Shown in pieces: positions 1-45,781 of a stretch of 45,781 bases of DNA. Position 1 is the first letter of the stretch, and every line of letters begins with the position of its first letter. The stretch comes from Pedobacter ureilyticus (GTDB lineage: Bacteria > Bacteroidota > Bacteroidia > Sphingobacteriales > Sphingobacteriaceae): the NCBI RefSeq assembly GCF_005925345.1, contig NZ_SSHJ01000028.1:1-45781 (forward strand). The letters are read 5' to 3'. Below the pieces are notes generated by a model. The model was not told where the DNA came from. It ran no database searches and saw only the letters and a list, made by a program, of their open reading frames with translations. Made by a program: the position numbers and the translations under genes.

Positions 1-358
1 TGAAAAAAAGAAGAGAGAAAAGCAAATATTGCCTATCCCCCTTAGAAGCTAGCTCTTGGCTGCTTTGAAAAACAAATGTAGAAAAAATTGATATTTTAAT
101 TGGATCTTAACACAGAATCTCACGTTAAATAGGTCTCGTTCTTCGAATTTTTAGTTACGGGTGTTCGAAACATGCTTTTTATAAGTTCGAAGAACTGATA
201 TTATTTTAGAAACAGGCGATTGATATAGTTAAAAACCACGAAGTGGTGACATTATTTTTATTCAGTTTTCAAAAATAACACGTTGCGAACGCCTCTAATT
301 TGTAGTTCTTAGGCATTATTGTAGGGGTATAATCCGATTTACAAAAACAGGATACAAA
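1..358. other. Gene-free left edge of window
   Basis: No convincing coding frame in this AT-rich stretch. The only structure I can point to is a short perfect hairpin, ACCAC-GAA-GTGGT, at 235-247, and a weak motif near 325-355 (ATCCGATTTACAAAAACAGGAT) is left as unclassified. This is the 3' side of the minus-strand TPR gene that ends at 359. No clear T-tailed terminator was found for that gene here. Confidence 0.4.
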
Positions 359-1501
359 TTATCGCTTAGCCTTAGCAAATTCTTCTATTCTTGCTCTAAC
401 GTAATCTACCTGCGGCTGGTCATCCTTATCTAAATCTTTACTTTTCAAGAATAAATTATAGTAAGTTCTTGCAGATTTTGGCTGTTTTAGTTTCAGATCA
501 TACAATAGTCCTAAACGATAGTAGCTATTTTTGTTGGGGCTGTAGCTCAATCCCTTTTTATAAGCATTTGTAGCCAAGTTTAACTGTTGTTTTTCGTCAT
601 ATATTCCACCAAGTAAATTATAATAAGCGGTTATATTTGGCGAAATGCTCTCTTCTATCGTAAGTTTCGCATATTTTGCAGCCATTTCGTAATTTTTCAT
701 TTCACGGCAGCATAACGACATGTAGTAAAAAACACTTTCATTTTGCATCGACATGCGTTCTAGCATTTGAAAAAGAGTAAGTGCTTTTTTGTAGTTTTTT
801 AAAAAGAAATATGCCTTACCCACGTCCATTACTACATTTCCATCTGCTCCGCTTTTTAGCAGTTTCTCGCCAGTAATAATCACTTCATTGTATTTTTTTA
901 GTTGATTAGCTATCGGTAATAAAGCTTGTTGCAAAATCATATTACTAGTATCGGCTGTAATGGCTATTTTAAGTACATCGTATGCCTGTTGGTAGTCTTT
1001 AGAATTACGGTAAATACGGGATAAATCAAATGCAACATCGGCCTCGGTAGCATTTAGTTTGTTGGCTTTTTGGAGATATTGCATTTTAAGGGCTGTACTG
1101 TCAGTAAAATCTGCCAAACGTTTGTAGGCGTTAAAGTTTAGGCTGTCAACAAAAATAATTTGTGATAAGTAATCAGATGCATGCTTTTTATTTCCTCGTC
1201 TCGAATTGATATTTGCCAAGCTAAATAGTACAGGGATTTGCTGTGGTTGTATCATGTTAATCTTCTGATAGTTTTTTTCTGCCTCAACTAAATTTCCAGA
1301 CATCATGTTACAGTACGCAATTTGTGTTAGCGCTTTAATATCGGTGGTTTCGGGAGGGTAAATGCTGCTTAAATAGATAGCTGCTTCTGCATAACGTTGG
1401 GTTTGATACAGATCTAAAAGTTTTTCTTTATCTAAAGAAACTTGTGCAGAACAAAAATTGCCGATAGATAAAAAAAATAGAATAAAGTATAGATTTTTCA
1501 T
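359..1501 (-). CDS. Secreted tetratricopeptide-repeat protein
   Basis: 380 aa. The N-terminus is a signal peptide (MKNLYFILFFLSIGNFCSAQ, cleavage probably after SA), so the protein is exported to the periplasm or outer membrane. The mature part is helical throughout with TPR-type units, for example the stretches around AYFFLKNYKKALTLFQML, YNLLGGIYDEKQQLNLATNA and YYRLGLLYDLKLKQPKSART. TPR domains are protein-protein scaffolds and no catalytic motif is visible, so a role in envelope assembly or lipoprotein partnering is only a guess. ATG start, stop TAA at 359. It is transcribed away from the small gene at 1627 and shares a 125-bp divergent intergenic region with it. Family level is secure; specific function unknown. 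Confidence 0.85.
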   Translation of the reverse strand: MKNLYFILFFLSIGNFCSAQVSLDKEKLLDLYQTQRYAEAAIYLSSIYPPETTDIKALTQIAYCNMMSGNLVEAEKNYQKINMIQPQQIPVLFSLANINSRRGNKKHASDYLSQIIFVDSLNFNAYKRLADFTDSTALKMQYLQKANKLNATEADVAFDLSRIYRNSKDYQQAYDVLKIAITADTSNMILQQALLPIANQLKKYNEVIITGEKLLKSGADGNVVMDVGKAYFFLKNYKKALTLFQMLERMSMQNESVFYYMSLCCREMKNYEMAAKYAKLTIEESISPNITAYYNLLGGIYDEKQQLNLATNAYKKGLSYSPNKNSYYRLGLLYDLKLKQPKSARTYYNLFLKSKDLDKDDQPQVDYVRARIEEFAKAKR

Positions 1502-1626
1502 ACAACTAAATTATTAGTTGTTTTTAAGTAATCCAAATATTTTATCCATGAAAACCAATAAAATCAAACAAAACCCTCTTAAAAAAGGTTGTAAGAGTAA
1601 GTTTATCATTTAATAAAACATAAAAT

Positions 1627-1926
1627 ATGAATACTTTAAAGAAATTCGAATTAATGGAGAAGATAGTGAGGGAGCTCGAAGATTTGCAGCATTCTCAACA
1701 GGCTATCATACAAAAAATAGGAAAAATTGAAGTAGATAATATCGAACTCGGCGACAAAAAACTAGAGCAAGATTTGCCAGATATGCACCAAAGAGTTGCA
1801 GATAACTTAGATTCTATAGCGGTTATTTTAGATTATTTTGCTACCAAAACTGAGAAGTTTGGAAATAAAAATAACGTTGACGAGTTAAAGGAACAACAAA
1901 TAGTTAATGATGTAATTGGAAAATAA
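1627..1926 (+). CDS. Small coiled-coil protein of unknown function
   Basis: 99 aa, charged, with no signal peptide, membrane segment or cysteine. Residues about 5-50 and 55-75 show heptad-like spacing of Leu/Ile (KFELMEKIVRELEDLQ, ALLQ-type pattern), suggesting a helical coiled coil. ATG start at 1627 in an A-rich context without an obvious Shine-Dalgarno, normal for Bacteroidota. It stands alone: divergent from the TPR gene and convergent with the histidine kinase, with a long-range hairpin terminator between (1946-2036). I do not recognise the family. The length, a clean start and a dedicated terminator make it likely a real gene. Confidence 0.6.
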   Translation: MNTLKKFELMEKIVRELEDLQHSQQAIIQKIGKIEVDNIELGDKKLEQDLPDMHQRVADNLDSIAVILDYFATKTEKFGNKNNVDELKEQQIVNDVIGK

Positions 1927-1945
1927 TTACCTCATTAGATAAAGA

Positions 1946-2036
1946 AAAAAACTGTTTTGCTATGTTGTTAGCTGGAAAGAAGAGGCGGTAGACCGCTAAA
2001 TATTTTGGTTTTTTCAACTTAGTGAAACAGTTTTTT
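1946..2036. terminator. Bidirectional terminator between convergent genes
   Basis: A 12-bp perfect arm pair, AAAAAACTGTTT (1946-1957) with AAACAGTTTTTT (2025-2036), encloses a 67-nt loop that holds a smaller GCGG-TAGA-CCGC hairpin at 1985-1996. The A-run on one side and T-run on the other suit termination from both strands. The loop is unusually long for an intrinsic terminator. Confidence 0.5.
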
Positions 2037-2038
2037 TA

Positions 2039-3802
2039 CTAACTGCGGGTGGGTACTGTTACACAAAAAGTTGTACCAACATTAAGTTCGCTGCTCACGC
2101 TAATGTTACCTCCGTTTCTAGTCATGAAATCCTTGCAGATCATTAAGCCCAAACCAGTTCCTTTTTCATTCTTGGTTCCTCTAGACGATACGTTTTCATC
2201 CCTAAATAGTTTTTCTAAGTAGTGTTTAGCTATACCTATGCCATTATCTTTAATGCAAACTTTTAGCATACCGTCATTTTGATACACCGCAGTAATTAAA
2301 ATTTCGCAACCTTCGTTACAAAACTTTATAGCGTTGTTTAACAAGTTTCTAATCACAATTTGAAACATTAATACATCTGCATAGGCAACCTGGTTTGGGA
2401 AAACATCGTGAAGGATGTTTATTTTTTTTAGCGAGGCCGAAGTGATATGGTAATTTATTTCGTTTAAAATGATATTTCGTACATTGAAAAACTCTTTTTT
2501 GATACCAAAACCTTGTAATTGGCTTCTAGACCAATGTAGTATGTTTTCCAATAAATCTGTTGTGTAAACAATATCTTTACTTAAAACCGGCGAAAGCGCT
2601 TTAAATTCTTCATCACTAATTAGGTTTTGGGAAAACATTTTCAATACTTCAGATAAGTTGACCAACGGCCCCCTTAAATCGTGAGAAATAATTGAAAAAA
2701 TACGGTCTTTCAACTGGTTCACCTTTTCTAATTCATTGGTTTGCTCTTTTGCAAGTAGCGCATCCTTTTTAGCACCTGTTAAATCTTGCAGTTTAATAAT
2801 GGTAAATGCTTCATTAAGTTTGTTTTCTTGCTGAACTAAAATTTCTGCTTCAAAATATACCATCTTATTTCTAACGCTAGTTTGTAGTTCCATTTTACCG
2901 CTAGTTGCAGATTGTATTTGCTGTATAATTTCGGGATGATTGGGAAAGATAATTTCAATAGCAGAACCAATAATTTTATGCTTTTTTTGGGGTTCTATGA
3001 AGCGATTTAACGAAGAATTATAATCGATAACGCGATACTTTTCGTCAACAACCAAAAAGCCATCCGTCATTAAATCTAATACCTTCTCTCTCGCAATTGG
3101 AACAATATCAAATAGCCTAAAACGGTAGATACCCAAAAATACCAAGAAAGTAGTTAGTATAAAGGCAAAGGGCGTAATGTCAACAAAGCCGAATGGCCTA
3201 ATTCCCACTAAGTAACTCAAGTTTGCGGCCCAAGGAATAATTGCGGCAATAATGATGCTATAATTTTGTTTCTTATAGATAGGGTCTGAGCTTTTAAATT
3301 TGTTGAAAATTAAATAGCAACCACTGGCTAATAGTGCATAAAAATAAATGGTAAAGATGCGGTACCAAATACCAGGTGTAATTTTTATCATAGGAAATGG
3401 CCCTTGATAGAACATTTTTACTTCTTGGTAGTGTAAGTGGTGCAAAGGGTTGGTCCACACTAACGCTAAGGTAGCTATGGGTACAATAAGTATTGAAATT
3501 AAATTATGAGGTTTTTTATACCAACATTCTTTATTGCAAAAATTTAAACAAAATAAAAACCAATTTAAGGGTAGGGTGGCAATGCCCAGATATTCTATAT
3601 TGATAAAAAATAATGCCTGCTCTTGGGTGTAGCTGGATAGTTCCAATCCGTAAGCAATAGACCAAATTGCATTTGACGCCATCATTAAGCCAAACCAGCG
3701 AACAACAGTAGTGCCTCTTTTGTAAATGTAAATTGCCATTATTGAGGTCAGTATTCCAAAGAAAAGTAATACTAAGCCATAACCATTAAAGGAAAATTCC
3801 AT
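2039..3802 (-). CDS. Membrane sensor histidine kinase (7TM N-terminal type)
   Basis: 587 aa. Residues about 5-230 form seven hydrophobic membrane helices of the type called histidine kinase N-terminal 7TM domain. A PAS-like region follows at about 235-345 (DLMTDGFLVVDEKYRVIDYNSS), then a HisKA dimerisation helix with the phosphoacceptor in FSIISHDLRGPLVNL (near residue 375). The C-terminal HATPase domain has the N box NLLNNAIKF, G1 box DNGIGI and G2 box GTGLGLMICK. It should autophosphorylate on His and pass phosphate to a response regulator, but none is adjacent, so it is an orphan kinase here. The ligand is unknown. ATG start; divergent from dnaE with a 186-bp spacer. Family assignment is strong. 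Confidence 0.92.
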   Translation of the reverse strand: MEFSFNGYGLVLLFFGILTSIMAIYIYKRGTTVVRWFGLMMASNAIWSIAYGLELSSYTQEQALFFINIEYLGIATLPLNWFLFCLNFCNKECWYKKPHNLISILIVPIATLALVWTNPLHHLHYQEVKMFYQGPFPMIKITPGIWYRIFTIYFYALLASGCYLIFNKFKSSDPIYKKQNYSIIIAAIIPWAANLSYLVGIRPFGFVDITPFAFILTTFLVFLGIYRFRLFDIVPIAREKVLDLMTDGFLVVDEKYRVIDYNSSLNRFIEPQKKHKIIGSAIEIIFPNHPEIIQQIQSATSGKMELQTSVRNKMVYFEAEILVQQENKLNEAFTIIKLQDLTGAKKDALLAKEQTNELEKVNQLKDRIFSIISHDLRGPLVNLSEVLKMFSQNLISDEEFKALSPVLSKDIVYTTDLLENILHWSRSQLQGFGIKKEFFNVRNIILNEINYHITSASLKKINILHDVFPNQVAYADVLMFQIVIRNLLNNAIKFCNEGCEILITAVYQNDGMLKVCIKDNGIGIAKHYLEKLFRDENVSSRGTKNEKGTGLGLMICKDFMTRNGGNISVSSELNVGTTFCVTVPTRS

Positions 3803-3988
3803 GTTCGCGTGTTGGATTTAGAGCATTTTGGAGTAAAAATAAGCAATTTTAAGTTATGGTGCTAAAAATGAAAAACTTGAGGTTATTGCACTAAGCTCTT
3901 TAAACCCAACCTAGTAACTTTTGTTGATAATTTGGTGACCAAAACGGCTTAAAAATTAGTTAATTTTGATATTCTCATTTCCATAGCT

Positions 3989-6900
3989 ATGTACTTAATT
4001 TTCGATACAGAAACCACAGGTTTACCACGTAATTTCAATGCTCCAATTACCGATACCGATAATTGGCCACGTTGTATCCAAATCGCTTGGCAGCTGCATG
4101 ACGAGTTAGGTAATATGATAGAACATCAGGATTATTTGGTTAAGCCAGAAGGGTTTAATATTCCTTATGACGCAGAGCGTATACACGGTATTTCTACCGA
4201 TTTGGCAGAAGAGCAAGGCGTTGATTTAGCAGAAGTATTAGAGAAATTTAACGAAGTACTAGGTAAGGCCAAATTTGTTGTAGGTCAAAACATCAAGTTT
4301 GATATCAATATTATGGGTTGCGAGCTGTACCGTTTTGGTGTAGAAAGCAAATTGGCCGATATGCCGGTATTAGATACTTGTACAGAAATTACAGCCGAGC
4401 TATTAAAAATTCCGGGAGGTAGAGGTGGTAAATTTAAGTTGCCTACTCTAACAGAGCTGCACCAATATTTATTTGGTACCCCTTTTGGCGAAGCGCACAA
4501 CGCAACTGCAGATGTGGAAGCAACTACGCGTTGTTTTTTGGAGTTGATTAAAAAACAGGTTTTTACCAAAGAAGAACTTCAGGTTGATACCGATTACTTT
4601 TTACGTTTCAAAGAAGCCAATCCCTTTGTCATCGAATCTGTGGGCTTGCAGCATATCAACCTAAAAGCTGCTTCAGATGAAATTAGAAAGAGAAAAGATG
4701 TAGATACCGGAGGTATTTCTAAACACACACTAACACAAAATAAAGCAGCCTTAGCAGATGCGACTTTTGTACATTTGCATAACCATACGCAGTTTTCTGT
4801 TCTTCAGAGTACCATCAGCGTGCCAGCCTTAGTAAAAGCAGCGGCCGAAAAAGGGATGCCTGCAGTTGCCATTACCGATCATGCCAATATGATGGGGGCT
4901 TTCCACTTTGTGAATAATGTACTTAACCATAACAAGAGCGCAGAAGCAAAAAATGCGGAATCCATAGAAAAAGGCGAAAAGCCAACAGCAACCGTTATCA
5001 AACCTATTATTGGTGTTGAATTTTTTGTTTGTGATGACCATACCGACAAAACTAGAAAAGATAGCGGCTATCAAGTGGTGTTCTTAGCCAAAAACAAACA
5101 AGGTTATCATAATTTGGCCAAAATGTCTTCCATAGCTTATACCAAAGGGTTTTACTATGTGCCGAGGATAGACAGGACAGTGGTAGAGCAATACAAAGAA
5201 AACCTGATTGTATTAACCGGTAACATGTATGGAGAGATTCCTAGCAAGATATTGAATATTGGCGAGAAGCAGGCAGAAGAAGCTTTACTTTGGTGGAAGG
5301 AACAATTTGGCGATGATTTTTATATAGAGCTGATGCGCCATGGTCAGGAAAATGAAGACCGCGTAAACGAAGTTTTAGTGAAAATGGCAGCAGAGCACCA
5401 AGTCAAAATGGTGGCTACCAACAATACCTATTACGTAAATAGAAAAGATGCGCATGCCCACGATATTCTGTTGTGCGTTAAAGATGCCGAGAAGTTAGCA
5501 ACGCCAATTGGTCGTGGTAGAGGTTTTAGGTATGGCATGCCTAACCACGAATACTATTTTAAGTCCGCAGACGAGATGAAAACTCTGTTTGCCGATATTC
5601 CAGACGCTATTATCAATATCCAAGAGGTAATAGATAAAATAGAAAGCTATAAATTAGCAAGGGAGGTATTGTTACCTAAATTCGATATTCCAGAAGAATT
5701 TTTGGTAGCCGAGGACGAAGAAGATGGCGGTAAACGTGGAGAGAATAAATTTCTGCGTCATTTAACTTATGTAGGAGCAGAGAAGCGCTACGGAGAATTA
5801 ACGCCAGACATTACCGAACGTTTAGATTTTGAGCTGCAAACCATCGAAAAAACAGGATACCCTGGTTACTTTCTGATTGTACAAGATTTTATTGCCGAAG
5901 CTCGTCGTAGAGATGTGTCTGTAGGCCCGGGTCGTGGATCTGCTGCGGGTTCTGCTGTGGCTTATTGTTTGGGTATTACCAACATCGACCCTATTAAGTA
6001 CGATCTCCTTTTTGAGCGTTTCCTTAATCCAGACCGTGTTTCTATGCCCGATATTGACATCGACTTTGATGACGAGGGCCGTGGCCGTGTAATGGATTAC
6101 GTAATCAATAAATACGGTTCTAGTCAGGTAGCGCAAATCATTACCTATGGCACTATGGCAGCAAAATCTTCTATCAGAGATACCGCTAGGGTACTAGATT
6201 TGCCACTTTTTGAGGCCGATAAGGTGGCCAAGCTGGTACCTAATATGAAGTTGGCTAAAATCTTTAATTTGGAAGACAAGGCTTTAAAAGAAGCTTTGCG
6301 TCCCGATGAATTTGAGAACGTAAATTTGCTTAAAGGCTTAGCGGGAGGGAAAGATTTAGCAGCCGAAACCTTACAGCAAGCCATTGTATTAGAAGGTTCG
6401 GTACGTAATACGGGTATCCACGCTTGTGGTGTAATCATTACGCCTTCTGATATTACCAATTTTGTGCCTGTAGCTACTGCCAAAGACAGTGATTTATACG
6501 TAACTCAGTTTGATAACTCGGTAGTAGAAAGTGCTGGTTTGCTAAAAATGGACTTTTTAGGGTTAAAAACTTTAACCTTAATTAAGGATACCGTAAAGCT
6601 CGTTAAAAAACGTCATGGTATAGACCTAGATCCAGATAATTTCCCTATCGATGACGTAGCTACTTATGAGCTTTTCCAGCGTGGCGAAACCATTGGTATT
6701 TTTCAGTATGAAAGTCCGGGCATGCAAAAATACATGAAGGAGCTAAAACCTACAGTATTTGGAGATTTAATTGCCATGAACGCACTTTACCGCCCAGGGC
6801 CAATGGAGTATATCCCAAGTTTTGTTCGCCGTAAACACGGAACGGAACCTATTACCTACGATTTAGATGCTTGTGAAGAGTACCTAAAAGAAACCTATGG

Positions 6901-8419
6901 TATCACGGTTTACCAAGAGCAGGTAATGCTTTTATCACAAAAATTGGCTGGCTTTACCAAAGGCGAGGCCGATGTGTTGCGTAAGGCCATGGGTAAAAAG
7001 CAAAAAGACGTATTGGATAAAATGAAGCCTAAGTTTGTTAAACAGGCTTCGGAAAAAGGACATGCTGCAGCAACTTTAGAGAAAATTTGGAAAGATTGGG
7101 AAGCTTTTGCCTCTTATGCCTTCAACAAATCTCACTCTACCTGCTACGCTTGGATTGCCTACCAAACTGCTTATTTAAAGGCCCATTATCCAGCAGAATA
7201 TATGGCTGCGGTGCTTTCTAACAACATGAGCGATATTAAGCAAGTTGCTTTCTTTATGGAAGAATGTAGACAAATGGGCGTAACCGTACTGGGGCCAGAT
7301 GTCAACGAATCTGACATGAAATTCTCGGTAAATGCCAAAGGCGAAGTTCGTTTCGGTTTGTCTGCGGTAAAGGGAGTTGGAGAAAAAGCTGTAGAAAGTA
7401 TTATAGAAGAGCGAGTGGAGAACGGCCCTTACCCAACGGTATTTGAGTTTGCTAAACGCTCAAATACCCGTATCGTTAACAAAAAAGCTTACGAGAGTTT
7501 TGTGTATGGTGGCGCTTTTGATGCCTTTGGATACCATAGGGCACAGTATTTCTTTATAGGTGCCAATGATAAATTAAATGGTATCGAGAAATTGATCAAA
7601 TATGCCAATGATTTTCAGAACAATCAAAACTCATCTCAGTCATCACTTTTTGGTGGCTCTAAAGCCGATTTGATTTTAGAACCAAGTTTTCCGGTAGCAC
7701 CAGAATGGGGACTTATTGACAGGTTGAAATATGAAAAGGATGCTATTGGAATTTTCCTTTCTGGACATCCATTGGATGATTATCGTTTTGAACTCGAAAG
7801 GTACTGCCCGCACAAAGTGAAACACCTCACAACTATCAACAAAATTAGAACTGGCGATACCAATGAAGAAGTTTTGGCAGATTTTGAGGCGCTAAAAAAC
7901 AGAGAGCTGATAATTGGAGGCTTGGTGGTAGTGGCCTCGCAACGTATTACAAAAACAGGTAAGCCTTTTGGTATATTTACTTTTGAAGATTACGACGATA
8001 GCTGTGAAATAGCTTTGTTTGGTGATGATTTTCTTAAATTTAAGCAGTTTTTAACTGAAGGATATTTCTTGCAAATACGAGGGAAATTAGGTCTGCGTTT
8101 TGGTAAAGAAGGAGATTGGGAGTTTAAAATTACCAGCATTGATTTGCTTTCCGGCTTGCGTGATAAATTAACCAAGTCGCTTACGTTGTTGTTTCCGATA
8201 GAGGCTGTAAATGACAGTTTTATGCAGCAAATACAAGATATTTTGGATGAGAACAAAGAAAATGCAGAAGCGCAAAACTGTAAACTCAATTTTGAGGTTT
8301 ATGACATGGAAAAAGGTTTAAAGTTGGAAATGCCCTCAAAAAATCAAAAAATCAATCCCAATAATCAGTTTTTAAATAAGATAAAGGAAATTGATTTTGT
8401 AGATTATAGGCTGAATTAA
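3989..8419 (+). CDS. dnaE: DNA polymerase III alpha subunit with N-terminal exonuclease
   Basis: 1476 aa, longer than the ~1160 aa of E. coli DnaE because of a fused N-terminal DEDDh 3'-5' exonuclease. Exo I is FDTETTG (residues 5-11), Exo II is GQNIKFDINI near 98, and Exo III HNATADVEAT carries the catalytic His near 171. The PHP domain starts about residue 260 (FVHLHNHTQFSVL). The polymerase palm has its catalytic aspartates in MPDIDIDFDDEGR (about 687-693). A helix-hairpin-helix and OB-fold follow (IIGGLVVVASQRITKTGKPF near 1310). It is the replicative polymerase and likely proofreads in cis. The ATG is 4 codons before the Exo I motif, so the start is secure. A TAATTTTG box at 3961-3968 may be its -7 element. 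The several open frames on the opposite strand are shadows. Confidence 0.97.
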   Translation: MYLIFDTETTGLPRNFNAPITDTDNWPRCIQIAWQLHDELGNMIEHQDYLVKPEGFNIPYDAERIHGISTDLAEEQGVDLAEVLEKFNEVLGKAKFVVGQNIKFDINIMGCELYRFGVESKLADMPVLDTCTEITAELLKIPGGRGGKFKLPTLTELHQYLFGTPFGEAHNATADVEATTRCFLELIKKQVFTKEELQVDTDYFLRFKEANPFVIESVGLQHINLKAASDEIRKRKDVDTGGISKHTLTQNKAALADATFVHLHNHTQFSVLQSTISVPALVKAAAEKGMPAVAITDHANMMGAFHFVNNVLNHNKSAEAKNAESIEKGEKPTATVIKPIIGVEFFVCDDHTDKTRKDSGYQVVFLAKNKQGYHNLAKMSSIAYTKGFYYVPRIDRTVVEQYKENLIVLTGNMYGEIPSKILNIGEKQAEEALLWWKEQFGDDFYIELMRHGQENEDRVNEVLVKMAAEHQVKMVATNNTYYVNRKDAHAHDILLCVKDAEKLATPIGRGRGFRYGMPNHEYYFKSADEMKTLFADIPDAIINIQEVIDKIESYKLAREVLLPKFDIPEEFLVAEDEEDGGKRGENKFLRHLTYVGAEKRYGELTPDITERLDFELQTIEKTGYPGYFLIVQDFIAEARRRDVSVGPGRGSAAGSAVAYCLGITNIDPIKYDLLFERFLNPDRVSMPDIDIDFDDEGRGRVMDYVINKYGSSQVAQIITYGTMAAKSSIRDTARVLDLPLFEADKVAKLVPNMKLAKIFNLEDKALKEALRPDEFENVNLLKGLAGGKDLAAETLQQAIVLEGSVRNTGIHACGVIITPSDITNFVPVATAKDSDLYVTQFDNSVVESAGLLKMDFLGLKTLTLIKDTVKLVKKRHGIDLDPDNFPIDDVATYELFQRGETIGIFQYESPGMQKYMKELKPTVFGDLIAMNALYRPGPMEYIPSFVRRKHGTEPITYDLDACEEYLKETYGITVYQEQVMLLSQKLAGFTKGEADVLRKAMGKKQKDVLDKMKPKFVKQASEKGHAAATLEKIWKDWEAFASYAFNKSHSTCYAWIAYQTAYLKAHYPAEYMAAVLSNNMSDIKQVAFFMEECRQMGVTVLGPDVNESDMKFSVNAKGEVRFGLSAVKGVGEKAVESIIEERVENGPYPTVFEFAKRSNTRIVNKKAYESFVYGGAFDAFGYHRAQYFFIGANDKLNGIEKLIKYANDFQNNQNSSQSSLFGGSKADLILEPSFPVAPEWGLIDRLKYEKDAIGIFLSGHPLDDYRFELERYCPHKVKHLTTINKIRTGDTNEEVLADFEALKNRELIIGGLVVVASQRITKTGKPFGIFTFEDYDDSCEIALFGDDFLKFKQFLTEGYFLQIRGKLGLRFGKEGDWEFKITSIDLLSGLRDKLTKSLTLLFPIEAVNDSFMQQIQDILDENKENAEAQNCKLNFEVYDMEKGLKLEMPSKNQKINPNNQFLNKIKEIDFVDYRLN

Positions 8420-8616
8420 GTGGTCAGGAACTAGTGGTCGGGTATCAGTAGTGGTAGGGAGTAGTTGAAATAGGTAATGACCAATAATCAATGTCCAAGT
8501 ACCCAATGGCTGATGAATGAATGAACTAACGGAATGAACAAAAAAATGTCAAATTGGCATTAGCTTTTTGATGGCATTACAATTGATTATATATTTGTAA
8601 CATAAAAAATTTAGAT
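8420..8616. other. dnaE-trxA spacer
   Basis: The first half is G/T-rich with loose direct repeats of AGTGGTC/GTAGTGG (8422-8470). The second half has several ATGA-type direct repeats near 8510-8535. No coding frame and no terminator with a convincing stem. The right end holds the trxA promoter (8567-8597). Confidence 0.35.
8567..8597 (+). promoter_or_regulatory. trxA promoter, Bacteroidota consensus
   Basis: TTTG at 8567-8570 and TATATTTG at 8590-8597 are separated by exactly 19 nt. This is a full match to the Bacteroidota housekeeping pattern TTTG-N19-TAnnTTTG. Transcription would start near 8603, about 14 nt before the ATG. Confidence 0.75.
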
Positions 8617-8934
8617 ATGGCTTTAGAAATAACAGATGCTAATTTCGAGGAATTGGTATTAAAATCAGATAAACCTGTTTTGGTAGATTTTTGGGCAGAG
8701 TGGTGCGGTCCTTGCCGTATGGTTGGCCCAGTAGTAGAAGAAATTGCTAAAGAATACGAAGGTAAGGCTTTGGTAGGAAAAGTAAACGTGGATAACAACC
8801 CACAAATTTCTATGCAATTCGGTATTCGTAACATCCCAGCTTTATTATACTTTAAAGGTGGCGAAGTAGTAGATAAACAAATTGGTGCAGTGCCAAAATC
8901 AGTATTGGCAGGTAAATTGGACGGCCAGTTATAA
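8617..8934 (+). CDS. trxA: Thioredoxin
   Basis: 105 aa, the usual length of a cytosolic thioredoxin. The redox site WCGPC has its cysteines at residues 30 and 33, and the preceding VLVDFWAEW strand and cis-Pro segment (RNIPALLYFKGG) are intact. It reduces protein disulfides and supplies electrons to reductases such as ribonucleotide reductase, with thioredoxin reductase as partner. No signal peptide, so cytoplasmic. ATG start; it is monocistronic, with its own consensus promoter upstream and a strong intrinsic terminator 31 bp after the stop. Confidence 0.96.
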   Translation: MALEITDANFEELVLKSDKPVLVDFWAEWCGPCRMVGPVVEEIAKEYEGKALVGKVNVDNNPQISMQFGIRNIPALLYFKGGEVVDKQIGAVPKSVLAGKLDGQL

Positions 8935-8965
8935 TAATAGGCCTTGCTTATTTCGATAATATATG

Positions 8966-8998
8966 ATCCCGATAGCTAGTAGTTATCGGGATTTTTTT
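8966..8998 (+). terminator. trxA intrinsic terminator
   Basis: Perfect 9-bp stem ATCCCGATA (8966-8974) / TATCGGGAT (8984-8992), 9-nt loop, then a run of seven T (8992-8998). Confidence 0.85.
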
Positions 8999-9062
8999 GG
9001 AAAAGCCTTCAGTGGGGTTTGATTTAAGATAGCTCCGTTAGTCAAACCTAAGCTATATGAAT

Positions 9063-9340
9063 GGAATTACAAATTCCACGATAGGAAGTTCGACATTACA
9101 AATGTCGAATAGCGGGCTGGTTGGGATTTGCAATGTATCTTTACTCATCGTCATGCTGAATTTATTTCAGCACCTGTTTTACAAGAAACTTGCCGTTGTT
9201 AAAATTGCTTGCTCTAATGCTCTTCGGAGTTTGTAACTCCGAAGCCCTATCATAGGATTTTTAATCCGAACTATTTTTCTACGTTGAAGAAATTGAATTA
9301 CAAATTCACCGATAGGAAGTTCGACCTTACAAATATCGAA
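9063..9340. repeat. Cluster of short hairpins with TTACAAA/TTTGTAA core
   Basis: At least five near-palindromes built on the same three-base centre sit here: GGAATT-ACA-AATTCC (9063-9077), TTCGACATT-ACA-AATGTCGAA (9089-9109), CTTCGGAGTT-TGT-AACTCCGAAG (9222-9244), GGATT-TTT-AATCC (9255-9267) and TGAATT-ACA-AATTCA (9294-9308). A sixth, imperfect one is at 9320-9340. The first two and last two form a ~50-bp direct repeat pair (9063-9115 and 9294-9345) with the shared link GATAGGAAGTTCGAC. Nothing in 8999-9454 codes for protein. A further repeat of the CGTCATGCTGAA..TTCAGCA type lies near 9148-9173. They resemble REP-like dispersed intergenic elements. Confidence 0.65.
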
Positions 9341-9454
9341 TAGCGGCTTTTATCACAATTTGGGCATTTGTCATTCATAATAGTTTTTAGATTTTTATAG
9401 GTTTATGCCGTAGTAGATTATTTGTTTAAACAAATATTATATCAGTGAACTGAT

Positions 9455-11365
9455 CTACTCCGCCTCCACACTATCCTTGGCATACATCTCCGCAATAGCC
9501 GGCGCATATTTCTTCTCTACAATTCTACGCTTTACTTTCATGGTAGGTGTAATTTCACCTTCATCAATGCTAAACGGATTACGTTTCACTATAAAATGCT
9601 TAATGCGTTCGAATTTAGCCAGTTCATTAGAGATCTTCTTAATGTCTAGCCCAATCCAATCGTTAATTTCCTTTTCGTCAATAAAATCCCCTTCTTTTTG
9701 GAAAAACTCTTCTTTTAAATTAAACGTTTCCTGCAAAGTTTCTTTGTTAGGGATAATGATGGCCGTAATGTATTCCTTCTTGTCGCCAATTAAAAACAAC
9801 TGATCAATTTTAGGGCTTTTTAGATAAATGTTTTCTACTGGTGTAGGATAAACATTTTTGCCATAAGCATTCACAATCATGTTTTTCAGTCTGTCGGTAA
9901 TTTGCAAATTGCCCTTGTAAAAACGACCAATATCACCCGTGTGAAACCATTTATCTTTATCGATAGCTTCGGCAGTTTCAGCAGGTTTGTTAAAGTAACC
10001 TTTCATTACACAATGCCCACGAACAATAATTTCTCCCTCTTCGCACTCAAAATTCTCGTTAAACGTATCGTGAGTTTGTATGTTTATGATTTGCTTTGTG
10101 TCTACGTTCTGTATTCCAATTTCAATGCCCGGAATTACTCTTCCAACCGTACCATAAACCTGTCTGTGGTATTCGGTAACCGACATTACTGGCGAAGTTT
10201 CTGTTAAGCCAAAGCCTTCCAATATCTTAATTCCTAAATCACCAAAAAACTCACCTACATTTTTAGGTAGGGCAGCCCCTCCAGAAATCATGAATTTTAA
10301 ACGACCGCCGGTTTTCTCCTTAATTTTGCTAAATACTAACTTTTCGGCAATAGCTTTTTTAGCTCCCAAAATTAACCCAGGGTTTTTACCTGCTTCTTTT
10401 TTCACTCTGTAACCATTTCCAATCTCTAAGGCCCAAGTAAAGATTTTCGCTTTCATGCCACCTGCTGCAGTACCAGATTTAATGGCTTTATCGTGAATAC
10501 GCTCTAATAAACGAGGTACGCAAGACATTACGGTTGGCCTAACTTCGCCCATGTTTTTAGCTAATAGCTCTAAACTTTGTGCAAAAGCAATTTTACAGCC
10601 TTGCGCACAACAAACATGATAAGTGGCCGTACGCTCAAATACGTGAGATAAAGGCAAGAACGATAAAAAAGTTTCAGTTTCATCAATTACCGGGATTTGT
10701 TGCAAGCAAACTTCTACGTTTTTCACAAAGTTATAGTGGGTAAGCATTACGCCTTTTGGTGTACCCGTAGTGCCAGACGTATAAATCAATGAAGAAACAT
10801 CATGGGGATGGACATCAGCTCTTCTTTTATCAATTTCGTCGGTTTCTTCTATTGATACTGGTCTGTTTAAAATAATGTTGTAATCAATTACTTCAATGTT
10901 TAACCCTTCTGGTATGGCTATTTTACCAAAATCGGCAAATGCTGGAATAATATATTTTAATTCCTGGCAGTTCTCAGCAACCTTTAAAATTTTTCTGAAA
11001 AGAAATGGATTGCCTACCAAAATAGCCTTAATGCCAGAATCGTTAATAATGTAAGCGACCTCTTGTTCTGATAGGGTAGGATATATCGATACGTTGATTA
11101 CACCAATTTGCTGTATGCCTTGGTCGTAATACACGTACTCTGGCGAATTTTCCATCATTAAACCCAGTCTATCGCCTTTTATAATGCCTTTTTCTAAAAA
11201 GAAAGCCGAAACTGCATCGGCTTTAGCTAATGTTTCTTTAAAAGATATTTCTTCCCAATTAGCTCCCTTTTTGTGAATTAAAAAAGTTTCTTCTGGTTGG
11301 TGGATATTTTTAACAACGTTGCGTAATAGCGTAGGTACGGTAGAAAATTCGTTGAATGATACCAT
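9455..11365 (-). CDS. Long-chain fatty acid-CoA ligase (AMP-forming)
   Basis: 636 aa from the ATG at 11365. This is an ANL-superfamily adenylate-forming enzyme that activates a fatty acid with ATP and joins it to CoA, for lipid synthesis or beta-oxidation. Signature A3 is SLIYTSGTTGTPKGVMLTH (residues about 200-218), A5 is LEGFGLTETSP, A7 is WFHTGDIG, and A8 is ITDRLKNMIVNAYGKNVYP with the bacterial/plant-type ending. Length and motifs fit the FadD15/FAA1-like long-chain group. The frame stays open 12 codons further to a TTG at 11399-11401, but that TTG lies inside the -7 promoter box, so I reject it. Single gene; the isc operon upstream ends in its own terminator. Exact chain-length preference cannot be read from sequence. 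Confidence 0.93.
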   Translation of the reverse strand: MVSFNEFSTVPTLLRNVVKNIHQPEETFLIHKKGANWEEISFKETLAKADAVSAFFLEKGIIKGDRLGLMMENSPEYVYYDQGIQQIGVINVSIYPTLSEQEVAYIINDSGIKAILVGNPFLFRKILKVAENCQELKYIIPAFADFGKIAIPEGLNIEVIDYNIILNRPVSIEETDEIDKRRADVHPHDVSSLIYTSGTTGTPKGVMLTHYNFVKNVEVCLQQIPVIDETETFLSFLPLSHVFERTATYHVCCAQGCKIAFAQSLELLAKNMGEVRPTVMSCVPRLLERIHDKAIKSGTAAGGMKAKIFTWALEIGNGYRVKKEAGKNPGLILGAKKAIAEKLVFSKIKEKTGGRLKFMISGGAALPKNVGEFFGDLGIKILEGFGLTETSPVMSVTEYHRQVYGTVGRVIPGIEIGIQNVDTKQIINIQTHDTFNENFECEEGEIIVRGHCVMKGYFNKPAETAEAIDKDKWFHTGDIGRFYKGNLQITDRLKNMIVNAYGKNVYPTPVENIYLKSPKIDQLFLIGDKKEYITAIIIPNKETLQETFNLKEEFFQKEGDFIDEKEINDWIGLDIKKISNELAKFERIKHFIVKRNPFSIDEGEITPTMKVKRRIVEKKYAPAIAEMYAKDSVEAE

Positions 11366-11398
11366 GTTACATTTATGTTTGGTGATGTTTTGAACCAA

Positions 11399-11430
11399 CA
11401 ATGATAAAGCATTGCAACTAATAATACAAA
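11399..11430 (-). promoter_or_regulatory. Promoter of acyl-CoA ligase gene
   Basis: Read on the minus strand: TTTG (11430-11427), 20 nt, then TATCATTG (11406-11399), one mismatch from TAnnTTTG. The predicted start of transcription falls downstream of the TTG at 11401-11399, which rules that codon out as the translation start and gives a leader of about 25-30 nt. Confidence 0.5.
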
Positions 11431-11468
11431 GCGAATTACAAATTGTTGGTAAAAAACAATGATAACAG

Positions 11469-11497
11469 AAAAGCCTCGATGTAAAATCGAGGCTTTT
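11469..11497 (-). terminator. Terminator of the isc operon
   Basis: Perfect 12-bp stem AAAAGCCTCGAT (11469-11480) / ATCGAGGCTTTT (11486-11497) with a 5-nt loop. It lies between the end of iscA and the acyl-CoA ligase promoter. On the minus strand it gives a U-tailed hairpin. Confidence 0.7.
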
Positions 11498-11614
11498 GTA
11501 TATTCGTCACTCTGAACTTGTTTCAGATTCGATTAAATTATTTTATTGCTGATGCTGACCTACAGCGCAGCGAAAAGCTGCGTATAAAATCAATTCAACA
11601 TGGCGATTGCAGAA

Positions 11615-11941
11615 CTACACAGAAAAACTTTCTCCACAACCGCAAGTACGGCTAGCATTTGGGTTAATAAAGTTAAAGCCTTTGCCGTTCAAGCCATCGG
11701 TAAAGTCTAATTCAGTACCAGCAAGATAAAGGAACGATTTCATATCCAACGCAATTCTAATTCCTCTATCTTCAAAAAACTGATCGCCAGTTTTCTCTTC
11801 GTTATCAAAATCTAGGTTGTACGATAAACCAGAACAACCACCACCCTTTACGGAAACACGTAAGAAGTAGTCAGCACCTAATTGCGAATCGTGCATTAGG
11901 TCGTCTATTTTGCTTTTTGCTTTATCTGTTATTGTTATCAT
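11615..11941 (-). CDS. iscA: A-type iron-sulfur carrier (HesB/IscA family)
   Basis: 108 aa. It has the three conserved cysteines of A-type carriers: one in GGGCSGLSYNLDF (near residue 36) and the pair in TCGCGESFSV at the C-terminus. It accepts an Fe-S cluster from IscU and passes it to client apoproteins in the cytosol. ATG start. Third gene of a minus-strand iscS-iscU-iscA operon, 81 bp after iscU; that spacer contains a 13-bp perfect inverted repeat. No hscBA, fdx or iscR is next to it, so the cluster is minimal. ErpA/SufA-type naming is equally possible from sequence alone. Confidence 0.92.
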   Translation of the reverse strand: MITITDKAKSKIDDLMHDSQLGADYFLRVSVKGGGCSGLSYNLDFDNEEKTGDQFFEDRGIRIALDMKSFLYLAGTELDFTDGLNGKGFNFINPNASRTCGCGESFSV

Positions 11942-11955
11942 AGTGTCGAGATTTG

Positions 11956-12004
11956 AGTATCAAGTATCAAGAACAGATCGAGTAGCTTCTCGATACTTGA
12001 TACT
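11956..12004. repeat. Inverted repeat in iscU-iscA spacer
   Basis: AGTATCAAGTATC (11956-11968) is the exact reverse complement of GATACTTGATACT (11992-12004). In the isc mRNA this would be a 13-bp hairpin with a 23-nt loop between the two coding regions. It has no U-tract, so it is not a terminator. Confidence 0.6.
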
Positions 12005-12022
12005 AAATACTTGTTACTTGTA

Positions 12023-12436
12023 TTAGTGGTGCGATTTAGGCAACTCTAATGCTTCCATTCCGTTTTTAACGCGGTAATCGTTAATAGCAGATTTAATCGC
12101 ATCTTCGGCTAATACCGAACAGTGAATTTTTACTGGAGGTAAAGCCAATTCTTCTACTAAATCCATATTGTCGATAGCCAAAGCTTCGTCAATTGATTTG
12201 CCTTTTAACCACTCGGTAGCTAAAGATGAAGAAGCGATAGCCGAGCCACATCCAAAAGTTTTGAATTTAGCATCAGTAATCATATTGTTCTCATCAACTT
12301 CAATTTGCAAACGCATTACGTCGCCACACTCTGGAGCACCTACTAAACCAGTACCCACATTTTTATTGTCTTTATTTAAAGTACCAACATTTCTAGGGTT
12401 GGTATAGTGATCAATTACTTTTTCTGAATATGCCAT
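12023..12436 (-). CDS. iscU: Fe-S cluster scaffold protein IscU
   Basis: 137 aa, the normal size for IscU. The three cluster-ligand cysteines are in GAPECGDVMRL (about residue 36), FGCGSAIASSSLATEW (about 62) and VKIHCSVLAEDAIKSAI (about 105), and the stabilising Asp follows the first Cys as CGD. It builds [2Fe-2S] clusters with sulfur delivered by IscS encoded just upstream. The LPPVK motif used by Hsc chaperones is present as ALPPVKIHC. ATG start; 124 bp after iscS, a spacer with a 15-bp inverted repeat. Very secure. Confidence 0.96.
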   Translation of the reverse strand: MAYSEKVIDHYTNPRNVGTLNKDNKNVGTGLVGAPECGDVMRLQIEVDENNMITDAKFKTFGCGSAIASSSLATEWLKGKSIDEALAIDNMDLVEELALPPVKIHCSVLAEDAIKSAINDYRVKNGMEALELPKSHH

Positions 12437-12455
12437 GATATTTTAGATTTTAGAT

Positions 12456-12554
12456 TTACGATTGTAGATTGCCTGCTAATCGTAAATATTTATATTCTTA
12501 TTTATTTTAATGATTGTCTATTTCAAATCGTAATTCGTAAATCTACAATCGTAA
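12456..12554. repeat. Inverted repeat in iscS-iscU spacer
   Basis: TTACGATTGTAGATT (12456-12470) pairs perfectly with AATCTACAATCGTAA (12540-12554), spanning most of the gap between iscS and iscU. The left arm with its flank (GATTTTAGATTTACGA, 12446-12461) recurs at 16401-16416 between two unrelated genes, so this is a dispersed intergenic repeat and not isc-specific. Confidence 0.6.
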
Positions 12555-12560
12555 CTCGTC

Positions 12561-13772
12561 TTAGTGTTCTGCCCACTCAATTTTGCTCAAGTCAATACCT
12601 TCTTTAAACATTTCCCAAAGTGGAGAAAGATCTCTCAAATGGTTTACTGCTTTTTTGGTATTTTCTATTGCGTAATCAACTTCTTCTTCGGTAGTAAACC
12701 TACCTAAACCAAAACGTATCGAAGAGTGCGCCAAATCGTCAGAAAGACCCAAAGATTTTAACACATAAGATGGCTCTAACGAAGCAGAAGTACAAGCAGA
12801 GCCCGAAGAAACTGCTAAATCTTTCATCGCCATCATCAAACCTTCGCCTTCAACATATTTGAAAGAAATATTAGCTACGTGAGGTAAACGGTGTTGTACG
12901 TTACCATTTACATAGCTTTCTTCTAATTGCGTTAAAGCGCTTTCTAGTTTATCACGCAAAGCAGATAAACGTTTAGCTTCTTCATCCATTTCTAAACGGC
13001 AAAGCTCGCAAGCTTTACCTAAACCTACAATACCAGGTACGTTTAATGTTCCAGAACGCATACCACGCTCATGGCCACCTCCGTCCATTTGAGAAGTAAC
13101 CTTAACTCTTGGGTTTTTTCTACGTACATACAAGGCACCAACACCCTTTGGTCCGTACATTTTGTGTGCACTAAAGGCCATTAAGTCAATACCGTCAGCG
13201 TTTACATCTACCGGAATTTTACCAACCGCTTGTGTAGCATCAGTAAAAAATAAAGCACCATGTTTATGAGCGATAGCAGAAATTTCTTTGATCGGTTGAA
13301 TTACACCAATCTCATTGTTTCCGTACATGATGGTTACCAAAATAGTTTCTGGTGTCATTGCGGCTTCTAGCTCAGCTAGGTCAATTAAACCATCTTCTTT
13401 TACATTTAAATAAGTAACTCTAGCACCTTGTTTTTCTAAGTGCTTGCAAGTATCTAACACCGCTTTGTGTTCTGTAGTAGCGGTAATGATGTGATTACCT
13501 TTATCAGCATACATTTCGAAAACACCTTTGATAGCCAAATTATCTGCTTCGGTAGCACCAGAAGTAAAGATGATTTCTTTTTCTGTACAGCCGATTAATT
13601 TTGCAACTTGTTCGCGGGCATAATCTACACCTTCTTCAGCAACCCATCCAAAAGCGTGGTTACGGCTAGCTGCATTACCAAATTTATTGGTGAAGTAAGG
13701 CAACATCGCTTCTAGTACTCTTGGATCTAAAGGAGTTGTAGCGTTATTATCTAAATAAATAGGAAGTTCCAT
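12561..13772 (-). CDS. iscS: Cysteine desulfurase IscS
   Basis: 403 aa from the ATG at 13772, the standard IscS length, beginning [19 protein letters not shown]. It is a PLP enzyme that removes sulfur from L-cysteine as a persulfide for Fe-S clusters and thiolation. The PLP lysine is in [19 protein letters not shown]. The persulfide Cys is in [17 protein letters not shown], the group I (IscS/NifS) loop. [14 protein letters not shown] binds the cofactor ring. The open frame runs 21 codons further upstream to a TTG, but the added residues match nothing and the ATG begins the conserved protein. First gene of iscS-iscU-iscA, with a promoter at 13881-13908. Confidence 0.96.
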
Positions 13773-13880
13773 TCTTGTAATTTTTTTATTTTGCTTAAAG
13801 ACTAAAGAAAAAAGGCTAAAGCGTTGTATATGCAAATTGAGCTTTTGGCTTCGGTCTTTCTATCTTTTAGCTTTCTGTTA

Positions 13881-13908
13881 CAAAGATACGAAAAAACTTT
13901 GCGAACAA
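13881..13908 (-). promoter_or_regulatory. isc operon promoter
   Basis: On the minus strand TATCTTTG (13888-13881) is an exact TAnnTTTG -7 box, with TTG (13908-13906) 17 nt upstream. The transcript would start about 100 nt before the iscS ATG. I see no obvious IscR-type palindrome around it. The rest of the divergent gap to the epimerase gene at 14055 holds no other structure I can support. Confidence 0.6.
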
Positions 13909-14054
13909 TTATAAATAATGGCTATGAAGCTATAGATAAAACCTGCATTTTTACATTCTGATAACGAGAAAGGGGGAGTTGAAGGTTTTGAGTGGTGTGT
14001 TGCCAGTTTAAAAGCGCTTAACTCATAACAGGTAACATGCAACATTATATTGAA

Positions 14055-14456
14055 ATGAATAAAATAGAACATATTGGCATAGCAGTGGCTGATTTAGCCA
14101 AAGCAACTACCTTATACGAGCAATTGTTAGGTACAAGATGCTATAAAACGGAGCGGGTGGATAGTGAAAACGTTGATACCGCATTTTTCAAAACTGGTGA
14201 CAATAAGATAGAATTGTTGGCTAGCACGGCTGATGATAGCGCTATTGCCAAGTTTATCGCCAAAAAAGGAGAGGGCATACATCACATTGCTTTTGATGTG
14301 GATGATATTTACGTGGAAATGGAAAGATTGAAGCGAGAAGGTTTTCTGCTGTTAAATGAAGAACCGAAAAAGGGTGCCGATAATAAGTTGATTTGTTTTG
14401 TGCATCCAAAAACTACTAATGGTGTTTTGATTGAACTTTGTCAAGAAATTAAATGA
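14055..14456 (+). CDS. mce: Methylmalonyl-CoA epimerase
   Basis: 133 aa from the ATG at 14055; an ATG six codons earlier (14037) is also possible. A glyoxalase/VOC-fold enzyme that interconverts the (R) and (S) forms of methylmalonyl-CoA in propionate metabolism. Opening residues KIEHIGIAVADLAKATTLYE and the segment GEGIHHIAFDVDDIY carry the metal-binding His residues, and LIELCQE near the end carries the Glu. The family is usually ~134 aa, which favours the second ATG. The stop overlaps the next gene's ATG by 4 nt (ATGA), so the two are translationally coupled. The mutase genes are not in this window. Confidence 0.9.
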   Translation: MNKIEHIGIAVADLAKATTLYEQLLGTRCYKTERVDSENVDTAFFKTGDNKIELLASTADDSAIAKFIAKKGEGIHHIAFDVDDIYVEMERLKREGFLLLNEEPKKGADNKLICFVHPKTTNGVLIELCQEIK

Positions 14457-14737
14457 GCGGAATGTCATTAGCTAAAATGGTAGGGAAAGATTTTGAACTG
14501 CCAGAAGATATCTCAGAAAATCAGTTGCGAGAAGTTTTGATCAAAGCTTTTGAATATTTGGTAGAAGAAGACTTTGCTAAGCTGGTGCAAATTCTTTACC
14601 GTGCAGATGTAGATCAAGATAAATTAAAAGCTTTGCTAGAAAATGCCGAAAACTCTAGCTCAGCTGAGGTAATTGCAGATGCTTATATCGCTAGGCAGAA
14701 AGCGAAATTGGAGATTTGGAATAAGTATTCTTCATAG
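14453..14737 (+). CDS. Small conserved-looking protein coupled to the epimerase
   Basis: 94 aa, acidic and mostly helical, no signal peptide, transmembrane segment or cysteine. The N-terminal half reads like a helical bundle (ISENQLREVLIKAFEYLVEE, DFAKLVQILYRADVDQDKL) and the C-terminus ends in a charged helix (AYIARQKAKLEIWNKYSS). The ATG overlaps the epimerase stop codon (ATGA), which implies coupled translation and roughly matched amounts. I do not recognise a named domain. A role connected with methylmalonyl-CoA metabolism is inferred from position only. Confidence 0.8.
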   Translation: MSGMSLAKMVGKDFELPEDISENQLREVLIKAFEYLVEEDFAKLVQILYRADVDQDKLKALLENAENSSSAEVIADAYIARQKAKLEIWNKYSS

Positions 14738-14773
14738 AGAATGATAAATAATTAAAATATTGTTTTTGCTCTC

Positions 14774-14804
14774 TTGTTAGTGTCAAAAATAATCATGATA
14801 TTTG
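14774..14804 (+). promoter_or_regulatory. rpmE2 promoter
   Basis: TTG at 14774-14776, a 20-nt spacer and GATATTTG at 14797-14804, one mismatch from TAnnTTTG. The predicted 5' UTR to the ATG at 14907 is about 95 nt and begins with a small CTCTA/TAGAG hairpin (14808-14823). Confidence 0.55.
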
Positions 14805-14906
14805 CACCTCTAAAATTATAGAGTTAACGATATAGAAGCATCCATCAGCATTGTTGCCAGCAAATTGCAAAAATGGGGTTGGGGCTTCAAACAAAAAATA
14901 AAGAAA

Positions 14907-15155
14907 ATGAAAAAAGATTTGCATCCATCAAGCTACAGATTTGTTGTATTTAAAGATATGTCTAACGAATATTCTTTTTTAACTAAATCTTGCGTAGAAA
15001 CTAAAGAAACAATTAAATGGGAAGATGGTAACGAGTATCCTCTTTACAAATTAGAGATTTCTCACACTTCACACCCTTTTTATACTGGTAAAATGAAATT
15101 GGTAGATACCGCTGGTCGTATCGATAAATTTAAAAACCGTTACGCTAAAAAATAA
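14907..15155 (+). CDS. rpmE2: 50S ribosomal protein L31, type B
   Basis: 82 aa starting [19 protein letters not shown]. It has the L31 signature [19 protein letters not shown] followed by the basic tail [10 protein letters not shown]. The two CxxC zinc motifs of A-type L31 are absent (a single Cys, at CVETKE), so this is the zinc-independent B type (also called YkgM-like). It sits in the central protuberance of the large subunit. An in-frame TTG 14 codons upstream is rejected because the extension is not L31-like. The gene has its own promoter and an intrinsic terminator. Confidence 0.95.
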
Positions 15156-15179
15156 TTTTAGCTTAAAAACATATTTTTT

Positions 15180-15210
15180 AAAAGTCCTGGGCTTAAGCTC
15201 CGGACTTTTT
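15180..15210 (+). terminator. rpmE2 terminator
   Basis: AAAAGTCC (15180-15187) pairs with GGACTTTT (15202-15209), with inner GCTTAAGC palindromic sequence, then T-rich sequence to 15218. The T-tract runs straight into the -7 box of the next gene. Confidence 0.75.
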
Positions 15211-15211
15211 T

Positions 15212-15219
15212 TATTTTTG
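15212..15219 (+). promoter_or_regulatory. -7 box of GlmU-like gene
   Basis: TATTTTTG matches TAnnTTTG and ends 6 nt before the ATG at 15226, so the transcript would be leaderless or nearly so. No clear -33 TTG was found at the expected distance. The box is formed from the T-tail of the rpmE2 terminator. Confidence 0.4.
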
Positions 15220-15225
15220 TGGCTT

Positions 15226-16395
15226 ATGGTAATCAATCTTTTTGATGATAAATCTTGGTTTTCGCTTAGGCCTTTAACTTTTACAAGACCTGTTGCCAAT
15301 TTACGGATAGGTATTTTAACTATCGCCGAAAAATGGGGAAAACATCTCAATGCCAATTTCGGCTACCTTACACAGCCTTATCTTAGCAATAAATTCCAAT
15401 TAGCCAATTCTAACCTGTTTATTAATGGTTCTATTTGTCCGGATGAAGAATTGCTAGAAGCCGTTGAAAAGCTAAAGGATGGCCAAGTGTTGCATGCTGC
15501 TGATATAGTTATCGCCTACCATGCTAGTTCGGTTATCAATTATCACGAAGCTTTAAATAATTTAGAACGTGTAGCTTATCTATCCAGTTATGTGAAGATA
15601 GATTTTCCAGAGCAAATTTTTGGATTTAACGATATAGAACTACAAAAGGATTTTAGATTATTAACCAAAGGAAAAACTTCGGCAAGATTAAGTGGGACTA
15701 ATACTGTTTTAGGCGACCATATTTTTGTAGAAGAAGGTGCAACAGCAGAATGTTCTACTTTCAATACCTTGCAGGGCCCCATTTATTTAGGTAAAAATAG
15801 TTCCGTTTGGGAAGGTTGTCATATTAGAGGCTCCTTTGCGCTATGTAATGATTCGCAGGTAAAGATGGGCGCTAAAATTTACGGAAAAACTACCATTGGC
15901 CCTTTTAGTAGGGTAGGTGGCGAAATTAACAACGCAGTAATTTGGGGTTATTCGTCTAAAGGGCACGAAGGCTATTTAGGTAATTCGGTAATGGGCCAAT
16001 GGTGTAACATAGGTGCTGATAGCAATAACTCTAATCTTAAAAATAATTACGGCGAAGTGCGTTTATGGGATTACGAAAAAGAAAATTTCCGAAAAACGGG
16101 CTTGCAGTTTTGTGGCTTAATCATGGCCGATCATGCTAAATGTGCCATCAATACGATGTTCAACACAGGTACAGTAGCTGGCGTAAGTGCCAATATTTTT
16201 GGTGCAGGCTTTCCTCGTAATTTTATTCCGGATTTTGCTTGGGGCGGTGCGCATGGATTTGATATTTATGCCTTAGATAAGATGTTACAGACTGCTGCGC
16301 TAGTTTACGAACGCAGGGATTTAACATTAGACGAAACTGAAAAAGAAATTATAGCTCACATTTTTGAATTAACAAAAGAATATAGACACTTTTAA
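15226..16395 (+). CDS. GlmU-like sugar nucleotidyltransferase/acyltransferase-fold protein
   Basis: 389 aa. The N-terminal part begins VINLFDDKSWFSLRPLTFTRPVA-type sequence (residues 2-23), the signature of the NTP_transf_4 group seen in Bacteroidota GlmU-like proteins. From about residue 150 the chain shows left-handed beta-helix hexapeptide periodicity (NTVLGDHIFVEEGA, GPIYLGKNSSVWEG, KMGAKIYGKTTIGPFSRVGG). It may make or acylate a nucleotide sugar for envelope polysaccharide; substrate unknown. The classical GGxGTRL loop of true GlmU is not visible. The open frame extends to a TTG at 15217 that lies in the promoter box, so I use the ATG at 15226. Confidence 0.85.
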   Translation: MVINLFDDKSWFSLRPLTFTRPVANLRIGILTIAEKWGKHLNANFGYLTQPYLSNKFQLANSNLFINGSICPDEELLEAVEKLKDGQVLHAADIVIAYHASSVINYHEALNNLERVAYLSSYVKIDFPEQIFGFNDIELQKDFRLLTKGKTSARLSGTNTVLGDHIFVEEGATAECSTFNTLQGPIYLGKNSSVWEGCHIRGSFALCNDSQVKMGAKIYGKTTIGPFSRVGGEINNAVIWGYSSKGHEGYLGNSVMGQWCNIGADSNNSNLKNNYGEVRLWDYEKENFRKTGLQFCGLIMADHAKCAINTMFNTGTVAGVSANIFGAGFPRNFIPDFAWGGAHGFDIYALDKMLQTAALVYERRDLTLDETEKEIIAHIFELTKEYRHF

Positions 16396-16478
16396 ATTAC
16401 GATTTTAGATTTACGAGTTACGATTTAGGTCAGCAAAACTTAATACCTATAACGTACAACTTAAAACCCAATATAGAA

Positions 16479-17240
16479 ATGAGAAAACAAATTGTTGCAG
16501 GAAACTGGAAAATGAATAATGATTACAATGAAGGTGTTTCATTGTTTTCTGAAATTGTAAACATGGTTAGAGACGAGAAAAAAGGTAATCAAATTGCCGT
16601 GATCTGTTCTCCTGCTATTCATTTAAACAGCTTAGCTCAGTTGTCGTCTGGCATTGTTAAAATTGGTGCCCAAAACTGCCACCAAAATGAAAATGGTGCC
16701 TACACTGGCGAAATTTCTGCAAAAATGATCAAATCTACAGGTGCAGAATATGTAATTATCGGTCACTCTGAGCGTAGACAATATTTCGCTGAAAGCAACC
16801 AATTGTTGGCTGAAAAAACAATTACTGCGTTAGCAAATAACTTAACACCGATTTTTTGCATTGGCGAAACATTAGATGAAAGAAATAACGGAAGCTATTT
16901 CAACGTAATTGAAACTCAGTTAGAAAAAGGTGTATTTGGCTTAAGTGCAGAAGATTTTGGTAAAGTGGTACTAGCTTATGAGCCTGTTTGGGCTATTGGT
17001 ACAGGTTTAACCGCTACGCCAGAGCAAGCGCAAGATATTCATGCTTTTATTAGATCTAAAGTAGAAGCTAAATATGGTTTCAACGTAGCAGATGATACTA
17101 CGATTTTATACGGAGGAAGCTGCAATGCTAAAAATGCACCTGACTTGTTCTCACAAGCAGATATCGATGGTGGTTTAATTGGCGGCGCTTCATTGAAGTC
17201 TCGTGATTTTACTGATATCGTTAAAGCATTAAATTCTTAA
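16479..17240 (+). CDS. tpiA: Triosephosphate isomerase
   Basis: 253 aa, a complete TIM barrel. The catalytic lysine is in AGNWKMN (K11), the histidine in VIIGHSERRQ (about 97) and the glutamate in AYEPVWAIGTG (about 169). The phosphate-binding end is ILYGGSCNAKNA and GGLIGGASL. It interconverts dihydroxyacetone phosphate and glyceraldehyde 3-phosphate in glycolysis and gluconeogenesis. ATG start, no signal peptide. The 83-bp gap before it contains a copy of the GATTTTAGATTTACGA repeat (16401-16416). Confidence 0.97.
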   Translation: MRKQIVAGNWKMNNDYNEGVSLFSEIVNMVRDEKKGNQIAVICSPAIHLNSLAQLSSGIVKIGAQNCHQNENGAYTGEISAKMIKSTGAEYVIIGHSERRQYFAESNQLLAEKTITALANNLTPIFCIGETLDERNNGSYFNVIETQLEKGVFGLSAEDFGKVVLAYEPVWAIGTGLTATPEQAQDIHAFIRSKVEAKYGFNVADDTTILYGGSCNAKNAPDLFSQADIDGGLIGGASLKSRDFTDIVKALNS

Positions 17241-17264
17241 TTCGAAGGGATTTTACTGCAACGT

Positions 17265-17319
17265 TGTCATGCTGAGCTTGTCGAAACATTTTAAAGTATT
17301 CGACAAGCTCAGACTGACA
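17265..17319. repeat. Inverted repeat between tpiA and prmA
   Basis: Arms 17265-17285 and 17299-17319 are 19/21 complementary and contain the core GAGCTTGTCGAA / TTCGACAAGCTC. The same core appears again at 44383-44398. It fills most of the tpiA-prmA gap and could act as a hairpin in a shared transcript. It belongs to a dispersed intergenic family, GTC(A)xxCTGAGCTTGTCGAA. Confidence 0.7.
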
Positions 17320-17336
17320 AGAAATATAGAATTTAT

Positions 17337-18179
17337 ATGGACTACCTAAAAGTAAGTTTTTCCTTCGGCGAAATTGAAGAGTATCAGAAAGATTTGCTCA
17401 TAGCAGATTTGGCTGATATCGATTTTGAAACTTTTGAAGATACTGCCAATGGCTTCGATGCTTTTGCGCAGAAGAGTTTGTTTGAGGATGGTAAACTTCA
17501 AGCTGTTTTGGCAGAGCATCAATCATTAAATGCAGATTATAAGGTTGAAGAAGTGGTTTCCGAAAATTGGAATAAAGAGTGGGAGAGTAATTTCAGTCCG
17601 TTAATTATTAGTGATGATTGTTATGTGAGGGCTACTTTTCACGAAGCGCAACCACAATATCAATACGAAATTGTGATAGACCCTAAAATGTCGTTCGGGA
17701 CGGGTCATCATCAAACTACCACTATGATGATGCAATATATCCTAGAAACTGATTTCACTGGAACTTCTGTTTTGGATATGGGAGCTGGTACTGCAATTTT
17801 AGGGATTTTAGCAGCTAAACGAGGCGCTGAAACAGTTGTTGCTATAGATTACGATGAAGTTTGTTACGAAAGCGCTATCGAAAATGCTAAATTGAACGGT
17901 ATCGATAATTTGGTTTCATTGCATGGCAGTAAAGAGGCCATTCCACAACAAATTTTTGATGTCATTTTAGCCAATATCAATAGGAATATCCTTTTAGATC
18001 AAATTGAAACTTATGTTTCTGTGCTTAAAGAGGGTGGTTTGATTTTTTTCAGTGGTTTTTACGAAACTCCAGATTTAGATATCATCAAATCACATTGCGA
18101 GCAGTTTGGTTTAGCTTATCAAGATCATAAAAAAATAGATAATTGGGTTTCGGCGAAATTCATAAAAAAAGAAAATTAG
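17337..18179 (+). CDS. prmA: Ribosomal protein L11 methyltransferase
   Basis: 280 aa. It methylates lysine and N-terminal amino groups of ribosomal protein L11 using S-adenosylmethionine. The PrmA-specific stretch MSFGTGHHQTTTMMM is followed by motif I VLDMGAGTAILGILAAKRG and the catalytic-region VILANINRNILLD. The N-terminal L11-recognition domain (residues 1-55) is shorter than in E. coli but the family length (270-295) fits. ATG start immediately after an inverted-repeat spacer. Stop is followed at 31 nt by mpl. Confidence 0.95.
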   Translation: MDYLKVSFSFGEIEEYQKDLLIADLADIDFETFEDTANGFDAFAQKSLFEDGKLQAVLAEHQSLNADYKVEEVVSENWNKEWESNFSPLIISDDCYVRATFHEAQPQYQYEIVIDPKMSFGTGHHQTTTMMMQYILETDFTGTSVLDMGAGTAILGILAAKRGAETVVAIDYDEVCYESAIENAKLNGIDNLVSLHGSKEAIPQQIFDVILANINRNILLDQIETYVSVLKEGGLIFFSGFYETPDLDIIKSHCEQFGLAYQDHKKIDNWVSAKFIKKEN

Positions 18180-18209
18180 CTAATTAGCTAATTGGATAAT
18201 TTGCTAATT

Positions 18210-19565
18210 ATGAAAATTCATTTAATAGCCATAGGTGGTGCAGCAATGCACAATTTAGCTATCGCTTTGCACAAAAAAGGCTTTATAGTTACAGGTTCTG
18301 ATGATGTAGTTTATGAACCTTCGAAAAGCAGATTGGAAATACATGGTTTATTGCCAGCCGAAATGGGATGGGATGAAAGCCGTATCACTCCCGATATTGA
18401 TGCTATTATTTTAGGAATGCACGCTCGGGTAGACAACCCTGAACTGCTAAAAGCACAACAGTTAGGGTTGAAAATTTATTCATACCCAGCTTATATTTAC
18501 GAACAGTCGAAAGATAAAATTAGAGTAGTTGTTGGTGGTAGCCATGGCAAAACAACCATCACTTCAATGATTTTACACGTATTGAATTACCATCAAAAAG
18601 AGTTCGACTATTTAGTTGGTGCTCAGTTGGCAGGTTTTGATACGATGGTAAAAATTACCGACTCTGCGCCAATTATGATAATAGAGGGAGATGAATATCT
18701 CGCATCTCCGATTGATAGAAGGCCGAAATTCCATCTGTACCATGCCAATATTGCTGTAATTAGCGGCATTGCTTGGGACCATATCAATGTGTTTCCAACG
18801 TTTGCCGATTATGTGGAGCAGTTTTCGAAATTCATAGATACCATTACTCCAAACGGAAAGTTGATTTACTGTGAACTAGATAAGGAGCTGAAGAAAACCG
18901 TAGAGCAGTCCAGAGCCGACGTGGTAAAAATCCCTTATGCCATTCCAAGTCATGAAATAAAAAATGGAATTACCTACTTGTTGCCTCAGCATACCAAATT
19001 AAGTGTATTTGGAGACCATAACCTAATGAACTTAAACGCGGCTAAGCAAGTTTGTGCACAGTTAGGAATTGAGGAAGATGGTTTCAATGCCGCAATTAGT
19101 TCTTTTGCTGGTGCCGCGAAACGTTTGGAACTAATTAGTGCGGTAGATCAAACCAATGTTTATAAAGATTTTGCACACTCGCCATCTAAGCTAAAAGCAA
19201 CTATACATGCGGTAAAATCGCAATTTTCGGATAGAAAGTTAGTGGCTTTTATGGAGCTACATACCTTTAGTAGTTTAAATAAGGAGTTTTTAAAGGAATA
19301 TAAGGGTGCTATGAGCGATGCTGATTTGGCTATTGTTTATATAGATGCTAAAACTTTTGAGCAAAAGAAAATGCAACCACTAAATGAGCAAGATATTAAA
19401 CAAGCCTTTGAAGATGATAACTTGTTGTATTTCGATAATGCAGAAAAGTTAGTAGCTTACTTGAAGAGTTTGGATTATCAAAGTACTAACCTATTGATGA
19501 TGAGTTCGGGCACGTATGCTGGTTTAGATCTGCTGAAGCTGGCTAGTGAGTTAAAAACAAAATGA
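18210..19565 (+). CDS. mpl: UDP-N-acetylmuramate:L-alanyl-gamma-D-glutamyl-meso-DAP ligase
   Basis: 451 aa from the ATG at 18210, starting MKIHLIAIGGAAMHNLAIAL. A Mur ligase family enzyme that joins the recovered tripeptide to UDP-MurNAc for cell-wall recycling. The ATP loop is VVGGSHGKTTITSMI (about 110-124). Central MurD-like DNA motifs include IIEGDEYLASPIDRRPKF, and the C-terminal domain has VYKDFAHSPSKLKATIHAV. The Mpl group (not MurC) is indicated by GMHARVDNPEL and by YLASPIDRRPKFHLY. An in-frame TTG six codons upstream lies in the TTAGCTAATT-rich spacer (18179-18209) and is rejected. Confidence 0.94.
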   Translation: MKIHLIAIGGAAMHNLAIALHKKGFIVTGSDDVVYEPSKSRLEIHGLLPAEMGWDESRITPDIDAIILGMHARVDNPELLKAQQLGLKIYSYPAYIYEQSKDKIRVVVGGSHGKTTITSMILHVLNYHQKEFDYLVGAQLAGFDTMVKITDSAPIMIIEGDEYLASPIDRRPKFHLYHANIAVISGIAWDHINVFPTFADYVEQFSKFIDTITPNGKLIYCELDKELKKTVEQSRADVVKIPYAIPSHEIKNGITYLLPQHTKLSVFGDHNLMNLNAAKQVCAQLGIEEDGFNAAISSFAGAAKRLELISAVDQTNVYKDFAHSPSKLKATIHAVKSQFSDRKLVAFMELHTFSSLNKEFLKEYKGAMSDADLAIVYIDAKTFEQKKMQPLNEQDIKQAFEDDNLLYFDNAEKLVAYLKSLDYQSTNLLMMSSGTYAGLDLLKLASELKTK

Positions 19566-19572
19566 TTGCATT

Positions 19573-19920
19573 TTGACCAATGAAAAGTTCATATCGGTAA
19601 TAGGTGCAAACATTAAGCAATTACGTTTGGCCCAAGCTAAAGGGCAAACTGAAGTAGCTAATGCGTTAAAAATTTCTGTGGCAGCCTTGTCTAAAATAGA
19701 AAATGGGCAAACCGATATCAATATTTCTCGATTAGCGCAAATTGCTAAATATTTTGAAGTGTCCGTTTCTTCTATTATTTCCAATGAAGTAACTACGTCA
19801 GTTTCTCAAAACGTTGTAGAAGAAATAACCGAATTAAAACAGCAATTGCTAGACAAAGATGTAGAGGTAATGAAACTGCAGAAAAAAGTAATTGATTTGT
19901 ACGACAAGTTGGGTTTGTAG
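19573..19920 (+). CDS. XRE-family transcriptional regulator with coiled-coil tail
   Basis: 115 aa if it starts at TTG 19573; no in-frame ATG precedes the helix-turn-helix, and an upstream stop lies at 19552-19554, so the start must be TTG (or ATT 19570). Residues about 9-62 are a Cro/C1-type helix-turn-helix (IGANIKQLRLAQAKGQTEVA, ISVAALSKIENGQTDINISR, LAQIAKYFEVSVSSIIS). Residues 78-115 form a leucine-rich coiled coil (ITELKQQLLDKDVEVMKLQK) that likely dimerises. It starts 7 nt after the mpl stop, so it may be co-transcribed with it. Target genes unknown. Domain call secure; start uncertain. Confidence 0.85.
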   Translation: MTNEKFISVIGANIKQLRLAQAKGQTEVANALKISVAALSKIENGQTDINISRLAQIAKYFEVSVSSIISNEVTTSVSQNVVEEITELKQQLLDKDVEVMKLQKKVIDLYDKLGL

Positions 19921-20009
19921 CATCCTTACTTGGTCGTCCTTTCGACCGCAGGGAGAATTGAAAATCAACAAAGTTAAATCTAACAATTAGGCCTATACGT
20001 TAATACTGC

Positions 20010-20095
20010 CGTCATTGCGAGATACGAAGCAATTTTACTACAGTAGATAAGTACGGAAATATCGCTTTAAGATTGCTTCGTACCTCGCAATGACG
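20010..20095. repeat. Inverted repeat after XRE regulator
   Basis: Left arm 20010-20033 and right arm 20072-20095 match at 23 of 24 positions as reverse complements. Each arm combines GTCATTGCGAG with ACGAAGCAAT. The ~38-bp interior is unremarkable. This is the GTCATTGCGAG..ACGAAGCAAT family of dispersed intergenic repeats and lies between convergent genes. Confidence 0.8.
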
Positions 20096-20115
20096 AGACG
20101 GGCTAAAAAGCGCCT

Positions 20116-21234
20116 CTAAAACGTCTTCCTCATTGTCAAATGTTTCTTGCCAAACTTAGCGCCCGTTGCTTCGTGTATGGCCAACATTTTTTCATTAAAA
20201 TCGCCTACCCAAGAAAGCTCTAATTCAGTATATTGGTTTTTAGGTAAAACGTGTTCTCCCAGTTTAATGAATAGTGCAGATTCCAAGCCATGTTTTTGGA
20301 AAGCTTGTTTGGTGCCCATTACAATAGCCCTCATGCGTTTTACACCAGCCCAACGCCTATAAGCAAATTTCAATTTTTGTAGTAAACCAAGTTTGCCATT
20401 AAAATCTTTAATCATCTGGTTAGCATCTGGAATAAGAACAATGAAAGACGCGGGTTCTCCGTTCACGTAAGCAAACCAAATCAGTTTTTCGTCCATAATT
20501 ACTTCCATCTGTTTAAAACTCTCTTGTAAAGTCTCTTTCTTGATGGGAACAAAATTTTCGAAATCTTGCCAGCCATCGTTATAGATCTCCATCAAGTCGT
20601 TGATGTATTTCTCTGCGTTCTTTTTTTGGAAATACTCAAAGGTGTAACCTGGCTTGGCGGCAACCCAATTAGCAATTTTTGTAAAACGGGCAGGAAATGG
20701 AATAGTTAAATCTATGATGTTGGTCAATTGCTCGTAAGCGGTTTCAAAACCGTAATTGCTAAATAGCTGATGGTAATATGGTAAATGGTAATTCATGCCG
20801 TAAGAAGCAGGTATAAAACCCTCTACAAGCAGTCCCCAAAAACTGTCATTTTCACCAAAATTAATTGGCCCTTCCATTGCTTTCATTCCTTTTTCTAACA
20901 ACCAAGCTTTAGCGGTATCGAATAAGAAATTAGCCGCGGTTTGGTCATTTGTACATTCAAAAAAACCAACACCGCCGGTAGGAACCTCGTATCCGTACGC
21001 TTTTTTCTCATTCACAAAAGCGGCAATTCTGCCAATAACTTTATCTTGGCCGTCAACTAAAATCCATCTAATGCAGTCTCCATGCTTAAAGTAAGGATTT
21101 TGATTAGCGTCAAATATTTTTTCTACATCTTGGTCTAACGGTCTGATATATACTTTATCATTGCTGTAAAGTTTATCTACTAGGTTAAGAAACTGCTGTT
21201 GGGTATTTTTATCGTTAACTACTATTGCTTTCAT
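20116..21234 (-). CDS. GNAT-fold N-acetyltransferase-like protein
   Basis: 372 aa, no signal peptide. The N-terminal third (DKVYIRPLDQDVEK, GDCIRWILVDGQDKVIGRIAAF, ATYFECTN-type region GGVGFFECTNDQTAA) and the C-terminal segment (GEPASFIVLIPDANQM) look like duplicated GNAT-type acyltransferase folds as in the YghO-like family. No sharply defined Q/R-x-x-G-x-G/A acetyl-CoA loop can be pointed to, so activity is unproven. The substrate is unknown. ATG start at 21234. It lies downstream of a small acidic gene on the same strand, with a terminator between them. Confidence 0.75.
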   Translation of the reverse strand: MKAIVVNDKNTQQQFLNLVDKLYSNDKVYIRPLDQDVEKIFDANQNPYFKHGDCIRWILVDGQDKVIGRIAAFVNEKKAYGYEVPTGGVGFFECTNDQTAANFLFDTAKAWLLEKGMKAMEGPINFGENDSFWGLLVEGFIPASYGMNYHLPYYHQLFSNYGFETAYEQLTNIIDLTIPFPARFTKIANWVAAKPGYTFEYFQKKNAEKYINDLMEIYNDGWQDFENFVPIKKETLQESFKQMEVIMDEKLIWFAYVNGEPASFIVLIPDANQMIKDFNGKLGLLQKLKFAYRRWAGVKRMRAIVMGTKQAFQKHGLESALFIKLGEHVLPKNQYTELELSWVGDFNEKMLAIHEATGAKFGKKHLTMRKTF

Positions 21235-21261
21235 GCGTTTTCTGGTAAGGGGCTAAAATAA

Positions 21262-21290
21262 CAAAAAGCCCCAAAATATGGAGCTTTTTG
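21262..21290 (-). terminator. Terminator downstream of acidic small gene
   Basis: CAAAAAGCCCC (21262-21272) pairs with GGAGCTTTTTG (21280-21290), 11 bp with one G-U, 7-nt loop. It separates the small acidic gene from the GNAT-like gene on the minus strand. Confidence 0.65.
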
Positions 21291-21314
21291 CCGTGGTAAT
21301 CTATGGTTTACTAC

Positions 21315-21509
21315 CTAGTAGTCATCGTCATCATCGTCATCAAAACTATCGAAAGTGTCCAAGTCGTCAAGAGGCATATCTAAATCATCCTCATCCTCAT
21401 CAACAATTTTCTCATCTTGGATGTCATCTAATTCTTCATCCGATTCTTCTTTCTTAGAATTTGGTTTGCCAGCTGGCTTGTTCTGAATTGGTTTTTTTGG
21501 CGTTTTCAT
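21315..21509 (-). CDS. Small, extremely acidic protein with basic N-terminus
   Basis: 64 aa. Residues 1-20 are Lys/Pro/Asn-rich (KTPKKPIQNKPAGKPNSKK) and residues 21-64 are dominated by Asp and Glu, ending in seven consecutive Asp and a Tyr. No hydrophobic core is visible, so it is probably intrinsically disordered. ATG start, own terminator. Highly charged tails of this sort can mimic nucleic acid or bind basic partners such as ribosomal or histone-like proteins, but I have no evidence for a partner. Low complexity makes a chance frame conceivable. The strong ATG and terminator favour a real gene. Confidence 0.6.
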   Translation of the reverse strand: MKTPKKPIQNKPAGKPNSKKEESDEELDDIQDEKIVDEDEDDLDMPLDDLDTFDSFDDDDDDDY

Positions 21510-21935
21510 TACACAAAAAATAGTTAATAGTTCGAAAGTTAAATGCTCTAATTAAAGTTACAAAAATCTTTTCTAAAATAGAAGATAGCAACGTTTGTTT
21601 TGTCTTTTTACGAGTTCAAAAATAGAATAAAAACAACTTTTCGGAAAATTTTTTATACTTTTTTTATCAGTACTGAAAGTCAATGAAATACGTTTTGTTG
21701 TTAACTAAAAAAGCGTCCTAATTATGAAAAATCGGGACGCTTTTAACACACAAATGAAACCTGAATTGAGATATAATTTTAGGTTAGGTTAAAAAATATC
21801 TTTGTCAATCCTATATGAACGTTCTCAGAACAAACAATTAATGTTTGCTTAATTTCTTATAACAAGTTTAATACAAAAAATACGAAAAAGTGAGGCTACT
21901 TAGTGAGTGGTAGTAATATTTGAGTAAACGGTATT
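21510..21935. other. Non-coding spacer upstream of acidic gene
   Basis: 426 bp with no plausible coding frame. The one defined structure is the hairpin at 21709-21744, the likely terminator of the LytS/LytT operon. The rest is AT-rich. The stretch from 21510 to about 21600 presumably holds the promoter of the acidic gene; no full consensus is seen. Confidence 0.45.
21709..21744 (-). terminator. Terminator of LytT-LytS operon
   Basis: AAAAGCGTCC (21709-21718) pairs with GGACGCTTTT (21735-21744), 10 bp perfect. The A-run at 21707-21712 gives a U-tail on the minus-strand transcript, about 190 nt after the sensor kinase stop. Confidence 0.65.
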
Positions 21936-24866
21936 TTAGTTGCGCAATGGTATAGAAATAGAGACAATAGTACCTGTTTTCCCGTTCTGTTTTATGTTCA
22001 CCTGTATTGCTTTTGCTTCAATTTTGTTCAATAGATTAATTCTCTCGTTGGTTAGGGCCATACCTTTGCTTTGGTGCCCTTCTTTTTTAGCTGCCAAAGA
22101 ATTGTCAATTCCAATACCGTCATCAGCAATGCTAATTAACAAAGTGTCGTCATTAACTTCATTTATGTTTATCACTACTGTTCCGCCTTCCTCTTTTGGC
22201 ATAATTCCATGCCAAATTGCATTTTCTATATAAGGCTGCAATAACATCGATGGTATAAAGGTGTCCACTTTATCTATTTCTCCATCTACATTAATTTCAT
22301 ATTGGAATTTCTCACCAAACCTATTCTTTTCTAAACTTAAATATAGGTTAAGGTAGTTCACTTCTTCTTCTAGGGAGATATAGCTTTGCGTACAAATTTC
22401 TAGGTTTTTTCTGATTAAGCGGGCAAAGCCTGTAAGCACTTTGTTGGCCGAAGCAGTATTTTTTGTGTTGATGTAGTGTTGGATAGAATTCATCACATTA
22501 AATACAAAATGCGGGTTCATCATGGCCTGCAAAGCTTGCTGCTCTAACATTAAAATCTTGTTCTTTAACAGTAGCTGTTCTTGTTCTTTGTTTTTTTGTT
22601 GTTTGGTTATGCTAACGCCTATCACATAAATAAGATAGCCACTTAGCATTGCCATAGCACAGATAAACCACCAGCTTTGATAGAATTTTCTTTCTAGTGT
22701 AAGCTTAATTTTTGTGGCCTTGCTCCAATTGCTATTTTGACTTTTAGCGCTAATTTCAAAAATGTAAGTGCCCGGTTCTAGCGAAGAAAGTTCTATTCTT
22801 CTGTTTCTAGTTTCTATCCAAGGTGCCTTTTCTTTAAGCCTATACCGGTAGGTAATGTTTCTGTTTTTAAAATCTACCGCACTAAAATTAATGATTAGGT
22901 TTTGTTCGTTAGGTTTTAAGATAAAACTGTTGCGGGTTAAATCGAGCAGTTTTTTATTGTTCAGTATTGATGTAATATAAATTTTTGGCGCCACCGTATT
23001 TTGTAACGAATGGTTATAGGCAAAGTAGATTAATCCATTATTTGTTGCAAAATATGCGGTGTCTTTATCTATATATAAGTCATTTAGATCGTCAGAGAGT
23101 AAGCCATTAACGTCGTCAAAAGCACTAATATTTACTTTGTTATTGTTAATGGAAATTCTATTAATTCCTGTAGTGCTAATAGCCCATAAGTAGTTGTTTC
23201 TTACAAATAGTTTGTTAACGATGTTATTGGCAAGTCCCTTTTGGCGATTAATAATGTGGTTAATTTTTCCATTCTTGAAAATAATTATGCCATAGCCGTC
23301 GGTTGCCATAGCAATGCTGCCATCTGTCATTTGGCGCATATCATTTATTCTTTTCGCTAAAAGCGGATATTTTTCGTAGTGTTTATTAAGTTTATTGTAA
23401 TTAAATTCTGATAAGCCATTGATGTTAGAAAACCAAAGATTTTGCTGCTTGTCGTAAAAAACGCAATAGGAGCGATCCTTAAAAAAATCTTGATCTTCTT
23501 TGTACTTAAATGATGAAAATTGAAGTTCTTCGCGGTCATTGATAATCACCACGCCCGAAGACATCGACAAAGTTAGCTTGGAGGTGCTGTCTATGGTGAA
23601 ATTTTTAACTACAAACATCAAATTGTTAACTTCTCTAAGAAATTTGAAGTTTGAATTGGAAGGGTAACTACTGCTTACAGCCCCCAAACCATAATCAGAA
23701 GCGAAAAAAATGCGATTGCTCTTCTTGTCTAACACCAACTGTTTAATGCTGTTGTATTTCGAGGTATCAGGTAACCGAATTTGGTTTTTCTTTTTTGTTT
23801 TTAAATCTAAGATATTGATAATGCCATTATTGCTTCCTAGCCAAAGCCTATTTTTTTTGTCTTTAATAATGCTTTTAGTAACAGGGTTGTTTAAGCCATC
23901 TGCTATGCCAAATGTGTGCAGTTGGTCTTTTGGTTTAGGCAGTTTATAAATACCATTGCTGGTTGTAAACCACAGGTTTCCTTGATCATCTCTAGTCGCT
24001 TGATTTACAATAACTCCCTTTAGAAAGGTTTTTTCTTCGCTTCCGTTAAGGCTAATGCCCTTTACACCATTGCTTGTACAAACCCATATTTTCTTTTCTC
24101 CTAGTAAGATATAACCCAAATCACTGTTAAGTAACTGTTGGCTTAATGGGGTAGTTTGTGTAATGGTGCCATCTCTAGCTTCGTTAAGCCCTGTTTTATT
24201 TAAAAAAAATATACTTCCGTTTTTTTGATGTATGGTTTTGTAAGAGGTAGGATAGATCTTAGTTGTAGATGGAACAAAACTTCCATGCTTAAAAATGTAA
24301 TTTGAGGTGCTGGTAATTGCTCTTATATTTTGATGCTTATCTTCAAAAAGAAATGCATTTTGGTACTTGTGTTTTGCATTTGTAGAAATAAATTTTGAGG
24401 TTTTATGTCCATTCCAAACACCAATTACATTGTTGTTGGTGCCAAACCACAAATTTCCTTTATTATCTTCTAGAAAAGATACTACTACTCCGTTAAAACT
24501 TAAATCTTTTAAATTTTGGTCTGTTTGTTCATTATGTATTTTTCCATTAAAGAAATAACTCAATTGACCGTTTAATGCCATAAACCAAATTCTTCCCTTG
24601 CTATCTTCCCTAAGCTGTAAAATTTGGTTGTCGGGCAAGCCGTCATCTACCGAGAAATTTTCAAAGATAGAACCATTAAACCTACTTACTCCAGCATCGG
24701 TAGCAATCCAAATAAAACCTTTTTGATCTTGGAGTGTAAAAAAGCAGTTGTTGCTTGGTAAACCATCTTTGGTGGTGTATTGCGGAAGGTAAACGGTTTG
24801 GGCATAAATTTGCTTTTGGCATATAACCAATAAGCAAATTAGCGCTATTTTAAGTAGGTTATTTTT
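21936..24866 (-). CDS. Beta-propeller sensor histidine kinase (LytS-type)
   Basis: 977 aa counted from GTG 24869. A signal peptide (KIALICLLVICQKQIYA) precedes a periplasmic sensor with repeated Reg_prop propeller blades (GLPSNNCFFTLQDQKGFIWI, GLPDNQILQLREDSKGRIWF, FLEDNKGNLWFGTN), then a Y_Y_Y domain at about 650-725 (YRYRLKEKAPWIETRNRRIE). One membrane helix is at about 732-755 and a short coiled coil leads to the cytoplasmic His_kinase domain, whose phosphoacceptor is in MMNPHFVFNVMNSIQHY (near 787). HATPase boxes are ENAIWHGIMP and ADDGIGI. No DNA-binding domain, unlike hybrid HTCS proteins, so it acts through the adjacent LytTR regulator. The start is GTG at 24867-24869, overlapping the regulator's end by 11 bp. 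Ligand unknown, perhaps a glycan. Confidence 0.9.
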   Translation of the reverse strand, partial: KNNLLKIALICLLVICQKQIYAQTVYLPQYTTKDGLPSNNCFFTLQDQKGFIWIATDAGVSRFNGSIFENFSVDDGLPDNQILQLREDSKGRIWFMALNGQLSYFFNGKIHNEQTDQNLKDLSFNGVVVSFLEDNKGNLWFGTNNNVIGVWNGHKTSKFISTNAKHKYQNAFLFEDKHQNIRAITSTSNYIFKHGSFVPSTTKIYPTSYKTIHQKNGSIFFLNKTGLNEARDGTITQTTPLSQQLLNSDLGYILLGEKKIWVCTSNGVKGISLNGSEEKTFLKGVIVNQATRDDQGNLWFTTSNGIYKLPKPKDQLHTFGIADGLNNPVTKSIIKDKKNRLWLGSNNGIINILDLKTKKKNQIRLPDTSKYNSIKQLVLDKKSNRIFFASDYGLGAVSSSYPSNSNFKFLREVNNLMFVVKNFTIDSTSKLTLSMSSGVVIINDREELQFSSFKYKEDQDFFKDRSYCVFYDKQQNLWFSNINGLSEFNYNKLNKHYEKYPLLAKRINDMRQMTDGSIAMATDGYGIIIFKNGKINHIINRQKGLANNIVNKLFVRNNYLWAISTTGINRISINNNKVNISAFDDVNGLLSDDLNDLYIDKDTAYFATNNGLIYFAYNHSLQNTVAPKIYITSILNNKKLLDLTRNSFILKPNEQNLIINFSAVDFKNRNITYRYRLKEKAPWIETRNRRIELSSLEPGTYIFEISAKSQNSNWSKATKIKLTLERKFYQSWWFICAMAMLSGYLIYVIGVSITKQQKNKEQEQLLLKNKILMLEQQALQAMMNPHFVFNVMNSIQHYINTKNTASANKVLTGFARLIRKNLEICTQSYISLEEEVNYLNLYLSLEKNRFGEKFQYEINVDGEIDKVDTFIPSMLLQPYIENAIWHGIMPKEEGGTVVININEVNDDTLLISIADDGIGIDNSLAAKKEGHQSKGMALTNERINLLNKIEAKAIQVNIKQNGKTGTIVSISIPLRN

Positions 24867-25641
24867 CACCTTGTAGTAGTCCGTAGTTTTTTATTTTCTC
24901 AAAAAAATCGCTTGCTCTCCGCCTAGAAACTACAATGTTTTCGCCGTTGGTTAAAGCTAGTACCAAACCGTTTTTATTGTTGTATTCTTTTACATACTTT
25001 AAATTAACAATGCTCGATTTGTGTATTCTCATAAAGCGTTCTTCCGGTAAAATTTCTTCGTAGTCTTTTAAAACTTTAGAAACTGTAATTTTCTCGGCCG
25101 TTAGCAAATGAAAAATAGAATAATTACTGTCTGCTTCAATATGTATAATCTCATCAATATCTACCAACCGGTAGCCTTGTCCGCTGGGTAATGTTAACCT
25201 ATTTATGCCTTTGTTTTCTTTTAAATCGGTTTCAAGATTTTTTAAGCTGTTGTTGCTGCTTAGCGCATTATTTAGTGATTGATATTTTGCTGCTTTTTCT
25301 ACAGCTGTAACCAATTCGTCTATATCAATAGGTTTTAAAAGATAATCTAGCGCATTTGCTTTGATTGCTTTTAGCGCATACTGATCATAAGCTGTAGTAA
25401 AAATTACCGTAGCATTTGCTTCTTGCGCTTGCGGTATTAACGAAAACCCGTTTTCTCCAGGCATGGCAATATCCAGGAAAATTAAATCAATATCATGGAT
25501 TTGTAGCAGGTTTCGGGCCTCGTTTACAGATTTTGCAATGCCACAAATGTTAATGTTTGGACAGTTTTCCTGCAGCAAAAAATACAACGAAGAGCGTGCA
25601 AATTCTTCGTCGTCAACAATAATTGTATTTAGTACCGCCAT
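24859..25641 (-). CDS. LytTR-family response regulator
   Basis: 260 aa. Receiver domain 1-120: acidic pair in IIVDDEEFARSS, phosphoacceptor Asp in DLIFLDIAMPGENG (near 57), then FTTAYDQYALKAI and the LKPID lysine. LytTR DNA-binding domain about 150-255 (YRLVDIDEIIHIEADSNYSI, RIHKSSIVNLKYVKEY, VVSRRRASDFF). It is translated first, and the sensor kinase gene overlaps its last 11 bp, so the two form one signalling unit. It is divergent from two exported ferritin-like genes, which are candidate targets by position only. I could not identify LytTR direct repeats in the 133-bp gap. Confidence 0.93.
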   Translation of the reverse strand: MAVLNTIIVDDEEFARSSLYFLLQENCPNINICGIAKSVNEARNLLQIHDIDLIFLDIAMPGENGFSLIPQAQEANATVIFTTAYDQYALKAIKANALDYLLKPIDIDELVTAVEKAAKYQSLNNALSSNNSLKNLETDLKENKGINRLTLPSGQGYRLVDIDEIIHIEADSNYSIFHLLTAEKITVSKVLKDYEEILPEERFMRIHKSSIVNLKYVKEYNNKNGLVLALTNGENIVVSRRRASDFFEKIKNYGLLQGEK

Positions 25642-25774
25642 GTTTTAGTAAGGGTCAATTTATCAAAAAATAGGGGCAATGTAAAATATTTTTACTTTTC
25701 ATAAAACCAAAATTTTATAGTTCTCGTAAGTGCCATTAAACAACCTTTTAATCACAACCCTTAAAACTTATATT

Positions 25775-26494
25775 ATGGAAACTTTAAAAGAGAACCAAGA
25801 AACATCACCAAGAGAAACAGATATTTTAGATGCGAGGCTTCAGCGAAGAGCTTTTTTGCAATACGCTGGTGCTGGAGCTGCCGCAATGGCTTTAGTAGCT
25901 GCTGGCTGTAAAAAAGACAGAAGTCCTGACATGTCTTTTGGTGTAACATTAGATTTTAAAGATGATCTTGGCGTGCTTAATTATGCCTATGCGCTAGAGC
26001 AATTGGAAGCTGCCTTTTATATTAAAGTAGCTTCTGCTCCGCCTGCTGCTTTTACACAAGCTCAGAAAAATTATTTTCAAGATGTACAGTTCCATGAAAT
26101 TGCGCATAGGGAATTTTTTAAGAAAAAATTGAGCACAGCGTCTATTGGAAGTTTAGAGGTTGATTTTTCTTCGATAGACTTTACTAGTGCTACCAGCGTA
26201 TTAGCTGCTGCAAAAACGTTCGAAGATTTAGGTGTTGCAGCTTACAATGGTGCGGGTGTTAGACTTAAAGAAGATGCAAATTTAGTAGTAGCCGGACAAA
26301 TTGTTTCTGTAGAAGCTAGGCATGCTGCTTGGGTAAGGGATCAAATTAGTAACGGAAGCTTTGCAGATTTATCTAGTTTAACCGCTTTAGGAGCTAATGT
26401 AGCCGGCGGATTGGATGCTGCACTAACACCAGATAAAGTGCTGGGTGCAGCTAGTAAATACATCAAAACGAGAATTAACGTGATTAACCTTTAA
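25775..26494 (+). CDS. Ferritin-like domain lipoprotein with Tat-type signal
   Basis: 239 aa from the ATG at 25775; an upstream GTG in frame (25730) is not needed. The N-terminus has a twin-arginine motif RRAFLQ (residues 24-29), a hydrophobic core and a lipobox VAAGC (Cys 45), so it should be exported folded by Tat and lipidated. The mature part is a Ferritin_2-type four-helix bundle with likely di-metal ligands in YALEQLEAAFY, FHEIAHREFF, FEDLGVAAY and SVEARHAAW. Function is unknown: iron storage, peroxide detoxification or a ferritin-fold oxidase are possibilities. It is followed after 19 bp by a paralogue, and the pair is divergent from the LytTR regulator. Confidence 0.88.
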   Translation: METLKENQETSPRETDILDARLQRRAFLQYAGAGAAAMALVAAGCKKDRSPDMSFGVTLDFKDDLGVLNYAYALEQLEAAFYIKVASAPPAAFTQAQKNYFQDVQFHEIAHREFFKKKLSTASIGSLEVDFSSIDFTSATSVLAAAKTFEDLGVAAYNGAGVRLKEDANLVVAGQIVSVEARHAAWVRDQISNGSFADLSSLTALGANVAGGLDAALTPDKVLGAASKYIKTRINVINL

Positions 26495-26513
26495 TCTTTA
26501 AAACCTAGAAATT

Positions 26514-27377
26514 ATGAACATTTTAAGCATATTAGACGAGATAGAAAAAGTTGACGGTGAGATTTATGAGAGAATAAACCCTAGAAGAAAAGCGATGAAA
26601 GATTTTTTCCAAGTTGGAAAGAAAATTTCACTTGCCGCTATGCCACTAGCTTTGGGTTCTTTATTCAATAAAGCTTATGGACAAGCAACTCCAACTGCCA
26701 TAAACGAAGTGCTGAACTTTGCATTGACTTTAGAATACCTAGAATACCATTTCTACAACCACGCTGTAGTTGCAGCCCCTGGTTTAATTCCGGCTGGCGC
26801 ACCAACTGCTGCCATTACTACCATTAGGGACCACGAAAAAGCACATGTGGATTTACTTAAAGGAGCTTTAGGCGCAGCCGCTAGAACGGAGTTAGTGTAT
26901 GATAATTTTGACTTTACTGCCGGAGGTACTTTTGGCACGGTATATTCTGATTACGTAACCTTTTTGAAAGTGGCTGCTGCTTTTGAAGATACAGGTGTAC
27001 GAGCTTATAAAGGACAAGCACCTGCATTAAAAGGTAATGCCGTTTTAACTACAGCATTGCAAATTCACTCGGTAGAAGCACGACATGCTTCGCACATCCG
27101 TCAAATGTTAGCTGCCAACGGTGCAACAGGCTTAAAACCTTGGATTAGCTTAGGCGCTGGTGGCGTATCTAACGATACCGGTATTGCAGCGGTAGATCCG
27201 GTATATGCTCGCGAAAACACTACCTTGCAAGCAGGGGTAGAAATTACCCAGCTTGATGCGACAGCAACTACTAAAATCACTGCTGCTGCTGCTGCCGAGT
27301 CGTTTGATGAGTTTTTGACTAAAGCAGAAGTGGTTACCATTGCTAACCTGTTTTTAAAACCAGGCTTTAAGTTGTAA
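26514..27377 (+). CDS. Exported ferritin-like domain protein, paralogue
   Basis: 287 aa. It has the same fold as its neighbour with matched metal-ligand segments LTLEYLEYHFYNHAV, IRDHEKAHVDLL, AAFEDTGVRAYKGQ and SVEARHASHIRQM. The N-terminus has NPRRKAMKDF, a possible degenerate twin-arginine motif, then a hydrophobic stretch and a likely cleavage at AYG-Q (about residue 56). It lacks the lipobox Cys of the first gene, so one partner would be lipid-anchored and this one soluble. ATG start 19 bp after the first gene; terminator at 27404-27462. The two probably form a complex, an inference from their tandem arrangement. Confidence 0.87.
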   Translation: MNILSILDEIEKVDGEIYERINPRRKAMKDFFQVGKKISLAAMPLALGSLFNKAYGQATPTAINEVLNFALTLEYLEYHFYNHAVVAAPGLIPAGAPTAAITTIRDHEKAHVDLLKGALGAAARTELVYDNFDFTAGGTFGTVYSDYVTFLKVAAAFEDTGVRAYKGQAPALKGNAVLTTALQIHSVEARHASHIRQMLAANGATGLKPWISLGAGGVSNDTGIAAVDPVYARENTTLQAGVEITQLDATATTKITAAAAAESFDEFLTKAEVVTIANLFLKPGFKL

Positions 27378-27403
27378 TAACGTTTATTACCGAACCTGCT
27401 ATT

Positions 27404-27462
27404 CCCCTTATTGTTTTGAAAGAAGTGACAGCTGCTTTGATCAAAATGATAAGGGGTTTTTT
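27404..27462 (+). terminator. Terminator of ferritin-like pair
   Basis: Arms 27404-27419 (CCCCTTATTGTTTTGA) and 27441-27456 are complementary at 14 of 16 positions, followed by TTTTTT (27457-27462). Sits between convergent genes. Confidence 0.75.
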
Positions 27463-27470
27463 ATGCCCGC

Positions 27471-27974
27471 TTACTTGGTAACCTGAAAGCTGTTTAAGAA
27501 AACGTTTTGGTTTTTAACACTTGCGCCATCTGGAACAACGCAAGAGAGACTGTAATAAATGCCGTCGATGAATAAAATGTGCATAGAAATTGACTTGTGC
27601 TCGTCCTCATTTTTGCCAGCGGTAAAATAACTAACGTAGTTTTTGTTTTGCTTTATCTTTAAAGCCGATAAGTTATAGCCAGGTAAGGTGGTTTGCAGGC
27701 CACTTAAAAACTCGCTTGCAAATTCTGTGGTGGCAGCCAATTTGCTAAACGCTTTTTGATCTATTTTTAAGTTTTGAGCAATAAAACTATAAGTGGCCGT
27801 AAAAATGGTGTTTGTAGTATCTTTTAGCGCAAATGTGGTGCCTGCTGTTTTTGCCGGTTCTGCCGGAAAAGAAACTGTTAAACGATTAGTTATTTTCTGC
27901 TTAAACCAGTCCTTTTGTGCGAAACTAACAGCGTAGGTAAGTAACAAGAAGCAAATTAAAGTTAATTTTTTCAT
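27471..27974 (-). CDS. Small secreted protein of unknown function
   Basis: 167 aa with a clear signal peptide (MKKLTLICFLLLTYAVSFAQ). The mature part reads as an alternating beta/alpha protein (RLTVSFPAEPAKTAGTTFAL, FTATYSFIAQNLKIDQKAFS) with a conserved-looking C-terminal strand SMHILFIDGIYYSLSCVVPD. Only one Cys in the mature chain, no lipobox. It probably sits in the periplasm. I do not recognise the family. It is convergent with the ferritin-like pair and upstream of nothing obvious; the mqnC gene behind it has its own spacer. Confidence 0.8.
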   Translation of the reverse strand: MKKLTLICFLLLTYAVSFAQKDWFKQKITNRLTVSFPAEPAKTAGTTFALKDTTNTIFTATYSFIAQNLKIDQKAFSKLAATTEFASEFLSGLQTTLPGYNLSALKIKQNKNYVSYFTAGKNEDEHKSISMHILFIDGIYYSLSCVVPDGASVKNQNVFLNSFQVTK

Positions 27975-28035
27975 TTTCGAAGTGCTATTTAATTTGCATT
28001 GAATGTTTAATTGCCAGGACTTTTTACTTTAAAAC

Positions 28036-29160
28036 TTAATAGGTGATTACTTGTTCTTCTAACTCGGCAGGCAACTCCCTATAGTTGTATTTCTGTCCAC
28101 GTAGTTGTGGTTCAAAACCAGCTTCTTTAATAGCAGTTTGTATGCCGTTTGCCGTAAAACGATGTGGAGCACCAGCAGCAGAAACTACGTTTTCTTCAAT
28201 CATGATAGAACCAAAATCGTTAGCGCCAGCGTGTAAACACAATTGAGCCACAGCCTTGCCAACCGTTAGCCAACTTGCTTGTATGTTTTTTATATTAGGC
28301 AACATGATACGACTTAAAGCAATCATACGAATGTATTCATCGCCAGTTACATTGTTGCTAATTCCACGCAAACGTTTCAATAAAGTACCATCATCCTGAA
28401 AAGGCCAAGGAATAAATGCCAAGAAACCATTCGCTTCGGCAGGTTTTTCGCTTTGCACCTCTCTTATCCAAACCAAATGCTCAAAACGTTCTTCAATAGT
28501 TTCTACGTGGCCAAACATCATGGTTGCAGAGGTGGTAATGTCTAATTGGTGGCAAGCACGCATTACATCCAACCATTCTTGTCCGCCGCATTTGCCTTTA
28601 GAGATTAACCTTCTCACACGGTCGTTTAAAATTTCGGCACCAGCACCAGGAAGCGAATCCATGCCCGCTTCTTTTAATGCTTTTAAAACTTCGGTATGCG
28701 ATAAACCTTCTAGTTTTGCTACGTGAGCAATTTCTGGTGGACCTAAAGCATGCAATTTTAAATCTGGATAAAGCTCTTTTAACTGCTTAAATAAGTTGGT
28801 GTAAAACTCCAACCCTAAATCTGGGTGGTGCCCACCTTGTAGCAACAGTTGGTCGCCTCCCAAACGGAAAGTTTCCTCAATTTTTACCTTGTAGGTTTCA
28901 ATATCGGTAATGTAACTTTCCTCGTGCCCAGGGCGACGGAAGAAATTACAGAATTTGCAGTTGGCGATACAAACGTTGGTGGTGTTTACGTTGCGGTCAA
29001 TCTGCCAAGTTACCTTGCCACTAGGTACCTGTATTTTTCTCAGTTCGTTAGCCACGTAAGCCAGTTCGGCCGTGCTAGCGTTGTGATATAAAAAAATACC
29101 TTCTTCTTTGGTTAAAAAATCGAAGTTTAAGGCTCTTTGTAGTAATGATGCGGTATTCAT
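28036..29160 (-). CDS. mqnC: Cyclic dehypoxanthinyl futalosine synthase
   Basis: 374 aa radical-SAM enzyme of the futalosine route to menaquinone. The CX3CX2C cluster motif is CIANCKFC (Cys 64, 68, 71). The MqnC-type context is WQIDRNVNTTNVC before the cluster, LLLQGGHHPDLGLEFY after it, and SLPGAGAEILNDRVRR, TTSATMMFGHVETIEER and FIPWPFQDDGT further on. MqnE would instead have a different N-terminal context, so MqnC is preferred. The protein is cytosolic. ATG start at 29160; upstream TACCTTTA (4 nt before the ATG) may be a degenerate -7 box. No other menaquinone gene is in this window. Confidence 0.9.
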   Translation of the reverse strand: MNTASLLQRALNFDFLTKEEGIFLYHNASTAELAYVANELRKIQVPSGKVTWQIDRNVNTTNVCIANCKFCNFFRRPGHEESYITDIETYKVKIEETFRLGGDQLLLQGGHHPDLGLEFYTNLFKQLKELYPDLKLHALGPPEIAHVAKLEGLSHTEVLKALKEAGMDSLPGAGAEILNDRVRRLISKGKCGGQEWLDVMRACHQLDITTSATMMFGHVETIEERFEHLVWIREVQSEKPAEANGFLAFIPWPFQDDGTLLKRLRGISNNVTGDEYIRMIALSRIMLPNIKNIQASWLTVGKAVAQLCLHAGANDFGSIMIEENVVSAAGAPHRFTANGIQTAIKEAGFEPQLRGQKYNYRELPAELEEQVITY

Positions 29161-29633
29161 GCTGTAAAGGTAAGTATTTAAAGGATTACACCGATTAAGC
29201 GATTACACAGATTAACTAATTTTAACTTCTAAATTATATTTGATTTATTTGAAAAGCAGTGGCGTTGCTACTATTTTAGGATAGTCCCGCCAAACACTTT
29301 ACTTCGGGCAAACCCATAGGTTTGCCGCTACGTGCTCGCTTATGTCGGGTTTAAACAACAAAAATCTGTGCTACAAACGCACCCACAGCAGCTGCACTTT
29401 GTTTGTAAGTGTTGTGTACAAGCCCAAGTTAAATAAACCCAATAGTAGCGGCAGCGCCCGAGAGAGCGTTTGCGAACGAGGGACTATAGCGGATAGTGGG
29501 GCTGCATTGGCAATGAAAAACTGACAAACATTTTCAAAAAGAACAATAGCTAAACAGTGTGTAGTTCCATATTTACACTCGCTCAACAATTCAGCAATTT
29601 AGCAATCCAACAATTAGTCTATCTTTGCAGCCT
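29161..29633. other. Gene-free divergent spacer between mqnC and M16 genes
   Basis: 473 bp without a convincing protein gene. It holds repeat-like tracts: ATAGTAGCAACGCC-type sequence on the minus strand (29255-29275), and around 29440-29510 a G/C-rich block containing AATAGTAGCGGCAGCGCC and GAACGAGGGACTATAGCGGA. The two blocks share ATAGTAGC and GGGACTAT elements in opposite orientation. These look like remnants of dispersed intergenic elements. A -7 box at 29620-29627 ends the region. Confidence 0.4.
29620..29627 (+). promoter_or_regulatory. -7 box of M16 peptidase gene
   Basis: TATCTTTG exactly matches TAnnTTTG and ends 6 nt before the ATG at 29634, so the mRNA would be leaderless or nearly so. 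TTTA 18 nt upstream is a poor -33 match. Confidence 0.5.
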
Positions 29634-30872
29634 ATGATAAATTTTAATCGTTTTACACTAGCCAACGGTTTAAAAGTTTTGGTACATGAAGACAAAACTA
29701 CGCCAATGGCAGTTTTAAATATACTTTATGATGTTGGCGCTAGGGACGAAGAGGAGGGAAGGACAGGTTTTGCGCATTTGTTTGAACATCTGATGTTTGG
29801 TGGTTCTATTAATATACCAAGTTACGATGAGCCGTTGCAGCGTGTAGGTGGCGAAAATAATGCCTTTACCAGTAACGATATTACCAATTATTACATTACG
29901 TTGCCGGCGGCGAATATTGAGACTGCGTTTTGGCTAGAAAGTGACAGGATGTTAAGTTTAGCCTTTTCTGAAAAAAGCTTAGAAACGCAGCGCAATGTAG
30001 TTTGCGAAGAGTTTAAACAGCGTTATTTAAACCAGCCTTATGGCGATGTTTGGCTTAAATTGCGTCCTTTAGCTTACCAAACACACCCATACCGTTGGGC
30101 CACTATTGGGCAAGATTTAGCACAAATAGAAAATGCTAAAATGGAAGATGTAAAAGCATTTTTTAAAAAGCATTACAATCCGCAGAACGCGATTTTGGTA
30201 GTAGGCGGAAATGTGGATACTTATGAAGTGAAAGCATTGGCCGAAAAATGGTTTGAACCGATTTCGGCAGGAGAAAAATATGTAAGGAATTTGCCTAAAG
30301 AGCCAGAGCAAACCGTAGTCAGAAGCTTAACGGTAAATGCCGATGTGCCTTTAAATGCGATATATATGGCATTTAAGATGCCAGCAAGGTTAGATGCGAA
30401 CTATCAAGTTTTCGATCTATTGTCTGATATCCTATCTCAAGGCCAATCGTCTCGCCTGTTTAACAGCTTGCTTAAAGAACAGCAATTGTTTAGCGAAATC
30501 AATGCCTATATTACCAGTAGTTTAGACGAAGGTTTGTTCATTGTAGACGGTAAATTGGTAGAGGGTGTAGCAATTGAACAAGCAGAAGCTGCAATTTGGG
30601 CAGAGCTTAACAAAATAGCTTCGGAATTGGTAAGCGAAAATGAGTTGACGAAGGTAAAGAACAAATCAGAATCTATCATGGTGTTTTCTGAAATGAGTTT
30701 ACTAGACAAAGCAATGAATTTGGCATTTTACGAATTGTTAGGCGATGCTGATTTGTTAAACGTAGAAATTAATAAATATTTGTCTATCACTGCCGATCAA
30801 ATTAGAAGCGTAGCGCAAGAAACTTTTAAGAAAGAAAAATCATCCACCTTATACTATTTAGCCAATGCTTAA
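29634..30872 (+). CDS. M16-family zinc peptidase, catalytic subunit
   Basis: 412 aa from ATG 29634 (MINFNRFTLANGLKVLVHED). The inverted zinc motif HLFEH is at residues 48-52 with the third ligand Glu about 74 residues later (NVVCEEFKQR, 125-126), the M16 peptidase arrangement. N-terminal GARDEEEGRTGFAH and GGENNAFTSNDITNYY are also typical of the family. No signal peptide, so a cytosolic or peripheral processing or peptide-degrading enzyme is likely. An in-frame TTG at 29625 sits inside the -7 box and is rejected. Its last 8 bp overlap the next gene, a partner subunit without the zinc motif. Confidence 0.93.
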   Translation: MINFNRFTLANGLKVLVHEDKTTPMAVLNILYDVGARDEEEGRTGFAHLFEHLMFGGSINIPSYDEPLQRVGGENNAFTSNDITNYYITLPAANIETAFWLESDRMLSLAFSEKSLETQRNVVCEEFKQRYLNQPYGDVWLKLRPLAYQTHPYRWATIGQDLAQIENAKMEDVKAFFKKHYNPQNAILVVGGNVDTYEVKALAEKWFEPISAGEKYVRNLPKEPEQTVVRSLTVNADVPLNAIYMAFKMPARLDANYQVFDLLSDILSQGQSSRLFNSLLKEQQLFSEINAYITSSLDEGLFIVDGKLVEGVAIEQAEAAIWAELNKIASELVSENELTKVKNKSESIMVFSEMSLLDKAMNLAFYELLGDADLLNVEINKYLSITADQIRSVAQETFKKEKSSTLYYLANA

Positions 30873-32139
30873 CAGAACTATAGCTCCTGCTTTTAGACAG
30901 GTAAATGAAATTAATTTTATTAAGCCAACTGCCAATAATTTGGCTAATGGTATACCTGTTTATACTATTAATGCCGGCGAAACAGAGTTAGTACGTGTAG
31001 AATTTATTTTTGCAAATGTAAATTGGGACTTAAGCAAGCCTTTGCAAGCTGTAGCTGTAAATAGCCTAATTAACAATGGAACCTTAAATTTAACCGCTAA
31101 AGAAATTGCCGAAAAGGTAGATTATTATGGTGCTTTTTTGCAGACAGATTACAGTGCAGACCATACCACCATTACACTTTATTCTTTAACCAAGCATTTA
31201 TCTTCGGTTTTGCCAATTGTTTGGTCTATTTTAAACGAAAGCATTTTTCCGCAACAGGAACTCGATATTTATAAGCAAAACCAGAAACAAAAGTTGCAAG
31301 TTAGCTTGCAAAAAAACGATTACTTGGCAAGAAAGCATTTTGCTCATGCGATTTTTGGAAATACAGCTTACGGATCGGACATTAATTTGGCCGATTATGA
31401 CCATTTGCTGCAACAAGATTTATTGGCTCACTACAAGGCGGCTTTTCAGCCTAAAAATTGCACTATCGTTGTTGCTGGTAAATTTCTAGAACAAGATTTT
31501 AAAATATTGGATACAGTTTTTGGTAGTTCTTGGCAAAATCAAGCTTCATTTACCAAAAATGAGTTTGTGTTTACAGCGCACAAATCAAGAGAAATTTACA
31601 TCGAAAAACCAGAAGCTTTACAGTCGGCCATTAGAATGGGCAATTTAAGTATTAACCGTTCGCATCAAGATTTTCCGTCATTGCAAATTCTTAACTGTGT
31701 TTTTGGTGGCTATTTTGGATCTCGTTTAATGAACAATATTAGAGAAGATAAGGGATACACTTATGGTATTGGCTCTGGTATAGCTTCTTTAAAACACGCT
31801 GGATATTTCTTTTTAGCGACAGAAGTTGGGGCCGATGTTTGTGAAAAGGCTTTAATTGAAATTGAGAAGGAAATTAACTTGCTAAGAACAGATTTAATTG
31901 CTGATGAGGAATTAGATTTAGTGAAAAATTACATGTTAGGTTCTTTGCTAGGTAGCTTAGAAAATGCTTTTTCTCATGCAGATAAGTTTAAGAATATTTA
32001 CTTTGCTGGCTTAGATTATAACTATTACGATAACTATATTGCTACGGTGAAAAATATCACTGCCGAACAGTTAAAAGTTATAGCTAACCAGTATTTAGAT
32101 TGGAATGCCATGACAAGGGTTGTGGTAGGGAAGAAATAA
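30865..32139 (+). CDS. M16-family peptidase, non-catalytic partner
   Basis: 424 aa. Full-length M16 fold without any HxxEH motif, so it cannot bind zinc in the usual way. It keeps the C-terminal R/Y substrate motif (GSRLMNNIREDKGYTYGIGSGI-type sequence, near residues 285-310) that the inactive beta subunits of bacterial M16 heterodimers supply. Frame overlaps the catalytic gene by 8 bp (30865-30872), which implies coupled translation and a 1:1 complex. No signal peptide. Ends before a strong terminator at 32145-32178. Confidence 0.9.
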   Translation: MLNRTIAPAFRQVNEINFIKPTANNLANGIPVYTINAGETELVRVEFIFANVNWDLSKPLQAVAVNSLINNGTLNLTAKEIAEKVDYYGAFLQTDYSADHTTITLYSLTKHLSSVLPIVWSILNESIFPQQELDIYKQNQKQKLQVSLQKNDYLARKHFAHAIFGNTAYGSDINLADYDHLLQQDLLAHYKAAFQPKNCTIVVAGKFLEQDFKILDTVFGSSWQNQASFTKNEFVFTAHKSREIYIEKPEALQSAIRMGNLSINRSHQDFPSLQILNCVFGGYFGSRLMNNIREDKGYTYGIGSGIASLKHAGYFFLATEVGADVCEKALIEIEKEINLLRTDLIADEELDLVKNYMLGSLLGSLENAFSHADKFKNIYFAGLDYNYYDNYIATVKNITAEQLKVIANQYLDWNAMTRVVVGKK

Positions 32140-32144
32140 AATGA

Positions 32145-32178
32145 AAAGCCCTGATATTTTATCGGGGCTTTCTTTTTT
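32145..32178. terminator. Bidirectional terminator between M16 pair and transglutaminase gene
   Basis: AAAGCCCTGAT (32145-32155) pairs with ATCGGGGCTTT (32161-32171), 11 bp including one G-U, 5-nt loop, then CTTTTTT (32172-32178). The A-run on the left also serves the minus-strand gene that ends at 32177. Confidence 0.8.
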
Positions 32179-34072
32179 AAATTTTAGTTAGTACAGCTTT
32201 TAGCTTATCAGCTTGGTAAATTTTCTTGTAAAAATCTACATATTCGTTATATCTTGCTGCGGGGAATTTTTTTGAGTTCATTACCTGGTTACGCTTGTAA
32301 GTAATGGTGTTTCCTGTCATAGAGAAAGAGGCACTGTATTCGCCAAATTCTGAAGATATTCTTACATCTTTAGGTAAGAACTCTACCGCTAGACCTTTCG
32401 GCAAAGTATAAATGATTTCGTCATCATCAGAGTAATCAAATGGAATAGCAAAATCTGTTTTCCTATTTGTGACTTTCTCTGGAATATTTTCTTTTCTATT
32501 AATTTGATTGATAATTAAGAAGAATTTGTCTGCTCCTTTACTCAGCAATTGCTTAGTTTTATAACTTATTTCTTCATTTATTACAGGGATTTTTTTATCA
32601 GTTTGCTCAAATTTAATATGTTGAAGTTCGGCATCTGCGAAACCTAGATTTTGTAAGGCTATTTTACGTACCTCAGCTGGTTCCAAAAATAAGTTCGAAA
32701 GATTATCTTCATATTGGGCACTGCCATAAGTTGATTTAACAGCAATAGTCGCTATCCCGTCTTCCGATAGTTGAATATTTGTTTTACGAACCTGATAGTT
32801 GTCAATGCTGCGATACTTAGGTGTTCGGATCAATTTGCCTCCGTTTTCGGTGATCATAAGCACATTTCGGTCTGCGTTATCATAGCCAATGTAGCCCATC
32901 GGATAATTCTGGCTTGTGCATTCTAAAAAAATACTGTCTTTGGCCGATGGTACAACTAAGATCATGTGGTTGGCTTGTCCAATACTAGCATAAGCACTAT
33001 TTAGTTCTGGCTTTCCATTTCCGATAACAACTAAATTAGATTTAATTCCAGCTTCTTTAAGTAAAGCTTTCATATAATTGGAAAGTGCCTTACAGTCTCC
33101 ATAGTTTACTTGTGCCACTTTTTCCGCTAAAATTGGTTTAAAACCGCCTATACCTAGCTGTACACTTACGTAGCGGGTGTTTTGTTGCAAATAGCGATAT
33201 AGAATTTGCATTTTTTCTTCATCAGTAGTAGCATCTTTAATTAAATTTTGGATCATAGATTTTGTGGTTGCTGGCAACTCATCTCCATTTTCGTTTAATT
33301 TAGAGATCCATGCTCCCATACTGTTCCATGTGCTTAAATCTCCTTTAGAACTATCAAATTCGAACTGATTTGGCGCAATTTTTACCCAACTAGTAATGTC
33401 TTCTAAACCACTGCTTAAAGGCTCACGAGTGGTAGCTGGTACGTTATTGGCTATCCAAGTATATGTAGTTTTATTATTAGTGGATGTAGAATCCGTTTTT
33501 AGATCCTTACTAGTTAAAAATCTAACATTTAAGCTGTTGTTTTTTTGGAAAATATAAGTTGATTTCTCTGTGGAGATGTGATAGCCCTTTAAGGACCTCC
33601 AAGATGGTAACGTTAGGATCCCGTTAAAATCTTGCGTGTAGCTATATTCTATGGTATACGGATAAGAATTGCTAGAAAACGTTAATGATTTAATTCTACT
33701 ATCCTCTAGTATACTATAACTGGAAATTAAACTTTGGTCTTTTAAATCTGATGATTTGTAATCTTTGATTTTTTTGCCGGTAGCATCGTAAAGAGATGCC
33801 TTGATGTTATAAATGTTGGAGAAGCGATCATAGCTTTCAGCAAATTCGGCATAATTATCGCCAGCTTTACTTAAAATGGTAATTACAGTTTTATATTTTA
33901 CCATGCCAGAGGAGATACTTTTATACTCATAAAACTGTTCTTCGCTTCTCACTACGGCAACGGCATCTTGCTTTAGGTTGTCTGGGATTTTGCTGGCGTC
34001 ATAATTACCTTGAGAAACAGCGCAAAAGGAAATGAAAAGTAATAACGAGCTTAAATAGATGGTTTTTTTCAT
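32177..34072 (-). CDS. Exported DUF3857/transglutaminase-like protein
   Basis: 631 aa from ATG 34072, signal peptide MKKTIYLSSLLLFISFCAVSQ. An N-terminal DUF3857 beta-rich domain (about 30-200) is followed by a transglutaminase-like papain-fold core with the catalytic Cys in NYGDCKALSNYM (near residue 327) and likely His in GQANHMILVV. C-terminal beta domain to the end. It probably acts in the periplasm on peptide or glycan substrates; the real reaction is unknown for the family. The ATG follows the upstream gene's TAA by one nucleotide, so the two are coupled. The TTG extension at 34096 lies within the upstream coding frame and is rejected. Confidence 0.88.
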   Translation of the reverse strand: MKKTIYLSSLLLFISFCAVSQGNYDASKIPDNLKQDAVAVVRSEEQFYEYKSISSGMVKYKTVITILSKAGDNYAEFAESYDRFSNIYNIKASLYDATGKKIKDYKSSDLKDQSLISSYSILEDSRIKSLTFSSNSYPYTIEYSYTQDFNGILTLPSWRSLKGYHISTEKSTYIFQKNNSLNVRFLTSKDLKTDSTSTNNKTTYTWIANNVPATTREPLSSGLEDITSWVKIAPNQFEFDSSKGDLSTWNSMGAWISKLNENGDELPATTKSMIQNLIKDATTDEEKMQILYRYLQQNTRYVSVQLGIGGFKPILAEKVAQVNYGDCKALSNYMKALLKEAGIKSNLVVIGNGKPELNSAYASIGQANHMILVVPSAKDSIFLECTSQNYPMGYIGYDNADRNVLMITENGGKLIRTPKYRSIDNYQVRKTNIQLSEDGIATIAVKSTYGSAQYEDNLSNLFLEPAEVRKIALQNLGFADAELQHIKFEQTDKKIPVINEEISYKTKQLLSKGADKFFLIINQINRKENIPEKVTNRKTDFAIPFDYSDDDEIIYTLPKGLAVEFLPKDVRISSEFGEYSASFSMTGNTITYKRNQVMNSKKFPAARYNEYVDFYKKIYQADKLKAVLTKI

Positions 34073-34073
34073 T

Positions 34074-36062
34074 TTAAGATTTCTTTTTAAATACAATTTG
34101 TTCTGCCTGTCTTTCTACGATTACTTTAAATAGCTCTTTGATGTTGAAGTAATCTTCAGGCGAATAAGAACTATTACTGATCTCAATCATACTTCTAACT
34201 AAAACTGTTTTCTCTTGTGCCACAAAGCTAATACTGAATAAGCCTTTGTTGTCAGGAAGTTTAAATACTCCACCTTTTGGTAATTTATCAATTTCATAAT
34301 CATCTGGAAAGTTAATTATGGTCTTGATGCTTTCTTTCATCGGGTAGCCAAAATCTACAGGAAAACTTCTAGTCTCGTGTTTAAAGAAATTTTCTTTTGT
34401 TCTTTCGTATAGCAGAGGGTTTAGATAAACAAGATTTCCTGCTTCTTCTACATTTTCTTCAATAGTAACTTTCAGCTCTTCATTTAATATTTCATCAAAA
34501 TCATCCAAATTGTTGATTTTGTAACTTTCTATTTCTAATCCTTGTTTGCTTTTTTTGATGTTTTTTAAGAATTCTGTTTCATTGGCATTAGAGCGATATC
34601 TGTTTCGTAGTGAAAGTGCTCCATAACCTTTATAGTATTGAATCATCGTTCCTTTTAACTTATTCTCTTTGTCTAATGTTAATATAAAATTATACACTTT
34701 CTCGTCGAGAAACTTTGGTTCTGTGGTAATCCACGCACCAATTTGATTTTTCAAATCAATAGAAAAGCCTTGGTGATTCAAACTTTCATAAGAGATCATA
34801 CCTAAAAAATGGTCTTGGTCTGTAGCGTCTAAAATAAGGTCTTGTCCATTAAGTTTTAAATGAACTAGCACGTTATTAAATTTAGAAATTTGTGGTAGCC
34901 CGGGATGTACGCCGTTACTTCTAGTACTGATTAATAACGGATTTGCTTCTATCTTTGCTTCTTTAAGGAAGTTGAGCAATATCAGATTGATATCCGCAGA
35001 AGAACCAGTTTTCTTATCTAAAGTTGTTTTTGGGTTGGTCTCGCTTGAGTACATTCTATAGCTGTCATCCCATTTGATATTATTTTTTACATAATCGTAG
35101 ATCAGCTTTACGATTTTCATCGTGTCAGTTTCTGATTTAATGATTGTTGGTATTAAAGATTTGGCAGCCGAATTTCGTTTTATAAACCCGCCAAAGTTTT
35201 CGTCTTCTGCAAGGCCATTAATGATCTTTGGCCAGTTGCCGGTGTAATCTCTGTAAATATCATTAGGGTAACGCGTTGCCATTAACTCAAAGTCGATAGA
35301 TGTAACATAATCATCCATTGTAGTTATAAAAGGTTCTTCCTTAAGCGCTGGAACATTTTCTAACACGTATTGTGTATACCTAGCATTAGATGTGAGGCCG
35401 GTTACGTAATTTGCGTTGATTGTTTCGTCTTTCGTTTGATTAATTCTATACAAACCTCCAAATATTGGTTTGTATATCAGATATTCTGGTATTCGGACAT
35501 TATATTCGGAGTATATGGTAGGTACTTCAGATTGAAACCTCCAGCCTTTTAGGTTGAATGTAAATGGAGAACGTATGACATATTTGTATTCGATGACAGA
35601 ACCTTCCTTAACATTAGCTAAGGTGTACTTCTTTATTTGGTAATTCTTATTGAATTCTTCCGTAAATTTCGAATCTTTTCCAAGTTTGGTAATTGCCACT
35701 TTTCCTGCTTCCATATTATAGGTAGCAGCTTCCATCCTCGACAAATCTTCTCTTGAGCTATTACTGTTGCCTTTGTAAAGGGGGATTTGGAAATCAGCTA
35801 AATCGTATCCGTTTTTATTGATGATTTTATAGCGAACATGCCTCTCGAAAACGAATATAAAACCATTAGTTTCATTATATTCAAAGTAGCAGTCTCCAAC
35901 GTCAAATAGCTTTACCGCTGCTGCGGCCGTATCTAGTCCAAATGGTTTGGCGTTAAACTCTTCAGGTGTAATTTTTCCGAATTTAAATTCTTTTTTTTGA
36001 GCATAAGAATTTAGTGATAGGCAGAGGATGCCTACAGCGTAGAGCAAGCGTTTAATCTTCAT
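34074..36062 (-). CDS. Exported DUF3857/transglutaminase-like protein lacking the Cys
   Basis: 662 aa from ATG 36062, signal peptide IKRLLYAVGILCLSLNSYAQ. Same architecture as the downstream paralogue (DUF3857, then transglutaminase-like core and beta domain). Where the neighbour has GDCKA, this one has GSSADIN (near residue 354), so the usual nucleophile is Ser. The His (NNVLVHLKLNG) and Asp (LILDATDQ) positions look kept. It may be a non-catalytic partner of the downstream protein, or use a different chemistry; this is inference. First gene of a two-gene operon, promoter at 36081-36109. The TTG at 36083 is part of the -7 box. Confidence 0.87.
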   Translation of the reverse strand: MKIKRLLYAVGILCLSLNSYAQKKEFKFGKITPEEFNAKPFGLDTAAAAVKLFDVGDCYFEYNETNGFIFVFERHVRYKIINKNGYDLADFQIPLYKGNSNSSREDLSRMEAATYNMEAGKVAITKLGKDSKFTEEFNKNYQIKKYTLANVKEGSVIEYKYVIRSPFTFNLKGWRFQSEVPTIYSEYNVRIPEYLIYKPIFGGLYRINQTKDETINANYVTGLTSNARYTQYVLENVPALKEEPFITTMDDYVTSIDFELMATRYPNDIYRDYTGNWPKIINGLAEDENFGGFIKRNSAAKSLIPTIIKSETDTMKIVKLIYDYVKNNIKWDDSYRMYSSETNPKTTLDKKTGSSADINLILLNFLKEAKIEANPLLISTRSNGVHPGLPQISKFNNVLVHLKLNGQDLILDATDQDHFLGMISYESLNHQGFSIDLKNQIGAWITTEPKFLDEKVYNFILTLDKENKLKGTMIQYYKGYGALSLRNRYRSNANETEFLKNIKKSKQGLEIESYKINNLDDFDEILNEELKVTIEENVEEAGNLVYLNPLLYERTKENFFKHETRSFPVDFGYPMKESIKTIINFPDDYEIDKLPKGGVFKLPDNKGLFSISFVAQEKTVLVRSMIEISNSSYSPEDYFNIKELFKVIVERQAEQIVFKKKS

Positions 36063-36080
36063 GTTTGTTTCTTTATAACG

Positions 36081-36109
36081 CAATGATAATAAAGAAATTC
36101 TGCACCAAA
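36081..36109 (-). promoter_or_regulatory. Promoter of DUF3857 operon
   Basis: On the minus strand, TTTG (36109-36106), 17-nt spacer, then TATCATTG (36088-36081), one mismatch from TAnnTTTG. The same TATCATTG box occurs at the acyl-CoA ligase promoter. Predicted leader about 15-20 nt. Confidence 0.45.
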
Positions 36110-36127
36110 AACAAAAATAAAAACTTT

Positions 36128-37957
36128 TTAATTTGTTTTAAGCATACAAACCTTTCCATCCATTGTGCTTACTACTAAAGTTTTATCGTCTATCACTTTA
36201 AAAGTATTTACCATAGAGTTGTCTATCTTATGCGCCCATAAGGTTTTCTTGGCCGGAGGGTCAATACAATATATTGTTCCGTTTTTGGTGCCAAAAAAGA
36301 GCTTGCCGTTTTTTTCAATCAAATCTGATGGGGTGTGTTCGTAACCGTAGCCCGCGTTGTATTTCCAGGCAATACCTTGGTCCGTGCGGGTAGTTTTGTA
36401 AGCAACAATTTCATCTTGCATGGTTTTACCATAAACTAAGCTGCTATCGGTAGATAATCCGATAGACTCACGAACTTTTGCCTCGCTGTTTCTCCATAAA
36501 GTTTGTCCAGTAGTAGCATCGATGGCGGTAAGTACGCGATCTGGAGCTGCAATGTAAATGGTGTTATTTGTGGCAACCGGTGTAACCATTGCTGGCGAAA
36601 ACATTCTATTGCCATTTCCATTGTTCCATTTCCAAATTAACGAGCCAGTGTTTAGGTCTAAAGCATATAAGTGCCGTCCCCAAGAGCCAAAGATAATTTT
36701 GCCTTGGTAAATGAGTGGTTTGCCCACAATGGTACCTTCAACTTCCTTAAATTGCCATTTTAGTTTGCCAGTTTTTACATCCAAAGCACTAAAGGTATTG
36801 TCGCTAGCTCCTATGAAAAGAACATCGGCTTGGATAACTGGCGAACCTAGTACTGATTTTTGAGCGGCCGTTTTCCAGGCGAGTTTACCATTTTTTAAAT
36901 GTAATGCGTAAATATTTCCATCGCCCGAGCCGAAAATCACTAGATCATTTTTAATTATTGGAGATGAATAGATTGCTCCTTTGGTTTGGTAGGTCCAGAC
37001 GGGTTTGCCTGTTTTTCTGTTTAGGGCTTCTACTAAACCTAAGCTATTGCCGAAAATAACTAAATTATTGTTGTAGGCAGGTGTATTTACCACATTGGCA
37101 TTAGAATGGTAAGTCCAAACTGGTTTTACATTTGAGTATTTTTTATTGATGGAGAAATCTGGTCTTTCGTAAGTTTTGCCATCGTTAGCAAAAGTTTTTA
37201 AGGCGATTTTTCTCCAAGTTGCCAGGGTTTCTCCGTTTGGTTTTCTAGTAGTGAAAAACACAGAATCTTTGGTCATATCTACAATGTTGTAGCCACCAAT
37301 GCTGTCTTTCGCTCTCAGGTTCGATCTGCCCATGGTACCTGCTATACCTTCAAAATTGTAAGCTTTGTTTTGGTGGCCATGTCCGCAAATCGCATATTGG
37401 ATATTCTTCTTTTTTAGGCGATCGGTTGCTTCGTACCAATTGTCTAAACTATTATCCAAAGGGTAATGATTGATATAAACTATAGGCATGTGCTTTGGGG
37501 TTTTGTTGAGCACACTATCTAGCCAAACAGTGGCATCACGAGGGATGTGGCCATCGCTCATGCGTACATAAGGGCCAGAGGCGCAAGCAATAAAACGAAA
37601 TCCGTTATGATCAAAGGTAAATTTGTCGTATCCGAATTCTTTGATAAAGGAAACGCCGCCAGATTCGGACCATCCCGTATCGTGGTTGCCTGGAATAACG
37701 TAGAATTTTTTATTTAAGCCTGAGAGGATTTCTTTAGCAAGTTGTAGCTCTTCGTTGGTACCCATCTCGGTAATGTCGCCGGTAACTAATACAAAATCGA
37801 TATCGCTTTGCGAGTTAATGTCGGCTACGGTTCTTCTTAAATCCTCTTCGCCGGTGGCGGTACCCACATGCGTATCGGTTACAAAGGCATATTTAAAGTT
37901 TTGTGCATAGCCGAAATTGGCAATCAATAAAAAGATTGCAATACAGAAATTCTTCAT
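36128..37957 (-). CDS. Metallophosphoesterase fused to PQQ-like beta-propeller
   Basis: 609 aa. Signal peptide about 1-19 (MKNFCIAIFLLIANFGYAQ). Residues 20-270 are a calcineurin-like phosphoesterase: DTH (28-30), GDIT (60-63), GNHD (90-93), INHYPL and GHGHQNK. Residues about 280-609 are PQQ_2-type propeller repeats (VWTYHSNANVVNTPAY, VIFGSGDGNIYALHLKNG, LKWQFKEVEGTIVGKP, GTKNGTIYCIDPPAK). The propeller may bind substrate or partner while the N-terminal domain cleaves a phosphoester in the periplasm. A classic two-domain secreted phosphatase, substrate unknown. AGAGGA lies 9 nt before the ATG, one of the few Shine-Dalgarno-like sites here. 66 bp separate it from the DUF3857 operon. Confidence 0.9.
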   Translation of the reverse strand: MKNFCIAIFLLIANFGYAQNFKYAFVTDTHVGTATGEEDLRRTVADINSQSDIDFVLVTGDITEMGTNEELQLAKEILSGLNKKFYVIPGNHDTGWSESGGVSFIKEFGYDKFTFDHNGFRFIACASGPYVRMSDGHIPRDATVWLDSVLNKTPKHMPIVYINHYPLDNSLDNWYEATDRLKKKNIQYAICGHGHQNKAYNFEGIAGTMGRSNLRAKDSIGGYNIVDMTKDSVFFTTRKPNGETLATWRKIALKTFANDGKTYERPDFSINKKYSNVKPVWTYHSNANVVNTPAYNNNLVIFGNSLGLVEALNRKTGKPVWTYQTKGAIYSSPIIKNDLVIFGSGDGNIYALHLKNGKLAWKTAAQKSVLGSPVIQADVLFIGASDNTFSALDVKTGKLKWQFKEVEGTIVGKPLIYQGKIIFGSWGRHLYALDLNTGSLIWKWNNGNGNRMFSPAMVTPVATNNTIYIAAPDRVLTAIDATTGQTLWRNSEAKVRESIGLSTDSSLVYGKTMQDEIVAYKTTRTDQGIAWKYNAGYGYEHTPSDLIEKNGKLFFGTKNGTIYCIDPPAKKTLWAHKIDNSMVNTFKVIDDKTLVVSTMDGKVCMLKTN

Positions 37958-38064
37958 TGTGTGTTCCTCTTTGATGGAGGAGGAAAATTAGGATAAATAT
38001 TTTTGGTAGAAGAATTCTAGCGAAATTTTGACGTATAAGATGAGGTTTTCCATATTGTTTGATC

Positions 38065-38454
38065 TTAGTAAATTACTTGAAGCTTTCCGTTACTACAATT
38101 TACTGATTTTGGCCCGCCAACAAGTGCACAGTCAGAAATAACCGACCATTTTTTATTATAGCGTATCTCTAAATCGGTATAATTTGCTGCTAGTTTTTCT
38201 AATTCTTGTACATTGATGGTGTTGGTATAGGCCACGTAAGAAGAAGGGCCACCACATGCCTTGTTTCCAAATGGAAGAGTTTGAATGTTTATGTCGTCTC
38301 CACAACGGCTAGACTCTGCCAAGGTTCTAATTTTTGTTAAAAGTTTGGCCAATTCTTGTTGGTCTTCATTCTGGGTGTTTTCTTTATCGCAGCTGCTTAT
38401 AAAGAAAGAAAAGCATACTATTAAACTGGATAGACATACTATTGATCTGTTCAT
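38065..38454 (-). CDS. Small lipoprotein of unknown function
   Basis: 129 aa. Signal peptide ending in the lipobox ISSC (Cys 22), so a lipid-anchored exported protein. The mature part has four further Cys (RCGDDI, KACGG, DCALVG, NCSNGK), enough for two disulfide bonds, and a Thr/Asn-rich middle. Length and cysteine pattern are sensible for a real gene but I know no family. It is 5' of nothing obvious; the guaB gene lies on the other strand. ATG start. Confidence 0.75.
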   Translation of the reverse strand: MNRSIVCLSSLIVCFSFFISSCDKENTQNEDQQELAKLLTKIRTLAESSRCGDDINIQTLPFGNKACGGPSSYVAYTNTINVQELEKLAANYTDLEIRYNKKWSVISDCALVGGPKSVNCSNGKLQVIY

Positions 38455-38804
38455 TTGATTTAGGTTTTGTATCCTATACGCAGGCTTGTTGTTAAACGCT
38501 ACAAGGTGACGGAAATACGAAGCAATGTTTTTTGTTAAATAAACCTGATTGAAGCATAAATACTTTTTGGAGCGTCATTTCGAACGCAGAGAGAAATCTC
38601 AAAGTAAATTGCTTCTATGTAACAGATTTGTCTCTGCGTTGGAAATGATGGGGGACAGCATACAAAAAGATTGAAGCGGAAAGCAGGACTAGCAAAACCC
38701 ATGAAATACAACATTAGCTTTACTTAAATATAACAATTCTCATTTCATTATCGGAAGAAATATTGTATCTTTGCCCCGCAAATAAGAAGACTAATTTATT
38801 TGCT
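38455..38804. other. Spacer between lipoprotein gene and guaB
   Basis: 350 bp with no protein gene. It contains an inverted repeat (arms 38573-38599 and 38624-38649; cores CGAACGCAGAGA and TCTCTGCGTT) of the GTCATTTCGAACGCAG..GAAATCT family, then AT-rich sequence and the guaB promoter (38766-38773). A hairpin GCAAATAA/TTATTTGC at 38778-38803 lies in the guaB leader. Confidence 0.6.
38766..38773 (+). promoter_or_regulatory. guaB promoter -7 box
   Basis: TATCTTTG is an exact TAnnTTTG box. The -33 region offers only TTTC at 38743-38746 (19-nt spacer). The leader would be about 25-30 nt long and consist almost entirely of the hairpin at 38778-38803. Confidence 0.5.
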
Positions 38805-40277
38805 ATGCAACTCGATCCCCAAAAATTTATTGCTTTAGGTTTAACTTACGATGATGTATTGTTAGTGCCTGCATATTCGGAAATTTTACCTCGCGACGTT
38901 AACACCAGCACCTATTTAACCAAGAAAATTCAATTGAATGTTCCTTTGGTTTCTGCAGCTATGGATACGGTTACCGAGGCAGAATTGGCTATTGCCATTG
39001 CGCAAAATGGTGGTATTGGTATGTTGCACAAAAACATGAGTATCGAAAGGCAGGCAGAAGAAGTTCGAAAAGTAAAGCGTTCGGAAAGTGGTATGATCCA
39101 AGATCCGGTAACTTTGTTGGAAACTTCGGTGGTTGCAGATGCTTTTAAAATCATGAAAGAGCATAAAATAGGGGGTATTCCGGTGGTAAGTGCCGATAAT
39201 AAGTTGGTAGGCATTATTACTAATAGAGATTTGCGTTTCCAAAAGGATATGAGCAAGCCTATTGCGCAAGTAATGACCAAAGAAAATTTGATCACTGCTC
39301 CAGAAGGTACTACCTTAAAACAGGCCGAAGAAATTTTACAAGATCATAAAATCGAGAAACTTCCAGTTGTTAATGCCGAAGGTTTCTTAAGCGGCTTAAT
39401 TACTTTTAAGGATATTCAAAAAGTAAAGCATTACCCAAAGGCTTGTAAAGATGAGCGAGGTCGTTTACGTGTAGGTGCTGCAGTTGGAGTTACACCAGAT
39501 ACTTTACAACGTGTAGATGCCTTAGTAAACGCTGGAGTAGACGTAATTACCATTGATACCGCTCACGGGCACTCGAAAGGTGTGGTTGATAAATTGAAGG
39601 AAGTGAAGGCCAAATATCCTGATTTGCAGGTGATTGTGGGTAATATTGCTACGGGCGAAGCTGCAAAGTTTTTGGCAGATGCCGGTGCAGATGCCGTTAA
39701 AGTGGGTATTGGACCAGGTTCTATTTGTACTACTCGTATTATTGCAGGTGTAGGCGTACCTCAGTTGTATGCTGTTTTTGAATGTGCTAAAGCATTAAAA
39801 GGTACTGGTGTACCTGTAATTGCCGATGGCGGTATTAAACACACTGGCGATATTGCTAAAGCAATTGCGGCTGGGGCAAGTACGGTGATGGCGGGCTCTT
39901 TATTTGCTGGGGTAGAAGAGGGACCAGGCGAAACCATCATTTACGAAGGTCGTAAGTTTAAATCTTATCGTGGTATGGGCTCTATTGAGGCAATGGAGCA
40001 AGGTTCTAAAGACCGTTATTTCCAAGATGTAGAAGATGATATTAAAAAATTAGTGCCAGAAGGAATTGTGGGTCGTGTACCTTACAAAGGAACTTTGGCA
40101 GAGGTGATGTACCAATACATTGGTGGTTTACGTGCAAGTATGGGCTATTGCGGCGCTGCTACGATAGAGAAATTACAAGAAGCACAGTTTGTACAAATTA
40201 CCGCTGCGGGTATGCGTGAAAGTCATCCACATGATATTACTATTACCAAAGAAGCACCAAATTATACAAGTAAGTAG
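38805..40277 (+). CDS. guaB: IMP dehydrogenase
   Basis: 490 aa from ATG 38805 ([20 protein letters not shown]). It oxidises IMP to XMP with NAD, the committed step to guanine nucleotides. The catalytic Cys loop is [19 protein letters not shown] (about 297-315). Tandem CBS domains interrupt the barrel ([20 protein letters not shown] and [18 protein letters not shown], about 95-215). The flap and C-terminus include [10 protein letters not shown] and [14 protein letters not shown]. An in-frame TTG at 38763 overlaps the promoter box and is rejected. Full length, monocistronic, terminator at 40335-40366. Confidence 0.97.
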
Positions 40278-40334
40278 TAAGCTAATAGTTGGAAGTCGGG
40301 AAGTCCGAAAGAGATTTATTAGAAAAGCAAATAC

Positions 40335-40366
40335 AGCGGGGCATCGGTTACGATAGCCCCGCTTTT
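40335..40366 (+). terminator. guaB terminator
   Basis: AGCGGGGC (40335-40342) pairs with GCCCCGCT (40356-40363), enclosing a small ATCG/CGAT hairpin, then TTTT. Sits between guaB and the convergent SDR gene. Confidence 0.8.
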
Positions 40367-40369
40367 ATG

Positions 40370-41122
40370 TTAACGAATTTGAGAAATTCCCGCATCTACC
40401 CTTAATTCTTCGCCGTGAATATATGAGGCATCTGGAGAAGCTAAAAAGAGTACTGCTTTGGCAATTTCTTCTGGTTCTCCCAATCTTTTGAAGGGAATGG
40501 TGGGGATGATATTTTCTAATGCAGTATCAACGGCATCCTTGCTTAAGCCTGTGTTGTTAAAAATGTTGGTTTTAATGTGCCCTGGACTAATGCCGTTAAC
40601 CCGTATTCCCTGATCTGCAAGTTCTGCCGAAAATGTTTTAATAAAAGAAGCTACTGCTGCTTTTGCAGCTGAATAAATCGAAAAATTAGGAGTGCCAAAT
40701 TCTGTCACAAATGAAGTGTTCAATATAAGGGCACTTCGGTTTGCCATTAGAGGTAACATTTGTTGCGCTGTAAAAAAAGTTCCCTTCACTAGCATATTAA
40801 ATAATTCATCAAAATGTGCTTCGTTAACAGTGGTTATTGCAGAAAATTTGCCATAGCCAGCATTTACAAAAAGTAAATGAATAGAGTTTGTGTATTGCTT
40901 TACTGCTGTTGGTAATTTCCAAACATCTTCCATCTTGCCAGCATTGGAAACAATTCCGAATGCATTTTGACCCAATTTTTCTAGGGCGTTGTTTACGGTT
41001 TTGGCACTTCGGCCAGTAATGATGGCGTATCCGCCTTCATTAATAAATTGTTTTGCAGTAGCAAACCCCATTCCATTGGTGCCACCAGTAATAAGTGCGA
41101 ATTTGTCTTTAAATCTTTGCAT
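40370..41122 (-). CDS. Short-chain dehydrogenase/reductase
   Basis: 250 aa, the usual SDR length. Cofactor loop LITGGTNGMGFATA (residues about 11-24, TGxxxGxG), active-site Tyr/Lys in SIYSAAKAAV (YxxxK), and the Ser two strands before (LNTSFVTEFG region). Post-catalytic RVNGISPGHIKTNIF confirms the classical family. NAD(P)-dependent oxidation or reduction of an alcohol/ketone; substrate not predictable. Cytosolic. ATG start; single gene convergent with guaB, divergent from the TonB-dependent receptor. Confidence 0.92.
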   Translation of the reverse strand: MQRFKDKFALITGGTNGMGFATAKQFINEGGYAIITGRSAKTVNNALEKLGQNAFGIVSNAGKMEDVWKLPTAVKQYTNSIHLLFVNAGYGKFSAITTVNEAHFDELFNMLVKGTFFTAQQMLPLMANRSALILNTSFVTEFGTPNFSIYSAAKAAVASFIKTFSAELADQGIRVNGISPGHIKTNIFNNTGLSKDAVDTALENIIPTIPFKRLGEPEEIAKAVLFLASPDASYIHGEELRVDAGISQIR

Positions 41123-41304
41123 TGTGATATGTGAATATTTGCCATCGTTCTGCCTATTTACACGCCGATGGTTTAAGTTTTACAGTACAAAGATTAGGAA
41201 AGTGACAGCGGTATAAAATCCGAAAATTGCTGAATTTGATTTCAATTTCTAAGCATGCCTCCGCTAATTTTTCAAAATAAAATTTCGGATTGTAAAAACT
41301 TTAA

Positions 41305-41336
41305 TATATTTGTCTACTAAATCTATAGATTTAGTA
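41305..41336 (+). promoter_or_regulatory. Promoter and 22-bp palindromic operator candidate
   Basis: TATATTTG (41305-41312) matches the TAnnTTTG box. Two bases on begins a perfect 22-bp palindrome, 41315-41336, centred on TCTATAGA with outer half-sites TACTAAA and TTTAGTA. It covers the expected transcription start, the usual place for a repressor site. The half-site loosely recalls Rrf2/CymR-type boxes, but I cannot confirm that. Confidence 0.55.
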
Positions 41337-41358
41337 TAATTTAAACTTTTTGATGTTG

Positions 41359-41386
41359 AAACCACCCTGATGCATAAGGGTAGTTT
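41359..41386 (+). other. Leader hairpin with alternative pairing partner
   Basis: AAACCACCCT (41359-41368) and AGGGTAGTTT (41377-41386) pair in 9 of 10 positions, with one C/A mismatch (41363/41382) and an 8-nt loop. The 3' arm GGTAGTTT (41379-41386) can instead pair without mismatch to AAACTACC (41454-41461), inside the upstream ORF just after the Cys codons. This is the layout of mutually exclusive RNA structures. Confidence 0.5.
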
Positions 41387-41413
41387 GATCACCATTTAAA
41401 CAAAATCCAAAAG

Positions 41414-41509
41414 ATGAAAAAGATCCTAAATCCCATGTGTTGCTGTACAGTTAAAACTACCATTAATCATTTGAAAATGTTCAAAATACCTATACAGCAA
41501 ACACTTTAA
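41414..41509 (+). CDS. 31-codon leader ORF with three consecutive Cys codons
   Basis: ATG 41414 to TAA 41507-41509; the predicted peptide starts MKKILNPMCCCTVKTT and continues with a basic/aliphatic tail ending IPIQQTL. Cys codons TGT TGC TGT are at 41438-41446. They fall in the 5' arm of a hairpin: GTGTTGCTGTA (41437-41447) pairs with TACAGCAA-A-CAC (41493-41504, single bulged A), 11 bp. The stop is 15 nt before the receptor ATG. It is too short for a standard gene finder. The likely role is regulatory: ribosome pausing at scarce Cys-tRNA would keep the 5' arm open. A functional protein is less likely. Confidence 0.5.
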   Translation: MKKILNPMCCCTVKTTINHLKMFKIPIQQTL

Positions 41510-41524
41510 TAGCCAATTACAACA

Positions 41525-44143
41525 ATGAAAATTAAACTATACCAAATTAGAAATAACTTTTACCTAACTACACTAACAATTTTATCGCTAATCCTTTTTG
41601 TTGGATTTGCTCATGCTCAAACTCCTTTTAGCGGAGTGGTCAAAAAAGGAGATGGTTCTCCAGTTCCTCACGCTACCGTTAAAATAAGAGGCACAAATAT
41701 TTCTACGAGTGCAAATGAAAATGGTCAATTCCGCTTCATCTCTGTTCCAGAAGTTCCATTTTACATTCAAGTAAGTTCAGTAGGTTTTAAACCGCAAGAT
41801 TTCCAAATTTTAACCATTTCTGCTGCCCCTTTGGAAGTGGTTTTGTTAGAAGCTTCTCAGTTAGACCAAATTGTAGTAACCTCCCGCCGTCGTTCTGAAG
41901 TATTGCAAGAAGTACCTATTCCAATTACAGTTATCGGCGGAAAGGCAGCTGAAAATGCAGGTGCTTTCAACGTTAATCGTTTAAAAGAATTGGTACCTTC
42001 AGTTCAATTGTATGCTTCCAATGCAAGAAATACTACATTAAATATACGTGGTTTAGGCTCTACCTTTGGCTTAACTAACGATGGGATTGATCCAGGTGTT
42101 GGTTTTTACGTAGATGGTGTTTACCACGCTCGTCCAGCAGCAACTTCAACAGATTTTATCGATATCGAACAAATTGAAGTAATTAGAGGGCCACAAGGAA
42201 CTTTGTTCGGTAAAAATACCACGGCTGGTGCGTTTAACATTACCACCAAAAAACCAAGTTTTGTACCAAGCGGAAAAGCGGAGCTCAGCTTCGGTAATTA
42301 TAATTTTATCCAGGCTAAGGCTACCGTTACTGGTGGCGTAGCCAAAAATTTGGCGGCAAAAATATCAGTTTCTGGTACACAACGCGATGGTACCATTTGG
42401 AACGTTTTAGAAGAACGTAAATACAGTGGGCAAAACAATTTAGGCGCAAAGGGCCAATTACTTTTTAAGCCTAACGAGAAATTAGAATTGATATTAAGTG
42501 GCGATGTAAGCATTCAACATCCGGCAGGTTACCCATTAGTGGTTGCTGGCGTAACTGCTACAGAAAGAAGCGCTTTTAGGCAGTATGCCAAAATTGTAGA
42601 AGATCTAGGCTATGTACAACCAAAAATCAATCCTTTTGCTAGAGAAATATATACCAATACACCTTGGCGACACAATCAATCTATTGGAGGTATTTCCTTA
42701 AACGCTGATTATAAAGTTGGGAACGGAAAATTAACTTCCACTACTGCTTGGCGGTTCTGGAATTGGGACCCAACCAACGATAGAGATTTCACCGAGTTTT
42801 CTGCATTGACTAAATCGCAAGGTAACACTCGCCACGATCAATATTCACAAGAATTTAGATATGCTGGCGATCTTACGGAAAAGTTGAGCGGAGTGGTTGG
42901 TGTGTTCGTACTTGGTCAGAATTTACAAGGCTTAGGGCAAACCGAAGAAGTAGGTAAAGATCAATGGCGCTTTGTGCAAACCAGTGCCACAGGAGAGCAG
43001 GCTTTATACAACACCAATCGCGATTTATTAACAGGCTATGGCATCACTACCAATTCAACCATTAAATCGTTAAGTGCGGCTATTTTTGCACAGGTAGATT
43101 GGGAGGTGCTAGATAAATTACACGTATTGCCAGGCATTAGGTTTACTTACGATAAAAAAGAGGTAGATTATGAGAGAAGAACTTACGGCGGCTTACAAAC
43201 TTCGGATGCTGCTTTATTAAGACTTAAAGCGGCTGTGTATAGCAATCAGCAATTTAATACCAGTACCAACAATAATAACTTGTCTGGAAACTTAACCGTT
43301 TCTTATCGACCAAGCGATAAACTGAACGCATTTGCTACTTATTCTACCGCCTATAAGCCAGTTGGTGTTAATGTAGGCGGTTTGCCAACTACATCAACTG
43401 GTGCAGCCGATTTATCTTTAGCCGTAGTAAAACCAGAGTACGTACAACATTATGAACTAGGTTTGAAAACAAAGCCAACTTTAGGTGCAATTTTGAACAT
43501 TACTGCATTTAATACCGACATTAAAGATTACCAAACCAATGTGCAATCGCCACAATTGGGGGTAAATAGAGGTTATTTAGCCAATGCCGAAAAGGTAAGG
43601 GTAAGAGGCTTAGAGGTTGACGGAAGTTACCAATTACAAAGGTTTTTAACCTTAAATGCAGCAGTTTCTTACTTAGATGGCAAGTACGTGAAGTTTACCA
43701 ACGCACCACTGCCTTTAGAAGAAACTGGACACGTAGAAACCGTAAATGGCGTGCCAAATACGCAAGTAGCATTTAAGGATGCTTCTGGAGGTCGTTTGCC
43801 TGGTATTTCAAAGTGGAATACTTCTGCTGGAGCAGAGTTGAGCACTACTGGCAATTTGATAGATAAAGAAGGTCGTTCTTTTATTGCTGGAGATGTTTCT
43901 TATCGCTCTTCGTATTCTTCAAATCCAACACCTTCTAAAGTTTTAGTAGTCGATGGCTACACTTTGGTCAATGCCAGAGTTGGATTTAGATCAGAGAAAT
44001 TCTCGATTTTTGCTTGGAGCAGAAACCTCGGTGGAACTAACTATTTCGAGCAATTACAGGCAGCAGCAGGCAACTCTGGTTTGTATGCTGGCGTATTGGG
44101 AGATCCAAGAACTTACGGTGCTACTTTAAGATTTGGATTTTAA
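41525..44143 (+). CDS. TonB-dependent outer-membrane receptor
   Basis: 872 aa. Signal peptide 1-32 (ending HAQ), carboxypeptidase-regulatory-like beta-sandwich 33-110 (GSPVPHATVKIRG, FRFISVPEVPFYIQVSS), TonB box-like DQIVVTS (114-120), plug about 128-245 (PITVIGGKAAENAGAFNV, GPQGTLFGKNTTAGAFNIT), and a 22-strand beta-barrel ending in GATLRFGF with the C-terminal aromatic residue. It imports a scarce substrate using TonB energy. It is a single-gene receptor: no SusD partner is adjacent, and the FGKNTTAGA plug resembles the proteobacterial siderophore/cobalamin/other type more than SusC. The substrate is unknown. The Cys-codon leader suggests a sulfur-containing compound, by inference. Confidence 0.93.
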   Translation: MKIKLYQIRNNFYLTTLTILSLILFVGFAHAQTPFSGVVKKGDGSPVPHATVKIRGTNISTSANENGQFRFISVPEVPFYIQVSSVGFKPQDFQILTISAAPLEVVLLEASQLDQIVVTSRRRSEVLQEVPIPITVIGGKAAENAGAFNVNRLKELVPSVQLYASNARNTTLNIRGLGSTFGLTNDGIDPGVGFYVDGVYHARPAATSTDFIDIEQIEVIRGPQGTLFGKNTTAGAFNITTKKPSFVPSGKAELSFGNYNFIQAKATVTGGVAKNLAAKISVSGTQRDGTIWNVLEERKYSGQNNLGAKGQLLFKPNEKLELILSGDVSIQHPAGYPLVVAGVTATERSAFRQYAKIVEDLGYVQPKINPFAREIYTNTPWRHNQSIGGISLNADYKVGNGKLTSTTAWRFWNWDPTNDRDFTEFSALTKSQGNTRHDQYSQEFRYAGDLTEKLSGVVGVFVLGQNLQGLGQTEEVGKDQWRFVQTSATGEQALYNTNRDLLTGYGITTNSTIKSLSAAIFAQVDWEVLDKLHVLPGIRFTYDKKEVDYERRTYGGLQTSDAALLRLKAAVYSNQQFNTSTNNNNLSGNLTVSYRPSDKLNAFATYSTAYKPVGVNVGGLPTTSTGAADLSLAVVKPEYVQHYELGLKTKPTLGAILNITAFNTDIKDYQTNVQSPQLGVNRGYLANAEKVRVRGLEVDGSYQLQRFLTLNAAVSYLDGKYVKFTNAPLPLEETGHVETVNGVPNTQVAFKDASGGRLPGISKWNTSAGAELSTTGNLIDKEGRSFIAGDVSYRSSYSSNPTPSKVLVVDGYTLVNARVGFRSEKFSIFAWSRNLGGTNYFEQLQAAAGNSGLYAGVLGDPRTYGATLRFGF

Positions 44144-44215
44144 CACCTAAATCTATAACCTTACCCGTCCTTTCGACGAGGAACGAGGAGAAATCTTTTG
44201 ACTTTATAGTTAAAC

Positions 44216-44440
44216 AGACTTACGAAGTTTCAAAAACTTCGTAAGTCTCTATGGGCTTAGAAATTGCTTCATTCTTCGCAATGACGAAAATAGTAACGTC
44301 TTTGCGAGGAGGTACGACGAAGTAATCTCTAAAAGTTGCAATAATTTTCACAACTTCGTAAGTCTCTATGCTCAATTGCCAGTCTGAGCTTGTCGAAGAC
44401 TAATGAAAAAGCATTTCGACTGACTCAACATGACGTGTTT
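44216..44440. repeat. Cluster of mixed inverted repeats after receptor gene
   Basis: AGACTTACGAAGTTT (44216-44230) and AAACTTCGTAAGTCT (44234-44248) form a perfect 15-bp stem with a CAA loop. A partial copy, AACTTCGTAAGTCTCTATG, is at 44352-44370. In between, ATTGCTTC..TTCGCAATGACG (44262-44286) and CGTCTTTGCGAGGAGGTACG (44297-44316) are arms of the GTCATTGCGAG family, and AGTCTGAGCTTGTCGAA (44382-44398) is the CTGAGCTTGTCGAA family. No coding frame. Confidence 0.7.
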
Positions 44441-44455
44441 GACAAAACGAAATTG

Positions 44456-44486
44456 AATGGTCGGTGATTTAAGCCGACCATTTTTT
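44456..44486 (+). terminator. Terminator downstream of receptor
   Basis: AATGGTCGG (44456-44464) and CCGACCATT (44474-44482), perfect 9 bp, 9-nt loop, T-run 44481-44486. It lies about 310 bp after the receptor stop and just before the LOG gene leader. Confidence 0.75.
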
Positions 44487-44525
44487 GTTGAACTGATTTT
44501 GAAGAAAGAATTTTATCTTCGAAGC

Positions 44526-44608
44526 ATGAAACCACCATAATTTACAAATCAGATAAGAAATAAATCATGGTAGCTTCATTCCAAATGAAAATAAACTTAT
44601 ATCGATGA
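44526..44608 (+). other. LOG-gene leader: hairpin and coupled mini-ORF
   Basis: ATGAAACCACCAT (44526-44538) pairs with ATGGTAGCTTCAT (44567-44579) in 11 of 13 positions, again with a C/A mismatch between the CCACC and GGTAG parts, as in the TonB receptor leader. Start ATG 44567 opens a 13-codon ORF (MVASFQMKINLYR) whose TGA (44606-44608) overlaps the LOG ATG (44605). -7 box candidate TATCTTCG at 44514-44521. Confidence 0.4.
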
Positions 44609-45198
44609 ACAAATTAAAATCACTTTGCGTTTACTGCGGTTCAAACTTTAACGGAGATCCGATGCTCAAACAAGCTATTGTGGCATTAGCTGAAACAATG
44701 GTTTCGCAAGATATTACCTTAGTTTATGGTGGTGGTAGTGTTGGCGTTATGGGTGTAATTGCAGACGAGGTGATGAAATTAGGCGGTACGGTAACTGGTG
44801 TAATTCCTCAGTTTTTGATGGATAAGGAAGTGGGACATAAAGGCATTACGCAAATGATCATTACCGAGAACATGCACCAACGCAAGCAAAAAATGGCAGA
44901 TTTATCTGATGGATTTGTGATTTTACCCGGCGGTTTTGGCACGCTAGAAGAGTTTTTCGAAGTGTTGACTTGGCTGCAGCTGGGTTTACATGCCAAGCCA
45001 ATCGGTGTGTTAAACGTGGGCGGTTTCTACGATCCACTTTTTGCACAAATGGATGTGATGGTGCAACACCGTTTTTTAAAGCAAACCAACAGAGATTTGG
45101 TATTTAACGAAGCTGATCCAGAAATTTTAGTTGAAAAGATGCAATGTTTTTCTGCCACACCAGATGAGGTTTGGTTTAGAGATAGGAATTTGACTTAG
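44605..45198 (+). CDS. LOG-family nucleotide phosphoribohydrolase (TIGR00730)
   Basis: 197 aa. The N-terminus CVYCGSNFNGDP and the Rossmann-like LVYGGGSVGVMGVIADEV match the family, as does the signature VILPGGFGTLEEFFE with the PGGxGTxxE motif (about 110-120), preceded by MHQRKQKMADL. Members remove the ribose phosphate from cytokinin or other nucleoside 5'-monophosphates, and some are annotated only as Rossmann-fold proteins. No signal peptide. ATG start; its translation may be coupled to a 13-codon upstream ORF. The native substrate here is unknown. Confidence 0.94.
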   Translation: MNKLKSLCVYCGSNFNGDPMLKQAIVALAETMVSQDITLVYGGGSVGVMGVIADEVMKLGGTVTGVIPQFLMDKEVGHKGITQMIITENMHQRKQKMADLSDGFVILPGGFGTLEEFFEVLTWLQLGLHAKPIGVLNVGGFYDPLFAQMDVMVQHRFLKQTNRDLVFNEADPEILVEKMQCFSATPDEVWFRDRNLT

Positions 45199-45224
45199 GT
45201 TTTTTATTTAGACTGTAAATTTTA

Positions 45225-45316
45225 AAACACCCCGCCCGTTGGGCACCCCTCTAAAAGAGGGGAATGGCGCATTTAATTCCCCTCTTTTAGAGGGGTGGTC
45301 GAAGACCGGGGTGTTT
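45225..45316. repeat. Nested inverted repeat
   Basis: Outer arms AAACACCCCG (45225-45234) and CGGGGTGTTT (45307-45316) are perfect. An inner pair at 45244-45265 and 45276-45297 is a perfect 22-bp inverted repeat whose arms each also self-pair (CCCCTCT-AAA-AGAGGGG). The whole could fold as a cruciform-like element between the LOG gene and the non-coding tail. Confidence 0.8.
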
Positions 45317-45781
45317 GCTTTTTGATATTGAGTTTTAATTTCGAGCTAATATAACGTGATTTCAGGATAAGAAAATTATGTTATTTGCTAGCGATAGCGC
45401 TTCAAATCTTCGTTCACCTAATTTTCGGTCTCTTATTTTTCGGGCCGCACCAATAAGCCTAAGCACTTTCTTTGAAAGAAAAATAAGCAACCGAGAGTTT
45501 TTGTTACTTTTTGCGGTCAACCTAAGCGTCAGCGAAAGCTTGAAAACCATAGAAACATTAACCAACTTGAAAAAAAGTAAGAGCCCAGCGGCGGCGAGCT
45601 AAAAAAAATACGTTCAATGCGAATTTCTCAAGAATTGTAAAAATACTCAACCCGAACTCACCTTTGGTTAAATATTGTATCATTATCCTTTTTATGATTG
45701 TTTGAAATTGGGTTCTGGCAGTGTTGAAAACTAAGATGCGTATTAAGGACGTTAAGTAAGGGTCGGGGCTGCACTATATAA
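45317..45781. repeat. Repeat-rich non-coding tail
   Basis: Open frames exist on both strands but have no family resemblance. They cover a tract in which the motif CTTTCTTTGAAAG (45472-45484) and GTTACTTTTTGCGG-type sequence occur, as in decayed dispersed repeats of Bacteroidota. The final 180 bp (45602-45781) show nothing I can define, and the window ends there. Confidence 0.35.

Follow-up and report, generated by a model that had tools for sequence, protein, structure and literature searches.

A cysteine-codon leader before a TonB-dependent receptor gene of Pedobacter ureilyticus, a candidate cysteine-responsive switch

Does the short open reading frame (ORF) that precedes a TonB-dependent receptor gene in Pedobacter ureilyticus, and that carries three consecutive cysteine codons, control the receptor in response to cysteine? 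The window, i.e. the whole stretch of 45,781 nucleotides that was analysed, is contig C21 of a genome of 4,975,174 bases in 52 contigs. A sequence-only reading of this DNA had described the ORF as a leader peptide with cysteine as the sensed amino acid, set among competing RNA hairpins, and the positions that it gave for the ORF (41414-41509), the Cys codons and the segments GTGTTGCTGTA, TACAGCAAACAC, GGTAGTTT and AAACTACC were all exact on re-reading. The cysteine/sulfur reading of the leader is well supported by comparison with relatives, and the leader most likely switches the receptor on under cysteine shortage. The elements concerned are as follows.

41414 to 41509, + strand: leader ORF, MKKILNPMCCCTVKTTINHLKMFKIPIQQTL followed by TAA, 31 codons; Cys-run leaders stand at the same place in orthologues.
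41438 to 41446, + strand: Cys codons TGT TGC TGT, the proposed sensor, unchanged across all 9 window-clade species.
41437 to 41447, + strand: 5' arm of the Cys-codon hairpin, GTGTTGCTGTA, the proposed masking strand; duplex of -14.0 kcal/mol.
41493 to 41504, + strand: 3' arm, TACAGCAAACAC, 21 to 32 nt upstream of the receptor ATG.
41525 to 44143, + strand: TonB-dependent receptor of 872 aa with a CarboxypepD_reg-like domain.

The leader stop codon and the receptor ATG at 41525 are separated by 15 nt. The receptor reached the cut-off of no NCBIfam equivalog, and four distant solved receptor structures give no hint of its substrate; siderophore receptors are found among its distant relatives, and its closest named relatives, among the best 80 of 452 loci, are Pedobacter species. 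One relative has its receptor gene split across two matches (G009:C1:2736787-2739251, L039).

Judged from the window sequence alone, the leader elements are weak and do not exceed chance. Two 8-bp inverted repeats lie within 41359-41524, where at least one such repeat arises in 262 of 1000 dinucleotide shuffles and at least two in 95 of 1000, and the fold of 41340-41530 has a z-score of -1.62, a fold as good being reached by 8 of 200 shuffles. A simple scan of the + strand of 41200-41700 found no intrinsic terminator before the receptor, nor was one seen by eye in the 89-base gap, confirming the earlier statement that no U-tailed terminator is present. Rfam gave no match in the window at gathering score, what appeared when the limit was relaxed to E 10 was low-scoring and unrelated, and eight relatives yielded a single unrelated match; by this search the leader belongs to no known riboswitch or RNA family. 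In L054, positions 4058-4253, about 2.7 kb before the receptor, match the Flavo-1 RNA (RF01705). Within the genome itself the pattern ATGTGYTGYTGY, used to look for further MCCC leaders, occurs at 13 sites, and the window site is the sole leader close before a gene; the two best non-self matches to the leader DNA, when read, were A-rich start regions of unrelated genes.

The receptor is present in 30 of 59 genomes of one genus (own genome included), in 217 of 399 genomes of the family, in 26 of 395 of the phylum under a strict cut-off and, for the genus to which G453 belongs (taken here to be Flavobacterium), in 48 of 150. ATG ORFs of fewer than 70 codons within 450 nt upstream of the receptor were scanned for leaders, the searched loci being the best-scoring ones (best 80 of 452; best 30 of 48 for the Flavobacterium genus), with the omission of L075, L179 and L199, whose last 120 nt equal those of another row, and of one Pedobacter-group locus with less than 300 nt upstream. 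Leaders with three consecutive cysteines (CCC) precede the receptor at 46 of 74 Pedobacter-group loci, 12 of 37 other family loci and 2 of 28 phylum loci, compared with 4 of 740, 1 of 370 and 0 of 280 shuffles. With CC or CxC admitted, the counts are 54/74, 17/37 and 19/28 for the loci, and 68/740, 38/370 and 34/280 for their shuffles. As a further control, 633 other genes at these Pedobacter loci were scanned; CCC stands before 4 of them and CC before 44. By this comparison the Cys leader is far beyond chance, and it is on the orthologues, not on the window sequence, that we judge it to be real; cysteine as the sensing codon of a leader peptide, as first proposed, thus gains support. A CC leader is absent from 20 of the 74 Pedobacter-group loci, some of which retain isolated Cys residues and others nothing; the promoter motif is kept among those listed.

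The leader peptides differ almost everywhere except in their cysteines. The window clade has MK..LNPMCCC..YLKIPIQQT, clade A2 MKTNQKTRSYCCCSHSKTVIAYFRTSH and clade B MKTDLHFIKMKRKT..LLDCCCC, while in other genera the Cys run, uninterrupted up to seven residues, stands immediately before the stop. In Flavobacterium a Cys-bearing leader was found at all 27 of 27 newly fetched loci (from the best 30 of 48), most of them ending in MCMC or MCMCW. From leader stop to receptor start there are 14-20 nt in the window clade and distances of about -34, -48 and -150 to -300 elsewhere, with 150-300 untranslated nt between leader and receptor in some clades. A conserved short ORF rich in the presumed sensed codon therefore stands before the gene, as in leader-peptide attenuators.

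The Cys-codon run of the window pairs with positions -33 to -19 from the receptor ATG at -14.0 kcal/mol, against a mean of -8.85 kcal/mol with shuffled downstream sequence (p 0.025). By the same measure, such pairing of the Cys run just upstream of the receptor start reached p <0.05 for 6 of the 9 leaders of the window clade. The same holds for 10 of the 12 from Flavobacterium, where the sequence is quite different and the partner lies at about -26 to -10; overall the count is just 19 of 89. Within the alignments, 89.5% of cells are paired in the window clade (9 sequences) and 93.8% in Flavobacterium (36 distinct sequences), compared with 19-54% and 18-55%, respectively, in slid controls, and the Flavobacterium values are freely reached by column shuffles. 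Two-sided changes number one in the nine window-clade sequences and none in the 36 from Flavobacterium, so that covariation at the receptor leader is nearly absent. Of the orthologue comparison that the sequence-only reading had put forward as its check, the conservation of the Cys codons was thus widely borne out; the missing CC at 20 Pedobacter-group loci and the weak strict covariation go the other way. The better sign of constraint, in these alignments, is the frozen third base of the Cys codons: all TGT TGC TGT codons are kept in all nine species, whereas the third base is kept in 17 of 136 comparable two-fold receptor codons. Furthermore, a base change in the 3' arm turns a codon into a stop in L059 and changes Gln to Arg in L058, with a G-U pair kept in each case. 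For the leaders of clades A2 and B, no structure of use came out of RNAalifold.

The alternative structures proposed at first did not survive the comparison. The upstream hairpin is:

41359 to 41386, + strand: hairpin with the arm GGTAGTTT at 41379-41386, folding at -9.9 kcal/mol; not conserved.

When the remaining eight window-clade loci (L053-L060) were read by eye, a hairpin was seen at this place in L058 only, and L058 is without a counterpart of the partner at 41454-41461 (AAACTACC). Competition between hairpins was therefore not borne out, the pairing of 41359-41386 with 41454-41461 was rejected as a switch, and the upstream hairpin was left out of the conserved device. On the aligned sequences, the Cys codons (41437-41447) with 41493-41504 are the only RNA element conserved in the window clade. 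L058 is recorded as 'Flavobacteriaceae' and groups with the window's Pedobacter clade; its title may be wrong.

We computed the cost of opening the region from -22 to +12 around the receptor ATG in the free RNA and with a ribosome at the first Cys codon, with one fixed setting throughout for the ribosome footprint (+12) and the start window. The loci folded were 9 of the window clade (set A1), 19 A2, 12 B and 16 others, the last three sets being hand-picked, and 40 of 41 Flavobacterium-genus loci, L218 being omitted since the pattern found no leader in it. For the window the cost falls from 4.2 to 1.6 kcal/mol; much of this drop is already present with the ribosome at codons 5-6, from where the edge of its footprint extends to the arm. 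The window-clade mean falls from 3.46 to 1.66, with a drop of at least 1 kcal/mol in 6 of 9 and a smaller one or none in 3 of 9, the first-Cys value exceeding the free value in L055. In Flavobacterium the mean falls from 9.52 to 1.68 kcal/mol, with a drop of this size (1 kcal/mol or more) in 40 of 40, and in L214 the floor is reached already at the Met codon immediately before the first Cys. The A2 leaders (3.16 to 2.79), B leaders (3.86 to 3.96) and others (4.66 to 4.58) show little change on average; the cost falls by 1 kcal/mol or more in 2 of 19, 2 of 12 and 4 of 16, respectively, and rises in 2 of the B leaders and 1 of the others. In this model, unmasking of the start by a waiting ribosome is credible in the window clade and has a strong case in Flavobacterium; it fails outside these two groups, where the Cys leader, by the comparison above, is still real.

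Two further elements lie upstream of the leader.

41305 to 41312, + strand: predicted promoter -7 element, TATATTTG, also before the leader in the listed orthologues of the genus.
41315 to 41338, + strand: palindrome, TACTAAATCTATAGATTTAGTATA, at the expected transcription start; a candidate operator.

TATATTTG lies about 100 nt upstream of the leader ATG and fits TAnnTTTG, which we take to be the Bacteroidota -7 consensus; the reading by eye of the genus orthologue upstream regions covered loci other than L083-L102. The perfect form TAAATCTATAGATTTA occurs once in the genome, at the receptor palindrome. A relaxed form occurs at five places: in the promoters of the receptor and of sulfite reductase, 332 nt upstream of a further gene, and twice within genes. 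Its 2 forward and 5 reverse matches compare with 4 and 2 in the reversed control, which matches as often, so that the count proves nothing and only the placement at two sulfur-linked promoters is telling. As a regulon marker the strict palindrome was rejected, as the fifteen adjoining loci that were read showed no sulfur regulon. An Rrf2 gene adjoins the sulfite-reductase operon and is also found near the receptor in L130 and L132; a protein of this kind may bind at the palindrome.

At some loci the genes beside the receptor point in the same direction as the codons. Sulfate-assimilation-like genes, named after reference proteins that we identified by reading their sequences, lie near the receptor at 17 of 119 loci, and none was found in the flanks of the other 102 or seen in the window; the PAPS-reductase family was confirmed by Pfam for the own genome. 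In L127, L131 and L132 the receptor lies amid genes for sulfite reductase, SUMT and a CysG-like protein, joined by CysH, CysD and CysN in L132 and by CysE and CysM in L127. It adjoins CysN, CysD and CysH in L167 and L191, and a CysG-like gene in L174, L175, L180, L183 and L193 (in L175 also sulfite reductase); in L053-L059 SUMT lies downstream of it. L127 is titled a 'Chitinophaga pinensis' MAG, and its cys operon closely resembles one in a Flavobacteriia MAG; this title, too, may be wrong.

In the window's own genome the corresponding operon, on contig C52, comprises Rrf2, sulfite reductase, SUMT, CysG-like, CysH, CysD and CysN, and has a leader of its own.

G000:C52:66366-68800 (L257, L258): sulfite-reductase Cys-Cys leader and intrinsic terminator.

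Sulfite reductase is preceded by the leader MKSIIIFFLMLQSTMKYCCKTM and then by a hairpin with a T run, which the simple scanner missed, probably because the stem extended into the T run. Of 30 Pedobacter sulfite-reductase loci, a CC or CxC leader is present at 19, a terminator (a hairpin at least as stable as -9 kcal/mol ahead of a T run) at 22, and both at 18. Alignment of 21 of the 22 terminator-bearing loci (L285 omitted) gave a stem in which 210 of 210 cells are paired; two-sided cells number 8, at 3 pairs, as many as 0 of 500 shuffles reached, and RNAalifold returned the same stem; the rows were chosen for having a hairpin, so the two-sided changes are the informative part. In truncated-RNA folding, uptake of the terminator 5' arm averaged 0.67 with the ribosome at Cys and 0.43 with it at the stop, and was higher at Cys in 19 of 21 leaders and lower in none. 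The best upstream partner starts at most 2 nt from the end of the leader stop codon in 15 of 21, so a finishing ribosome would be expected to cover it. With the codons and the terminator of a transcription attenuator, and an antiterminator seen by folding only, this leader resembles a classical cysteine attenuator, predicted to be on when cysteine is low. Together with the gene neighbourhood it supports the role in sulfur supply first proposed for the receptor, which may import a sulfur compound.

We think it rather probable that the leader at 41414-41509 senses cysteine and places the receptor in the sulfur-assimilation regulon, its Cys codons masking the receptor start and a waiting ribosome unmasking it. 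When cysteine is plentiful, ribosomes would pass the Cys codons and leave, 41437-41447 would pair with 41493-41504, and this hairpin, aided by ribosomes ending at 41509, would hamper loading at the receptor start at 41525. When Cys-tRNA is short, a ribosome waiting on TGT TGC TGT would keep that strand open, freeing the start and allowing receptor synthesis. Transcription is probably also acted on, by a repressor at the palindrome 41315-41338.

Such a device has partial counterparts. Transcription attenuators of the trp/his type have a leader peptide with a run of the sensed codon; both leaders described here share the short ORF with its codon run before the genes, and the sulfite-reductase operon has in addition an antiterminator-like segment and a terminator. 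Unlike these, the receptor leader of the window has no terminator and is therefore no attenuator of this type, the proposed step being translation. In mycobacteria, cysteine-responsive polycysteine uORFs are leaderless short ORFs; they likewise tie a Cys run in a small upstream ORF to sulfur genes with a translational read-out. They belong to another phylum, however, and the ORF here, with its predicted promoter element upstream, would not be leaderless but begin some 95 nt behind the expected transcription start; it also ends before the receptor start, and the pairing with the start region involves the Cys codons themselves. In ermC-type translational attenuation a ribosome held on the leader by a drug disrupts a hairpin, so that the next start becomes accessible, as is proposed here, whereas at this locus the ribosome would be held by Cys-tRNA shortage and the sensing codons would be the masking strand. 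The CruR-type copper leader of Bordetella, which has a DUF2946 domain, is also a Cys-bearing leader before a TonB-dependent receptor. Here the context is one of sulfur and DUF2946 is absent, Pfam having matched no family in six leaders up to E 1, so that the leader is not of the CruR type.

Other explanations weigh differently against these results. It is possible, if rather unlikely, that the leader senses cysteine while the controlled step is Rho-dependent termination or mRNA stability and pairing at the start is secondary. This would cover A2 and B as well, and would account for Cys runs that persist where the start region is not masked or where 150-300 untranslated nt part leader and receptor; the third bases frozen in the window clade, however, and the strong masking seen for Flavobacterium point to pairing in these two groups. 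Sensing of a metal or the redox state through binding by the nascent or free peptide, as in copper-responsive leaders, seems improbable to us. A Cys-rich peptide before a TonB-dependent receptor with siderophore receptors among its distant relatives would suit it, but uninterrupted runs of up to seven Cys immediately before the stop, the sulfur operons and the terminator attenuator at sulfite reductase fit tRNA supply, and the leaders searched match nothing in Pfam or NCBIfam.

The sign of the response could also be the opposite, with completion of the leader aiding reinitiation at the receptor, so that cysteine shortage lowers it. The 14-20 nt spacing in the window clade favours such coupling, yet this spacing is not kept elsewhere and the sulfite-reductase leader has the other predicted sign; we consider it very improbable. 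Hardly tenable at all is a chance ORF with chance hairpins in an AT-rich intergenic region: the single-sequence statistics given above are as weak as it would expect, but the CCC counts against shuffles and other genes and the frozen third bases refute it for the Cys leader, and it stands for the alternative pairing of the upstream hairpin.

Beyond control of this receptor by masking and unmasking, the data suggest a cysteine-attenuation regulon in Bacteroidota, a wider proposal that we regard as evenly poised. Leaders with Cys runs, sharing an operator-like motif in the window's genus, would govern sulfate assimilation by transcription attenuation and the widespread TonB-dependent receptor by another step. 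The sensor codons would be the start-masking strand in the window clade and Flavobacterium, the Cys run would have been kept while the surrounding RNA was rebuilt several times, and the receptor would be the outer-membrane gate for a sulfur source. To our knowledge, there are few descriptions of leader-peptide attenuation in Bacteroidota, and none for cysteine. If the proposal is true, sensor and switch are one element in these two groups, a compact arrangement in which the masking strand is made of the sensing codons, and the orthologues provide a natural set of variants, constant in the codon run and changing in the RNA around it. For the receptor group, present in over half of the family genomes, a shortage of cysteine or sulfur would be the regulatory cue, and this in turn would define a testable class of substrates.

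Several details were noted around the leaders of relatives. In the Flavobacterium-genus loci L207-L256 the stretch CTACTAATYACATATA between leader and receptor is almost invariant, and Met and Cys alternate before the stop, so that methionine supply might also be sensed. Class B leaders such as L066, L081, L084 and L104 are followed, before the receptor, by a hairpin GGATG..CATCC and then by the well-kept ATGGCTTTGCTTTGCAAT, in which the changes look, by eye, partly synonymous (MALLCN), perhaps marking a second tiny ORF. In L101, about 1.8 kb before the receptor, a leader-like ORF ending in six Cys precedes a 268-aa protein, which we take to be a PhyH-type dioxygenase look-alike.
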